Both the position numbers and the translations under genes were made by a program. From positions 1 through 55,530 of the forward strand of contig JACRCN010000099.1 of the NCBI GenBank assembly GCA_016219005.1: a stretch of 55,530 nt of DNA, read 5' to 3'. The stretch comes from Deltaproteobacteria bacterium. Its GTDB lineage: Bacteria; Desulfobacterota; Desulfobacteria; Desulfobacterales; SpSt-501. Numbering within the stretch: position 1 is the stretch's first letter; each line of letters begins with the position of its first letter. This document shows, in pieces, positions 1 to 55,530 of this stretch. Below the pieces are notes generated by a model, which was given only the letters and a program-made list of their open reading frames with translations, made no database searches and was not told where the DNA came from.

Positions 1-187
1 AGCAGAAAGGCAGGGCCACGCCAAGGAAAATGTGCAGGGATTGACGCACGGCCTTTGCTCGTTGCCAATAGAAGCGTTTCATAGTATTTTAGACAGGTGT
101 TGCAGTCGTGAATTTGGTCGCTTGCAGTTCCGGGGGGTCCATTCAATCACGCGTCAAGAAACAGCGAACCGTTCAGAGCGACTCAGG

Positions 188-964
188 ATGACTGGAAAAA
201 TCGCCAATGCCCTGATCCGCAAGGAAGCGGACACCTACCGGTCCCAGGGTCTGTCCAAAGAGGCGCGGGATCTCTACCAGAACCTGCTGGTCTCTTCACC
301 CCACATCTCTCCGGACATCAAGGCTGCCATCGAGCGCCAGTTGCAGCAAATCGAACTCGAAATCGGGTGCGCCGATCCGGAAGAATGCCAGGCGCTATCG
401 GACGAACAGATCGCCGTCATCAAGCAGGGGTGGGGCGAGCAGGCCACCATCGAGGATATCGTCACATGCGCCAGGTCATTCTACCAGATGGGGCGCTACA
501 TGGACGCCCTTGAGGAACTCAAGAAACTGGGGCCCAAGGGCTATGCGCCGAAACTTGCGGCCGGCCCGATTGCGGCCTGCCTGGTTCAATTGCACAAGCC
601 TGAGTCCCTGCCGGCTGCCGTCGACCAATTGGCAAGCGAGCTTTTTCGAGAGGCCGGGGAAATGCTCTCGTTTCAACTGGCCATCGCCGAGAAAATACAT
701 CAGCGCGGCCGTCGCGATCACTGCCGGTTGCTTCTTCGTCACGTGGGCCGCCACAGGAGCGTTTCGCCCGAGATCCGCAGCCGCATCCTTGCCCTTGCGC
801 ATGAAGTGGAGGCCTCGGATCCCTCCCGCGCCCCAGGACTTTCGGCCGGGCCGGGCCACCCGTCCGACGGCACCGGCGCGAGCGGCCGATTCGGTTTCGA
901 CCGGATCCGGGAGGCCGCCAAAGCCTTGGGTCGCAGGCTGCTCTCAAAGCGCCGGACCCCGTGA
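188..964 (+). CDS. Hypothetical TPR-like helical protein
   Basis: I do not recognise a characterised family. The 258-residue product (ATG at 188) is mostly predicted helix. Residues about 18-60 read like a helical repeat, and a segment around residues 95-120 (SFYQMGRYMDALEEL) has the spacing of a tetratricopeptide repeat, a protein-interaction fold. The last 60 residues are rich in Pro, Gly and Arg and end in a basic helix. There is no signal peptide or membrane segment, so it is probably cytoplasmic. The start is uncertain: the frame is open upstream to a GTG at 32, and an AGG lies almost directly against the ATG at 188, too close for a normal ribosome site. I chose 188 because the upstream residues look like non-coding sequence. 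It stands alone, 221 bases before the lipoprotein gene. Confidence 0.6.
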   Translation: MTGKIANALIRKEADTYRSQGLSKEARDLYQNLLVSSPHISPDIKAAIERQLQQIELEIGCADPEECQALSDEQIAVIKQGWGEQATIEDIVTCARSFYQMGRYMDALEELKKLGPKGYAPKLAAGPIAACLVQLHKPESLPAAVDQLASELFREAGEMLSFQLAIAEKIHQRGRRDHCRLLLRHVGRHRSVSPEIRSRILALAHEVEASDPSRAPGLSAGPGHPSDGTGASGRFGFDRIREAAKALGRRLLSKRRTP

Positions 965-1185
965 TGACTCTCCCGAGCTGAAGCGTTCGATGTAAACCGA
1001 AAGCCTCCGTTGACCGTCTATACGACCAAAAGGTCAAGCCCGGTTTGAGCTATCGTGTTGGCGGGGCGGCGGTTTTCTCCGGCTGGCGCAAGGGGAATTT
1101 CCGGGTTGTCACATGGCGTATGGGGAGAACAGTGGAATCTTCCTGGCTATATTTTGAAGACGATTGATGAGGAGGAGGCATATCG

Positions 1186-1842
1186 ATGAAACGAGTCTTA
1201 AGAAATCTGGTGGTGTTGATCGTTCTGGTGGGATTGGGATGCCAGTCCATGGGCGAAAAGGAGCGCACCGGGACCGCGGCCGGAGCGGCTGCCGGGGCGG
1301 TCCTGGGGGGGGTGCTCGGAGCTGCGACGGGCAGTCATAACCAGCGCGAAAAAGTGGCCATCGGCGCGGCCGCCGGGGCCGCGATCGGCGGCCTGCTCGG
1401 CAACCGGGTCGGGGCCTACATGGACAAGCAGGAACAGGACCTGCGCAACGCCATGGCGTCCACCGTGGCCCAGAACAACGCCACCATCCAGCGCAACAAC
1501 GAGCAGATGCTGACGGCGACCTTCAAAAGCGACGTGTTCTTCGACGTCAACTCGTCGGTGCTCAAGCCCGGAGGATACGCCGAGCTGGATCGGGTGGCCA
1601 ACGTGCTCAACCAGTATCCGCAGACCATGATTCGGGTTGAGGGTCACACGGACCAGACCGGCAGCGAGCAATACAACCTGCAGCTTTCCGAGCGCCGTGC
1701 CAATGCCGTTAAAAATGCGCTCATCCAGAAGGGCGTCGACCCCGCGCGGGTCAGCGTCATCGGCATGGGGATGTGCTGCCCGGTTTCGTCTGACCCTGCC
1801 GCCAACCGCCGCGTGTCGATGGTGCTGAACGGACAGGCGTAG
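1186..1842 (+). CDS. OmpA-family outer-membrane lipoprotein
   Basis: A 218-residue lipoprotein likely to anchor the outer membrane to peptidoglycan. The N-terminus has a short basic stretch, a hydrophobic core and a lipobox ending at Cys19 (LVGLGC). Residues about 28-85 form a glycine-zipper region with GAAAGA/GGLLG repeats, as in glycine-zipper 2TM lipoproteins. Residues about 105-216 are an OmpA C-terminal peptidoglycan-binding domain, with FFDVNSSVLKPGG, VEGHTDQTGS, LSERRANAV and a terminal NRRVSMVL. The loop before NRRV carries an unusual adjacent pair of cysteines (GMGMCCPV) where relatives usually have a polar loop. Start support is strong: AGGAGGAGG stands about 9 bases before ATG 1186. 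The overall plan resembles YiaD/YfiB-type proteins. Confidence 0.9.
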   Translation: MKRVLRNLVVLIVLVGLGCQSMGEKERTGTAAGAAAGAVLGGVLGAATGSHNQREKVAIGAAAGAAIGGLLGNRVGAYMDKQEQDLRNAMASTVAQNNATIQRNNEQMLTATFKSDVFFDVNSSVLKPGGYAELDRVANVLNQYPQTMIRVEGHTDQTGSEQYNLQLSERRANAVKNALIQKGVDPARVSVIGMGMCCPVSSDPAANRRVSMVLNGQA

Positions 1843-1843
1843 G

Positions 1844-1988
1844 AGAAGCTATCTTAAAAATGCATCTGACAGTCGATGGCGGCGTTTACCGCCTCTGAAA
1901 AATGCTCACAACCTGCCGCGGTTGAGGCACTTTTTCATCGGCGTGCGCCTTGCCCTCGACTGTGATCTGCTATTTTTGAGATGGCTTC
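1844..1988. repeat. Palindromic repeat, long copy (A)
   Basis: An imperfect inverted repeat starting two bases after the OmpA-lipoprotein stop. Its outer ends read AGAAGCTATCTTAAAAAT on the left and TATTTTTGAGATGGCTTC on the right, which are near reverse complements. The same ends and the same internal CATCTGACAGTCGATGGCGG and CTGTGATCTG blocks occur in copy B at 6061-6141. Copy A carries about 65 extra bases in its centre (about 1884-1948), which themselves form a smaller imperfect hairpin (TGAAAAATGC... against ...GCACTTTTTCA). The position right after a stop codon would let the transcript fold into a long stem, so it could act as an mRNA end structure as well as being a mobile or REP-like repeat. 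Confidence 0.8.
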
Positions 1989-2064
1989 GAGTTTAATAAA
2001 CCGCTATCGGCCTATGGCGGGCGCTGAAGAGGGGCCGGATGCGCTGCAGCGACCCGGATCGCCA

Positions 2065-3387
2065 TTACGCTTTTTTAAAAGCGGCTTTCGGGAAAAAGCA
2101 ATACGGGCACTCCTCCGGCGGTTCATCGCCATAATGGACGTGGCCGCAAATGCGGCAGCGCCAGGCGCTCGCGCCCGGTTCCAGGTTGACGGCGTCCTTC
2201 TCCAGGTGGATCGGAAGGTCCTCCAGCGGCGGCATCACCGGCCGATGGCGGTTGAGCGCGAAGCCGGACAGGATGGTCCGCTGCACCTCGCTGGTGCCTT
2301 CGTAGATCCGGAACAGGCGGGTGTCGCGCAGGATCTTTTCGACCGGGAACATCTTGGTGTAGCCGTAGCCCCCGAAGATCTGCAGCGCTTCGTTGGCGAC
2401 CTCCAGGGCGGCCTCGGTCGCGTACAGTTTGGCAACGGAGGCGGAGATGGTCGGATCCATGCCCTGATCGGCCTCCCAGGCGGATTTCCACACCAGCAGA
2501 CGCGCCGTTTCCACCTTCTGGTACATGTCGGCGATCTTGTGCTGGATGGCCTGGAAGTTCGCGATCTGGGTGCCGAAAGCCTTGCGCCGTTTGGCATAGT
2601 CGATGGCGAATTCCATGGCCGACCGGGCCGCCCCCACCGCGAAGGCGCCGATGGCCGGCCGCGTGCGGCCGAAGGTCTTCATGGCGAGTACGAACCCCTC
2701 CCCGGGAGGTGCCAGGATGTTTTCCTTCGGCACGCGCACATCCTTGAAGTGGATGCCCACCGTGTTGGACCCGCGCTGACCGAGTTTGGGAATCCGCCGG
2801 CCCACCGACACTCCCTTCCAGTTCTTTTCGACCACGAATGCGCAGATCCCGTCGTGCTTCGCCTCGGGGTCGGCGGTGGCGAAGATGGACAGGTAGTCGG
2901 CGATGCCGCCGTTGGTCACCCAGTACTTGGTGCCGTTGAGGATGAAATCGTCGCCGTCGCGTCGGGCCAGGCAGCGGATGCCCGCGACATCCGATCCCAG
3001 GGTGGGCTCCGACGTGGCGAAGCTGATCAGCTTGAAATTTTTAGCGATCAGCGGGAAGTACTTTTGCTTCAGTTCGTCGTTGGCCGAAAGCCGCAGGGGT
3101 TCCATGCCGAGGGAGTTGTCGAAGATCGACGTGGCCAGGCCCGCGCAGGCCGCGGCGAGTTCCTCGGTGATGAGCACGTTTTCGAGCAGACCATAGCCCT
3201 TGCCGCCGTACTGCCTGGGGATGTCGCAGTTCATGATGCCCTTCTCCCAGGCCTTGCGCAGGACCGGCATGGGGGTGTCGTCGACGGCGTCGTAGTGCCA
3301 GGCCACCGGGAGAATCTCCTTGAGCGCGAACTCCCGCGCCGTTTTTTGAATCTCCACCTGTTCGGGGGTGAGCTGAAAACCGAGCAT
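2065..3387 (-). CDS. Acyl-CoA dehydrogenase with C-terminal rubredoxin-like domain
   Basis: A 440-residue FAD enzyme that oxidises an acyl-CoA to the 2,3-enoyl-CoA in the cytoplasm. Residues about 1-380 are a full acyl-CoA dehydrogenase: N-terminal helical domain, the flavin loop FATSEPTLGSD, ALQIFGGYGYTKMFPVEKILRD, and LFRIYEGTSEVQR, whose Glu matches the catalytic base of medium-chain and glutaryl enzymes. The last 35 residues form a CxxC...CxxC iron or zinc site (WRCRICGHVHYG, then EECPYC), very like the rubredoxin tail of rubrerythrin. The fusion suggests an on-board electron relay beside the flavin. ATG 3387 is chosen over an in-frame GTG at 3396 because AGGAGG lies 8 bases before it. 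Substrate cannot be told from sequence. It is divergent from the transporter gene and apparently monocistronic. Confidence 0.9.
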   Translation of the reverse strand: MLGFQLTPEQVEIQKTAREFALKEILPVAWHYDAVDDTPMPVLRKAWEKGIMNCDIPRQYGGKGYGLLENVLITEELAAACAGLATSIFDNSLGMEPLRLSANDELKQKYFPLIAKNFKLISFATSEPTLGSDVAGIRCLARRDGDDFILNGTKYWVTNGGIADYLSIFATADPEAKHDGICAFVVEKNWKGVSVGRRIPKLGQRGSNTVGIHFKDVRVPKENILAPPGEGFVLAMKTFGRTRPAIGAFAVGAARSAMEFAIDYAKRRKAFGTQIANFQAIQHKIADMYQKVETARLLVWKSAWEADQGMDPTISASVAKLYATEAALEVANEALQIFGGYGYTKMFPVEKILRDTRLFRIYEGTSEVQRTILSGFALNRHRPVMPPLEDLPIHLEKDAVNLEPGASAWRCRICGHVHYGDEPPEECPYCFFPKAAFKKA

Positions 3388-3437
3388 GGAATGCACCTCC
3401 TTTGATTGGGGTCGTCTTCCGTGAAATGGCGTGGACG

Positions 3438-3466
3438 GTTATAGCGAATGGCAACCTGCAACACAA
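3438..3466 (-). promoter_or_regulatory. Candidate sigma-70 promoter of the acyl-CoA dehydrogenase
   Basis: Read on the minus strand: a -35 of TTGTGT (3466-3461), a 17-base spacer and a -10 of TATAAC (3443-3438). It would start transcription about 40 bases before the ATG at 3387. Placement in the divergent intergenic region supports it; the -35 is a weak match. Confidence 0.45.
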
Positions 3467-3521
3467 GGCGATAGACAGCCCAGCGGGGCCGTGCTAATAG
3501 AGGCCCCTCACGCCGGAAGGT

Positions 3522-4568
3522 GTGAAGGCCAACCGCCGCTCGAAGCTCAAACCTGAAAGCGCAAAAGTGAAACCTCAGCCAAAGCCCTGTGACCCAATCA
3601 AAACGAAAGACGCCGCAGACCCCCTGCTGTCCACCTACATTAAACTGCTGCTCACGGCCGTCTGCTGGGGCGGGACGTTCATCGCCGGGAAAAGCCTCGC
3701 CCAGCATGTCGGTCCGCTCACGGGCGCCTTCCTGCGCTTTTTGGTGGCGTGCGTCTTTTTATTGGCCCTGACGCTGCGACTGGAAAAGAAACTCGTCCTG
3801 CCGGGGCGCAACAACCTTCTGAAGTTGTTCCTCATGGGCATGACGGGGATTTTTCTCTACAACTATTTTTTTCTGAAAGGGCTCAAGCTGATCGAAGCCG
3901 GCCGAGCCTCCATCATTGTGGCCACCAACCCGATTTTTATCGCCCTGATGTCGGCCGTTTTTTTCCGGGAGCGGCTGAATCTGCTCAAGCTGGCCGGCAT
4001 CCTGGTCTCGGTGACGGGGGCGGTCACGGTGATCACGCGCGGCGAACTCGTTATGGCGATCGGGGCCGGCTTCGGCTGGGGTGAGCTTTACATTCTGGGC
4101 TGCGTCGGAAGCTGGGTGGCCTATTCGCTGCTCGGCAAGGTGGTGATGGCGGATCTATCGCCGCTGGCGGCGGTCACTTACAGTTCGCTGATCGGCACCG
4201 CCGCGCTGTTCCCGGCGGCGGTGATGGAGGGGCTTTTCAGCTCCGGAAGCATCAGCCTTGCGGCTTGGGCCAACGCGGTCTATCTCGGTTTTTTCGGAAC
4301 GGTCCTGGGGTTCGTCTGGTACTATCAGGGAATCCAGCGCATCGGGCCGGTGCGCGCCGGGATTTTCATCAACTTCGTGCCGATCAGCGCGGTGCTGCTG
4401 GCCTTTGTCCTCCTGGACGAGCCGATCACGATCTCGCTTCTCGCCGGGGCCGTTCTCGTGTCTTCCGGTGTTTACCTCACCACTCTGGGGTCCAGGCGCA
4501 CCGCAAGCACGCCCGATCCGTCTGCGGCCCGAGGGATTCACACCGATGCCACGGACGGTGGCGCCTGA
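3522..4568 (+). CDS. EamA/DMT-superfamily membrane transporter
   Basis: A 348-residue inner-membrane protein with about ten hydrophobic helices in two homologous EamA halves (about residues 38-170 and 185-320). The family exports or imports small metabolites such as amino acids; the substrate here is unknown. Diagnostic stretches are CWGGTFIAGKSLA at the start of the first half, the loop AGRASIIVATNPIF between helices 3 and 4, and GPVRAGIFINFVPI in the second half. A polar, basic tail of about 35 residues precedes the first helix and a hydrophilic tail follows the last. The start GTG 3522 is the first in frame, with GGAAGG very close to it; a downstream start would shorten only the polar tail. 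Divergent from the acyl-CoA dehydrogenase and convergent with the sigma-54 regulator. Confidence 0.85.
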   Translation: MKANRRSKLKPESAKVKPQPKPCDPIKTKDAADPLLSTYIKLLLTAVCWGGTFIAGKSLAQHVGPLTGAFLRFLVACVFLLALTLRLEKKLVLPGRNNLLKLFLMGMTGIFLYNYFFLKGLKLIEAGRASIIVATNPIFIALMSAVFFRERLNLLKLAGILVSVTGAVTVITRGELVMAIGAGFGWGELYILGCVGSWVAYSLLGKVVMADLSPLAAVTYSSLIGTAALFPAAVMEGLFSSGSISLAAWANAVYLGFFGTVLGFVWYYQGIQRIGPVRAGIFINFVPISAVLLAFVLLDEPITISLLAGAVLVSSGVYLTTLGSRRTASTPDPSAARGIHTDATDGGA

Positions 4569-4605
4569 TCGTCCGGCACGCCTATCCCGGCAATCGGTTC
4601 CGGAT

Positions 4606-5973
4606 CTATCGGTTCTTGCGCCAGCGGTGGTGGGAGATACCGAGCTTCTTGACTCGGTAGTTCAGCGCCCGGGGGGAGATTCCGAGCTGGCGGGCGGCGT
4701 CCTTCTGGATCCAGAGGTTGTCCTGCAGGGCTTTGGAGATGAGGTCTTTTTCCTGCGTGGCGGTCAGCTTGAGCCCTGCCGCTGGCTCGGCTGCCACCGG
4801 CGATTTTTGGATCTCCGGCAGGGAAATGCTTTCGGGCTGGATGACCAGTCCGTCTTCCACCAGGATGGCGCGTTCGATGGTGTTGGAGAGCTGGCGGATG
4901 TTCCCGGGCCAGGCGTATTCCTGGAACATCCGAACCACTTCCGGCGAGAAACCCTCGACGGTTTTTTTGAGGGAACGGCTCAGTTTGCCCATCAGGTAGT
5001 GGGCGATCGGTTCGATATCCGCGCGGCGTTCCCGCAGAGGCGGCAGGTGGATCCGCAGCACGTTGATCCGGTAGTAGAGGTCTTCGCGGAATTTGCCTTG
5101 GCGCACGAGGGCCTCGATGTCGCGGTTGGTCGCGGCGATGACCCGCACTTCTACCTGGATCGTCTTGTTGCCGCCCAGCCGTTCGAAGGACTTGTCCTCG
5201 AGGACCCGCAGCAGTTTTGACTGCAGCCCAAAGCTCAGCTCACAGAACTCGTCCAGAAAAAGAGTGCCCCCGTGGGCCTGCTCGAAGCGGCCGGTACGAG
5301 TCCTGTCGGCGCTGGTGAAGGCACCCTTCTCGTGGCCGAACAGCTCGCTTTCCAGAAGCGTTTCCGGGATGTTGGCGCAGTTCACCTTGATGAAGGGCTT
5401 ATGGCGGCGCGGGCTGTTGAAGTGGATGTTGCCGGAGATAAAACTTTTTCCGGTACCCGTTTCACCGGTGATCAGCATGGTGGATTCGGTCTGGGCCAGC
5501 CGCTTGACGCTGGACATGGTTTTTTGCATGGCGGGGCTGACCGAAATGATGTGGTCGGCATTGTAGATCACATCCTGCTCACGCCGCAGGTAGTCGATCT
5601 CGTTTTTAAGGGTGCGGTTTTCGATCACCCGGCGGATCGAGAGCCTCAGCTTCTCGGCCGCGAAGGGCTTCGTGACGAAATCGGCGGCCCCGGCCTTGAC
5701 GGCGTCGACGATCCGGCGCGGTTCCTGGACTTCGGCGGTGACGATGATCGGAGTCGGCGGCGAGAGCTGTTGCAGGGTCGCGACGATTTCGGAGATTTCG
5801 GTGCGCGCGTCCCGAAGATCGAAAAGGATGAGGGCGAAGACTTCCTTCTGAAGGCGCTTGCCCGCGTCCAAGACGCTGGTGGCAAGACTCAGGGTGTAGT
5901 CCTGCGCCAACGCGTCGGCGTAGGCGCTCACGTCGCTTTCGATTTCACCGATGATGAGGATGCGGTCGGGCAT
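4606..5973 (-). CDS. Sigma-54-dependent response regulator (NtrC type)
   Basis: A 455-residue transcription activator: receiver (about 1-120), AAA+ sigma-54 interaction domain (about 140-370) and a Fis-type helix-turn-helix (about 410-450, AARQLGISPRALNYRVKKLG). Walker A is GETGTGKS and Walker B is GGTLFLDE. The sigma-54 contact loop reads GAFTSA, not the near-universal GAFTGA. The receiver keeps a candidate phospho-Asp (Asp52, in LILFDLRD) and the TKPF lysine, but the acidic pair normally at the N-terminus is missing (ILIIGEIESD), so Mg-dependent phosphorylation may be weak or absent. No kinase gene adjoins it, and its target cannot be told from the sequence. It is convergent with the transporter, and an A+T-rich 10-base tandem repeat lies just upstream. 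Confidence 0.93.
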   Translation of the reverse strand: MPDRILIIGEIESDVSAYADALAQDYTLSLATSVLDAGKRLQKEVFALILFDLRDARTEISEIVATLQQLSPPTPIIVTAEVQEPRRIVDAVKAGAADFVTKPFAAEKLRLSIRRVIENRTLKNEIDYLRREQDVIYNADHIISVSPAMQKTMSSVKRLAQTESTMLITGETGTGKSFISGNIHFNSPRRHKPFIKVNCANIPETLLESELFGHEKGAFTSADRTRTGRFEQAHGGTLFLDEFCELSFGLQSKLLRVLEDKSFERLGGNKTIQVEVRVIAATNRDIEALVRQGKFREDLYYRINVLRIHLPPLRERRADIEPIAHYLMGKLSRSLKKTVEGFSPEVVRMFQEYAWPGNIRQLSNTIERAILVEDGLVIQPESISLPEIQKSPVAAEPAAGLKLTATQEKDLISKALQDNLWIQKDAARQLGISPRALNYRVKKLGISHHRWRKNR

Positions 5974-5979
5974 AATAGA

Positions 5980-6010
5980 AGTGCCTAAAATGCGCTAAAG
6001 TGCTTAAAAT
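5980..6010. repeat. Short tandem repeat upstream of the sigma-54 regulator
   Basis: Three consecutive degenerate units of about ten bases: GTGCCTAAAA, TGCGCTAAAG, TGCTTAAAAT. They lie directly before the regulator's start codon (5973) on the opposite reading strand. One turn of helix per unit would put the units on one DNA face, so a protein-binding array is possible; a slipped-strand tract is equally possible. Confidence 0.5.
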
Positions 6011-6060
6011 TAAAAGAGGGGTCAACGGAGCACGGTGCACGCAAAGCCAAGCGTTTCATT

Positions 6061-6141
6061 AGAAGCTATCTCAAAAATACATCTGACAGTCGATGGCGGC
6101 GTTGCCCTCGGCTGTGATCTGCTATTTTTGAGATGGCTTCT
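6061..6141. repeat. Palindromic repeat, short copy (B)
   Basis: An 81-base element whose 19-base ends are inverted repeats with one mismatch (AGAAGCTATCTCAAAAATA against AGAAGCCATCTCAAAAATA read from the other side). The interior continues as an imperfect stem. It shares ends and interior with copy A at 1844-1988 but lacks the central 65-base nested hairpin. It lies between the sigma-54 regulator and galE, 18 bases past the galE stop, so it could fold at the 3' end of the galE message. A REP/MITE-type repeat is the likely class. Confidence 0.8.
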
Positions 6142-6159
6142 ATCCGTGCGCCGTGCACC

Positions 6160-7140
6160 TCATGCCAGTCCTTTCATCTTGCGGTGCCATTTCCAGGCGG
6201 TGGCGACGATGTTGTCCAGGCTGCTGTGCTCGGGCATCCAGCCCAACTCCCGCCGGGCCTTCTCATTGGAGGCAACCAGCACGGGCGGATCGCCCGGTCG
6301 GCGGGCGGCAGGTTCGACGGCGATCGGCCGGCCGGTGATCTCCGCGGCTTTCCGGACGACTTCCATCACGGAAGCTCCCTGCCCCTGGCCCAGGTTGAAG
6401 GCGCCGCCCGGGCCGCCGTCCAGCAAATATTCGAGGGCCAGCACGTGGGCGCGGGCCAGATCCGTGACGTGGATGTAATCCCGGATGCAGGTCCCGTCGG
6501 GTGTCGGGTAATTCGTGCCGTACACCGTAACCGGACGGTCCCCGGCCAGGGCCGCTTCCAGGATCCGCGGGATGAGATGGCTTTCGGGAGTGTGCTGCTC
6601 GCCGATTTCGCCGGAGGCGGCGGCGCCGGCGGCGTTGAAATACCGCAGCGCCATCGAGCGCAGCCCCCAGGCCGTGCCGAAATCGGCCAGCATGGTCTCC
6701 ACCATCTGCTTGCTCCAGCCGTATGGGCTGAGCGGCGTCAGGGGATGTTCTTCGTCGATCGGCACCCGCAGCGGGCTGCCGTAGACCGCCGCCGACGACG
6801 AATACACCATGCGTCGAATCCCGCCCTGCGCCATGGCCTGCATCAGCTGCAGCGAGCCGGCCACATTGTTCAGGTAATACGCCGCCGGGTCGGCCACGGA
6901 TTCCCCCACCTCGATGAAGGCGGCAAAATGCATGACGGCATCGATCCGAAAGCGCGCCAGACAGTCAGCCAGGTCCCCACGATTGCCGGTGCTGCCCTGG
7001 TAAAACTCGCCCCAGCGCAGGTTTTCCCGGCGGCCCTTAACGAGGCTGTCGAAGACCACCGGGTGAAAGCCCCGCGCTGCAAGTTCCTTGCAGCAGTGTG
7101 CGCCGATGTAGCCGGCCCCGCCTGTGACGAGGATGTTCAG
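6160..7140 (-). CDS. galE: UDP-glucose 4-epimerase, apparent CTG start
   Basis: A 326-residue short-chain dehydrogenase-fold enzyme interconverting UDP-glucose and UDP-galactose, supplying sugars for surface polysaccharide. The NAD-binding GGAGYIG loop is at residues 6-12; the catalytic SSSAAVYG serine/threonine region and the YGWSK tyrosine-lysine pair are intact; the C-terminus (NEKARRELGW) is typical. The first ATG/GTG/TTG in frame is GTG 7059, which would delete the whole nucleotide-binding loop. Family members begin MNILVTGG; here the codon in the Met position is CTG at 7140, preceded by AAGGGGG at about 5 bases. The CTG overlaps the TGA of the upstream sat-cysC gene, so the two are translationally coupled. 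The start is therefore inferred to be CTG. Confidence 0.9.
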   Translation of the reverse strand: MNILVTGGAGYIGAHCCKELAARGFHPVVFDSLVKGRRENLRWGEFYQGSTGNRGDLADCLARFRIDAVMHFAAFIEVGESVADPAAYYLNNVAGSLQLMQAMAQGGIRRMVYSSSAAVYGSPLRVPIDEEHPLTPLSPYGWSKQMVETMLADFGTAWGLRSMALRYFNAAGAAASGEIGEQHTPESHLIPRILEAALAGDRPVTVYGTNYPTPDGTCIRDYIHVTDLARAHVLALEYLLDGGPGGAFNLGQGQGASVMEVVRKAAEITGRPIAVEPAARRPGDPPVLVASNEKARRELGWMPEHSSLDNIVATAWKWHRKMKGLA

Positions 7141-8855
7141 ATGTACCCCCTTTGGCCGAGGAAGAGCAAGATCTCCTGGGCGGCCTCGTCCGGGGTGATG
7201 TTCGTGGTGTCGATGCGCACCTCCGGGGACTCGGGCTCCTCGTAAGGGTCGTCGATGCCGGTAAAACCCTTGACGAGCCCGGCCCGTGCCTTGGCGTACA
7301 TGCCCTTGCGGTCACGCTGTTCGCAAACCCCGAGCGGGGTGGCCACGAAGACTTCGATGAATCCGCCATAGCCCTCGATGGTCCGGCGGATCTCGGCCCG
7401 GGTCTTGTCATAGGGGGCGATCGGCGCGCAGATGGCGATCCCGCGGTTCTTGGTGATCTCGGAGGCCACGAACCCGATGCGGCGCACGTTGATGTCCCGG
7501 TGCTCCTTGGAGAAGTTGAGCTCGCTCGACAGGTTGTGCCGGACGATGTCGCCGTCCAACAGCGTTACCGGCCGGTCACCGCGCTCCAGGAACTTGGAAT
7601 AGAGGATGCGGGCGATGGTGGACTTGCCGGCTCCGGACAGGCCCGTAAAGAAAATACTGAACCCCTGCCGGTCCGGCGGGGGGTAAGCCTTCTGGAGTTC
7701 CTCGATCACCTCGGGGAAGGTGGCCCACTCCGGGATCCGGCGGCCTTCGCGCACCCGCCGGCGGATATCGGTTCCGGAAAGGGAGATGCTCTGGGTCCCC
7801 GGGGACACCTGATCGGCACTGCGGTACTCGTCCTCGAACGGCAGGTAGACCATTTCGGGGAAGGGGATGATGGTGATGCCGATCTCGTCGCCGTGCTCCT
7901 CGACGAACCGGCAGGCATCATCGCTGCCGTAGTAGGGCTTGCCGCTCGGGTCACACCCGGGGCCGGCGTGGTCTCGACCGGCGATGAAGTGGGTGCATCC
8001 GTAGTTGCGGCAGACGATGGCGTGCAGCAGGGCCTCCCGTGGGCCGGACATGCGCATGGAGAGCGGCAGCAGGTTCAGCAGATAGGACTCCGGGGGGTAG
8101 TGCTGCACGACTTTGCGGTAGCAGCGCACCCGGGTGTAGTGGTCGAAATCCCCCGGCTTGGTCATGCCGGCCACGGGCAGGATCAGCAGGCTGGCCCGCG
8201 CCTGCCGCATGGCCTGGATGGTCATTTCGAACTGGGGGCGGTGGATGGGGTTTTCCGTGATGAACCCCACCATGCGCTTCCAGTTCAACTTGCGCGCCGC
8301 TGCGGCGATCTCCGCGGGCGACTGCCGGATTTTCCGGAAATCGAAGTGCAGCGGCAGGCAAACCACTTCGAGCTTGCCGCCGATGTAGTAGGCGCCGGTC
8401 CGGTTCAAAAGATAGTCCGTGCCGGGATGGGAGGGGTCCGTGGTCCCGTAGACCCGCGCGGCCTCCTTCTCACGGTCCACCGGCCAGATGTCCTCGATGT
8501 GCATGAAGGCCAGCAGCAGGCCCTCCGGGTCGCGCAGGGCCACGGACTGGCCTGCCTCCAGGCGGCGTGCCTTGCCCTCGCTCACGTCCAGGCAGATCGG
8601 GATCGGCCACATGGCCCCGTTTTGGAGGCGCATGCGGTCGAGCACCGGCTCGTAGTCGGCGCGCGTCATGAAGCCCTGCAGCGGCGCGAAGCCGCCCGTG
8701 GCGAGCAGTTCCAGGTCGCACAGCTGGCGCTCGTTCAGGCTGATGTCCGGCAGATTGATGGCGATCTGCTTGAGCAGGGCCGCGCGCATCTCGTCGACGA
8801 TGATGTTGACCGGCCCGTTCGTTGAGGGGTGAGCCGAACTGGGTGCAGTGTTCAT
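7137..8855 (-). CDS. Sulfate adenylyltransferase-APS kinase fusion with altered active-site motif
   Basis: A 572-residue fusion predicted to make PAPS from sulfate and ATP. The N-terminal part (about 1-385) is ATP sulfurylase of the Sat type, with GGFAPLQGFM, GRDHAGPG and a late SLSGTDIRRR segment. The C-terminal part (about 395-572) is APS kinase with P-loop GLSGAGKST and DGDIVRHNL. In Sat enzymes the substrate loop reads TRNPxHRxH; here it is TENPIHRPQ, so the Arg is Glu201 and the second His is Gln208. The sulfurylase half may thus be altered or inactive. Coupling to galE points to sulfated glycans or lipids rather than dissimilatory sulfate reduction, whose Sat is usually a separate gene. 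ATG 8855 is preferred over an in-frame TTG at 8876. Confidence 0.88.
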   Translation of the reverse strand: MNTAPSSAHPSTNGPVNIIVDEMRAALLKQIAINLPDISLNERQLCDLELLATGGFAPLQGFMTRADYEPVLDRMRLQNGAMWPIPICLDVSEGKARRLEAGQSVALRDPEGLLLAFMHIEDIWPVDREKEAARVYGTTDPSHPGTDYLLNRTGAYYIGGKLEVVCLPLHFDFRKIRQSPAEIAAAARKLNWKRMVGFITENPIHRPQFEMTIQAMRQARASLLILPVAGMTKPGDFDHYTRVRCYRKVVQHYPPESYLLNLLPLSMRMSGPREALLHAIVCRNYGCTHFIAGRDHAGPGCDPSGKPYYGSDDACRFVEEHGDEIGITIIPFPEMVYLPFEDEYRSADQVSPGTQSISLSGTDIRRRVREGRRIPEWATFPEVIEELQKAYPPPDRQGFSIFFTGLSGAGKSTIARILYSKFLERGDRPVTLLDGDIVRHNLSSELNFSKEHRDINVRRIGFVASEITKNRGIAICAPIAPYDKTRAEIRRTIEGYGGFIEVFVATPLGVCEQRDRKGMYAKARAGLVKGFTGIDDPYEEPESPEVRIDTTNITPDEAAQEILLFLGQRGYI

Positions 8856-8905
8856 GTCCTGGCAACTTCTCCGCAAATCGCGTGATGTGGGGTCTGGCTG
8901 TTTAA

Positions 8906-8911
8906 TTTATA
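8906..8911 (-). promoter_or_regulatory. Candidate extended -10 promoter of sat-cysC
   Basis: On the minus strand the sequence reads CTCTGGTATAAAT, an extended -10 (TGG-TATAAA), with no good -35. It lies about 50 bases before the ATG at 8855 in the 287-base divergent gap shared with the U32 gene. The rest of that gap shows no gene. Confidence 0.45.
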
Positions 8912-9142
8912 CCAGAGATCGTTGATGAAATACAGCTTTTTGGATGCCGCACCTCCGCAGGTCCGGGTTCTTGCGCCAGCCGGCGGAGATGGCAATTCTT
9001 CGGCAATCATGCTAGAAGTGGTTGCATAACCCTGTCCGGCACCCGGCGGCGGGACTGCGTTTTCAAAGCGCCCTGGGCCTTCGGGCGTGATCCGACGCCC
9101 TGAAGCCACTTCTCATGTCCGTGAGGACTTCGGTGGTGAAAT

Positions 9143-11149
9143 ATGAACGTGACGCTCGTTCCAAATTCTGAAACGGAAAAGCCGCGCCCGACGGCCCCGG
9201 CCATTCTGGCTCCGGCCGGCAGCAGAGCCGCTTTCCTGGCCGCGCTGGCGGCCGGCGCGGAGGCCATTTACTGCGGGTTGAAGTCGTATTCGGCGCGCAT
9301 GGAGGCCAAGAACTTCACACTCGGAGAGTTGCGGGCGCTCACCGCGCTGGCCCATGAGAAGGGCGCCCGCGTCTTCGTGACATTCAACAGCCTGATCAAG
9401 TCCGGCGAGTTGGATGACGCCGGACGGCTCCTGGGGCAGCTGCAGCGCGAGGTGCAACCGGATGCCATAATCGTCCAGGATCTGGCCATGGCGCCGCTCG
9501 TGCGCCAGACCGGTTTCGCGGGTGAGGTGATCTGGTCCACCCTGGCGAACGTGACGTTCCCGGCGGCACTCGATCTCATCCGACAAAAGCTGCCGGCCGA
9601 CACCGTCGTGCTGCCCCGCGAGCTGACTATCGATGAAGTAAAGACCATGGCCGCCGCCTGCCCCCCCGGGCTGGGGCTGGAGGTGTTCATCCACGGCGCC
9701 CTCTGCTACGGGGTGTCCGGGAGGTGCTACTGGAGCAGCTTCCTGGGCGGCAAGAGCGGTTTGAGGGGACGCTGCGTGCAGCCCTGCCGCCGGATCTACA
9801 GCCAGCACCCGCACGGCGGCCGGCGGATGTTTTCCTGCCAGGACCTGAGCCTGGACGTTCTGGTCAAGGTGCTCCGGTCCATCCCGCAGATCCGCGCCTG
9901 GAAAATCGAAGGCCGGAAAAAAGGCCCGCACTACGTGTATTACACGGTGACCGCCTACCGAATGCTGCGTGACCATCCGGGCGACCCGCAGATGAAAAAG
10001 TCGGCCCTCGATCTTTTGGCGCGGGCGCTGGGGCGCCCCGGCACGCACTACCGCTTCCTGAGCCAGCGGCCGCAGAACCCGGTCAACACCAAGGATGGCA
10101 CGGGCTCCGGCCTGCTCGTTGGAAGAATCAAGGGCGATCGCCGCAACCCGTTTTTCAACCCGCACGAAGAGTTGTTGCCGGGAGATCTCCTGCGGATCGG
10201 ATATGAAGACGAGCCCGGCCACCGTATCGAGCGGATCGGCCGGGCGGTTCCCAAAGGGGGCCGCCAGTTCTTTGCGTCGTCTGCAGGCAGCGTTCCCAAG
10301 GGGACTCCCGTGTTCCTGATCGACCGGCGCGAAAAGGCTCTGGATGAGCAGTTGAGACTTCTCGAAGCCGAGCTGCCGCCGGAAAATCCAGCCGGCCCGG
10401 AGTCGCCGGTATTTCGCGCGAGATTGCCCAAACGCGCCCGGCCGCCGCACAAGCCCGTCGAGATTCGGGTCGGCCGGCGGCCCCCCGCGAGCGAGCGCGA
10501 AGACCAAATCGGGCTGTGGCTGAGCCCCGAGGCGGTGCGGGACTTGCCGGATCGCGGCCAGTCCCGTGCATGGTGGTGGCTGCCGCCGGTGATCTTTCCG
10601 GACCAAGTAACGGAATACCGCTCACTGCTGGAACTCATCCGCAACCGCGGGGGGCGCACTTTCGTGGTGAACGCGCCCTGGCAGGTTGCCCTCATCGGGG
10701 AGCGCCGGGACGTCACGCTGTGGGCCGGGCCGTTCTGCAACCTGGCCAACCCGCTCGCCCTGGAGTCCGCTGCCGCGCTGGGGCTCGCCGGCGCCATTGT
10801 CAGCCCCGAGCTCGGCGGCGACGAATACCTGATGCTTCCCCGGCACAGCCCCATCCCTCTGGGGATCGTGATCGGCGGGGACTGGCCGTTGTGTGTCGCT
10901 CGAACCGCCGCCCCGGAACTTGCCCTCGACACCCCTTTCCGCAGCCCGAAAGGGGAGGAGGCCTGGGTGGTGAAACACGGAAACCTGTTCTGGATCTACC
11001 CCAACTGGCGGCTGGATTTGCGGGATCGTCAGGAAGACTTGAGGCGGGCGGGCTACGGCCTGTTTGTCCACTTGGTGGAGCCTGTGCCGAATCACGTCAC
11101 GCTGAAGGAGCGTCCCGGGGTGTGGAACTGGCAGGGGGAGTTGTTGTGA
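9143..11149 (+). CDS. U32-family peptidase-like protein (RlhA/TrhP/YegQ class)
   Basis: A 668-residue member of peptidase family U32. Characterised bacterial relatives such as TrhP and RlhA act in RNA hydroxylation rather than proteolysis, so an RNA-modification role is the better guess. The N-terminal half is a TIM-barrel-like domain beginning ILAPAGSRAAFLAALAAGAEAIYCG. The family signature is at about residues 180-216: EVFIHGALC, then SGRCYWSSFLGG, RGRC and QPCR, giving the conserved cysteines thought to bind an iron-sulfur cluster. The C-terminal 300 residues are the accessory region seen in long members. GGTGAAAT precedes the ATG at 9143, a modest ribosome site. It is divergent from sat-cysC and convergent with the Cache/HAMP gene. 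Confidence 0.88.
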   Translation: MNVTLVPNSETEKPRPTAPAILAPAGSRAAFLAALAAGAEAIYCGLKSYSARMEAKNFTLGELRALTALAHEKGARVFVTFNSLIKSGELDDAGRLLGQLQREVQPDAIIVQDLAMAPLVRQTGFAGEVIWSTLANVTFPAALDLIRQKLPADTVVLPRELTIDEVKTMAAACPPGLGLEVFIHGALCYGVSGRCYWSSFLGGKSGLRGRCVQPCRRIYSQHPHGGRRMFSCQDLSLDVLVKVLRSIPQIRAWKIEGRKKGPHYVYYTVTAYRMLRDHPGDPQMKKSALDLLARALGRPGTHYRFLSQRPQNPVNTKDGTGSGLLVGRIKGDRRNPFFNPHEELLPGDLLRIGYEDEPGHRIERIGRAVPKGGRQFFASSAGSVPKGTPVFLIDRREKALDEQLRLLEAELPPENPAGPESPVFRARLPKRARPPHKPVEIRVGRRPPASEREDQIGLWLSPEAVRDLPDRGQSRAWWWLPPVIFPDQVTEYRSLLELIRNRGGRTFVVNAPWQVALIGERRDVTLWAGPFCNLANPLALESAAALGLAGAIVSPELGGDEYLMLPRHSPIPLGIVIGGDWPLCVARTAAPELALDTPFRSPKGEEAWVVKHGNLFWIYPNWRLDLRDRQEDLRRAGYGLFVHLVEPVPNHVTLKERPGVWNWQGELL

Positions 11150-11173
11150 AAAAAGCGACTAAAGGCACTTTGG

Positions 11174-12562
11174 TTATCGCTTCTTCTTCAGCCGGCTCAT
11201 CGCCATTCTCAAGCTGGTTTGCATCCTCCCGATGGCCTGGGCCAGCAGGCCGATTTCATCCCGGGATTTGACGTCGATCTTGACGTTCAGTTCGCCGAGG
11301 CTCATGCGCTCGGCTGCATCCGTCAGCTTCATGATGGGGGTTACCAATGCCCGGGCCGAAAACCATGCGATGGCGACCACCAGCAGCACGGTGACCGCCA
11401 GTAGCGTCAGCGCGAAGTTCTGAATGATGTCCAGGGTCTCGAAAATTTCGTTTTCATTCTGCTGCATGGCCAGCACCCAACCGTAGCTGTTGCTGCGGGC
11501 GTGCCCGATGGCGGTCTGGCCGTTATCGCCGGCAAACGGCGTGGTGATGGACGTCCAGCCCTTTTTACGGAAGGCGGAGATCAGAGGGGTGTTGTTCAGG
11601 TTCTCCCGGGTTTCCGCATACTGCTGCTGCGGATGCGAAACGACGTTGCCCTGCTCGTCCAACAGAAACGCAAACCCCGTTGCGCCCATTTTCCAGGTGG
11701 CGGTTTTTTTAGAGATGTCCTCCACGGTCATGGCCGCGGCCAGCACTCCGACTACTTGGTTTCCGTCCCGGATGGGAACGGCCACCACGAGGGCCGGTAT
11801 TTTTGATGTCCTTCCGGTCACGGTCTGCCAGCTGACGGCTTTACCGGCCATGATATCCCTGTAATACTGCCGATCGGCGTAGCTCACCAGCGGCTGGTTG
11901 TCGCTGCGGGCGATGTTCATGCCGTTCGGTCCGACGGTGAAGATGAGATACATATAGGGGTACTCGCGGCCGATGGCCTTCAAGACCGGATCCTGTTGTT
12001 CCCGGTTCATCGAGACGACCTCGGGCAGACTGGCGGCCATGCGCAGCGTGGAAAAATTGCCGCGGATCCACCCGTCGACCTGATCCCCCAGCCCTTTGGC
12101 GGTTTGCACCATCAGCGCCTCGGAGTCGCTGCGGGTCCGTTCATTCGCTTCGCGGAAGGTGAGAAACCAGAGGATGCTGAAGGGCAGGATGCTTACCAGG
12201 AGCATCATGACGATGATCTTACCGAACAGCCCGAAGCGGACCTTGCGGGGCTCGCCGAACGCCCTCAGGGCGGCCGTGTCATCCGGTCGGACGTCGGTGA
12301 CGGAGGCTTCGGAGAGGCGTTCCGCTGCCAGGCGCACATCCGCAGTGGACGGCCGGGGCGGGGATTCCGGGGCGGCGGCGGCCGCCGGTTCGGGCGGAAA
12401 GTCGAATTCCACAGCGGGCAAGGGTACGCCGGCCGGCTGCGGCCGGGCGACGGTGACCACGTGGCCGCAGGTCTTGCACTTGACCTTGGCTGTTTCGGTT
12501 CTCATCTTCGTTTCGTCGATCCGGTAACGCTTTCCACAGGCATCGCAGGCGATATCGATCAT
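11174..12562 (-). CDS. Zinc-ribbon/Cache/HAMP membrane sensor without output domain
   Basis: A 462-residue inner-membrane sensor. Residues 1-40 are an MJ0042-type zinc ribbon (CDACGKRYRI, then VKCKTCGHVV). A Pro/Ala-rich linker leads to a first membrane helix at about 112-134 (IIVMMLLVSILPFSILWFL). A periplasmic double-Cache region follows (about 140-375), containing YYRDIMAGKAVSW and LVVAVPIRDGNQVVGVLAAAM. A second helix (about 380-400) and a HAMP domain (about 402-455) end the protein. There is no methyl-accepting, kinase or cyclase domain, so the signal must pass to a partner through HAMP or the zinc ribbon. AGGAG lies 7 bases before the ATG. It follows the winged-helix-like gene at 12578 by 15 bases and is probably its operon partner. 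Confidence 0.85.
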   Translation of the reverse strand: MIDIACDACGKRYRIDETKMRTETAKVKCKTCGHVVTVARPQPAGVPLPAVEFDFPPEPAAAAAPESPPRPSTADVRLAAERLSEASVTDVRPDDTAALRAFGEPRKVRFGLFGKIIVMMLLVSILPFSILWFLTFREANERTRSDSEALMVQTAKGLGDQVDGWIRGNFSTLRMAASLPEVVSMNREQQDPVLKAIGREYPYMYLIFTVGPNGMNIARSDNQPLVSYADRQYYRDIMAGKAVSWQTVTGRTSKIPALVVAVPIRDGNQVVGVLAAAMTVEDISKKTATWKMGATGFAFLLDEQGNVVSHPQQQYAETRENLNNTPLISAFRKKGWTSITTPFAGDNGQTAIGHARSNSYGWVLAMQQNENEIFETLDIIQNFALTLLAVTVLLVVAIAWFSARALVTPIMKLTDAAERMSLGELNVKIDVKSRDEIGLLAQAIGRMQTSLRMAMSRLKKKR

Positions 12563-12577
12563 GAGGGCGCTCCTGTC

Positions 12578-13048
12578 TCAGGGTTTGATTTTGGTCAGAA
12601 GGGGGATCATCGACTTTTTGAACTGGATCTGGCCGAGTTCATCCGGGATCTCCCGCGCGAGGCGGTTGATGATTTCGGCGGCTTGGTCCGCCGGGATGCG
12701 GGAGGGGCCGAGGCCCATCTCCGCCATCACATCGTCTATGAGGATCTCTGCCATGGGCCCGATCACGCGGGACAGATTCAACCGCATGACCTGCAGGAAG
12801 GTGTGGTCTAGTGGAAGGGTGTCGCGCTGAACGGGCTCAATCAATCCCTGCTCGAGCAGGTTGCGCATTGTCCGCTTGAAGGTTGCGGCGTCCATCTCCG
12901 CTTCAGCGGAGATTTGATAGAGGCTCTTGCGTTCGTCGATCACCAGCAGCAGCCGGATCATATCCGCGTTCAACGAGACCGACGGGAGGTTCTTGCGGAT
13001 CCGCTTGCGGTAGTAAACGCCGGCGCCGGTTTTCGAGGGGACCTCCAT
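12578..13048 (-). CDS. Conserved hypothetical protein with winged-helix-like N-terminus
   Basis: A 156-residue cytoplasmic protein of unknown function. Residues about 25-80 look like a winged helix: MIRLLLVIDERKSLYQISAE, then a helix ending FKRTMRNLLEQGLIEPV, the usual pattern for DNA- or protein-binding winged helices in bacterial regulators. The C-terminal half (about 88-150) contains a hydrophobic helix, IGPMAEILIDDVMAEMG, then a second helical block. That arrangement recurs in small domains attached to GTPase-activating and signalling proteins, but I cannot name the family. AAGGAT stands before the ATG at 13048 and a good promoter lies upstream. It is the first gene of a two-gene unit with the Cache/HAMP sensor, suggesting it carries that sensor's output. 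Confidence 0.7.
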   Translation of the reverse strand: MEVPSKTGAGVYYRKRIRKNLPSVSLNADMIRLLLVIDERKSLYQISAEAEMDAATFKRTMRNLLEQGLIEPVQRDTLPLDHTFLQVMRLNLSRVIGPMAEILIDDVMAEMGLGPSRIPADQAAEIINRLAREIPDELGQIQFKKSMIPLLTKIKP

Positions 13049-13095
13049 GATGGATCCTTAAGGACGGTCGGAAAAGGCGTTGGACCGTATTTATG

Positions 13096-13125
13096 TAATA
13101 AATGACAAAGCGGTTGGCCTGTCAA
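13096..13125 (-). promoter_or_regulatory. Sigma-70 promoter of the sensor operon
   Basis: Minus strand: perfect -35 TTGACA (13125-13120), an 18-base spacer and -10 TTATTA (13101-13096) within an A+T-rich stretch. It would give a leader of about 40 bases before the ATG at 13048. Confidence 0.6.
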
Positions 13126-13178
13126 GCAAAAAAACGATAGAAATACTGGAGGGTTGGATGTGCAAGGCGGTGGAGAGA

Positions 13179-16707
<3,529 letters not shown>

Positions 16708-16746
16708 TGCCCCGGCAATGAATGACGAATTCATTGAGGAGAGGTT

Positions 16747-17616
16747 CTATTTTTTGGCGGGATTTTTTTTGAGTTCCTTCTCGACCGCCGCGGCTAAGGA
16801 CTCGAAGCTGCGGTCCCGCAGGCGCTTGCCGTTGACGAACACGGTCGGCACGCTGTTGACGCCAAGGCGATAGGCTTCTTCCAAATCCTTCTGCACGTGA
16901 TCCATCACGCGCGGGCTGTTGCGGTCCCTTTCCAGCTGTTCCTCGTTGAGCCCTGCCGCGTGCACGATTTCCTGGATCTTCTCGTCGTTCAACTGGTCAT
17001 GGAGCCTGAAAAACTCGTCGTGTACGACCCAGAACTTGCCTTGCAGGTGGGCGGCCTGGGCTGTCAAAGCCGCTTTGCCGGCGAACTTGTGGCTTTTCAC
17101 CAGAGGATAGTTTTTGAAAACGACCCGAACCTTGTCGGCGAAGGTCTCGAGCACCTGCTCGAGGACGGGCGCAAGGCCCGCGCAATACGCTCACTGGAAA
17201 TCGCTGAACACCGCGATCGTCACCGGTGCCTTCTCACGACCCCGATAGGGAGCGCCGGACGCGTTGATGTCGCGCACGTAATCGAGCTGGACCACGTCGA
17301 CCCGTTTGCCCTGGCGGTGGGTCACATAGATCCGCTCACCGTCCGGCGCCACGGCAATTCGCTCCGCCTGGGTTCCCACGTTTATTTTTTCGGTGAGGAC
17401 GCCGTCGCTGGTGTAGATGGAAAGTGCGCCGTCGTCGCTCAGCACGAACACCGATCTCCCATCGGCGGATACGGCCACGTCCAAAGGCCGGGCACCGGTG
17501 TCCAGGCCCTTGATGATCTCCCACTCGAGGGTTGCGGATGATGGGGCGGTTGAAAACATGAGCAGCGCCCACGTGACAAGAGCCGCCAAAGGCCGGATGG
17601 TGTTTCGACGCATCAT
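16747..17616 (-). CDS. Periplasmic DsbA-like selenoprotein (UGA = selenocysteine)
   Basis: Read through one in-frame UGA (17193-17191) this is a 289-residue secreted thioredoxin-fold protein. A signal peptide (residues 1-29) is followed by a short beta-propeller-like repeat region (about 40-115: ARPLDVAVSADGRSVFVL, AERIAVAPDGERIYVTHR) and then a DsbA-like domain beginning APVTIAVFSDFQ. The next codon is UGA and then AYC, so the active site becomes U-A-Y-C where relatives have C-x-x-C. Downstream the same frame keeps all DsbA landmarks: VFKNYPL, HKFAGKAALTAQAAH, QGKFW and the cis-Pro loop GVNSVPTVFVNG. A stem-loop 10 bases past the UGA could be the SECIS. GGAGG precedes ATG 17616. A standard caller would report two broken genes. 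The likely role is thiol/disulfide exchange; the substrate is unknown. Confidence 0.88.
17166..17180 (-). promoter_or_regulatory. Candidate bacterial SECIS hairpin
   Basis: On the minus strand CGGGC-CTTGC-GCCCG forms a 5-bp G+C stem with a 5-base loop, beginning 10 bases after the UGA codon. This is the distance expected for the SelB-binding hairpin of bacterial selenoprotein mRNAs. It lies inside the coding sequence, also as expected. Pairing was judged by eye. Confidence 0.55.
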
Positions 17617-17630
17617 GAGCACCTCCAAAA

Positions 17631-17683
17631 ATAAAAAAAAATAACGGCCCGCCGGGTTGACTCTCGTCGGGTCGTTATTTTTT
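17631..17683 (-). terminator. Rho-independent terminator after the Cys-tail response regulator
   Basis: A long hairpin between the response regulator and the selenoprotein: AAAAATAACG on one side pairs with CGTTATTTTT on the other, with an internal CCCG/CGGG helix. On the minus strand it ends in a run of U. The regulator's TAA stop lies inside the stem. The plus strand also has a T run, so it may work in both directions. Confidence 0.7.
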
Positions 17684-18253
17684 GATGAACTGCTGCAGGG
17701 TTCGCTGGGCACATTCCGGGCAATAGCTCGAGGTGATGTCCAGCCGGGCCTGCTCGTGGATGAACTGCTCCACGGGCACCCATGGCCCCCGGCCGGCTTC
17801 CCGGCCGGTGTCGTCCCGGATTTTCTTGCAGACGCAGCACATAGGCAGGATCTTCTGGTAGAGGTTGATGCGGCGCGCCAGTTCGAGCTTTTCCAGGCAG
17901 CGCTCCACGCGGAAGAACATCTCGGCGGACTCGCAGGGCTTGAGCATATAATCATCCGCCTGGTTCCGCAACGCCTCGATGGCGGACAGCATGTTGCCGA
18001 AGCCGGTCAGGACGATCACCATTATGGTGGCGTCGATTTCCTTCGAGCGCTTCAGCACCTGGATGCCGTCGGTCTTCTCCATGACCAGATCCGTGATGAC
18101 CAGGTCGAAATTGGAGGGGCGCATCAGCAGCTCCATCGCCCGGTCGCCGCTGCTGGCGCGCGTCACGAGATAGCCACGATTTTCGAGGTCTTCACCGAGG
18201 CCTTCCAGGATGATGGGGTCGTCATCGACCAAAAGCAGGTTGTACTTTTTCAT
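17675..18253 (-). CDS. Response regulator with C-terminal Cys-rich motif
   Basis: About 192 residues: a receiver domain (about 1-120) with acidic pocket LLLVDDDP, phospho-Asp in LVITDLVM, the Thr/Ser switch in VIVLTGFG and Lys in YMLKPCE. The tail (about 135-192) has CCVCKKIRDD, a Trp-containing stretch (WVPVEQFI) and SSYCPECA, the four-Cys motif often found at the ends of sensor kinases and regulators in sulfate reducers; it probably binds metal. There is no DNA-binding domain, so it acts by protein contact or as a relay. ATG 18253 is preferred because the receiver starts directly there; the frame remains open to ATG 18361, whose extra 36 residues look non-conserved. The nearest gene upstream is the GlmS-like protein, 210 bases away. 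Confidence 0.85.
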   Translation of the reverse strand: MKKYNLLLVDDDPIILEGLGEDLENRGYLVTRASSGDRAMELLMRPSNFDLVITDLVMEKTDGIQVLKRSKEIDATIMVIVLTGFGNMLSAIEALRNQADDYMLKPCESAEMFFRVERCLEKLELARRINLYQKILPMCCVCKKIRDDTGREAGRGPWVPVEQFIHEQARLDITSSYCPECAQRTLQQFIKK

Positions 18254-18463
18254 AACCTGACGGATCGGAATTTCCGAAGGGTGATCCAATGCCGGCCTGG
18301 TTGCGGATGCCGCCGCCGGCCCTCTGCCGGTTCGGGCACTCTGTCGCATCCCTATTTTCATAGCATGGGCTGATAGGAAAAACCATTCCTTTTGAGAACA
18401 AGGTTCGGAATCCAGGGCATCCGGCTCAAGAAAAAGGAGTTCCTGGCGCCGCGCTCCTTGGCC

Positions 18464-21400
18464 CTATCCCTTCACCTTGGCCGCTATGAAATCGCCCACT
18501 TTTTCCGCTGACCGCCCGAAGAGCTCGTCGATGGCAACGAGTTCCAGCAGGTCATCGCTCCAGCCGATGCTGTTTTCCTGGACGATGTTGCGGATGTGCT
18601 CGTATTTGCCGCCGAGTGCACGAATTTTCACGTTCAGCGGCACGGTTTCCATGAAGGTGATGTGCAGCAGCAGCAGATGCTCGATGCTGTTCGGCCGGGC
18701 CGGCGCCGAGGACAGCAGCGGGACCACCAGAATGCTGCGGTCGTCCTTGCGGCCCTTGCCGATGTAGACGTTGCCCTGGCGCACGATGGTGCGCTTGGAG
18801 CCTTTCAGGGTCTTGTCGGTTTCGACCCGGGAGGGGATGGTGCTGGTCGCGCCGCGCTTGTTCAGAACCTCGATAGCGGTGGCCTCGTCCGGCTCGCCCA
18901 GCAGGTTCAGGCCGGAAATCCGGTAGAGGATGGACCCCTCGATGTTGCGGATGACCCCCTGCAGGTTTTTGAGGACCAGGGCGTTGGACGGAGTGAGCTG
19001 AGTGTCCGAGAAGTTCTCCGCGGCCAAGGCTGCGAACAGGATGCCCTCCAGCCGTTCGCTGATGCGGCTGGTGCCCACCGTGACGGTCTTGGCCTGGTGC
19101 TTGATGGCATCCACCGGCCGGGCGAGGAAGCCGATGGCGTCCGCCAGCCGGTGGAGCAGCACCTGGACCAGGTTGGCGGCAGTGCCCTTCAGGCCGAAGT
19201 CAAGTTCGAAGTCGGACGCCGGCAGCCGCCCCGCCAGATATTTGAGCAGCAGCATGAGATCGGAGCTGGCGTCGTAGCCCACGGTGACGGGGAACTGCTT
19301 CTGGCTGCGCTTGCGTCGGAATTCGGCATAGAACTCGGCGATCTGCTCCCGGAAGCCCTTTTCCAGGACCAGCTCGAACATGTCGACCCCCCGCGCGGAG
19401 GCGTCGCTGACGGCCCGCTGGACGCTCTCGTGGAGACCGAAGAGGAAGCGTGAACCCTCGTGGATGGACAGGGCGGCGTAATATCCCCAGAGGTGGCCGA
19501 CCAGCGTGTTCAGAATGGGCGCCAGGTGTTCGTCGACCTTTGGGACTTGGAAGACGTCCTCCGCATACGGCGCGAACCGCTCCTCCCCTTCGTCGCAGAT
19601 CACTACCGGGATGGCCTTGTGCGCCTTGAATATGGCAGTGTCCTTGACGATGTCGCCGATGACGGTGGGGCGCGCCCCGGCGGCGCAGACGACGATCAGG
19701 GGTTCCGACGACAGGTCGATGTGCTTCTTGTCCTCCACGTAGTCCGAGGAGATGGTCTTGTAGCAGAGCTCGCTCAGCTTAATGCGGATTTCGTCGGCGG
19801 AGGCCTTGTTGGGTCCGCTGCCGACGGTGGCCCAGTACGTTTTGGTGACGGCCAGCCGCTCAGCCGAGGCCCGAATGCGCTCCGACATCGCCAGGACCCG
19901 GCGCATGTGGTCCGGCATTTCGAGCAGCCGCTGGATCTGGCCGGAAACGAAATCGTCGTCCCGCCGGCCTTTCAGCCGGGCGATGTGCAGCCCCAGCAGC
20001 GCTCCGGCGGTGATCTGGGCGTAAAAGGCCTTGGTGGACGCGACCGACATCTCGATGTCGCGGCCGCTGCTCGTGTAGATTACGCCGTCCACTTTGAAGG
20101 TGAGGTCCGAGTCCCGGCGGTTGACGATGGCCAGCGTGCGGGCCCCGCGTTCCCGCACCATGTCGACGGAGCGGTTGGTATCGGTGGTCGTCCCGGACTG
20201 GCTGATGGCGACGACCAGCGCGTCGGCCATCGACCCGTCGGCGGCGGTCTCGCTCATCGTAAAGCCGCTGAACTCAGAGGCCTTGAGCGCTTGGACCTGC
20301 ACGCCGGGGGTGTTCAGGTAGTGCTGCAGGATGTTGGCGCAGGCGAGAGCCGCTACACCGGCCGTGCCCTGGCCGATGAAGAAGATGCGCTTGACGGTCC
20401 CGTCGGCGATGGCCCGGTTGACCGCCGCCGGCACCGACTTTTCATCGAGGGCCGTGACAAGGCGCTTTTGTCCGTTGTCCTGGATTTTCCAGCGGTTCTG
20501 GAGGGTTTTCTCCACCGAAGCGGGGGACTCGGAGACCTCCTTCAGGAAATAGTGCGAATAATGCTGGCGATCGATATCGCGCGAGGTGAGTGCGGTGGTC
20601 TTGACATTCTGCTCCGTCAGCGCCACGGGGGTCCCGTCGTAGTACATGGCGGTGATCCCCTGCAGGCCGCCCGGTGCCTGTTGGTCCAGGACGAAGAGCT
20701 GGCCCTGGGTCTTGCCGGTCTTGCCGTCCACAATGGATTCGCCGTCGAGCCGGACGTAGGCGGAAGCCTCCTCGATGAACCCGTAGACCTCGGAGGTGGC
20801 CATGTAGTGGTCCGGGGCGATGCCGACGAAAATGGCTTGTCCGCTGCCGCGCTGGGCCAGAAAGAGCTTTCCCGGCGCGAGGCTCGTGTGCATGGCGATG
20901 GCGTGGGAGCCCTTGAAGCCGCCGACCGCACGCCGGAAGGATTCGGCCACGCCGAACCCCTGCCGCAGGTAGTGCTCGATCTGCAGCGGAATGATCTTGG
21001 TGTCGGTGGTGATATCGGCGTGGATGCGGCCGCCGCTGCGTTCGAAGGTTTCTTTGAGCTCTTGGAAGTTGTCGATGTCGCCGTTCAGACAGGCGTGGAT
21101 GATGCCTGTTTCGCCGGCGGCACCCGCCGCCCGGTTGTCGACCGGGTGGCAGTTGGCTTCGGTGATGGCCCCGACCGACGCCCAGCGGGTGTGGGCGTTG
21201 ATCGTGTGGAACTCGGCCGGGAACGGGATGATGGCATGCAGCAAGGGATCGGCCGCAATGGTGCGGCGCAGGAACCGGATGTTGTCACCCAGGCTGCCGA
21301 TTTCAACCGCCACCTTATAGGTGAACGTGACGGTGACGGCATTTCCGTGGCGATGGGCGGCGATCCCCTGGTTCAGGAGGGGTTGCAGGGCCAGCCGGCG

Positions 21401-22216
21401 GGTGAATTCCTCCTGCAGACGGCGCTCGCCCAGCGCGGCGCTGAAGCGCTCGTAGTCGGCGGCGCCGAGCGCGAACAGCAGCGAGATGCCGGCGGAGTCC
21501 CGGCCCCGCACCTCCATGCGGTCGATGCTGTTCAGGACCGCGTTGATGCCGCGGAAGACCTTGACGGCGGCGGTTGAGTTGCCGGAGCCGGCCAGGAGGT
21601 CGCGCACCTTGGTGATGTTGCCCAGGACTTCGGATCGCAGGCACCAGACGGCGTCCTTGAGATGCTCGATGCGCTGGGCCACGAGGTCGGCCTCCGCGGC
21701 GGGAAGCCGCCCGATCTGCTCGTCGAAGCGGCGGACCTCGCCGGCCAGGCACTCGCCCAGAGACACCGCGATACCGTCGACGTGCGCCTGGAGGGTTGCG
21801 TCGCCGAAAAGCGTGCAGAAGACATCCGGGCGTCTGCATTCACGCGCCCATTGCCCCACATCCGCGACGCAGTCCCCGCCGCCCAGGTAGGTGTCGGCCA
21901 GGCGACCGCCGCTCTTGCGGCAGGCGTCGAAGTGGTTGGTCCGGACACGCTCCGCCAGCTCCGCCAGGCGTGCAACGGGTAGGGTTTCCGGGGCCGAGGC
22001 CTGGCGTTTGAAGGCCACGATCCCGGCGATGCCGCAGCCGAGAAATGTGGCCCGGAGCGGAAACACCACCAGCGAACCGGTCGGAACACTCGCGAGGCTG
22101 CGGCCGAAATACACGGGCACGCCCAGCCGGCGGCCGAGTCGGAGGCGCGGAAAGGTGAAGGCGTGAAATGCGACAAAGCGGGCCCGCTGCAGGCACGAGA
22201 TCCAAGCTCGAATCAT
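18464..22216 (-). CDS. Giant GlmS-like amidotransferase/double-SIS protein
   Basis: A 1250-residue relative of glucosamine-6-phosphate synthase, which is normally about 610 residues. The class II amidotransferase signature CGIAGI begins at Cys61, not at residue 1 or 2. An insert of about 165 residues separates it from RGRDSAG (237-243), the counterpart of GlmS RGYDSAG. HTRWAS (342-347), ANCHPVDN and NGDIDNF follow. Two sugar-isomerase (SIS) domains come next: the first (about 600-770) with ISQSGTTTDT and VASTKAF, the second (about 800-960) with VGSGPNKASADEIRIKLSEL. A C-terminal extension of about 270 residues has no recognised match. If the amidotransferase works, the 60-residue leader must be removed or bypassed. 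A role in amino-sugar formation is inferred. AAAGGG precedes ATG 22216. Confidence 0.85.
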   Translation of the reverse strand: MIRAWISCLQRARFVAFHAFTFPRLRLGRRLGVPVYFGRSLASVPTGSLVVFPLRATFLGCGIAGIVAFKRQASAPETLPVARLAELAERVRTNHFDACRKSGGRLADTYLGGGDCVADVGQWARECRRPDVFCTLFGDATLQAHVDGIAVSLGECLAGEVRRFDEQIGRLPAAEADLVAQRIEHLKDAVWCLRSEVLGNITKVRDLLAGSGNSTAAVKVFRGINAVLNSIDRMEVRGRDSAGISLLFALGAADYERFSAALGERRLQEEFTRRLALQPLLNQGIAAHRHGNAVTVTFTYKVAVEIGSLGDNIRFLRRTIAADPLLHAIIPFPAEFHTINAHTRWASVGAITEANCHPVDNRAAGAAGETGIIHACLNGDIDNFQELKETFERSGGRIHADITTDTKIIPLQIEHYLRQGFGVAESFRRAVGGFKGSHAIAMHTSLAPGKLFLAQRGSGQAIFVGIAPDHYMATSEVYGFIEEASAYVRLDGESIVDGKTGKTQGQLFVLDQQAPGGLQGITAMYYDGTPVALTEQNVKTTALTSRDIDRQHYSHYFLKEVSESPASVEKTLQNRWKIQDNGQKRLVTALDEKSVPAAVNRAIADGTVKRIFFIGQGTAGVAALACANILQHYLNTPGVQVQALKASEFSGFTMSETAADGSMADALVVAISQSGTTTDTNRSVDMVRERGARTLAIVNRRDSDLTFKVDGVIYTSSGRDIEMSVASTKAFYAQITAGALLGLHIARLKGRRDDDFVSGQIQRLLEMPDHMRRVLAMSERIRASAERLAVTKTYWATVGSGPNKASADEIRIKLSELCYKTISSDYVEDKKHIDLSSEPLIVVCAAGARPTVIGDIVKDTAIFKAHKAIPVVICDEGEERFAPYAEDVFQVPKVDEHLAPILNTLVGHLWGYYAALSIHEGSRFLFGLHESVQRAVSDASARGVDMFELVLEKGFREQIAEFYAEFRRKRSQKQFPVTVGYDASSDLMLLLKYLAGRLPASDFELDFGLKGTAANLVQVLLHRLADAIGFLARPVDAIKHQAKTVTVGTSRISERLEGILFAALAAENFSDTQLTPSNALVLKNLQGVIRNIEGSILYRISGLNLLGEPDEATAIEVLNKRGATSTIPSRVETDKTLKGSKRTIVRQGNVYIGKGRKDDRSILVVPLLSSAPARPNSIEHLLLLHITFMETVPLNVKIRALGGKYEHIRNIVQENSIGWSDDLLELVAIDELFGRSAEKVGDFIAAKVKG

Positions 22217-22387
22217 GATGGTTACCCTTTCGTGAAGTAATTATCCCGTTCGGGGGGCGGGGCAACCCCGCGTTACACAGCCCGGGTGGTGTCGAATCAG
22301 AAACTGAAAAATATGCAGGAATTGTGCCCACGGCTGCGCATGCCGCCCCGCGTCCCTTGACCCTTCGATCGCCCCCGGCGCTGCCGG

Positions 22388-24304
22388 CTATCGCAGCGCG
22401 GTTCCCGGCGGGACGGGTTGGTCCGGCATGATCAGCACCGGCCCGGCGTTCTGCCCGGCAGCGAGCAGCATGCCCTGGGAGAGCACGCCCATGAGTTTGG
22501 CCGGCCGAAGGTTGGCGACAATGATCACCTGCCGGCCGATCAGAGCCTCGGGCGTGTAGTGCTCGGCGATGCCGGCGACGATGGTCCGGCGTTCGCCGAG
22601 ATCGATTTCAAGTTTGAGCAGCTTTTTGGCCTTCGGCACCGGTTCGGCGTTCAGCACGGTGGCCACCCGCAGATCGATCCGGCGCAGGTCATCGAGCGTG
22701 ATCTCCGGTTTGATTTCCGGTGCCGGTGCGGGTTGAGCGCTATCGGCCGCGGGTGCTGCGGGCGGTGCGGCGGTCTCGATCCGGGGGAAGAGCATGACGG
22801 TTTTCGGAAGCGGAGTGCCGGCCGGTATGTCTTTCCACTTTTTTAGGTCCTCCAGGAAATAGAAGGGGGCATCCGGGTCCAGACCCAGGTGTTTCTGCAT
22901 GCGTGCCGCCGTCTCCGGCATGATCGGGTAAATCAGACCCGCAATCAGGCGCAGCCCCTTGAGCAGGCCGCAGATTACGGCTTCCAACTGCGGGCGGGTG
23001 GTCTTCTTCTTGGCCAGCTCCCAAGGTGCGGAGACGTCGATGGCCTTGTTCATCTGGCCGATGAATTCCCATACGGCGGCCACGGCCCGCTGGAGTTCGA
23101 ACGCCATCATGGCGCGTTCATACGCGGCGATGGTCCGCTGGGCGTCGGCGCCGAGTCCCAAACTGTACTGCCGCCCGACTTCGGGATCGGCCTGCGGCGC
23201 GATACCGTCGAAATACTTGTGGGTCATGGAGACCACCCGGGAAAATAGATTGCCCAGGTCGTTGGCCAGGTCGGCGTTGATGCGCTGCACCATTGCCGAT
23301 TCGCTGAAGCTCGAATCCAGCCCGAATGTCATTTCGCGGATCAGAAAGTAGCGGAAGGCATCCAGCCCATAGGTGGTCTTCAGCTGGAGCGGCTCGACCA
23401 CGTTGCCGAGGCTCTTGGACATTTTGCTCTGCTCGACGTTCCAGTAGCCGTGCACGTTGAGGTGCTGGTAGACGGGAATTCCCGCCGCTTTCAGCATGGT
23501 GGGCCAGTAGATGCCGTGGGGTTTGAGGATGTCCTTGGCGACGATGTGCTGGGCCTCCGGCCAGAATGTGCGGAAGCGTTCGCCGTCCGGGTAGCCGAGG
23601 CCGGAGACATAGTTCAACAGGGCGTCGAACCACACGTAGGTGACGTAGTTCGGGTCGAAGGGCAGGGTGATGCCCCAGTTCAGCCGGGTTTTGGGCCGCG
23701 AGATGCACAGGTCGCCCAAAGGCTCCCTCAGGAAGGCCAGCACTTCGTTGCGGTAGCGTTCCGGGCGGATGAAATCCGGGTGGTTCTGGATGTGCTCGAT
23801 CAGCCAACCCTGGTAGCGGCTCATCCGGAAAAAATAGTTGGCCTCCCGGATGAGTTCGGGCTCGGTCTCATGGTCCGGGCACTTGCCGTTCACGAGTTCC
23901 CGCTCCCCGTAAAATCGCTCGCAGCCGAAGCAGTACAGCCCTTCGTACTCACTGAAATAGATGTCCCCGGCGTCGTAGATCTTCTGCAACACCTGGGTCA
24001 CCACGGCCATGTGGTCGGCGTCCGTGGTGCGGATGAAGCGGTCGGGCTGGACGTTCAACTCCGGCCACAAGTCGCGGAACAAGCGGCTGATGGCGTCAAC
24101 GTAGACCCGGGGCGTCATGTTCTCCTTGTGCGCCGCCCGGACCACCTTGTCGCCGTGTTCGTCCGTGCCGGTCAGGAAAAAGACCTCCGTCTGCCGCATG
24201 GAGTGAAAGCGGCGGGCCACGTCGGCTACGATGGTGGTGTAAGCGTGGCCGAGATGGGGGCGGGCGTTCACGTAGTAGATCGGCGTGGTGATGTAGAATG
24301 GCAT
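22388..24304 (-). CDS. metG: Methionyl-tRNA synthetase
   Basis: A 638-residue class I synthetase charging tRNA-Met. It has the HLGH motif near residue 18 (NARPHLGHAYT), a zinc-binding knuckle (CFGCERFYG with a following CPDH), the signature KMSKSLGN near residue 300, and an anticodon-binding helical domain. A C-terminal tRNA-binding (Trbp111-like) domain spans about 535-638 (DLRRIDLRVATVLNAE, ANLRPAKLMG). The ATG at 24304 has GGCAGG before it, within 12 bases of the ricT stop, so it is the last gene of the HU-holB-ricT-metG run. All expected motifs are intact. Confidence 0.97.
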   Translation of the reverse strand: MPFYITTPIYYVNARPHLGHAYTTIVADVARRFHSMRQTEVFFLTGTDEHGDKVVRAAHKENMTPRVYVDAISRLFRDLWPELNVQPDRFIRTTDADHMAVVTQVLQKIYDAGDIYFSEYEGLYCFGCERFYGERELVNGKCPDHETEPELIREANYFFRMSRYQGWLIEHIQNHPDFIRPERYRNEVLAFLREPLGDLCISRPKTRLNWGITLPFDPNYVTYVWFDALLNYVSGLGYPDGERFRTFWPEAQHIVAKDILKPHGIYWPTMLKAAGIPVYQHLNVHGYWNVEQSKMSKSLGNVVEPLQLKTTYGLDAFRYFLIREMTFGLDSSFSESAMVQRINADLANDLGNLFSRVVSMTHKYFDGIAPQADPEVGRQYSLGLGADAQRTIAAYERAMMAFELQRAVAAVWEFIGQMNKAIDVSAPWELAKKKTTRPQLEAVICGLLKGLRLIAGLIYPIMPETAARMQKHLGLDPDAPFYFLEDLKKWKDIPAGTPLPKTVMLFPRIETAAPPAAPAADSAQPAPAPEIKPEITLDDLRRIDLRVATVLNAEPVPKAKKLLKLEIDLGERRTIVAGIAEHYTPEALIGRQVIIVANLRPAKLMGVLSQGMLLAAGQNAGPVLIMPDQPVPPGTALR

Positions 24305-24316
24305 GGCGTTACCTGC

Positions 24317-25111
24317 CTAAAGCTGAATTTTGTCGACGGACACCTCGATTTCGATCCCGTCTTCGAGCCGGACCACCAGTCGGCTGCAGATGGCGTTCTG
24401 ACGGACGACCTTGCCGGTGCCGCTGGGGGTCTTGACCATTGTGCCGATCCGGGGCAGGCCCTTTTTCAAGCCCATGTAGGTGTCATACTCGTAGATGAGA
24501 CAGCACATCAGCCGGCCGCACTGGCCCGAAATTTTGGTGGGGTTCAGGGAAAGGCTCTGCTCCTTGGCCATGCGGATCGAGACCGGTTCGAACTTCTCCA
24601 GGTAGGAGGCGCAGCAGAACTCCCGGCCGCAGCGGCCGAGGCCGCCGCACATCTTGGACTGGTTGCGGATGCCCACCTGACGCATTTCGATGCGGGCCCC
24701 GAGTTCCTTGACGAGCATTTTCAGGAGCTGGCGGAAGTCGACCCGGCCCTCGGCGGTGAAGAAGAACGTCATCTTGCTGCCGTCAAAGGACTTTTCCACC
24801 GCGAACAGGTTCATCTTGAGACCCAGTTCCCGGATGCACCTGCGGCCGAGCGCGTGCGCGGCCCGCTCGTCGGTGGCCTTGCGATCGAGCTGCTCCAAAT
24901 CCTTCGGTGCGGCCAGGCGGTAAATTTTTTTGAAAGCCTGGTTCGCCGGAGGTTCTTCCAGAACCTTGGGGGCGGTCACCACCGTGCCGAGGCTGAGCCC
25001 CTGCTCGGTCTCGACCATCACCTGGTCGCCGGGGTTGAGCACGTAGGCCCCGCAGTCGAAATCGTACACCTTGCCGGCCGGTTTGAATCGAACGCCAACG
25101 ATCTTGATCAT
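24317..25111 (-). CDS. ricT: PSP1/RicT (YaaT) family iron-sulfur protein
   Basis: A 264-residue cytoplasmic protein of the PSP1 family. In Bacillus, RicT (YaaT) joins RicA and RicF in a complex that binds iron-sulfur clusters and aids RNase Y processing; the role in this group is not established. The sequence starts MIKIVGVRFKPAGKVYDF and has two cysteine clusters, CGGLGRCGREFCC and QCGRLMCC, matching the cluster-binding region. ATG 25111 overlaps the holB TGA (ATGA), marking tight coupling. The holB-ricT-metG order is common across bacteria and supports the identification. RNase J, another RNA-decay factor, is encoded elsewhere in this window. Confidence 0.9.
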   Translation of the reverse strand: MIKIVGVRFKPAGKVYDFDCGAYVLNPGDQVMVETEQGLSLGTVVTAPKVLEEPPANQAFKKIYRLAAPKDLEQLDRKATDERAAHALGRRCIRELGLKMNLFAVEKSFDGSKMTFFFTAEGRVDFRQLLKMLVKELGARIEMRQVGIRNQSKMCGGLGRCGREFCCASYLEKFEPVSIRMAKEQSLSLNPTKISGQCGRLMCCLIYEYDTYMGLKKGLPRIGTMVKTPSGTGKVVRQNAICSRLVVRLEDGIEIEVSVDKIQL

Positions 25112-26166
25112 ATTAAACGTGGATGACCTGGTAACAGGTTTCTGGTTTGATCCAGATGCGTCGCCATCTTGACGAAAAGCGCCTCCAGTGTCAACCGCGG
25201 ATTCGCGTTCGCCTGGATTCGCTGGCGGGCATCCTGCAGCGCGCGCATGGCGCTCGTCAAATCCTCCAGGCGCGTGGCTTGTGAGAGCTCGACCAGCACC
25301 TCCCGGAGGTCCTGGTGGATGAGGCTCTCGGGGGCATGCCGGGCGACGGCGAGATCGCGAATCCAGGAGGCGATCAGGTCCAGGGCGTCCGGCAGGTCCT
25401 CCCGGGCCTGGGACAATTTCTCCGCCAGCGCCAGCAACGCAGTCGTCGACTGCCGGGGCAGGGCCGCCAGTTGGGCCATCAGCCAGCTGCGTTGCTGCAG
25501 CCACTGACTCCGGCGCATGGCCAGCGCCCGGGTGAGGCTCCCGCCGGCCAGTGCCGCCGTCAGGGATGCCTCCGGCGGGTCGACCCCGTAGGCCCGGGTG
25601 AGAATCGCCGCCAGATGGTGTCGGGCGATCGGCTTGAACCGGATGTGCTGGCAGCGCGACACGATGGTGGGCAGAAGATCGCCCGTTTGCGGGGCGGTCA
25701 GAATCAGCGCCGTGCGTGCCGGGGGCTCCTCCAGCATCTTCAGCAGGGCATTGCCCGCGGCCGGGTTCAGGGTGTGAGCATCGGCGATGATCACGACGCG
25801 AACCCTCGCCTCATAGGGCTTCATGGTCAGGACCTGACACAGTTCGCGAATCTGGTCAATCTTGATCATGGCCCCGGCCGGGGACACCCGCAGGATGTCG
25901 GGATGCGCCCCCGCCGCGATCTTGCGGCACGCGGCACACTCCCCGCAGGGTCCGACCACGCCCGGCGGTGGTGCGCCTGCGCCGTCCGCGCCCGCCTCCC
26001 TGCCGGTGCAGTTGCACGCCATGGCCAGGGCGACCGCCGCCGTTTTCTTGCCGACACCTTCGATTCCGGTAAAAAGAAGGGCGTGGGGAATGGTCCCGTT
26101 GACCAGGAGGGAAGTGAGGATTCGGATCGGGCGCTCTTGATCGATGATCGAGTCGAACCCTGGCAC
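25108..26166 (-). CDS. holB: DNA polymerase III delta-prime subunit
   Basis: A 352-residue clamp-loader AAA+ subunit. It opens GFDSIIDQERPIRIL and has a modified P-loop GIEGVGKKT (Lys in place of Ser/Thr neighbours, as often in delta-prime), the zinc module CGECAACRKIAAGAHPD, and the sensor stretch NAAGNALLKMLEEPP. The C-terminal region is helical, as expected for collar contact. A Gly/Pro-rich insert sits just before the zinc module. GTG 26166 is the start; no clear ribosome site is seen, and the HU/IHF stop lies only 4 bases upstream, so translation is probably coupled. It overlaps ricT by four bases. Confidence 0.93.
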   Translation of the reverse strand: MPGFDSIIDQERPIRILTSLLVNGTIPHALLFTGIEGVGKKTAAVALAMACNCTGREAGADGAGAPPPGVVGPCGECAACRKIAAGAHPDILRVSPAGAMIKIDQIRELCQVLTMKPYEARVRVVIIADAHTLNPAAGNALLKMLEEPPARTALILTAPQTGDLLPTIVSRCQHIRFKPIARHHLAAILTRAYGVDPPEASLTAALAGGSLTRALAMRRSQWLQQRSWLMAQLAALPRQSTTALLALAEKLSQAREDLPDALDLIASWIRDLAVARHAPESLIHQDLREVLVELSQATRLEDLTSAMRALQDARQRIQANANPRLTLEALFVKMATHLDQTRNLLPGHPRLI

Positions 26167-26170
26167 GAAT

Positions 26171-26446
26171 CTACAAATCGACGCGTTCTTTAAGTTCCTT
26201 GCCGGACTTGAAGAACGGAAGCCGCTTGGGTTTGATCGTTACTTTTTCACCGGTCTTGGGGTTTCTGCCGGTGTAGCTTTTGTAGTTCTTGACAAAAAAG
26301 CTGCACAAGCCCCGGATTTCCACACGCTCCCCGCGCGCCATGGCCTCCGCCATGTGATCGAAAAAAATCTGCACGACCCGGGCGGCCTCCGCCTTGGAAA
26401 TATTCGCTTCAGTTTTCAGTGCGGAGATCAGCTCCAGCTTGTTCAT
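26171..26446 (-). CDS. HU/IHF-family DNA-bending protein
   Basis: A 91-residue histone-like protein. It begins MNKLELISALKTEANISKAEA, has the helical dimer domain to about residue 45, and the DNA-arm region VEIRGLCSFFVKNYKSYTGRNPKTGE with the intercalating-proline arm (GRNPKTGE). The GLCSF segment and the arm resemble IHF subunits more than HU, but the two cannot be separated with certainty. It organises the nucleoid and assists recombination or sigma-54 promoters. A very strong ribosome site (AAAGGAGGG) precedes ATG 26446, and a strong promoter lies upstream, so it is the first and probably most abundant product of the holB-ricT-metG operon. Confidence 0.93.
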   Translation of the reverse strand: MNKLELISALKTEANISKAEAARVVQIFFDHMAEAMARGERVEIRGLCSFFVKNYKSYTGRNPKTGEKVTIKPKRLPFFKSGKELKERVDL

Positions 26447-26491
26447 ACACCCTCCTTTGGGACGGCCTGAATGGCGCCACCGCGTTTTAGA

Positions 26492-26521
26492 TATATAGTC
26501 TCAAACTTGATAAGATGTCAA
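26492..26521 (-). promoter_or_regulatory. Strong sigma-70 promoter of the HU-holB-ricT-metG operon
   Basis: Minus strand: perfect -35 TTGACA (26521-26516), an 18-base spacer, then -10 TATATA (26497-26492). Transcription would begin near 26485, giving a leader of about 40 bases. The -35 sits directly after the stop of the NusG-like gene. Confidence 0.75.
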
Positions 26522-26525
26522 GCAG

Positions 26526-27056
26526 TTATGCAAGGATCGACGGCAGGAACTCGATATCGTCCTCATCCACGTCGACCCCGGCGTACTGGCCCAGGGCCTC
26601 AATGTCGACGAGCACGCGGCCCTGTCCGCGGTAGCGGACGAACGTTCCGGCCACACCCGCAAACGGTCCCTGCACCACCATGACCCGGTCGCCCCGCTGC
26701 AGCCGTGAACCGGTGCCAATCGGCAGCTCGGCGGCCACCATGATCTGCAGCGATTCGATCGTTTCGTTCGGGACGGGCACCGGGCCCTGCCCGCTTCCGA
26801 TCAAGCGCACCACACCGGCGGTCTTGACGATCTCGATGTGGGAGTGGGGATGGAGGTCCGTCCGGATGAACAGGTAGCCGGGAAAGAGCGGGATGCGGAT
26901 CATGGCCTTCCGGTCCCGGCGCGTGCTGCGGACCTTGATTTTCGGCAGAAAGACTTCCAGGGATTTTTTGACCAGGCCGTTGCAGACGACGCTTTCATGC
27001 CGGCTCCTGGTGTGCAGCACATACCAGTGCCGTGTCAGGCGTTTGTCTTCCAGCAT
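26526..27056 (-). CDS. NusG-like transcription antiterminator (UpxY/RfaH class)
   Basis: A 176-residue NusG paralogue. Residues about 10-110 are the NGN domain that binds RNA polymerase (WYVLHTRSRHESVVCNGL, IPLFPGYLFIRTDL, VVRLIGS). Residues about 120-176 contain a KOW motif (GDRVMVVQGPFAGVAGTFV). Specialised members of this class let polymerase read through long polysaccharide or LPS operons, often the operon beside them. Core NusG is normally encoded with ribosomal-protein genes, which are absent here, so this is taken as a specialised paralogue. It lies 158 bases past lptD on the same strand and could be cotranscribed with it; the gap shows no gene or clear terminator. Confidence 0.88.
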   Translation of the reverse strand: MLEDKRLTRHWYVLHTRSRHESVVCNGLVKKSLEVFLPKIKVRSTRRDRKAMIRIPLFPGYLFIRTDLHPHSHIEIVKTAGVVRLIGSGQGPVPVPNETIESLQIMVAAELPIGTGSRLQRGDRVMVVQGPFAGVAGTFVRYRGQGRVLVDIEALGQYAGVDVDEDDIEFLPSILA

Positions 27057-27214
27057 CGATCAGAGTCCTAAGTTTTAAGTGATAAGAAGGGCAGTTGGCA
27101 GATGCGAATGTACCGTCCTGTCCGACACGATAGCCTGTTTAGCGCGGGAAGGCGATGGATTTTCGAATCCGCTCATTTTCCGCCTCTCAACGGACTCAAC
27201 TGTCTCTATTCCGC

Positions 27215-29608
27215 TCAAAATCCGAACTCACCGATTCCCTTCAAGCGGATGCGCATTTCAAATCCGATTTCATCGGTCCCGTAGGTGGCGAGGGTTTCAA
27301 AGGTCCAGCACTGGGAGTCGAGCGCAAATCCGGCCCCGTAAGTCGTGCTGCCGTCTGAAAAATCGTCTTCGTAGGAAGTGATCAGGGTAAACCGTTCGGT
27401 CAGCCCCAGACGCAGTTCGGTGAAAAGGTAATCGATCTTTTTGTCGTCGGTGGGTGCCGGAAGAAATATCTCCTGCTGCACGTCGTATTCATCAAGACGC
27501 TCCACAGCCAAGGGGTCGCGGTCGTAACGGTATGAAACGGTCAGGCGGTCCTTTTGTCTGGCCGAAAGGCTCAGCCCGATGTTGTAACGGTCGAAGCTCT
27601 GCTCGTAGAGGTTGTAAGCGACCTCGCTATCGAGCTTGATTTTTTCTAGCGGAAGAAACTGCAATTTTCCGAAAATGGGCGAGAAGGGGTGCAGCTCCCT
27701 GGCCAAGTCGTAGTACTGGCCCACCTTCAGGCGCATAAAGTCGCGGTAATCATAATCGGAAGGCGTCTCTGTCACTACGGTCTCGCGAAGTGCTTCCCCG
27801 CGCGCTTGAGTTTCCTGGGTACGAGCCTCTCGAACCTGCGGTGCGACCAGTGACTTGGAGGTCAGGGTGTTGGTCAGGGAATAGGCGATGCGCCGGCGGT
27901 TGATGACGCGGTCCTTGGTATCGATGAGCGGCAGGTCGTTCTGGTCGACGTCCGGGACATAGGTGTAGCTGAGCTCGGGTCTGACGGCATGCTTGACCTT
28001 CTTCAGGTTTTCCTGATCGACGTCATAGCTCCGGAAAAAATCCGTGAAAAGCGCCAGCCGCGCGTCATAGAGCTCGCGATGGAAGTACTGGTCGTCGGAC
28101 CAGGCGTCAGCCGCATCGGTCTTGTACTGGTCCCACACGGTTTCACGCAGCCCGGCCGAAGGCTCGATCGTGAGGTAGGGCGGCAGCCCGATCGGATAGT
28201 AAACGCGAGGCCACATATCCGTGCGCTGCACGCCATAGCCGCGGTCTTTCCAGTAGTCGATGTACTGCGTGTTCAACGTTCCGAAAAATGGGCTTGCGCC
28301 GAGCTGCTGCTTGGGAGCGATGAGACTGACCTGCGGCAGGATCTGGGGGGTTTCCTTCCAGTTCGCGCCCTTGTTCACGTTGTCGTACCAATCCGCTTCC
28401 GCGTTGAGGCTGAAGTTTGTCCAGGACTTGGACACCTGCATGCGGTTGGTGCGGATGGGGTCGTCGAATTCATCGAGGGTGCGCCCGAAAAACCGGTTGA
28501 AATAAACCCGGCTGTCTTCAAAGCCCATGTACCCGGTCTTGAATTCCCGCAGGTAGTCCTGGTCGCTGGCGAGGTCGAGCTCGAGCCTGCCTGCAAACCC
28601 TTCCGGCAGCGGGTTCTCGTGGCTCATTCGAAACCAATAGCGGTCGCGGTTCGGCCGCAGGATGTCCCCCCCGCTGTCATTGAAGCCGTATTCCTGGTTT
28701 TCCTTGTTGGTGCCGTCGTCGACCTTCTCGTCATGGAAATAGTCGAACATGACCGCACCCTTGGCTTCCCGGGTCAGGAAATACCGGTATTCCACCCCCG
28801 GTTTCCAGCCCCGTTCGCTCATGTACTCCAGGTAAAACGTGGCATCCGAACGATCATCGATGGCCCAGTAAAACGGCTGGGCGGCAAATGCCCCTTTCCG
28901 TGTGGAAAAGCCCCCCTGGGGCATCAGCAGGCCGGTAGTGCGTTTGCCCGGCGCGGGAAAGTCGATGTAGGGATAGTAACCGAACGGCATGTCCCGGGCA
29001 TACACGACGGCATGCCAGGCCGTGCCGCTGCCGTCGTCCTTGATCGTGACATCCCGGCCGCCGATTTTCCAATCCGGCAAGACCCCATCGCAGGTCGTGA
29101 CCACCCCTTGGCCGATGGTGTAGCTTTCCGGGCCGGTCTTTTGAATCAGGTCGCCCTGGATATGGTAGTTGCTTTTCGCGATGAAAATCGTGCCGTTGGT
29201 GATATAGCCCTTTTCGCTCTCCAAGTCGATTTCAAGATAATCCCCCGCGAGAGTATCGCGGCCGGCGGTCAGGACAACGTGGCCCTCGGCATAGGCCATC
29301 CTGGTCTGCAGGTTGTACCGCACCTTGTCCGCGATGAGCGAACGGTCCTGCTTCCAGACGACCACGTTACCCTCGGCTGTGTATTCATCACGGATTTGGT
29401 CGTAGCTGATGCGGTCGGCTTCGATCTGCCAGGGCTGCCCCGGGTCGAGCCTCATCAGGCCGGTGACCCCCGGCAGGCTCTCCTGGGCATACGCGACGGC
29501 CGGCAAAAGGGCATCCGGCAGGAAGGAGACCAGCGCGAGGAAAGCCGCCAGAATCCAGGCCTTGAGCCGGGTTCGGAGGTATCGGGGACGCGCAGCGGCA
29601 GGATCCAT
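27215..29608 (-). CDS. lptD: LPS-assembly outer-membrane protein LptD
   Basis: A 797-residue outer-membrane protein that inserts lipopolysaccharide into the outer leaflet. A signal peptide covers about residues 1-42 (ending VAYAQ). An LptA/OstA-like beta-jellyroll follows (about 55-150: IEADRISYDQIRDEYTAEG, GDYLEIDL). The rest is the beta-barrel (ISYD-type strands, DRYWFRMSHENPL). E. coli LptD uses four cysteines; here only Cys173 (VVTTCDG) and one near the C-terminus (SQCW) are seen, enough for a single interdomain disulfide. GAGG precedes ATG 29608 with long spacing. It is divergent from surE across a 168-base promoter region. Its presence shows a true LPS outer membrane. Confidence 0.95.
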   Translation of the reverse strand: MDPAAARPRYLRTRLKAWILAAFLALVSFLPDALLPAVAYAQESLPGVTGLMRLDPGQPWQIEADRISYDQIRDEYTAEGNVVVWKQDRSLIADKVRYNLQTRMAYAEGHVVLTAGRDTLAGDYLEIDLESEKGYITNGTIFIAKSNYHIQGDLIQKTGPESYTIGQGVVTTCDGVLPDWKIGGRDVTIKDDGSGTAWHAVVYARDMPFGYYPYIDFPAPGKRTTGLLMPQGGFSTRKGAFAAQPFYWAIDDRSDATFYLEYMSERGWKPGVEYRYFLTREAKGAVMFDYFHDEKVDDGTNKENQEYGFNDSGGDILRPNRDRYWFRMSHENPLPEGFAGRLELDLASDQDYLREFKTGYMGFEDSRVYFNRFFGRTLDEFDDPIRTNRMQVSKSWTNFSLNAEADWYDNVNKGANWKETPQILPQVSLIAPKQQLGASPFFGTLNTQYIDYWKDRGYGVQRTDMWPRVYYPIGLPPYLTIEPSAGLRETVWDQYKTDAADAWSDDQYFHRELYDARLALFTDFFRSYDVDQENLKKVKHAVRPELSYTYVPDVDQNDLPLIDTKDRVINRRRIAYSLTNTLTSKSLVAPQVREARTQETQARGEALRETVVTETPSDYDYRDFMRLKVGQYYDLARELHPFSPIFGKLQFLPLEKIKLDSEVAYNLYEQSFDRYNIGLSLSARQKDRLTVSYRYDRDPLAVERLDEYDVQQEIFLPAPTDDKKIDYLFTELRLGLTERFTLITSYEDDFSDGSTTYGAGFALDSQCWTFETLATYGTDEIGFEMRIRLKGIGEFGF

Positions 29609-29700
29609 CCGGTGGTTGCCTCTTCTCCATGGGACCGAGTTCGCAGATGCCCGGCGGGGTCCGCCGGCGTGAGCATATTGAACCTCGCTGAAAATTAAGC

Positions 29701-29729
29701 TATAAAGACAAGTTAGCTTGAAAAGTCAA
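29701..29729 (-). promoter_or_regulatory. Candidate sigma-70 promoter of lptD
   Basis: Minus strand: -35 TTGACT (29729-29724), a 17-base spacer and a -10 region TTTATA(GC) (29706-29701; the TTATAG register has an 18-base spacer). It lies in the divergent lptD/surE gap, about 95 bases before the lptD start. Confidence 0.5.
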
Positions 29730-29776
29730 GATGTGTTTAACCGTCGCCGATCGACATTACAGACAAGCACGCAGTG

Positions 29777-30544
29777 ATGAACATTCTGTTGACCAACGAT
29801 GATGGAATTCATGCCGAAGGCCTCTGGGCGTTGCACGCCCGGTTGGCCCCTCGCCACGCGGTAACCGTCATCGCTCCGGACCGCGAGCGCACGGCCGTGG
29901 GGCACGGGATCACCCTCCATCTTCCGCTGCGCGCCCATCCGGTGGCGCTGAATGGCGGCGGGCGGGGATATGCCGTTAACGGCACACCGGCCGACTGCGT
30001 TAAGCTCGGCATTCTGGAAATCCTGAAGCACAAGCCGGACCTCGTGGTCGCCGGCCTGAACCCGGGCGCCAATGTAGGCGTCAACATCACTTACTCGGGC
30101 ACGGTGGCCGCCGCTAAAGAGGCGGCCCTGGGTGGGATTCCGGCCATCGCGGCGTCCATCGAAGGGCATGGGCACTACCGCTACGACACGGCGGCCGCGT
30201 TCATCGCACGCCTGGCCGAGACGGTGCTGCAGCGGGGGTTGTTCCCCGGTACCTTTCTCAACGTGAATTTTCCGGATGTGCCGGAGACGGACGTCGCCGG
30301 CGTGCGGATCAGCCGACACGGGCTCGAGATCTTCCGCGAGTACATGGAAAAGCGCACGGATCCCCGCCAGCGGACGTATTATTGGCAGGGCGCGGACATG
30401 CAGACCTTCGGGGAAGATCTCGACGTCGACGGGGCCGCCCTGCGCCACCGGTTCATCTCCATCACGCCGATCACGTGCGACATGACCGACTACAAAGCCC
30501 TGGATGACCTGAAGCAATGGGGGCTCGACGCAAAGCTGAAATAG
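29777..30544 (+). CDS. surE: 5'/3'-nucleotidase SurE
   Basis: A 255-residue survival protein phosphatase that removes phosphate from nucleoside monophosphates. It starts MNILLTNDDGIHAEGL with the metal-binding adjacent Asp pair (NDDG), has APDRERTAVGHGIT, the NGTPADCVKLG loop, and GLNPGANVGVNITYSGTVAAAKEA. Length is normal. ATG 29777 is preferred over the GTG three bases earlier; no strong ribosome site is visible for either. It is followed 58 bases later by tmk on the same strand. In this group it forms the head of a housekeeping cluster with tmk and the CysM fusion. Confidence 0.95.
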   Translation: MNILLTNDDGIHAEGLWALHARLAPRHAVTVIAPDRERTAVGHGITLHLPLRAHPVALNGGGRGYAVNGTPADCVKLGILEILKHKPDLVVAGLNPGANVGVNITYSGTVAAAKEAALGGIPAIAASIEGHGHYRYDTAAAFIARLAETVLQRGLFPGTFLNVNFPDVPETDVAGVRISRHGLEIFREYMEKRTDPRQRTYYWQGADMQTFGEDLDVDGAALRHRFISITPITCDMTDYKALDDLKQWGLDAKLK

Positions 30545-30602
30545 AAACACTCGGAATGTCAACGGTGTGGTTTCGAAGAGCCATACCGCTTCGGGAGAAG
30601 TC

Positions 30603-31241
30603 ATGTTTATCACGTTGGAAGGCGGCGAAGGGGCCGGCAAAACCACCCAGATCGTGCACCTGGCCGGCTGGTTGGCCGAGCGGGGTATCACCTGCACTCG
30701 CACCCGGGAGCCCGGCGGCACCCTTCTCGGTCGGGCGATTCGTGCCGTCCTGCTGGACCCCGAGAACGCCGGCATGGCCCCGGCGACGGAACTGCTTCTG
30801 TACATGGCGGATCGCTCCGAACACATCCGCCAGGTGATCACGCCGGCGCTGGCCGCGGGCCGGACGGTGTTGTGCGATCGTTTTTTCGACGCCACCGTCG
30901 TTTACCAGGGGTTTGCCCGGGGGCTGGCATCGGATTGGATTTTGAGATTGCACGAGCTCGTGTTCGCGGGCATGACGCCGGACCTGACGCTGCTCCTGGA
31001 CCTGCCGGCCGAGGTAGGGCTGGCGCGCGCCCGGCGCCAGCTGGAAAAGGGCGACCGCCCCACGGCGGAGAGCCGCTTTGAAGACGAGGCGCTCGCCTTT
31101 CACCAGCGGGTGCGGGAAGGGTATCTGCAGCTGGCGCGGCAGGCGCCGGAGCGGTTTCGCGTGATCGATGCCGCCCGGGATGAAAGCCGGGTGAAGGAAG
31201 ACATCCGGTCCGTGGTGGAAGTGAGGTTGAGGCGTTTATGA
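30603..31241 (+). CDS. tmk: Thymidylate kinase
   Basis: A 212-residue kinase converting dTMP to dTDP for DNA synthesis. It has the P-loop GGEGAGKTT at residues 7-15, the DRx motif (LCDRFFDATVVYQG) and the lid region (RPTAESRFEDEALAFHQRV). The ATG at 30603 follows GGGAGAAG at good spacing; a longer in-frame start at 30567 adds residues that do not match the family. tmk usually sits next to holB in bacteria, but here holB is about 4 kb away on the other strand. Its TGA overlaps the ATG of the CysM fusion gene (ATGA), so the two are translationally coupled. Confidence 0.96.
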   Translation: MFITLEGGEGAGKTTQIVHLAGWLAERGITCTRTREPGGTLLGRAIRAVLLDPENAGMAPATELLLYMADRSEHIRQVITPALAAGRTVLCDRFFDATVVYQGFARGLASDWILRLHELVFAGMTPDLTLLLDLPAEVGLARARRQLEKGDRPTAESRFEDEALAFHQRVREGYLQLARQAPERFRVIDAARDESRVKEDIRSVVEVRLRRL

Positions 31242-33499
31242 GTCTCACGCTTCTCGACGCCATCGGCCGCACGCCGCTGATCGAAATCCGGCGCATGAAC
31301 CCGAACCCGCGGGTGAAGATCCTGGCGAAGCTCGAGTACCTGAACCCGGGCGGCTCCATCAAGGATCGGGCCGCGCTTTGCATGATCGAAGCCGGTGAAC
31401 GATCCGGCGAACTCACGGCCGACAAAATCGTGATCGAGGCCACCAGCGGCAACACGGGCATCGGGCTGGCCCTGGTGTGTGCCGTGAAAGGCTACCGACT
31501 GTTGCTGGCCATGTCCGAGTCCGTGAGCCTGGAGCGTCGCAAGATCCTGCGGGCGCGCGGCGCGGAAATCCTCCTCACCCCGGGCCACCTGGGGACCGAC
31601 GGCGCGATCGAGGAGGTCTACCGCCTGGTCCGCGAACACCCCGGCCGGTACTTTGCCGTGGACCAGTTCAACAACGCGGCCAACTGGATGGCCCATTATC
31701 GCGGCACGGCCGAGGAGATCTGGCATGAGACGGGCGGCGCGGTCACGGCCGTCGTGGCAACCATGGGGACCACCGGCACCCTCATGGGGCTCTCCCGGCG
31801 GCTGAAAGAATTGAACCCCGCCGTCACGATCGTGGGCGTGGAGCCGTATCTCGGGCACAAGATCCAGGGGCTGAAGAATCTCAAGGAGGCCTACTGCCCG
31901 GAGATCTTCGACAAGCAGCACCTGGACAAGAAAGTCAATGTCGACGACGAGGAGGCCTTTGAGGCCGCCCGGCGCCTGGCGCGCGAAGAAGGCCTGCTGG
32001 TCGGCATGAGCAGCGGGGCGGCCATGGCCATCGCCATCAAGGAGGCCAGCCTCCTGGCGGAAGGCGTGGTCGTTACTATCCTGCCCGACGGCGGGGAGCG
32101 TTACCTGAGCACACCGCTATTCTCCACGCAGGAAAAGGTGGAGCTGCACGTGTTCAACCTCCTCAGCCGTTCCAAGGAACTGCTGGAACCTCTCAAGGCC
32201 GAACGGGTTTCGATCTACACGTGCGGGCCCCACACCCAGAGGCGGCTGCAACTCGGCGAGGCGCGCCGGTTTGTCCTGACCGACCTGCTGCGCCGCTACC
32301 TGTGCTGGCACGGCTACGCGGTGACCCAGGTGGTGGACATCAGCGACATCGAGGAGGATGCCGGCGCCGCATCCGAGCGGGCGGCGACGGCCGGAGGGCC
32401 CGCCACCCGCACCCATCTCGAGCAGTTCATGCATGACCTCGACTGGCTTCGCATCCAGCCGGCGGAGCACTACCCCCGCGCGCGGGATCACGCCGACGCA
32501 ATGGTGAGCCTGGCCCGGAAGCTGGCCGCCAAGGGGTTCGCCTACGAGAAGCTGCGGTCGCTGTATTTCGACCTGTCACGGCTTCCCGCCTACGGCCGAC
32601 TGTCGGGGATCGACATTGCGAAGGTCAAGGCCCGCGCCGCCGTCGAGGCAGAGGCCTTCGAGAAGCAGAACTCACGGGACTTTGCCCTTTTCAAGCGCTG
32701 CCGCCTCTCCGAACTCAAGCGCGGCGCCTTTATAAAGACCGAATGGGGCAACGTGCGGCCCTCCTGGCATCTTCAGACGACCGCCATGGCCATGCACTAT
32801 CTCGGTGAACGGTTCGACGTTCACACGAGCAGCCGTGAACTGCTGTTCCCCCACCACGAAAACGAGAATGCCATCGCGGCGGCCCTCGAGGGCAAGCCGC
32901 TCGCCAATTACTGGATCCATGCGGATCGGGTGCTCGCCAACGGCCTCGGCCTTGCCGAGCTTCAGGCGATGGGTTTTTCCGGCCGCGAGACCCGCTTCTG
33001 GCTGATGTCGACCCATTACCGCCGGCCCGCCGCCGGTTCGGTTGCGCGTCTGGAAGATGTGCGGCGCAGCTTGCAGCGGTTGGACCGCTGCATCCAGGCG
33101 CTGATGCGGGTCGGCCCGGGACGGCCCTGCCCCGAGCTGGACCAGTTGATCTACGACATCCGGCAGGGGGTTCGCCGCGGCATGGATGACGACCTCGATC
33201 TGCCGTCCGTCATCGCCGCCGTCTTCCAGGCCGTGAAGCGGATCAACGCCTTCAGCGCGCAGGGTCTCATGGATGCCCGGGGAGCCGGTCGGCTCGTGGC
33301 CGCTCTCAAGGACATCGATGCGGTGTTGGGCATTTTCGACTTCAGCGGGACGCCGGTCCTCGAGGCGGAAATCCAGGAGCTGTTGGAGGCCCGGGAGAAA
33401 GCCAGAGCCGAGCGGCAGTGGGAGCGGGCGGACCGGATACGGGACGAACTTCGGGCGCGCAGGATCAGCGTGCAGGATCAAAGAGCGCCGCGCTCATGA
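31238..33499 (+). CDS. Cysteine synthase fused to a degenerate cysteinyl-tRNA synthetase
   Basis: A 753-residue two-part protein. Residues 1-300 are a complete PLP-dependent cysteine synthase of the CysK/CysM type: PLP-lysine in NPGGSIKDRA (Lys42), SGNTG at 70-74, GTTGT at 177-181 and MSSGAA near 260. Residues 303-750 align end to end with cysteinyl-tRNA synthetase: IYTCGP (329), a DISD segment (368), FPHHENEN (537) and a terminal ARAERQWERADRIRDELRARRI. However the ATP-binding HIGH motif reads QLGE (339-342 region), KMSKS reads VLANG (565-569), and one zinc ligand Cys is Thr514. The second half therefore probably cannot activate cysteine in the usual way. It may bind cysteine or tRNA as a sensor or be a new ligase. 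ATGA overlaps join it to tmk and to the next gene. Confidence 0.92.
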   Translation: MSLTLLDAIGRTPLIEIRRMNPNPRVKILAKLEYLNPGGSIKDRAALCMIEAGERSGELTADKIVIEATSGNTGIGLALVCAVKGYRLLLAMSESVSLERRKILRARGAEILLTPGHLGTDGAIEEVYRLVREHPGRYFAVDQFNNAANWMAHYRGTAEEIWHETGGAVTAVVATMGTTGTLMGLSRRLKELNPAVTIVGVEPYLGHKIQGLKNLKEAYCPEIFDKQHLDKKVNVDDEEAFEAARRLAREEGLLVGMSSGAAMAIAIKEASLLAEGVVVTILPDGGERYLSTPLFSTQEKVELHVFNLLSRSKELLEPLKAERVSIYTCGPHTQRRLQLGEARRFVLTDLLRRYLCWHGYAVTQVVDISDIEEDAGAASERAATAGGPATRTHLEQFMHDLDWLRIQPAEHYPRARDHADAMVSLARKLAAKGFAYEKLRSLYFDLSRLPAYGRLSGIDIAKVKARAAVEAEAFEKQNSRDFALFKRCRLSELKRGAFIKTEWGNVRPSWHLQTTAMAMHYLGERFDVHTSSRELLFPHHENENAIAAALEGKPLANYWIHADRVLANGLGLAELQAMGFSGRETRFWLMSTHYRRPAAGSVARLEDVRRSLQRLDRCIQALMRVGPGRPCPELDQLIYDIRQGVRRGMDDDLDLPSVIAAVFQAVKRINAFSAQGLMDARGAGRLVAALKDIDAVLGIFDFSGTPVLEAEIQELLEAREKARAERQWERADRIRDELRARRISVQDQRAPRS

Positions 33500-34539
33500 A
33501 ACCGATTTATTTCCCCACCACCTATGTTTCTCCCTCCGCTGCGGCGGCGCTGCGGACCCTCTTCCCGTCGGTCGTGACCTGTCAACCGTGCGCCGGGCGG
33601 CTGCCGTCCGACATGCGCACCCTGCAGGAGAGTGGCTTTCTGGAAGTGCTCACCCCTGTCACCGGAGGTGAGCAAAGGCTGGACGATATGGTCCGGGAGT
33701 TCCGGCAGTGGGGCCGGCTGCACGCGGGCGGGGCCGGCCTGCACGCGGCCTTCTGGCGTCAACGCCTGCCGGCGGATGCGCTGGCTGAAGACGGCTCTTC
33801 GTCGCAGCTCGTTTCACAGATCAACAGCCGATTGATCCCGGCGCGCGGGTTGGCGGAATCCGATCGACTCATGCCGGCTCGGGTGTTTCTCCAGCTTGCC
33901 CAGGAGTTCGACCGGCAGAGCTACGATATCCAGCGCGACCTGGCGCGGCATGAAAAGCTGAGCACGGAGCTCCTGCACGCCCTCAAGGGGGAGAACGACC
34001 CGTCCGGGGGCGGACGAAACCAAGGCCCGGCCCGAGGGCCGGCCGGCCATGAAGACCACCTGTGGGAGCGCCGGCTGGCTGCCTGGGCGCGGCTGTTTTT
34101 ATGCCAATCCTACCCAAGTCCCGTCTTTGTTACTTCCAGCGCCGCTGTGGTCGACCATGTGATCGCGTCCGTCCCGCGGGCGTTGCGTCTGTTACCTGAG
34201 GCGCTGGTGACGCTTGCCCGCCCCCCGGTTGTCGTCGGCCACCCGTCTCGGCACGATGCGATGCCCCGGCTATCCGGGTTTGCCGCAAGCCCCCTGTCCC
34301 TGCTTGAAAATCAATTCGTGACCGTCACCCCGGATGCGTCCGGCGAGCGTGGCGCGGGTCCGGACGTCTTTGTAGTGCCCGAAATCGACCCGCGCCACGT
34401 CTTCGCCCGTTTTTTAAACGGTGCTCCGGAGGAGCACGCGCGCCGGCCGGATGAACGGCCATGGCGGCACACGGTGCTCGTACGGGTGCCCCTTGCTCCC
34501 GTTCCGGGTGATGGCGGGACTATGCCGAGAGATGATTAA
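33496..34539 (+). CDS. Hypothetical protein coupled to the CysM fusion
   Basis: A 347-residue protein I do not recognise. It opens KPIYFPTTYVSPSAAAALR and has no signal peptide, membrane helix or familiar nucleotide-binding loop. The middle (about 115-165) is predicted helical and charged (FLQLAQEFDRQSYDIQRDLARHE); a Gly/Pro-rich low-complexity break follows at about 175-192; the C-terminal third is rich in Pro and Arg. Its ATG at 33496 overlaps the TGA of the CysM-pseudoCysRS gene (ATGA), the third such link in the tmk chain, so a shared function or stoichiometry with that fusion is likely. It ends in an A+T-rich gap before the ferredoxin promoter. Confidence 0.75.
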   Translation: MKPIYFPTTYVSPSAAAALRTLFPSVVTCQPCAGRLPSDMRTLQESGFLEVLTPVTGGEQRLDDMVREFRQWGRLHAGGAGLHAAFWRQRLPADALAEDGSSSQLVSQINSRLIPARGLAESDRLMPARVFLQLAQEFDRQSYDIQRDLARHEKLSTELLHALKGENDPSGGGRNQGPARGPAGHEDHLWERRLAAWARLFLCQSYPSPVFVTSSAAVVDHVIASVPRALRLLPEALVTLARPPVVVGHPSRHDAMPRLSGFAASPLSLLENQFVTVTPDASGERGAGPDVFVVPEIDPRHVFARFLNGAPEEHARRPDERPWRHTVLVRVPLAPVPGDGGTMPRDD

Positions 34540-34613
34540 CGATCTGTAATCAATAATTAAAATATATTTTATGGGGCCGCGCCCGGATCTTTGCTAAAAA
34601 ATGACGACAAGGC

Positions 34614-34642
34614 TTGACTCGCCAATTTAATTAGGATATGCA
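34614..34642 (+). promoter_or_regulatory. Candidate promoter of the ferredoxin gene
   Basis: TTGACT (34614-34619), a 17-base spacer and TATGCA (34637-34642) in an A+T-rich stretch. The -10 is a weak match. The 172-base gap 34540-34711 otherwise shows only A+T-rich non-coding sequence. Confidence 0.4.
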
Positions 34643-34711
34643 CACTGCGGAAATGGGACTAGATGGCGGCCGGACGCCATGATTAATATCATATTGAAAG
34701 GAGATTTGCTG

Positions 34712-34900
34712 ATGGCTTTTAACCCCACCGTCGATGAAGAAAAATGCGCAGGCTGCGAGGAGTGCGTGGATGTTTGCCCGGTCGAGGTCTTTGAGATGCA
34801 GGACGGCAAGTCGGTGCCGGTCAATGCCGAAGAATGCCTCGGGTGCGAAAGCTGCGTGGAAGTTTGCTCGGAAGGCGCCATCACGGTTGAAGAGACCTGA
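34712..34900 (+). CDS. 2[4Fe-4S] ferredoxin
   Basis: A 62-residue bacterial-type ferredoxin that carries low-potential electrons in the cytoplasm. Two cluster motifs are complete: CAGCEECVDVCP near residues 14-25 and CLGCESCVEVCS near 44-55, each with the CxxCxxCxxxC spacing. In the second motif Ser replaces the usual Pro after the fourth Cys. The composition is strongly acidic, as is usual. AAAGGAG stands 8 bases before ATG 34712; an ATG at 34679 is in frame but lies upstream of that ribosome site. It has its own promoter candidate and a strong terminator, so it is a single-gene unit. It could serve redox enzymes anywhere in the cell. Confidence 0.95.
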   Translation: MAFNPTVDEEKCAGCEECVDVCPVEVFEMQDGKSVPVNAEECLGCESCVEVCSEGAITVEET

Positions 34901-34919
34901 TCCGTTGCCTCTTCCTCAC

Positions 34920-34957
34920 CCCCTGGCCTGATGATGTGATCGGCCAGGGGTTTTTTT
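34920..34957 (+). terminator. Rho-independent terminator of the ferredoxin gene
   Basis: A perfect 9-bp stem, CCCCTGGCC (34920-34928) with GGCCAGGGG (34942-34950), a 13-base loop, then seven T. It starts 20 bases after the ferredoxin stop. Confidence 0.92.
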
Positions 34958-35152
34958 ATTGTCCTGCCCCTGCCGTTGTTCATGCGTCCGATTGGAGCAC
35001 CGTCCCGCGACATAAAAACCAGGCTGACCGAAATTTCATCCCCGTCACCCCGGAGGATGATCCTTTCAAACAGCGAGACGGGGTTTCGTTCGCCTCCGGC
35101 CTGGGAACATATGGCTTGCGAACCGCAACAAGTTGTGGTAATCATCGGATAT

Positions 35153-35485
35153 ATGAAACAATATGTAGTTGATCAGCTCCGGTACATCGACTACGAAAAG
35201 ATCAAGGGCTACCTCGATCAAAGGTTCGGGACAGCGTCCATGGGCGGATTATATTGGGTGCCTGTCGACCCCGGGCTCCTGTCTCCGACGCAATCCAGGC
35301 ATGTGGGGTGCCGGCCCTTTTTCGCGGCGGTCGAGCTCCAAACCGATAGGCTGTCCATGGAGCTGCTGGTCCGCACCCAGAACCACATCCGCTGCGAGTG
35401 CATCGCTTACGCCACGGATGAACAGCGCACCTGGCTAATCCGGCTGGTGGACGACATGCTGGCGCAGCTGGGGATATCCGTTTGA
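35153..35485 (+). CDS. Small conserved-looking hypothetical protein
   Basis: A 110-residue protein with no recognised family. It starts MKQYVVDQLRYIDYEKIKGYL, contains a Gly/Trp-rich stretch (GGLYWVPVDPGLLSP), then a beta-like segment with paired small hydrophobics (FFAAVELQTDRLSMELLVR) and a C-terminal helix (TWLIRLVDDMLAQLG). This pattern suggests a compact alpha/beta fold. The ATG at 35153 is chosen because the upstream in-frame sequence looks non-coding, but no ribosome site is seen there. It stands 38 bases before plsC on the same strand and may be cotranscribed with plsC, rnj and ftsK. Confidence 0.7.
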   Translation: MKQYVVDQLRYIDYEKIKGYLDQRFGTASMGGLYWVPVDPGLLSPTQSRHVGCRPFFAAVELQTDRLSMELLVRTQNHIRCECIAYATDEQRTWLIRLVDDMLAQLGISV

Positions 35486-35523
35486 GGTCCGGGTGATCGT
35501 CGTGCGAGGGAGGTTGAGGCAGG

Positions 35524-36285
35524 GTGTTGAATCCATCATCAGCGCCGGAGCGGGGTGGCGAGCCGAAGGCGTTTATCACCCTGATGCGGACTGCGGCCAT
35601 CTATGTTTGGGTGATTTTTTCGACCCTGTTCTTTAGTGTCCTCGCCATTGCGACTTCCTTGGTTACCCGCACCGGGAATCCGGTTCACCGGGTGGGCAGG
35701 ATGTGGAGCCGTTCGATCCTGGCGGCCAGCGGGATCCAGGTGGTCGTTTCCGGCCTGGAGCGGATCGACCGGGCCAGGCCGTACATTTTCATGTCCAACC
35801 ACCAGAGCAACTTCGACATCCCGGTCCTGCTGGGGCATCTGCCGATCCAGTTTCGCTGGCTGGCCAAGGCGGAGCTTTTCAAAATACCGGTTTTCGGGCG
35901 AGCCATGCGCGGGGCCGGCTACATCAGCATCGACCGTGCGGACCGAGAAGCCGCTTTCAAGAGCCTCGAGCATGCCTCCGAGACGATCCGCAAGGGGGCC
36001 GCGATCATGATATTCCCGGAAGGCACTCGCAGCCTGGACGGCACGCTGAAGCCCTTCAAGAAGGGCGGTTTCGTGCTGGCGGTGGATGCCGGCGTGCCGA
36101 TCGTGCCCGTCGCGATTCGCGGCACGCATGCCATTATGCCGAAACGTACCTGGATCATCCGGCCGCGGGACGTCGCGGTGGACGTCGGGGAGCCCATTGA
36201 CACTTCGGGCTGCACCCGCGCCGACAAGGAGGCGCTCATGGAACGAGTGCGGGCGGCGATCCGCCGCGGCCTCGGCGAGTGTTGA
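35524..36285 (+). CDS. plsC: 1-acyl-sn-glycerol-3-phosphate acyltransferase
   Basis: A 253-residue membrane-associated enzyme making phosphatidic acid from lysophosphatidic acid. A hydrophobic helix lies at about residues 25-45. The acyltransferase motifs are in order: NHQSNFD (His-x4-Asp catalytic), GYISIDRADREAAFKS, and FPEGTRS, followed by PVAIRGTHAIMPK. Length is typical. GTG 35524 is taken as the start with GGCAGG just before it; TTG 35527 or ATG 35584 are possible. It is followed after 15 bases by rnj, so the two probably share a message. Confidence 0.92.
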   Translation: MLNPSSAPERGGEPKAFITLMRTAAIYVWVIFSTLFFSVLAIATSLVTRTGNPVHRVGRMWSRSILAASGIQVVVSGLERIDRARPYIFMSNHQSNFDIPVLLGHLPIQFRWLAKAELFKIPVFGRAMRGAGYISIDRADREAAFKSLEHASETIRKGAAIMIFPEGTRSLDGTLKPFKKGGFVLAVDAGVPIVPVAIRGTHAIMPKRTWIIRPRDVAVDVGEPIDTSGCTRADKEALMERVRAAIRRGLGEC

Positions 36286-36300
36286 TGAGGAGAGGGCGTC

Positions 36301-37950
36301 ATGATGAGACTCATCCCGCTCGGCGGTCTGGGCGAAATCGGGCTGAACATGATGCTGGTCGAATCCAACGACTCCCGGATCATCGTGGACGCCGGGCTGA
36401 TGTTTCCCGAAGATTACATGCTGGGGGTCGATTACGTCATCCCCGACATGTCCTGCCTCCGGCCGCACAAAGACGGGGTCCACGGCATCGTGCTGACCCA
36501 CGCCCATGAGGACCACATCGGCGCGCTGCCGTTTCTGCTGAAGCATGTCAATGCACCGGTGTTCGGGACCCCCTTCACGTTGGGGCTGGTCCGGCAGAAA
36601 CTGGAAGAGTTCGAGGTGACGGCTCCGGCCGGCCTGCACACGATCTTCCCCGGCCGGCCGTTTCCGCTTGGGCCTTTTACGCTCGATTTCATGCGCGTGG
36701 GCCACAGCGTGGTCGACGGGGTCGGCCTCGCCATCGACACGCCCGATGGCCTGATTGTGCACACGGGGGATTTCAAGATCAGCCCCGGTGTCAACGGCGG
36801 GATGATCACCGACACGGCTCACTTCGCCCGTTGCGGCGACCGGGGGGTTCTGGCCCTGCTGTCCGATTCGACCAACGTCGAGCGCGAGGGCTCCACGGTC
36901 CCCGATACGCACCTCGGCGAGACGCTCTCCCGGATCGTGGCCGGAAGCCCCGGTCGCATCATCGTGGCGCTGTTTGCTTCCAACATCGCGCGGATTCAGA
37001 TGATCGCCGACATCGCGCAGGCGGGCGGACGGAAGGTGATCATCAGCGGCCGCAGCATCGAGGCCAGTGCGGAGATCGCCCGGTCCCTGGGCTACCTGAA
37101 GATCCCCCGGGACGCCGATGTGAGCATGGACCGCGTGCGCGACTACCCGGACCGCGAGGTCGTCATCATCACGACGGGCAGCCAGGGCGAGCCGATGTCG
37201 GCCCTGGCGCGGATGGCCACCGGCACCCACAAACAGATCCGGATCAAAAAAGGGGATACGGTGGTGCTGTCCTCGAAGTTTATCCCCGGCAACGAGCGGG
37301 CGATCGCCAAGATCATCGACAACCTGTTCCGTCTCGGCGCCGAGGTCGTCTACGAGAAGATCTCCGAGATCCATGTTTCGGGGCATGCCTTTCGCGACGA
37401 GCTCCGGCAGATGATCCAGCTTACCCGACCGCGCCATTTCATTCCCATCCACGGCGAATACCGGCACCTGATCCTGCACGGGCGCCTGGCGCGCGAGATG
37501 GGGATCGACGAGGAGCGGGTCTTGGTTGTGGAAAACGGCCAGGTGATCGAGTTTCAGGACGGGGTCGGCCGCCTCGGCGGAAGGGTGCCGACCGGCCGGG
37601 TGCTGATCGACGGCAAGGGGGTGGGGGACGTCGGCCGTACCGTGCTCAAGGAGCGCCGCGCCCTCTCCGAGGACGGGGTCGTTGCCGTCACTATGGCCTT
37701 TGACGAGGCTACCGGCATCGTCGTGTACGGGCCCGAAATCGTCTCGCGCGGGTTCGTGTTCGAGACCGAAACCGGGCACCTGCTCCAGGACGCCCACTGC
37801 GTGGTGATCGAGGTGGTGGAGGACGTGACGCCGGAAACCCCCGGCCGCATCGACAAGATCCGCGCCCGGATTCAAACCGCGCTCAGACAGTATTTTTTAT
37901 TCACCATCGGCCGCAGACCCGTTATCTTGCCCTTCATCATGGAATTATGA
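36301..37950 (+). CDS. rnj: Ribonuclease J
   Basis: A 549-residue metallo-beta-lactamase/beta-CASP ribonuclease for 5' exonucleolytic and endonucleolytic RNA decay. It opens RLIPLGGLGEIGLNMM, with the metal motif THAHEDHIGALP (His and Asp ligands), HTGDFKI, then the beta-CASP part (SDSTNVEREGSTV, ITTGSQGEPMSALARMA) and SGHAF and IPIHGEYRHL further on. The C-terminal domain ends FTIGRRPVILPFIMEL. GAGGAGAGGG precedes ATG 36301. RNase J is frequent in Gram-positives and in several Gram-negative groups including Desulfobacterota, which fits the proposed origin. ftsK begins only 4 bases after its stop. Confidence 0.96.
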   Translation: MMRLIPLGGLGEIGLNMMLVESNDSRIIVDAGLMFPEDYMLGVDYVIPDMSCLRPHKDGVHGIVLTHAHEDHIGALPFLLKHVNAPVFGTPFTLGLVRQKLEEFEVTAPAGLHTIFPGRPFPLGPFTLDFMRVGHSVVDGVGLAIDTPDGLIVHTGDFKISPGVNGGMITDTAHFARCGDRGVLALLSDSTNVEREGSTVPDTHLGETLSRIVAGSPGRIIVALFASNIARIQMIADIAQAGGRKVIISGRSIEASAEIARSLGYLKIPRDADVSMDRVRDYPDREVVIITTGSQGEPMSALARMATGTHKQIRIKKGDTVVLSSKFIPGNERAIAKIIDNLFRLGAEVVYEKISEIHVSGHAFRDELRQMIQLTRPRHFIPIHGEYRHLILHGRLAREMGIDEERVLVVENGQVIEFQDGVGRLGGRVPTGRVLIDGKGVGDVGRTVLKERRALSEDGVVAVTMAFDEATGIVVYGPEIVSRGFVFETETGHLLQDAHCVVIEVVEDVTPETPGRIDKIRARIQTALRQYFLFTIGRRPVILPFIMEL

Positions 37951-37954
37951 AATC

Positions 37955-40156
37955 ATGCGTCGCGAAATCGTCGGCATATTTCTCTTCTTCTTCGTGATCT
38001 TCACTTTGATCAGCCTGCTCTCTTACAGTCCGGTGGACCCGTCCATCCACAGCGCCGGCACCGGCGGCCGGGTCCACAACCTGTTCGGATTCGTCGGGGC
38101 CCACCTGGCGGGGTTTCTGATCGGGCTTTTCGGGTTGGGAGCCTTCTGGATTCCGATCCTGTTCCTCATCATCAGCATGCATTTCTTCGGCAACCACCCG
38201 GGTCGCGTGGTGCTCTCCACCCTGGCCGGCGGCATCCTGCTGATCCTCACCACCGGCAGCCTCCTCGCCGTCCATCAGGACTCCTACGTCCTGTTCGACA
38301 AGAAATTTTCCGCCGGCGGGATGCTGGGGATCCCCCTCAAGGGTTTCCTGGTCCGGTACACCAACTCCACCGGCGGCCTGATCGTGCTGGCGGTGCTGTG
38401 GCTCGTCGGTTTCATCCTGGCCACGGGTTTTTCCCTGCTGGCGTTCTTGAAGCGCGGCGGAGGTTGGTTCGGTGCGGCCCATGACAGCCTGACGACGGTC
38501 TACCTCAAGTCCAAGGAGCGCCGCGTGCGCTCGAAGCGGCTCGCCCAGGCCGAGCCCGAGAAGACCGTAGCCCGGGTGAAGGAGATCAAAATCCAAGCGG
38601 CGGTGCCCAAACCGGTCAAGGTCGTTCCACCGCCCAAGCAGGAGGTGTTCGATTTCATGCAGACCGGGAAGAGGTTCCAGTTGCCGCCCTTCAGCCTGCT
38701 GGAGGACCCGGAGGCCAAGCCGGCCTCACTGGACAGCGAGAGCCTGCGGATGCAGTCGAAGCTGCTTGAGAAGAAGCTGGAGGACTTCGGTGTCAACGGC
38801 AAAGTGGTGGCCGTCTCCCCCGGGCCCGTGATCACCACGTTCGAATACGAGCCGGCGCCGGGGGTGAAGATCAACAAGGTCGCCAGCCTCTCCGACGACC
38901 TGTCGCTTGCACTGCGCGCCACGAGCATCCGGATCGTGGCTCCGATCCCGGGCAAGGCGGTCATCGGCATCGAGGTGCCGAACACCGTGCGGGAGGTCGT
39001 CCGATTCAAGGACGTCGTGGCCACCAGCGCCTTCGAGAAGTCCAAGTCCAGGCTCACCATCTGCCTCGGTAAGGACATCGTCGGCAACCCGGTGGTGGCC
39101 GAACTCGACAAGATGCCGCACCTGCTGATTGCGGGTGCCACCGGCAGCGGCAAGAGTGTGGCCCTGAACGCCATGATCTGCAGCCTCCTTTACAAGGCGC
39201 GGCCGGAGGAGGTGAAGCTCATCATGGTCGACCCCAAGCGCATCGAACTGTCGAACTACGACGGCATACCGCACCTGATCACACCGGTGGTGACCGACTC
39301 CAAGAAGGCCACCAACGCGCTGTACTGGGCGGTGCGGGAAATGGAGCGGCGCTACGAGTTGCTCTCCGAGAAGAAAGCCCGCAACATCAAGCAGTACAAC
39401 CAGAAGATGGAAACCGAGAAACCGGCCGCCGGCAAGAGCGCCGAGAAGCTGCCTTACGTCGTGATCATCATCGACGAGCTTGCCGACCTGATGATGCTTG
39501 CCTCCCGGGACGTGGAGGTGGCGCTCACGCGGCTGGCCCAGATGGCGCGGGCCGCCGGAATCCATCTGATCCTGGCCACCCAGCGGCCCTCGGTGGATGT
39601 GCTCACCGGTATCATCAAGGCCAACTTTCCCACCCGGCTCAGCTTCCAGGTTTCTTCCAAGACCGACTCCCGGACCATCATCGACGCCAACGGCGCCGAA
39701 AGCCTGCTCGGCAGCGGAGACATGCTGTTCATGCCGCCCGGCACCGGGAAACTCCAGCGCATCCACGGCGCCTATATCTCCGAGGGTGAGCTCAGCCAGA
39801 TCATCGAATTCCTGAAGCTGCAGGAAATGCCCGCCTATGACCAGCGGGTCACCGAGGCCCAGCCGGCGGAAGCCCCGGGGGCCAACGGCGATGACGATTA
39901 CGACGAACGCTACGACGACGCCGTCGAGCTTGTCGTGCGCACCCGCCAGGCCTCCATCTCCATGGTCCAGCGCCACCTGCGTATCGGTTACAACCGTGCG
40001 GCGCGCATCATCGAGAAGATGGAGCGGGAGGGCGTCGTGGGACCCTCGGACGGCGTCAAGCTCCGAGAGGTACTGGTCAGCAGCTTTGAGAGGCAGGATC
40101 CGGCATCCAACAAAACTCGAGGCGCGAAGCTCGAAGCTGGAAGCAAGGGCAGCTGA
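37955..40156 (+). CDS. ftsK: DNA translocase FtsK/SpoIIIE
   Basis: A 733-residue septal motor that moves chromosome ends into daughter cells. Four or five membrane helices occupy about residues 5-170. A short linker leads to the alpha/beta motor (about 260-640) with Walker A GATGSGKS, Walker B VIIIDELADLMM and the RecA-like stretch LATQRPSVDVLTG. The gamma winged helix is at about 655-720 (VVRTRQASISMVQRHLRIGYNRAARIIEKME), which reads the KOPS orientation sequence. The linker is short compared with enterobacterial FtsK. The last residues are encoded by a short repeat (GAAGCTCGAAGCT) also present near 43180. It is the last gene of the plsC-rnj-ftsK series. Confidence 0.96.
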   Translation: MRREIVGIFLFFFVIFTLISLLSYSPVDPSIHSAGTGGRVHNLFGFVGAHLAGFLIGLFGLGAFWIPILFLIISMHFFGNHPGRVVLSTLAGGILLILTTGSLLAVHQDSYVLFDKKFSAGGMLGIPLKGFLVRYTNSTGGLIVLAVLWLVGFILATGFSLLAFLKRGGGWFGAAHDSLTTVYLKSKERRVRSKRLAQAEPEKTVARVKEIKIQAAVPKPVKVVPPPKQEVFDFMQTGKRFQLPPFSLLEDPEAKPASLDSESLRMQSKLLEKKLEDFGVNGKVVAVSPGPVITTFEYEPAPGVKINKVASLSDDLSLALRATSIRIVAPIPGKAVIGIEVPNTVREVVRFKDVVATSAFEKSKSRLTICLGKDIVGNPVVAELDKMPHLLIAGATGSGKSVALNAMICSLLYKARPEEVKLIMVDPKRIELSNYDGIPHLITPVVTDSKKATNALYWAVREMERRYELLSEKKARNIKQYNQKMETEKPAAGKSAEKLPYVVIIIDELADLMMLASRDVEVALTRLAQMARAAGIHLILATQRPSVDVLTGIIKANFPTRLSFQVSSKTDSRTIIDANGAESLLGSGDMLFMPPGTGKLQRIHGAYISEGELSQIIEFLKLQEMPAYDQRVTEAQPAEAPGANGDDDYDERYDDAVELVVRTRQASISMVQRHLRIGYNRAARIIEKMEREGVVGPSDGVKLREVLVSSFERQDPASNKTRGAKLEAGSKGS

Positions 40157-40200
40157 TACCTGAATCGGGCGATTCTTATTTTGGTTTTTTGCGAAAGGAG

Positions 40201-40419
40201 CCGATGGGGGCTTGCGTCCGCGGGGGCCGCCGCAATCTTTTCGCCGACCATCTCAGCGGCAGCAACAACCGCTCAGATATTACCAGAAAGCCCCGGAAGA
40301 CAGCGCCCCACGACAGAGACGGCCGCCGCTGCCGGTAAGGAAGTTATCGAAACCACGGGGGCGTCGGCGAAGCCTGGGAGTCTCTTGCGGCGGCCCCCGC
40401 GGACGCAAGCCTCCATCGG
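40201..40419. mobile_element. 219-bp element with 35-bp terminal inverted repeats (MITE-like)
   Basis: The left end 40201-40235 and right end 40385-40419 are reverse complements over 35 bases with one mismatch (begins CCGATGGGGGCTTGCGTCCG; right end differs only at one G/A). A second, shorter match (TTCGCCGAC) continues inside. The 149-base interior has no credible gene. The element lies 44 bases after ftsK and 65 before the methyltransferase gene and fills most of that 328-base gap. Size and structure suit a non-autonomous transposon or a very stable hairpin-forming repeat. No clear target-site duplication was seen by eye. Confidence 0.8.
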
Positions 40420-40484
40420 GCCTCGATGTAAATCGACAGAATCGCTCAACTCAGGTGATATATGTTTTCCCTTCGAGCGCTATT

Positions 40485-41102
40485 ATGCCACTGAACATCG
40501 ATCTCATCCGGCGCACCAAAGGCTTCCTGGCGGACGAAGAGGGTGAGCACCTCCATCGAGTGGCCCTCGATGCGGCGCGTCTGGGGCCGTGCCTCGAAAT
40601 CGGCAGCTACTGCGGCAAGTCGACGATTTGTCTGGGCACGGCCTGCCGGGAGGCCGGGCAGGTTCTTTTCTCGGTCGATCACCATCATGGCTCCGAGGAG
40701 CAGCAGCCCGGACAGGAGTACTTCGACCCGGAACTCTTCGATCCCGTTGCGGGCCGTATCGACACCTTTCGATGCTTCCGCAATACCATGGTCCGCGCCG
40801 GGCTCGAAGACACGGTGGTTCCCGTCGCCTGCCGGTCGGCTCTCGCCGCGCGGGCCTGGGCTACACCGCTATCCCTTGTCTTCATCGACGGCGGCCACGC
40901 CTATGACACGGTGCTCACCGATTACCGCAGCTGGTCACCGCACGTGATGCCCGGCGGCCTTCTCATTTTCCACGATATCTTCTCGGACCCCGCTCAGGGA
41001 GGCCAGGCGCCGTACGAGGTCTGCCGCTTGGCCCTTGGCACGGGCCTGTTCGAGGGACTCTCTTTTGTGAGGTCCCTCGGGATTCTCCAACGGGTGCGCT
41101 GA
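40485..41102 (+). CDS. Class I SAM-dependent methyltransferase
   Basis: A 205-residue protein with a Rossmann-like methyltransferase fold of the kind found in sugar and surface-glycan modifying enzymes. Motif I is LEIGSYCGKSTICLG; the acidic end of beta 2 is FSVDHHHGSEEQ; a later segment, PLSLVFIDGGHAYDTVLTDY, and GGLLIFHDIF follow in the usual order. Substrate is unknown; the neighbouring glycosyltransferase suggests glycan or surface-sugar modification. ATG 40485 lacks a good ribosome site; an in-frame GTG at about 40455 is an alternative. The last 168 bases overlap the other methyltransferase gene on the opposite strand. This one ends where the family normally ends. Confidence 0.8.
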   Translation: MPLNIDLIRRTKGFLADEEGEHLHRVALDAARLGPCLEIGSYCGKSTICLGTACREAGQVLFSVDHHHGSEEQQPGQEYFDPELFDPVAGRIDTFRCFRNTMVRAGLEDTVVPVACRSALAARAWATPLSLVFIDGGHAYDTVLTDYRSWSPHVMPGGLLIFHDIFSDPAQGGQAPYEVCRLALGTGLFEGLSFVRSLGILQRVR

Positions 41103-41819
41103 CACCCTGCGATTTTTCCGCAGATAAACCACCAGACTCTTCCCGAGCACCGGATTGAGCAGTCGTTCCAAAAACCGTGTCAGCCGCGGCTTGCGCAGGA
41201 TGTCCCAGGCGAGAAAGCGGTGGTAGAGCCGGACGGGCCAGGCATTTTCCCGTTTCAAACCGATCAGGCATTTCAGCCACCAGAACGGAGCGTGCAGACT
41301 ATGGGCGTAGTGCACGCACCCGGCCGTGAGGCCTCCATGTTCGAGGAGGGCCACCAGTTCGGTCCTGCGGAATATTCGGACATGCCCGCCCTCGGTGGTG
41401 GCATACTCCCGCGAGAGCGCCCAACAGATGCGTTCGGGCCAGCGGCGCGGCACGCTGACGACGAGATGACCGCCCGATTTCAGGACGCGGGCGGCTTCGG
41501 CGACGGCTTGCCCGGGGTCGGGCACGTGTTCGAGCACCTCCGAGCAGACGACGAGATCAAACCGCTCGGCGCCAAACGGCAGATGTAACCCGTCGGCCTG
41601 GCACACCGACCACTGCCCGCCACCGTGCTCGCCCAGGCGGTCGTGAAGTTCGAGCCGGTCTTTCGCCGTTACCAGCTCCTGGAAGACCAGGTCTACGCCG
41701 ACCACCCTCGTCCGGGGTCGTCGATAGGCGGCGGCGACGTGGCGGCCGTTGCCGCAGCCGATGTCCAGCACCCGGCTGCCGGGCGTGAGGTCAAGACGGC
41801 CAAAGTCGACGGTAACCAC
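40935..41819 (-). CDS. Class I SAM-dependent methyltransferase with run-on C-terminus
   Basis: A 294-residue methyltransferase of the UbiE/SAM-11 type. It begins VVTVDFGRLDLTPG, motif I is VLDIGCGNGRHVAA, motif II region VVGVDLVFQEL, and motif III/IV reads FDLVVCSEVLEHVPDP, then VLKSGGHLVVSVP. A membrane-interacting stretch near YAHSLHAPFWWLK suggests a lipid or long-chain substrate. The conserved part seems to end about residue 240 (LVVYLRKNRRVS); the remaining 55 residues are encoded opposite the end of the plus-strand methyltransferase, probably because the original stop was lost. GTG 41819 has GGGAGG nine bases before it and lies within the end of the glycosyltransferase gene (29-base overlap), so the pair is coupled. 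Confidence 0.82.
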   Translation of the reverse strand: MVTVDFGRLDLTPGSRVLDIGCGNGRHVAAAYRRPRTRVVGVDLVFQELVTAKDRLELHDRLGEHGGGQWSVCQADGLHLPFGAERFDLVVCSEVLEHVPDPGQAVAEAARVLKSGGHLVVSVPRRWPERICWALSREYATTEGGHVRIFRRTELVALLEHGGLTAGCVHYAHSLHAPFWWLKCLIGLKRENAWPVRLYHRFLAWDILRKPRLTRFLERLLNPVLGKSLVVYLRKNRRVSAHPLENPEGPHKRESLEQARAKGQAADLVRRLASLSGVREDIVENEKAAGHHVR

Positions 41820-43065
41820 CGACAGCCTCCCGATACACGGACACGGTTTGCTCGGCCGCCCGGCGCCAGGTGAAATGCCGGCGCACCCGTTGGAACCCGG
41901 CCTGGCCCAGTTCCCGCGCGGTGTTCGGGTTGTCCAGCAGCTCGCGGATCGCACGCGCCAAGGCGTGGGGATCGGCCGGCGGGACCAGCCGGCCTGCATC
42001 GCCCACCACTTCGGGCAGGGCGCCGCCGGTGGTGCTCACCACCGGGACGGCACAGGCCATCGCCTCTCCGGCCGGCAACCCGAAACCTTCATAGATTGAG
42101 GGAATCACCGCCAGGCTGGCTCGCGCGTATTGCCGTACGAATTCCGCGGCGCTGATCCGGCCGGTGAACTCGATGCGCCGGCCGATGCCGAGCGCGCGCA
42201 CGAGCGGGTCCACCGCGCCATCTTCGCGCGGGGTGCCGATCACCACCAGCCGGATGTGGTTTCGGCTGCGCAGGATGTGTGCCACGGCATGCAGGAGGTG
42301 CGTGAGACCCTTGAGGGGCATGTCCGCGCTGTTGGTTACGATGATGCGGCCGGGCTCCCGGTCGATACCCGGGACCGGCCGGAACAAATCGGTGTCGATC
42401 CCGTTCGGCACCACGCGCAGGCGTCCGGCAGGGACGCCGAATTCCCGGCGAATATCCCTGCGGGAACACTCGGATACGGTGATGATCGGGGCGAGCGAGC
42501 GCGCCACCCGTTTCTGCATGCCGATGAACGAGTACCAGCGCCGCTGCTTGAGCTTTCTCCAGAAGGTGGTTTCGGCGCGCACGGCCGCGCGGCGGTCGAT
42601 GGTGACGGGGTGGTGGATCGTGGCGAGGGTCGGCATGCGGCGACTGAGGGACCACACCCCGTAGGAAAGGCTCTGGTTGTCGTGCAGGACGTCAAAGTCC
42701 GCCGTCCGATGCTTCAGGAACCGGAGCGCGCGCAGACCGAATGTGAAGGGCTCGGGAAATCCCATGGTGCAGACCCCCACCCATTCCATGAAATTGACCG
42801 GGTCGGCGAGCTCGCGCAGGGTGGGCATGCGGAAGGGATCGGCCGGGTCGTACAGGTCGAGACCATGGAGCGGAATGTGGCGGATGCCTTCGTCCAGACC
42901 GGGGTCCGGCGGCCCGGCGACCACGGTGACGGCGTGGCCGAGATCCCGCAGCGCCCGGCTCAGGTTCTTGACATACACCCCCTGGCCGCCGCAGTGCGGG
43001 TTGCTGCGGTAGCTCAGCATGCAGATCCGCAGCGGGGTGCTGTCGTCGGGTGCGCAATGATTCAC
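41791..43065 (-). CDS. Glycosyltransferase family 4
   Basis: A 424-residue GT-B glycosyltransferase that adds a sugar to a lipid or glycan acceptor on the cytoplasmic face. The N-terminal domain starts ICMLSYRSNPHCGGQGVYVKNLSRAL, the glycine-rich acceptor loop. The C-terminal donor domain has VPNGIDTDLF, then PSIYEGFGLPAGEAMACAVPVVST, containing the E-x7-E signature, and GRLVPPADP. The sugar and acceptor cannot be told. GTG 43065 is the start, with no strong ribosome site. It is followed by, and overlaps, the SAM methyltransferase gene, suggesting the two modify the same glycan or lipid. Confidence 0.9.
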   Translation of the reverse strand: MNHCAPDDSTPLRICMLSYRSNPHCGGQGVYVKNLSRALRDLGHAVTVVAGPPDPGLDEGIRHIPLHGLDLYDPADPFRMPTLRELADPVNFMEWVGVCTMGFPEPFTFGLRALRFLKHRTADFDVLHDNQSLSYGVWSLSRRMPTLATIHHPVTIDRRAAVRAETTFWRKLKQRRWYSFIGMQKRVARSLAPIITVSECSRRDIRREFGVPAGRLRVVPNGIDTDLFRPVPGIDREPGRIIVTNSADMPLKGLTHLLHAVAHILRSRNHIRLVVIGTPREDGAVDPLVRALGIGRRIEFTGRISAAEFVRQYARASLAVIPSIYEGFGLPAGEAMACAVPVVSTTGGALPEVVGDAGRLVPPADPHALARAIRELLDNPNTARELGQAGFQRVRRHFTWRRAAEQTVSVYREAVGGYRRLWPS

Positions 43066-43489
43066 GGTCCAAGCTCGCTTTCACCATCGTCGAAAACCGT
43101 TTTTCTGTGAAACCATCATTTTTAACGGGCTTTGGCGAGGAGCGTCAAGTGGTTTTTCCAAAAGGTTCCGCTTCGAGCTTCGAGCTTCCATTATGCGGGC
43201 ATTTACAAAAGCCGCACAACGCCGGATCCTGGCCTTAGGCGAGGTTTTTCGCCGCCCTGCTAAAGTTTTCTTCGAGGATGGCCGATACCATTCACGATGG
43301 AACCTGCCATGGCACACGTGCGGGTTGCATTCCGAATCTGCGGGGGTATTCCTTAATTGTTAACTCCAACTCCGATGAAACCGGTCATGCGATCGACAAC
43401 CGATTCCGGCAGATGTCCGTTGCCGGGGAAGCGGATTTCTTGTCGATCCCGCAGCGCCGGCTTCCGGGCAGCTATAATCTTGTAGCGGC
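43066..43489. other. Intergenic region between glycosyltransferase and HD-GYP gene
   Basis: A 424-base divergent gap without a credible gene. It holds a tandem of CTTCGAGCTT units (43171-43188), the inverse of a tract at the ftsK 3' end, and a TATAAT box at 43473-43478, 11 bases before the HD-GYP start. Short frames on both strands show no family resemblance. Confidence 0.6.
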
Positions 43490-45040
43490 ATGAACACAGC
43501 GAAACGCGAGACACTTCTGGTCGTCGATGACGAGGAAAGCATCCTGAACGTCGTCCGCGAGTATTTCAGCCGCCGGGGCTATCGGGTTCTCACGGCGGCA
43601 AACGGCGCGCAAGCCCTCGCGATCCTCGGGCAGGATAAGGTCGATTGTTGTTTCACCGACATCAACATGCCCGAGATGAACGGGCTCGAGCTCGCCGAAC
43701 GCATCCACCTGACGGACAACACGCTGCCCGTCATCGTCATGACGGGTCACCCTTCGTTGGAAAACTCCATCCGCACCCTGAAAAACGGCGTCGTGGACTT
43801 CCTGATCAAACCCGTCGATCTCAAGCAGATGGAGCTGAGCTTCCAACGGGTGCTGCGCCAGCAGGCCATGTTTGTGGAAAACCTTCTGCTGAAGCAGGAG
43901 GTCCAGGGCAAGGAGCGCCTGGAGACGCTCAACCGCGAGTTGCTGGCCAAGATCGAGGAGCTCGATACCCTGAACCGGATCATGCGAAGCTTTGCGGCCA
44001 CGGGCTCCACCAGCCATGTCTTCCAGCGGGTCGTCGACACCGCCGTGGACGTGGTGAAGGCCGAGCACTCCCGGTTCTTCGTGATCGACCCGTCCGCCGG
44101 CGGGCCCCACCAATTGGCCGCGGCCGGCTGCCAACCGGAGAGCGTTCGGCAATTCGCGTCGGCCGACGCGGACGCCGGGGAGGCCGGTGCCCTGCACGAA
44201 CTCGTAATGAACGTTCACGCGGACGGCCTCCCGCTCCTGGTGGCCGGCACGGAAGGCGCGTGCTGCCTGCCCCCGGGTGTGCGCTCCCTGATGGCCGTCC
44301 CCGTGAAGATCCGCGACAAGGTGTTCGGCGTGCTGACGGCGGCGAAGACGAACGGTGGGCCGGCGTTCACAGAGAAGGACCTCTTCTATCTGTCTTTCAC
44401 CACGCAAAGTGCGGCCAGTGCCATCGAGACCCTGGCCGTCTACGAAAACATCTACGAGAACCTGTTCGCGACTCTCTACGGGTTCGTGAATGCGCTCGAA
44501 GCCCGGGACCTTTACACGCGGCAGCATTCCACGCGGGTCACCGAGATCGCTCTCATCCTCGGCCGCGAGCTGGGGTGCTCGTCGGAGGATCTGAACGTGC
44601 TGCATTTCGCCGGGCCGCTGCATGACATCGGCAAGATCGGCATCCGGGACGACATCCTCCTCAAACCCGGCCGGCTGTCCGCCGAGGAGTTCGAAAAAAT
44701 CAAGGAGCACCCGGTCATCGGTGCGAACATGCTCAGTCAGCTCGGCCTGTGGGACCGCGAGCGGTGGATCATCCGCAGCCACCACGAGCGCTACGACGGT
44801 ACCGGCTACCCCGATGGGCTGCGGCAGGAGGAAATACCGTTTCTGGCCCGCATCCTTTCGGTTGCCGATGCCTACGACGCCATGGCATCTGACCGGGCCT
44901 ACCGCAAGCGGATGGAACAAGACCTGATTCTCGACATCATCGAAGGGGGCGCCGGTACCCAGTTCGACCCGCAGGTCGTGGGGGTCTTCCGGACGCTGCA
45001 CCGGGACCATCGGATCGAGCCCCCGCCGCCGGTCGTCTGA
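43490..45040 (+). CDS. Response regulator with GAF and HD-GYP domains
   Basis: A 516-residue protein expected to hydrolyse cyclic di-GMP. Receiver (about 1-120): acidic pair in LLVVDDEES, phospho-Asp in CCFTDINMPE, Lys in LIKPVD. A helical linker (about 125-170) joins a GAF-like region (about 175-325). The HD-GYP domain (about 335-500) keeps the metal motif FAGPLHDIGKIGI, the second metal site HHERYDGTGYPDGL and ILSVADAYDAM. So phosphorylation would tune c-di-GMP breakdown. The ATG at 43490 has no ribosome site; a TATAAT box ends 11 bases upstream, which could mean a nearly leaderless message. It lies just before the A+T-rich island and the chemosensory operon, but no kinase gene adjoins it. 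Confidence 0.93.
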   Translation: MNTAKRETLLVVDDEESILNVVREYFSRRGYRVLTAANGAQALAILGQDKVDCCFTDINMPEMNGLELAERIHLTDNTLPVIVMTGHPSLENSIRTLKNGVVDFLIKPVDLKQMELSFQRVLRQQAMFVENLLLKQEVQGKERLETLNRELLAKIEELDTLNRIMRSFAATGSTSHVFQRVVDTAVDVVKAEHSRFFVIDPSAGGPHQLAAAGCQPESVRQFASADADAGEAGALHELVMNVHADGLPLLVAGTEGACCLPPGVRSLMAVPVKIRDKVFGVLTAAKTNGGPAFTEKDLFYLSFTTQSAASAIETLAVYENIYENLFATLYGFVNALEARDLYTRQHSTRVTEIALILGRELGCSSEDLNVLHFAGPLHDIGKIGIRDDILLKPGRLSAEEFEKIKEHPVIGANMLSQLGLWDRERWIIRSHHERYDGTGYPDGLRQEEIPFLARILSVADAYDAMASDRAYRKRMEQDLILDIIEGGAGTQFDPQVVGVFRTLHRDHRIEPPPPVV

Positions 45041-45568
45041 GCGGAGCCGGCGAAACGCACCCCTTCCCACCCCGCACAAGCCGGTACCAATTGAAGTTTC
45101 GTCCTGCGCTTCAAGGTTTCGGCACCACAGATTGGAATGCGGAAGCCAAACCTTGCATCTCCTCAGAATTCGTTGTGTTTCTATTGACTATTGCAACGTT
45201 GGCAGGGTCTGCGATATCATCCGACATGCTGCTCAATGCTAAAATTAAGGATAACGCCTATACTGCATTAAATGTTTTTGGGGTCATGGTAGGGATTATC
45301 GGTATATTGCGCGCCGGAGATATTCTTCATGGACAACCGTTGTCGGAGAGGCCGCCACATCGCCGGTCAAGCTGAGCGGCGAAACGGGCCAACCATGGAT
45401 GTGCATCAGGTAATGATTCATATGGGGGTCGCTTGATCCTCAACAAGGGATGAAAGTCGCATGGCTGGCGAAAGAAGTGTTGCTCAACGCCGGTTCAAGG
45501 CTTCAGGCGCAGTTTTTCAACACCCGGGCTATAGCGAGATAGCGGTCATTGGCCCGTAGTACTCAAAG
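45041..45568. other. A+T-rich gap of unclear content
   Basis: A 528-base stretch between the HD-GYP gene and the 4Fe-4S gene. A frame at 45091-45375 (TTG start) encodes two hydrophobic stretches (FVVFLLTIATLAGSAIS and NVFGVMVGIIGILRAG) but has no ribosome site and no family match, so it is not called a gene. The rest shows only short frames and no hairpin terminator. Composition is visibly more A+T-rich than the surroundings, as in the next gene. Confidence 0.5.
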
Positions 45569-46744
45569 ATGGAGTGTAATGTGGAGAAGAATGAAAAGGT
45601 CTATATCGATCTGCAGCGCCATCTAGACCGTCAGGCAATAGGATTTCCAGCTACAAAATCAGGAGCTGAGCTAAGGATTCTGAAACACATTTTCTCACCC
45701 AATGAGGCTGAGATCGCTACATGTTTGACTTACAAGTTTGAACCAATCGAAATGGTATTTGAAAGAGCCGGACATTTGGTTGAATCCCCAGAAAGACTAG
45801 CAGAGATCCTCTGCGGTATCGAAAAAAAAGGCGGGATTGAACTAAAAATAAAGGATGGCAAGAGGCTTTATTGCAATGCCCCCCTGGTGGTTGGGATGTA
45901 CGAATTTCAGCTCGACAAGCTTACCCAAGGATTTCTAAAGGATTTTGATGACTACACATCCGACAAAAAGTTCGGGATAGAATTTATCAGTACGAAACTC
46001 CCGCAGATGCGTACCATTCCAGTCGCCAAGAGCATCCAACCGCAACATCATATAAGTACCTTCGATGAAGTGACAATGCTATTGCATCAGGCGGAAGCTC
46101 CTTTTGCCATCTTCGAATGCATATGCCGGAAGAAAAAGGCTTTGGATGGCGGGGCCTGTCAAGTTACAAATCGAAAGGAAACCTGCTTTGGTAGCGGCAG
46201 CTTGGCACAAGCGGTCCTGCGAAACGGTATCGGCAGGGAAATTACCCTGGATGAGTCCCTGTCGATCCTTGATGAAAATCAAAAGCAAGGGTTGGTTCTG
46301 CAACCATCCAATACGGAAAAGGCCGAGTTCATTTGTTCATGTTGCGGATGCTGCTGCGGAATGCTCAGCATGCATAAGGGCTTGCCTAAGCCCGTTGATT
46401 TTTGGGCTTCCAATTATTATGCGGCAGCAGATATGGATGCATGCAACGGATGTGGCAATTGCGAAAAGCGTTGTCACGTCGGAGCGGCAAGGGTATCCGG
46501 GCAGAAGCAGAAAATCTCGGTGGACTTGAACCGTTGCATCGGATGCGGTTTATGTGTTCCTACCTGCCCCCGGAAAGCCATCTCCCTTCAAAAAAAGCCT
46601 AAAGAAGTAAGACCGCCACGAACAAGAGACGATCTTCATGACATTATCATGTCCAATAAGAAGGGGAGGTTTGGAAAACTAAAAGTAGCCGGGAAATTGA
46701 TGATCGACGCGATTCGAACAGGGCAAACCCATTTGCTCAAATAA
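45569..46744 (+). CDS. 4Fe-4S dicluster protein with N-terminal helical domain
   Basis: A 391-residue cytoplasmic iron-sulfur protein. Residues about 35-110 look like a winged-helix or helical sensing domain (ILKHIFSPNEAEIATCL, VESPERLAEILCGIEKKGGIE). The middle has a CICRKKKAL motif and an unusual CSCCGCCCG knot near residue 255. The C-terminal third holds two ferredoxin-type clusters, CNGCGNCEKRCHVGA and CIGCGLCVPTCPRKA. Proteins of this plan are frequent in sulfate reducers and may move electrons for unknown partners. Base composition and codon choice are more A+T-rich than in neighbouring genes, pointing to horizontal transfer. ATG 45569 is taken as the start; GGAG inside the first codons could also serve a start at GTG 45581. 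Confidence 0.8.
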   Translation: MECNVEKNEKVYIDLQRHLDRQAIGFPATKSGAELRILKHIFSPNEAEIATCLTYKFEPIEMVFERAGHLVESPERLAEILCGIEKKGGIELKIKDGKRLYCNAPLVVGMYEFQLDKLTQGFLKDFDDYTSDKKFGIEFISTKLPQMRTIPVAKSIQPQHHISTFDEVTMLLHQAEAPFAIFECICRKKKALDGGACQVTNRKETCFGSGSLAQAVLRNGIGREITLDESLSILDENQKQGLVLQPSNTEKAEFICSCCGCCCGMLSMHKGLPKPVDFWASNYYAAADMDACNGCGNCEKRCHVGAARVSGQKQKISVDLNRCIGCGLCVPTCPRKAISLQKKPKEVRPPRTRDDLHDIIMSNKKGRFGKLKVAGKLMIDAIRTGQTHLLK

Positions 46745-46928
46745 AGATATTTTCTACGCGGATGGCAGTGTTGCGTGAACGAAAGCATTCCGTGAACCCT
46801 TCCGCGGTAAACCGGCTGCCCAGGTCCGCGTTGAAGATCTCCGGACAACCGTACCGGGTGATCCCTTCCTGCATGGCCTGCGCACAGAACGCGCCATCCT
46901 TCGTGTTGGACAGCCCCCTGCAACTCAA
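46737..46928 (-). pseudogene. IS3-family transposase (OrfB) remnant
   Basis: On the minus strand a 63-codon frame encodes part of an integrase-core transposase: LSNTKDGAFC, then MQEGITRYGCPEIFNADLG, SRFTAEGFTE and VENIFI. In intact IS3-type OrfB proteins the same elements read like YGxPEIFNxDxGSQFT and WLDNIFIERLW, separated by a longer segment. Here a piece between FTE and NIFI is missing and stops end the frame on both sides, so only a relic remains. It directly abuts the 3' end of the 4Fe-4S gene, supporting past insertion at this island. Confidence 0.8.
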
Positions 46929-47000
46929 ATCTATCCTTAAGCAGTTCCAGAACGAAACGTAGCACGGTTGACCCGCCTTAGTAATAGACTGAAATTAAAG

Positions 47001-47029
47001 TTAAAACAGAGAGAACGCCAAAATACTAT
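47001..47029 (+). promoter_or_regulatory. Candidate promoter of the chemosensory operon
   Basis: TTAAAA (47001-47006), a 17-base spacer and TACTAT (47024-47029), each four of six to consensus, in an A+T-rich stretch between the transposase relic and the first chemosensory gene. The 47030-47117 leader shows nothing else recognisable. Confidence 0.35.
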
Positions 47030-47117
47030 TAAAGTAAGTCTAAAACGGGCGGATATTAGCTCTGTGCTCAGGCTTTTCAGCTTTCAACTGCTGGTCTACT
47101 GCGCGGAGCAAACTGGG

Positions 47118-47822
47118 ATGCATAGGATTCTGATGGTTGAAGACAGCCTGATGTTTCAACGGTTTCTTCAAACCCGCCTGCAGCAGTACGGGGATAAGTT
47201 TGTAGCCATTCTTGCCAGCAACGGCGAAGAAGCCATCCGCATACTGCAGAAAAAGAAAATTTCGCTAGTCGTAACCGATATCCAGATGCCGAAGCTGGAT
47301 GGCCTGGCCCTATTGGCTTACATCCATGAAAACTACCCCGAGCTTCCCTGCATCGCCATGTCCGGCAGTGCGACTCCGGAAATGGAAGCCGCGTTGTCAA
47401 AATACTCCATTCGATTTTTCCGCAAACCTTTTCCCATTGAGGAGCTCGCACAGGCCGTCATCCATCTGCTCGATCCTAACGCTCCGGGAGGAAAGGTTCT
47501 CGGAATTTCTGCGGCGAGCTTCATGCAACTCATCGGGGTAGAAGAAAAGACGTGTCTCATGCTCGTTGCATCGCCCGACGGGCGCGAAGGAATTCTCTAT
47601 TTCCGGGACGGTGAGGTCTATGACGCGCGTCTTGGCGAACTGAGCGGGGAAGCTGCAGTTTATGCGGTGATGGCCATGGATCGCGCGACGATTCAGCTCA
47701 AGAACCTGCCTTCCGGTGGAATCACGCGACGGATTCACGGCAAATTGATCGGCCTCATTATGGAAGGCATGCGGCGCAAGGATGAAGCAAAAGCGGCATT
47801 CAACCCGGCCGTCAAGTTGTAA
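47118..47822 (+). CDS. Response regulator with PATAN (DUF4388) domain
   Basis: A 234-residue protein heading the chemosensory operon. Receiver (about 1-120): ILMVEDSLMF, phospho-Asp in LVVTDIQMPK, Ser switch in IAMSGSAT and Lys in FFRKPFP. The C-terminal half is a PATAN-type domain (about 125-225: LGISAASFMQLIGVEEKTCLMLV, GILYFRDGEVYDARLGELSGEAAVY). In characterised cases PATAN proteins work as adaptors in motility or GTPase/pilus control. ATG 47118 is preferred over longer in-frame starts because the receiver begins there. The next gene starts 4 bases after its stop. Confidence 0.88.
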   Translation: MHRILMVEDSLMFQRFLQTRLQQYGDKFVAILASNGEEAIRILQKKKISLVVTDIQMPKLDGLALLAYIHENYPELPCIAMSGSATPEMEAALSKYSIRFFRKPFPIEELAQAVIHLLDPNAPGGKVLGISAASFMQLIGVEEKTCLMLVASPDGREGILYFRDGEVYDARLGELSGEAAVYAVMAMDRATIQLKNLPSGGITRRIHGKLIGLIMEGMRRKDEAKAAFNPAVKL

Positions 47823-47825
47823 TCG

Positions 47826-49280
47826 ATGGATAAGGTGCTTGTCATCGACAGCGACGAAGCCTTTTTGGATTGCCTTGGCGAGGGGCTGCGAAAATATCAA
47901 GGGCAATTCAATGTCAAAACTGTCAAGAACCGGGGGGCTGCCCTCGAAATACTGAGGTGTGAACAGGTATCCGTCCTGGTGGCCGAGCCTGCGGCGTTGC
48001 ATTTCCCCGGAAGCGACCTCATGTCAAGCTTGGAAGAAAACCGCCTGAAGGTCCCCGGCATCATCGTAACCGGCGAAATCGATTCGCCGGCAGAGTCGGG
48101 AAAGCCCCTGCAGATGATCCTCCGTTCGATCCGCAAGCCCTTCGATTTTAACGATCTGGCCTGGACCATCATCGAGGTGCTCAATCAGCTGGATGAGGGC
48201 GTGCATTTCAATGCCTCCGGGGTATGCGCTCTATCCGCAGAAAAGACGGACGAAGACGATCTTCTGGCGGCAGCCATACGGCTGGCTGAGGGTCGTCATT
48301 TCCGCGAGGCAAAAGAGGCGCTGATTCGACATTTAAAAGTCAGACCCGATTCTTTCGATGGCTGGCTGTGGTATTCCCGCGTCATTGGCAGTCTTGCAGC
48401 GATTGACTTGTCCCTCTGCAATGCAGCCCGCATCCGCCCCAAGGATCGAGAACTTGCGGAAGAGTTTGCAAAACTGAAGGCCGCCAAATCCTGCCTTGGC
48501 ACCGATCAGGTCTGGCGCTGCCCGTTTTGCTGGTCACCGCTGCTGGCGACGGCCGCGGTGTGCCATTACTGCAACGCCAATCCGGCCATCGGGAACGCTA
48601 ATTCCCCTGACGCGCCATCGGTGAGGCGCGACATTTTAGATCACGCGGTCGAGCGGTACCGGGTGGTTCTGCAAAGAGAAAGCAGTCCTCAGGTGCATTA
48701 CTACCTCGGCATCGCCTACTTTCATCTGGAATGCTGGAATGAAGCCCTTGGGCAGTTGTCAAAAGCGGACCAATTGGAGCCGGACAGCAGCTTTTTCAAA
48801 GATCAATTGCGCTTGCTGCGTACCCATGTTGCCGACAGGCTTACGATATGCTCCGAGAGGGGTCGATCCGACGTCAACTCCCATGATCCGGTCGCCGTCA
48901 GCCGCCCGGCGCCCCAGAAGAAGAAAATTCTTGTCGTGGATGATAGCTTGATCAGCCGCAAGGTGGTTGCCATGACGCTTTCCGGAAAAGGCTACGAGAT
49001 CATCGAGGCCAGGAACGGGGACGAAGCGATCAGCAGGCTGCAGGAGGATGCCCCCGATTTGGCCCTGCTGGATGTGGTCCTGCCGGGAATCGACGGCTAT
49101 CAGATACTTGCGATGATAAAAAGGAGCGACGCACTCAAACATATCCCGGTGATCATGTTGACGGGAAAGGATTCCTTCCGGGATGTCCTTAAAGGCAAGC
49201 TCTCCGGCTGCAACGCTTACTTGACCAAGCCGTTCGACCCCGGGAAATTGTTGGAGAGGGTCGATAAATATCTGCAGTAG
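47826..49280 (+). CDS. Two-receiver protein with TPRs and zinc ribbon
   Basis: A 484-residue signalling protein with an unusual order. Residues about 1-125 are a receiver-like domain in which the phospho-Asp position reads VLVAEPAAL, so it is probably a pseudo-receiver. TPR-like helices follow (about 143-215: AIRLAEGRHFREAKEALIRHL, then WLWYSRVIGSLAAIDLSL). A zinc ribbon lies near 233-255 (WRCPFCWSP and VCHYC). More TPRs (about 275-325: VHYYLGIAYFHLECWNEAL) lead to an intact receiver (about 365-484; ILVVDDS, LALLDVVLP, LTKPFDP). It could link two inputs on a scaffold. No output enzyme is present. It starts 4 bases after the PATAN gene. Confidence 0.85.
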   Translation: MDKVLVIDSDEAFLDCLGEGLRKYQGQFNVKTVKNRGAALEILRCEQVSVLVAEPAALHFPGSDLMSSLEENRLKVPGIIVTGEIDSPAESGKPLQMILRSIRKPFDFNDLAWTIIEVLNQLDEGVHFNASGVCALSAEKTDEDDLLAAAIRLAEGRHFREAKEALIRHLKVRPDSFDGWLWYSRVIGSLAAIDLSLCNAARIRPKDRELAEEFAKLKAAKSCLGTDQVWRCPFCWSPLLATAAVCHYCNANPAIGNANSPDAPSVRRDILDHAVERYRVVLQRESSPQVHYYLGIAYFHLECWNEALGQLSKADQLEPDSSFFKDQLRLLRTHVADRLTICSERGRSDVNSHDPVAVSRPAPQKKKILVVDDSLISRKVVAMTLSGKGYEIIEARNGDEAISRLQEDAPDLALLDVVLPGIDGYQILAMIKRSDALKHIPVIMLTGKDSFRDVLKGKLSGCNAYLTKPFDPGKLLERVDKYLQ

Positions 49281-49348
49281 CCGGTCGCGGACGTCCTGCA
49301 CCGCTTCAAGAGCTTCAGACCGGTCGGGCTCGGACCGGTGGAGAAACG

Positions 49349-50416
49349 ATGAAACGAGATCCGTACAAGCTGATGATTGTGGATGACTCGCGGCTGATGC
49401 GACAAGCCATCGCGGGTATACTGGCGGCCGACGACCGGGTGCAGGTGGTGAGTGAAGCCCGCCACGGCCGAGAGGCTCTGGAAATGATCCCGCAGATCAA
49501 CCCGGACGTCGTCACCCTGGACGTCAATATGCCCGTGATGGACGGCCTCACCACCCTGAAGCACCTGATGATTGCTGCCCCAAGGCCCACCGTGATGTTC
49601 AGCGCGCTCACCGCCGAAGGGGCCACCGTGACCTTTGATGCGCTGAAGTATGGAGCGGTAGACTTCATCGCCAAACCATCCCAACTGGACGGGCAGGGCC
49701 TGGAGGGAAAGGAAGAGGAGATAGCCAATAAAGTGGTCTTCGCCGCTCAAGTGGAGACGGGATGCCTGACATACGCCCGCATCCGGCCCAAATCCCTTCA
49801 GGATCATCCGGCTGCCCGGGTTTGCTGCCGCGCGGCTGTGGCCATGGGTGCCGCGGAAGGCGGCTACGGGGCCCTGTTGAAAATCATTCCCAGACTCCAA
49901 CCGGATCTGCCGGCGGCGGTATTCGTCATCCTGCATGCAGATGCGCCCTACATCGATCCTTTTGTCGCGTACTTGCAGCAGTGCAGTGCGATTCGCGTCC
50001 GGCGAGCCGTCGATGGCCTGCCGATCGAAGGAGGGATTTGCTACATCGTCCATGGGGGTGAATATGTGACGATTCAGCCGAAAGCCGGCAGCCATGTCAT
50101 CCGGGTCAACCCGTCGCCCTTTGCTCACAGGGGCTCCATCAACATGCTGATGTTTTCCGCCGCCGAAAGCTTCGGGCATCAGGCTCTGGGCGTTGTTTTG
50201 ACAGGGTCGGGCCGGGACGGGGCCGAGGGGGCCGGAGAAATCCTGCGGAGCGGGGGCCGGCTTCTAGTTCAAGATCCGGCCACTTGTCTACATAAACAGG
50301 CGGCACGCCAGGTGTTGGAAGAACACCCGACCGGAGAAATTGCCTCCGATGCAGCCATGGCATCCGCCATCCATAAGATTTTCCAACGCAACAGCGAGAG
50401 TCCGACCAACGCGTGA
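49349..50416 (+). CDS. cheB: CheB-like protein lacking the catalytic serine
   Basis: A 355-residue response regulator of CheB layout: receiver (about 1-120; LMIVDDSRLM, phospho-Asp58 in TLDVNMPVMDG, AKPSQ lysine) and a methylesterase-like domain (about 158-350). In CheB the nucleophile lies in GASTGG; here the segment is GAAEGG (167-172), with Ala169 in the Ser position. The histidine (ILHADAP, His196) and the aspartate loop (LTGSGRDGAEG) are kept. Demethylation/deamidation of receptors is therefore unlikely by the standard mechanism; a phosphate sink or binding role is more probable. GGTGGAG precedes ATG 49349. It sits between the two-receiver protein and the receptor gene. Confidence 0.88.
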   Translation: MKRDPYKLMIVDDSRLMRQAIAGILAADDRVQVVSEARHGREALEMIPQINPDVVTLDVNMPVMDGLTTLKHLMIAAPRPTVMFSALTAEGATVTFDALKYGAVDFIAKPSQLDGQGLEGKEEEIANKVVFAAQVETGCLTYARIRPKSLQDHPAARVCCRAAVAMGAAEGGYGALLKIIPRLQPDLPAAVFVILHADAPYIDPFVAYLQQCSAIRVRRAVDGLPIEGGICYIVHGGEYVTIQPKAGSHVIRVNPSPFAHRGSINMLMFSAAESFGHQALGVVLTGSGRDGAEGAGEILRSGGRLLVQDPATCLHKQAARQVLEEHPTGEIASDAAMASAIHKIFQRNSESPTNA

Positions 50417-50451
50417 ACGCATCTCAATGACATGTCAGGAGGAAGACAACC

Positions 50452-53142
50452 ATGTTTAAGAAAATGAAACTCGGACCCAGATTGATGATCATCGGTATCA
50501 CCTTGACCATGATCCCACTGCTCGCTCTCGGTATTACGGCTTACCTGCAAAACCGCACCGCTTTGAAGATATCCCGGGATGAGACCACCCGGTTGTCGTA
50601 TGCGGACCTGGACCACATCATCGAGGGCGTCAGCCAGATGTGTGTGGCACAGAACGAGGCTATTGAGAGACAGCTGCAGCAATCCCTCAACCTCGCCTTG
50701 GACTTTGCCAGGCGCGAGGGTGGATTCACCACCAGCGACGAGGTGGTCAATTGGACGGCCGCCAACCAGCTCACCCAGCGGTCGGTCGCGGTGACGTTGC
50801 CCAAGATGTTGATCGGCAAGACCTGGCTCGGGCAAACCAAGGAAGCGCAGAAACCGGTGGTGTTGGTGGATGAGATTCGAAAATTGACCGATGTCACCTG
50901 CACGGTTTTTCAGCGCATGAACCCTGAGGGGGATATGCTCCGTGTAGCAACCAACGTGCTGAACAAGGACGGGACCCGCGCGGTCGGCACCTACATTGCG
51001 GCCCTTAACCCGGACGGAAAACCCAACCCGGTCATTTCCGCTGTGTTGAAGAATCAGACCTACCGGGGTGCGGCCTTCGTCGTTACCGGGACCCATGTCA
51101 CGGCCTATCAACCGATCCTCAGCAAGGATAACAGCGTCGGCGGCATGCTGTATGTCGGTATTCCCCTGGGCGGGGTTCATACAAAATCCCTCCGTCAAGG
51201 GCTCATCGACATCAAGATAGCCAAGACGGGATACGTGTGGGTCGTGGACGGCCAAGGCCGGTATGTCGTCTCGGCCGCAGGCGCACGTGACGGCGAGTCG
51301 GTTTTGGAAGCCAAAGACCAAGACGGCAGGCACTTCGGCGCGGAAATCGTCCAGAAGGGGTTGAAACTCAAACCGAACGAATTTGCCGAGCAGTATTACC
51401 CCTGGCAGAATCCCGGCGAACCGAGACCGCGGATGAAGGTAGCGCGGTTCCAGTATTACGCTCCCTGGGACTGGATCATCGGTGCCGGCTCCTATGAAGA
51501 GGAAATCCTGGAGGGTACCCAGAAAATCGTGGAACTGAGTGATCGCACCAACTGGTTCATGATGGCGTTGACGATGTCGGCCATCGGGATCGCCGCGCTG
51601 ATCTGGTACTTTACCTCCCGCGCCCTGTCCCAGCCGATCGTCAAAATTGCGGATACCATTCGCCGGGTCGCCACCGAGCGGGATTTCACGCTCAAGGTTC
51701 CGGCAGGGGGCGCATATGAAGTTACCACCATGGCGGGTGAATTCAACAAGCTGCTGCGTGAATTGCGCGACTCCTTCAGACTGGTCTTTGATTCTGCCGG
51801 CCAGGTGGATGACAAGTCGCAAGACATGTCCAAACGCGCGCAAGCCAACAAGGAAAGAGCCGAGGCTGAATTAAAGAACGTGGAGGAGGTCACCCGGGTC
51901 CTGAAAGAGATGGGAGCCACGGCCGGGGAGGTCGCCCAAGCCTCGCTGAGTCAGAAGGAGGCCGCTGAATCGTCCGCCAAGACCATTGCGGAGCTCTTGA
52001 ATGCGATGGAGTCCGTGGCCCAATCCACCCAGAAGCAGACCGACGCGGTGCAGGAAGCCAACGAGCGTGTGGCGCTCATGGGCGAGACCGGCGGAAAAGT
52101 CGTGGCGACAGCCGCCCAGCAGGGCGAGGCCGTCGTAAAAGTCACCGATGCGATCACACGCATGCAGCAGTCGGTGCAGGACATGAACCAGGCGACCGCC
52201 CGCGCTTCGGAACATGGCTTGGCGGCGCTGCGAGCCGTGGACGATGGGGCTCACTCCGTTAAGGATACGGTCGAAGGCATGCGGGCCATTGCCCAGTCCT
52301 CCGAGCAGATTTCCGAGATCATCGGCGTGATTACCGAAATAGCCGAACAAACCAACCTGCTGGCGCTCAACGCCGCTATCGAGGCGGCGCGGGCCGGCGA
52401 ACACGGCAAGGGTTTTGCGGTGGTAGCCGACGAAGTGGGCAAGCTGGCTCAGCGCTCATCCGAGGCAGCCAAGGAAATCACCAAACTGATCAAAGACTCC
52501 ACCCAGCGCGTCAAAGACGGAACCTCTCTGACGGACGAGCTCCAATCGGCCCTTCGGAAAATTGCCGAAGGCGGCAAGGTCAACATGCAGGCAATTGAAG
52601 AAATTACCAATACCTCGGGGATGCTGGCATCCCGAACGCATGAGGTGAGCGATCTGATGAGCGCGCTGAATGCCTTTGCCAAGGACATCGGCACGATGGC
52701 CGGCGAGCAGTTCCCCCGACGCGAAGCGGCCCAGAAGGCGCTCGCCTCGCTGATCGAACAGGCCAAAATCATAACGGAACTCGTGGGCAACGCCAACCAG
52801 GGAGCCCACAGCATCAACCAGGAGATGCAGTCCGTCGTCGAACGCACGGCAAAGATGCAGACCCTGACCGGTCTGCAGGCCCAACGTTCCAAAAACGTGC
52901 AGGCGATCGCCGAAACCCAGGCTCAGGGTGCCCGGCAAACGGCCGAGCGAGCCGGAACGGTGCTGGCCATCACCGGCGATCTCGCCAAGGTCTCCAAAGG
53001 CCTCATCACGCAGGTGGAACAGTTCAGGATTGACGTTCAGGGAAACGGGCCAGACGATCGCCTGCCGGCCTATGCCGATACGGTAGAACTCATCTACCCG
53101 GACAAAGCGCAAAAGGAGACCGGTCGACGGGTCGCCGGATAG
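50452..53142 (+). CDS. Methyl-accepting chemotaxis protein with Cache sensor
   Basis: An 896-residue membrane receptor. Membrane helix 1 is at about residues 12-32. A large periplasmic Cache region (about 35-365) contains [17 protein letters not shown], then [16 protein letters not shown] and [14 protein letters not shown], suggesting a fused or double Cache sensor for small acids or similar ligands. Helix 2 (about 370-392) leads to HAMP (about 393-445) and a long signalling coiled coil whose tip is [34 protein letters not shown]. No CheR/CheB-tethering pentapeptide is seen at the end. AGGAGG stands before ATG 50452. The ligand is unknown; no other receptor gene is seen in the window. Confidence 0.94.
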
Positions 53143-53183
53143 GAACCGGCGGGAGCAATGAGAAAAACAAGGAGGCTTGGATC

Positions 53184-53702
53184 ATGCCTGGAAGATATGA
53201 TGCGAGAATCGAGGAAGCAGCCAACAGGGAAAAACTCATGCAGCTCGTAGGATTCAGGATCGGCAAAGAGCTCTTCGGGGTGGACATCCTGATGGTTCAG
53301 GAGATCATCCGGGCGGCTCCGATCACGGCCGTACCCAATTCGCTGGATTTTGTCGAAGGGGTCATCAACCTGCGCGGAAGCATCATTCCGGTGATCGAGC
53401 TGCGGAAGCGGATCGGGTTCTATACAGCGGAAGCCGCCCTCAAGGGCAGCTGGATTCTGATTCTGGACATCGACGGCCGCGTCACCGGCTTTATCGTCGA
53501 CTCCGTTACCGAGGTTCTCAAGATCCAGGAATCAAGAATCGAACCCCCCCCGGACATCGTCGTGGCCGGGCTGGAGACCCAGTATATCCGCGGCGTGTGC
53601 GAGATCGACCAGAAACTATTGATCATTCTGGATTTCAGCCGCCTCCTGATGGTGGATGAAATCAAGAAGCTCAAGCAGATGCATTTCGCTCAAGCGTCGT
53701 AA
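53184..53702 (+). CDS. cheW: CheW-like adaptor
   Basis: A 172-residue CheW domain protein that couples receptors to CheA. The fold covers about residues 18-160: LVGFRIGKELFGVDILMVQEII, then VPNSLDFVEGVINLRGSIIPVIELRKR, the conserved hydrophobic core and NLRG loop, VDSVTEVLKI and RGVCEIDQKLLIILDF. A charged leader of 17 residues and a short helical tail flank it. GGAGG precedes ATG 53184 strongly. It lies 41 bases after the receptor gene. Confidence 0.95.
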   Translation: MPGRYDARIEEAANREKLMQLVGFRIGKELFGVDILMVQEIIRAAPITAVPNSLDFVEGVINLRGSIIPVIELRKRIGFYTAEAALKGSWILILDIDGRVTGFIVDSVTEVLKIQESRIEPPPDIVVAGLETQYIRGVCEIDQKLLIILDFSRLLMVDEIKKLKQMHFAQAS

Positions 53703-53826
53703 AAGTGCAGGATGACATTGCCCCGCGGGGCCGGCGGGGCCGGGTGGAAACGAGGGGGGCTTCGGCCGTCGAGGCCTTTGAGTCGTCACGGGGGCAAATG
53801 AAGAATCGATCGCAAGGAGACATCCG

Positions 53827-54180
53827 ATGAGCAAGCGCATATTGGTCGTCGATGATTCGGCCATGATGAGAAAATTGATCACTAAAATGGTGGGACCCGG
53901 CGGGCATGTCGTTGTGGGCGAAGCAAAAAACGGATTGGAAGCCGTGCAGCTTTACAAGTCTTTGAGACCGGACCTGGTGACCATGGATATCACCATGCGG
54001 GACATGGACGGTTTTGCCGCAGCGAAAGAGATCCTGCGGTTTGACGATGCTGCCCAGATCATCTTTCTCTCGAACCTCGATGTGGATCGTTACGGCCAAG
54101 ACGCCCAGCGTCTGGGGGCCGTTGGATACGTGAACAAGCATCAATCGAGAGAACTGATGGACATGATCAACAATCCTTGA
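53827..54180 (+). CDS. cheY: CheY-like single-domain response regulator
   Basis: A 117-residue receiver: acidic pocket ILVVDDSAMM, phospho-Asp in LVTMDITMRDMDG, Ser switch in IIFLSNLD and Lys in GYVNKHQS. There is no other domain, so it is the diffusible output of the pathway. Its helix 4/5 face (SRELMDMINNP) is short. AAGGAG precedes ATG 53827. The 124 bases before it hold a G+C-rich inverted stretch (CCCCGCGGGG) with no T tract, not called a terminator. The membrane HAMP gene follows, and a TTG start for it would overlap this gene's TGA. Confidence 0.93.
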   Translation: MSKRILVVDDSAMMRKLITKMVGPGGHVVVGEAKNGLEAVQLYKSLRPDLVTMDITMRDMDGFAAAKEILRFDDAAQIIFLSNLDVDRYGQDAQRLGAVGYVNKHQSRELMDMINNP

Positions 54181-54194
54181 GACGGACGACTAAG

Positions 54195-54992
54195 ATGGAG
54201 CACGGACTGCTGCGACAAGCGAGGCCACAGATCGACAGACCGCATCCACCGAAGACAGCGCCGCATCCGAATCGGAACCCACGCTGGGAAGCATGCGTCG
54301 CGACTTTGCAGAGAAGGATCGTTGTTTATGGCTCTTTCTTGATTCTGGTGATTCTGACCGGATCCGGAAGTTTTATTCTGGCGACTACCGCCCAATCGCG
54401 GTCCGACCCGGACCACAACGGGCCTATGGGGTTTGCGGACGCTGCCATCCCGGGAGCTGCGCGCGGGGAAATGCAAGCCGCTCATGGTCTTAAAGACCCT
54501 GAGGGCGCACGGGTGGCGGTGCAATTGCCGACCTCTTTGCGCAACGGCTTAATGGCGGCCGGTGCCATCCTGTCGGCGGGGATCGTCATCGCCATGATGT
54601 ATTTGCTCTACCGCGTCATTAAGCCGCTGAAAGAGTTGGGCCGGGCCGTTTATCGAATGAGCCATGGACAACTGGATGAACCGGCCCGGGTGGGAGATCT
54701 GAAGGACATCGGAATGGTCGGGGATATGGTCAACGACATGGCCACGGATCTTCAGGAGATGCTGTTGCATGTCTGGAACCATACCAGCCAGGACATCGCG
54801 CTGCTGAACCGCATCTCGACCGCCCTCGGATGCGACTGCGCCGGAAACCGGTTGGCTCCCGAAATCCGGAAGGATTTCGATTTCGTCAGACAGGACATCC
54901 AAGACATGCGGGCCATGGTGAAAGCCTTTGACTTCTATCACGTGCAGATCATGAACGAAAAGCTTGTAAGCAAAGCTCATCCGCAGATGTAA
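54195..54992 (+). CDS. Membrane HAMP-domain protein of the chemosensory operon
   Basis: A 265-residue inner-membrane protein. A basic, Pro-rich N-terminus is followed by helix 1 (about 42-62, VVYGSFLILVILTGSG), a short periplasmic segment of about 65 residues without a recognised sensor fold, helix 2 (about 118-140) and a HAMP region (about 140-192: YRVIKPLKELGRAVYRMSHGQLDEP). The remainder is helical with two Cys (GCDCAG) and no kinase or methyl-accepting domain. It may set up a complex with CheA or the receptor through HAMP-like coils. ATG 54195 is taken; a TTG at 54177 overlapping the cheY stop is an alternative. cheA begins 10 bases after its stop. Confidence 0.8.
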   Translation: MEHGLLRQARPQIDRPHPPKTAPHPNRNPRWEACVATLQRRIVVYGSFLILVILTGSGSFILATTAQSRSDPDHNGPMGFADAAIPGAARGEMQAAHGLKDPEGARVAVQLPTSLRNGLMAAGAILSAGIVIAMMYLLYRVIKPLKELGRAVYRMSHGQLDEPARVGDLKDIGMVGDMVNDMATDLQEMLLHVWNHTSQDIALLNRISTALGCDCAGNRLAPEIRKDFDFVRQDIQDMRAMVKAFDFYHVQIMNEKLVSKAHPQM

Positions 54993-55002
54993 GGAGACCG
55001 TT

Positions 55003-55530
55003 ATGATGGATGTATCCCTGCTTGATGATTTCGGGGTTGAGGCTGGTGAGCACTTGGCTTATCTGGAAGCCGGCTTGCTCCGGCTGGAAACAGAGCCGGG
55101 CGATTCGGATGTGCTGAATGAGGTATTTCGGGCCGTTCATTCCATCAAAGGGGCTGCTAATTTTGTTGGTTTGGAGCGGTTCGCCACCCTCACCCACAGG
55201 CTGGAGAATCTGCTGGATCTGCTTCGGCAAGGCCGACGGCAGGTTACCCGCGAGATCATCGATGTCCTCATGGACGCCAAGGACCGGATGGTTCTTCTCG
55301 CTGATGAGTTGCAGCGTTCCGGGGTGGAGGCGGCGGCGGTGGACGATCTGGTCGAGCGCGTCACCCGTTTGACCGAGGAAAGCGCCGCTGGGGGCGGAGC
55401 CGGCGGAAAGAAGCGCTGCGCAGAAGCCGTCTGCGAGAAAGCGGCCGTACAGCCGGATGAAGAGGTCGCCATCGATGAAGCATACGACCGGGAGCTGTTT
55501 GAGATATTTATACGGCAGCTGACGGAGAAC
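55003..55530 (+). CDS. cheA: CheA histidine kinase, N-terminal part only
   Basis: The first 176 residues of a protein that continues past the window. It begins MMDVSLLDDFGVEAGEHLAYL, an Hpt phosphotransfer domain, with the phosphorylated histidine as His46 in FRAVHSIKGAANFVGL, then LTHRLENLLDLLR. After a Gly/Ala-rich linker (about 122-145) a segment EAYDRELFEIFIRQLTEN begins that looks like the start of a second Hpt domain, so this may be a multi-Hpt CheA of the pilus-type pathways. AAGGAG stands before ATG 55003. The kinase, dimer and regulatory domains are not in the window. Confidence 0.9.
   Translation, partial: MMDVSLLDDFGVEAGEHLAYLEAGLLRLETEPGDSDVLNEVFRAVHSIKGAANFVGLERFATLTHRLENLLDLLRQGRRQVTREIIDVLMDAKDRMVLLADELQRSGVEAAAVDDLVERVTRLTEESAAGGGAGGKKRCAEAVCEKAAVQPDEEVAIDEAYDRELFEIFIRQLTEN

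Follow-up and report, generated by a model that had tools for sequence, protein, structure and literature searches.

A probable DsbA-like selenoprotein with an N-terminal two-blade propeller fragment in a member of the Desulfobacterales

The window analysed in the current work, i.e. the whole 55,530-nucleotide stretch of contig JACRCN010000099.1 from a Deltaproteobacteria bacterium (order Desulfobacterales), carries on its reverse strand a gene that very probably specifies an exported DsbA-like thiol oxidoreductase with a catalytic selenocysteine (Sec), whose UGA codon would be read by means of the RNA hairpin at positions 17163-17146. The bases for this reading, demonstrated below, are the reading frame, a family alignment column occupied by either Sec or Cys, a conserved RNA hairpin, a fold match and the presence of selA, selB and selD in the genome. 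A first-pass annotation of this DNA had proposed a DsbA-like selenoprotein with a U-x-x-C active site, and it is the column, the bacterial SECIS (bSECIS) and the three sel genes that support this proposal. The features to which the text refers are the following (coordinates of the window, strand in brackets).

16747..17616 (-): whole gene, 289 codons plus stop, read through one UGA; from the frame translation and the 51 TGA and 30 Cys rows of the family
17191..17193 (-): UGA codon, residue U142; from the frame translation and the family column
17621..17626 (-): GGAGGT, likely ribosome-binding site, 4 nt ahead of the ATG; from the sequence
17533..17616 (-): likely signal peptide, residues 1-28; predicted from the sequence
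17281..17508 (-): two-blade (YVTN/WD-type) beta-propeller fragment, residues 37-112; from the 1l0q match and the AlphaFold2 model
16762..17274 (-): DsbA-like thioredoxin domain, residues 115-285; from PF13462, PF01323, the model and the 3gyk_B fold match
17182..17184 (-): Cys145, resolving Cys of U-A-Y-C; Cys in 81 of 81 rows
16846..16848 (-): Pro257, cis-Pro position, preceded by Val; from the family alignment
17146..17163 (-): bSECIS core hairpin CUCGAGC-AGGU-GCUCGAG; from covariation and folding
17166..17180 (-): small hairpin in the spacer between the UGA and the bSECIS core; from the fold and family pairing
17675..18361 (-): context, response regulator gene upstream on the same strand; from PF00072
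15061..16707 (+): context, pyrG, convergent neighbour, which also adjoins the gene in six other loci

The interrupted frame and its family

Translation of the frame confirmed the in-frame TGA at 17193-17191 with 141 codons before it and 147 after it, as had been claimed in the first-pass annotation, and placed it within the motif FQ-U-A-Y-C. Under translation table 11 the gene is presented as two ORFs (17955-17191 and 17154-16747), which is the splitting by automatic annotation that had been foreseen. The predicted signal peptide shows a basic start, a hydrophobic core and a Ser-Ser-Ala end; a lipobox is absent, and in the translated frame no Cys precedes residue 145 apart from the UGA-encoded position 142. 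No sigma-70-like promoter was found near the selenoprotein gene, and a search against Rfam at gathering scores returned no match anywhere in the window.

Relatives were collected from the same order, in which 172 of 291 genomes gave some match at E 1e-3, many of these being other DsbA-like proteins that do not contain the propeller part. From among the matches listed, 80 stretches were fetched, the window's own included, and one named Desulfobacterales contig was added; the latter turned out to be a copy of a fetched stretch and was removed, as was one fragment that does not contain the column of interest, leaving 81 distinct rows (window included), three of which are partial (under 200 residues). 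Outside this count stand further listed rows, for example G190, G191, G267 and G161, which carry TGA, and G128, G094, G175 and G279:C1:2742295, which do not.

The column corresponding to U142 is occupied by TGA in 51 and by Cys in 30 of the 81 rows, with no other state, and Cys145 is conserved in all 81. The UGA thus occupies the place of the first active-site Cys, as originally suggested, and the Cys homologues that were to be aligned across it are represented by the 30 Cys rows. Both halves of the protein proved to be conserved, since among the matches listed full-length relatives align across this codon with 31-51% identity. In a 78-row tree the TGA and Cys states are scattered and require at least 16 changes, 10 of which are forced by well-supported branches (the bootstrap being not quite settled). 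One genome (G215) holds one TGA copy and one Cys copy, while two TGA copies each occur in G279, G174, G254 and G211, and two Cys copies each in G016 and G038. Among viral contigs, seven pattern matches were obtained, none of which is a relative.

An RNA hairpin that accompanies the UGA

The stretch downstream of the UGA was compared between the 51 TGA rows (50 of them distinct over the hairpin stretch) and the 30 Cys rows. The bSECIS core occupies columns 31-48 counted from the T of the TGA, corresponding to window positions 17163-17146, and its helix is paired in 96.0% of cells in the TGA rows versus 87.0% in shuffled alignments, with changes on both sides in five of the seven pairs and a covariation of 0.301 versus 0.129 in shuffles. 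When the partner strand was slid by 1-3 columns, pairing reached at most 49.7%. The same helix is paired in 53.3% of cells in the Cys rows, a value near the 50.5% of the shuffles, and RNAalifold returned no consensus structure for these 30 rows. The SECIS rules that were applied (a minimum of 4 pairs adjoining the loop, a G among the first two loop positions and a minimum free energy of at most -7.5) are satisfied by 43 of the 51 TGA rows versus 1 of the 30 Cys rows; of the eight TGA rows that fail, four (L099, L114, L100 and L027) are mismatched within the stem and the other four do not reach the energy threshold. Synonymous identity at codons +11 to +13 amounts to 0.95-1.00 in the TGA rows versus 0.32-0.80 in the Cys rows.

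The hairpin of the window itself consists of 7 bp with the loop AGGU at a spacing of 34 nt (-10.7 kcal/mol) and lies within published bSECIS limits, the spacing approaching the maximum of 37. By itself this hairpin is not significant, 7 pairs being reached in 11.7% of 5000 randomisations of synonymous codons; the evidence for a bSECIS is comparative. The hairpin at 17163-17146 is a conserved element which fits bSECIS rules, is maintained in the TGA rows and has disappeared from nearly all Cys rows, and it is this family-wide element that bears out the expectation of a SECIS.

The first-pass annotation had pointed to a different hairpin, one beginning 10 bases downstream of the UGA. This structure does exist at 17180-17166 (-7.8 kcal/mol in the window), but it is not the SECIS core and it is only partly kept in the family. 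In the family register it is paired in 76.8% of cells in the TGA rows versus 61.5% in shuffles, and it covaries; in the Cys rows the corresponding values are 38.7% and 34.8%, and the window's own pairs are shifted by one column from the family register. It was not preferred as the SECIS, given that RNAalifold, when applied to the TGA rows, picks the second helix (the bSECIS core) alone. The spacer hairpin may serve as a helper helix.

Decoding of the UGA

The window's genome is a draft of 106 contigs with 4.67% contamination. Profile searches recovered selA on contig C55, two selB-like genes (378 bits on C89 and 281 bits on C100) and two selD genes, each with an in-frame TGA of its own (L184:13959-14885 and G000:C79:14164-15081; L184 corresponds to contig C100). 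Genus mate G005 also has two selD genes. The search for selA, selB, selC and selD that the first-pass annotation had called for was thus borne out for all genes except canonical selC, which was not found in the assembly (150 of 945 first-look candidates being scored). Four of the six genus mates (G001, G003, G005 and G006, at 74-78 bits) gave a canonical tRNA-Sec; none was found in the window's genome, in G002 or in G004. In G003 the gene begins right where a contig starts, and it is a fair guess that an assembly gap explains why it was not found in the window's genome. The eight other matches to the tRNA-Sec model that were analysed by ARAGORN in these genomes, or their neighbours, proved to be ordinary tRNAs (Leu, Trp, Ser, Arg and Tyr).

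A survey of the 73 other genomes with the gene, in which G215, holding both forms, was counted with the TGA group, gave selB over the cut-off in 37 of the 46 genomes with the TGA form and in 21 of the 27 that have the Cys form alone; in the selB list, hits about 400 aa long look like EF-Tu. Nine drafts with the TGA form have no selB over the cut-off. The presence of selB thus does not separate the TGA state from the Cys state, which counts against the selenocysteine reading.

The window's genome additionally contains a UCA tRNA at L184:7721-7812, which matches the Rfam tRNA-Sec model at 55.5 bits and is called tRNA-Sec by ARAGORN. By our reading of the letters it displays A1:U72, the discriminator U73, a UCA anticodon, an 8-bp acceptor stem and a T stem of 4 bp with a bulged A (a free fold shows no T arm), and these match the marks given for the selC* tRNA-Cys in the accessible portion of PMC7609411, according to which selB* and cysS* come after this tRNA in Desulfobacterales. 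Judged from its sequence, this tRNA is of the selC*-type tRNA-Cys and not a canonical tRNA-Sec. Downstream of it lies a SelB* that is 32% identical to the genome's other SelB, followed by a CysRS* in which the Pfam catalytic domain was found and the CysS_C anticodon-binding domain was not, while the CysRS encoded on C75 of the same genome does possess CysS_C. The cassette of selC*-type tRNA-Cys(UCA), SelB* and CysRS*, a rare kind of system, spans L184:7721-11068, and a SelD with TGA is among the ORFs beyond it; the other ORFs after the cassette we take to encode a 2-hydroxyacyl-CoA dehydratase, an activator ATPase and a SirA/YedF-like protein.

The same tRNA type occurs in two genus mates, namely in G005 (L185:4806-4897, C11), where SelB* is 74% identical over 493 residues, and in G006 (L095:1501-1592, C17), where a SelB begins behind the tRNA and is cut off by the contig end; contamination is thus an unlikely source of the cassette. 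The T-stem bulge of the G006 tRNA reads U, not A. In the window itself a diverged CysRS-like ORF is located at 32144-33484 (+) (253.8 bits, cut-off 340, open frame of 797 aa), and if it is counted the genome has three CysRS-like genes; it is also present in five genus mates, in four of them on the same contig as pyrG. Such selC* sets are, in the part of PMC9437257 available to us, posited to make selenoproteins with Cys under selenium scarcity and said to coexist with normal SelC and SelB, while the corresponding part of PMC11415595 describes a characterisation of the CysRS of these cassettes as missing.

These observations bear on what is inserted at the UGA. The codon might be read as Cys, either always or at low selenium, by the selC*-type tRNA-Cys(UCA), CysRS* and SelB*. 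The unfound canonical tRNA-Sec and the presence of the cassette, in which a UCA tRNA with selC* marks precedes SelB* and a CysRS devoid of CysS_C, both count against selenocysteine, and selC* sets are described in Desulfobacterales in the excerpts of PMC7609411 and PMC9437257 at hand. We nevertheless consider insertion of Cys unlikely, though a credible minor alternative: SelA, SelD (twice) and a canonical-type SelB are retained and would make little sense if tRNA-Sec were lacking, and G002 has selA, selB and selD yet likewise yields no tRNA-Sec, which, together with the contig-end position of this gene in G003, makes a gap plausible. Moreover, several genomes with the TGA form, such as G111, G124, G202 and G104 (all drafts), have a canonical-type SelB only. 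According to the selenocysteine reading, SelB bound to the hairpin at 17163-17146 would deliver Sec-tRNA-Sec to the UGA at 17193-17191, and the ribosome would read through it to produce the 289-residue protein. Rather unlikely, in our estimation, is a compound case in which one UGA and one hairpin serve both Sec insertion by SelB and tRNA-Sec when selenium is present and Cys insertion by SelB*, selC* tRNA-Cys and CysRS* when it is not, and in which two-blade fragments form a closed propeller holding several Sec-DsbA domains.

That the UGA is a real stop, which would leave a pseudogene or two separate proteins, agrees with the two ORFs of standard annotation and with further stops in a few other family copies: among the matches listed, TAA or TAG lies inside the match in three fetched rows (G261, G020 and G014) and a second TGA in that of G254:C688, so that some family copies may be broken, which counts against the selenocysteine reading. 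A true stop is nonetheless highly improbable and is refuted at the family level, since 51 of 81 rows have TGA at this very position and all remaining rows have Cys, the sequence past the TGA is conserved and the hairpin codons are constrained in the TGA rows only. Homologues ending at the same codon in close relatives, which the first-pass annotation had named as grounds for abandoning its proposal, were not encountered in the genus mates, none of which shows a full-length copy. The draft state and the contamination of the assembly might suggest that the TGA is a sequencing or binning error; this we regard as the most improbable explanation, refuted by the family comparison in that the same TGA stands in 50 other rows, and the flanking pyrG and response regulator are near neighbours in genus mates too.

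Predicted architecture, genomic context and comparison with known systems

The C-terminal part of the protein matches PF13462 (5.6e-26, residues 122-280) and PF01323 (9.6e-20, residues 133-267). The full AlphaFold2 model, built from 16 sequences, has a mean pLDDT of 86 and exceeds 90 in the DsbA-like part, and residues 115-285 of this model match 3gyk_B best, followed by BdbD, DsbA2 of Wolbachia and ScsC. A thioredoxin fold with a helical insert, a UxxC motif and a cis-Pro, by which DsbA-like oxidoreductases are defined, are all present in the predicted protein. A Val preceding the cis-Pro is typical of DsbA, while Thr is typical of reductases and isomerases; the window protein has Val at this position whereas Thr is found in 65 of 81 rows (two of the 81 lack the column), so that the redox direction may differ within the family.

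Ahead of this domain, residues 37-109 match 1l0q, a YVTN S-layer protein. For the N-terminal part (residues 29-122) a separate AlphaFold2 prediction was made from two sequences (mean pLDDT 76), and the resulting model matches propellers, namely hydrazine synthase beta, the YVTN S-layer protein 1l0q and 6r5x, the last being an eight-bladed propeller formed by four two-bladed fragments; many WD40 chains match at Z 10-11. The short propeller-like region that had been noticed ahead of the thiol domain is thus identified as a two-blade fragment. W32 and U142 stand 107-114 residues apart in the 79 rows with the column, and 110 apart in 72 of these 79, a near-fixed spacing which indicates that the fragment keeps two blades. 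Because two blades cannot close a propeller, the fragment may act as an oligomerisation or docking module, and such fragments might conceivably assemble into a closed propeller.

In our judgement, the protein would work as an exported oxidoreductase of the selenol/thiol kind whose catalytic cycle passes through a selenenylsulfide. The signal peptide would export the protein, Sec142 and Cys145 would alternate between a selenolate/thiol pair and a selenenylsulfide, and disulfide exchange with substrates would take place outside the cytoplasm.

Elsewhere in the order the gene adjoins pyrG at six loci, and the copies from five of these form a group with the window gene in the phylogeny, at a support of 90/90 that stays below the starred level; none of the six genus mates (drafts 80-100% complete) shows a full-length copy. 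In five genus mates 46-351 bp separate the aligned end of pyrG from that of the response regulator, versus 974 in the window; G006 has a weak match of 15 residues to the regulator 1452 bp away, with no match to the gene in between. Horizontal gain is not supported, given that the pyrG neighbourhood is shared by six other loci of which five cluster on the tree, and loss of the gene in the genus mates is the simpler reading. Across the family loci compared, no conserved redox gene was found among the neighbours. A 1250-residue ORF at 18464-22216 (-) of the window presumably encodes a glutamine amidotransferase/SIS (GlmS-like) protein with extra domains, and four other loci have a relative of this ORF upstream of the selenoprotein gene.

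The family is common in its order, and standard annotation would split or truncate its members. With 51 Sec-type and 30 Cys-type versions of one enzyme and many independent switches between them, it allows the benefit of selenium in disulfide chemistry outside the cytoplasm to be addressed. Since the genome holds a Sec apparatus (tRNA-Sec unfound) along with a UGA-to-Cys cassette, the gene also offers a test of dual UGA reading.

With respect to known systems, a DsbA-like selenoprotein (pfam01323, UxxC) has been listed since 2006 (PMC1794560; also PMC9312934 and PMC13188914, each as far as the text at hand extends); the consulted part of PMC2398784 has 'DsbA 1' as the corresponding GOS entry, and a TGA-bearing example from Desulfovibrio desulfuricans appears in that of PMC1914089, a screen of 2007. 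In these proteins, which the same partial sources list for deltaproteobacteria such as D. desulfuricans, Sec replaces the first Cys of CxxC, as it would here; the window protein differs, in a comparison made by descriptions only, by the two-blade propeller fragment placed ahead at a near-fixed spacing. The word 'propeller' is absent from the main texts of PMC13188914, PMC9312934 and PMC2398784, and no mention of a propeller joined to a DsbA selenoprotein was found in the literature searched. NF041057, the Rcas_1661 family (seleno)lipoprotein described as DsbG-like in the available portion of PMC13188914, shares the thioredoxin-like domain with UxxC and matches residues 113-280, but the score is 70.6 bits versus a cut-off of 190 and the window protein has no lipobox Cys. 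Among proteins of known structure, 3gyk, BdbD, ScsC and BcfH match residues 115-285 at Z 24.1, 22.9, 22.6 and 20.8, with rmsd values of 1.7, 2.3, 1.9 and 1.9 over 168, 174, 166 and 172 residues, respectively; they differ in sequence (20-27% identity), and the propeller fragment lies outside the bulk of the alignments. Finally, the tRNA features, the gene order and the missing CysRS domain all fit the selC*-selB*-cysS* cassette (Mukai 2017, as conveyed by the accessible parts of PMC7609411, PMC9437257 and PMC11415595), which in this genome lies apart from the selenoprotein gene and bears on the residue inserted at its UGA.
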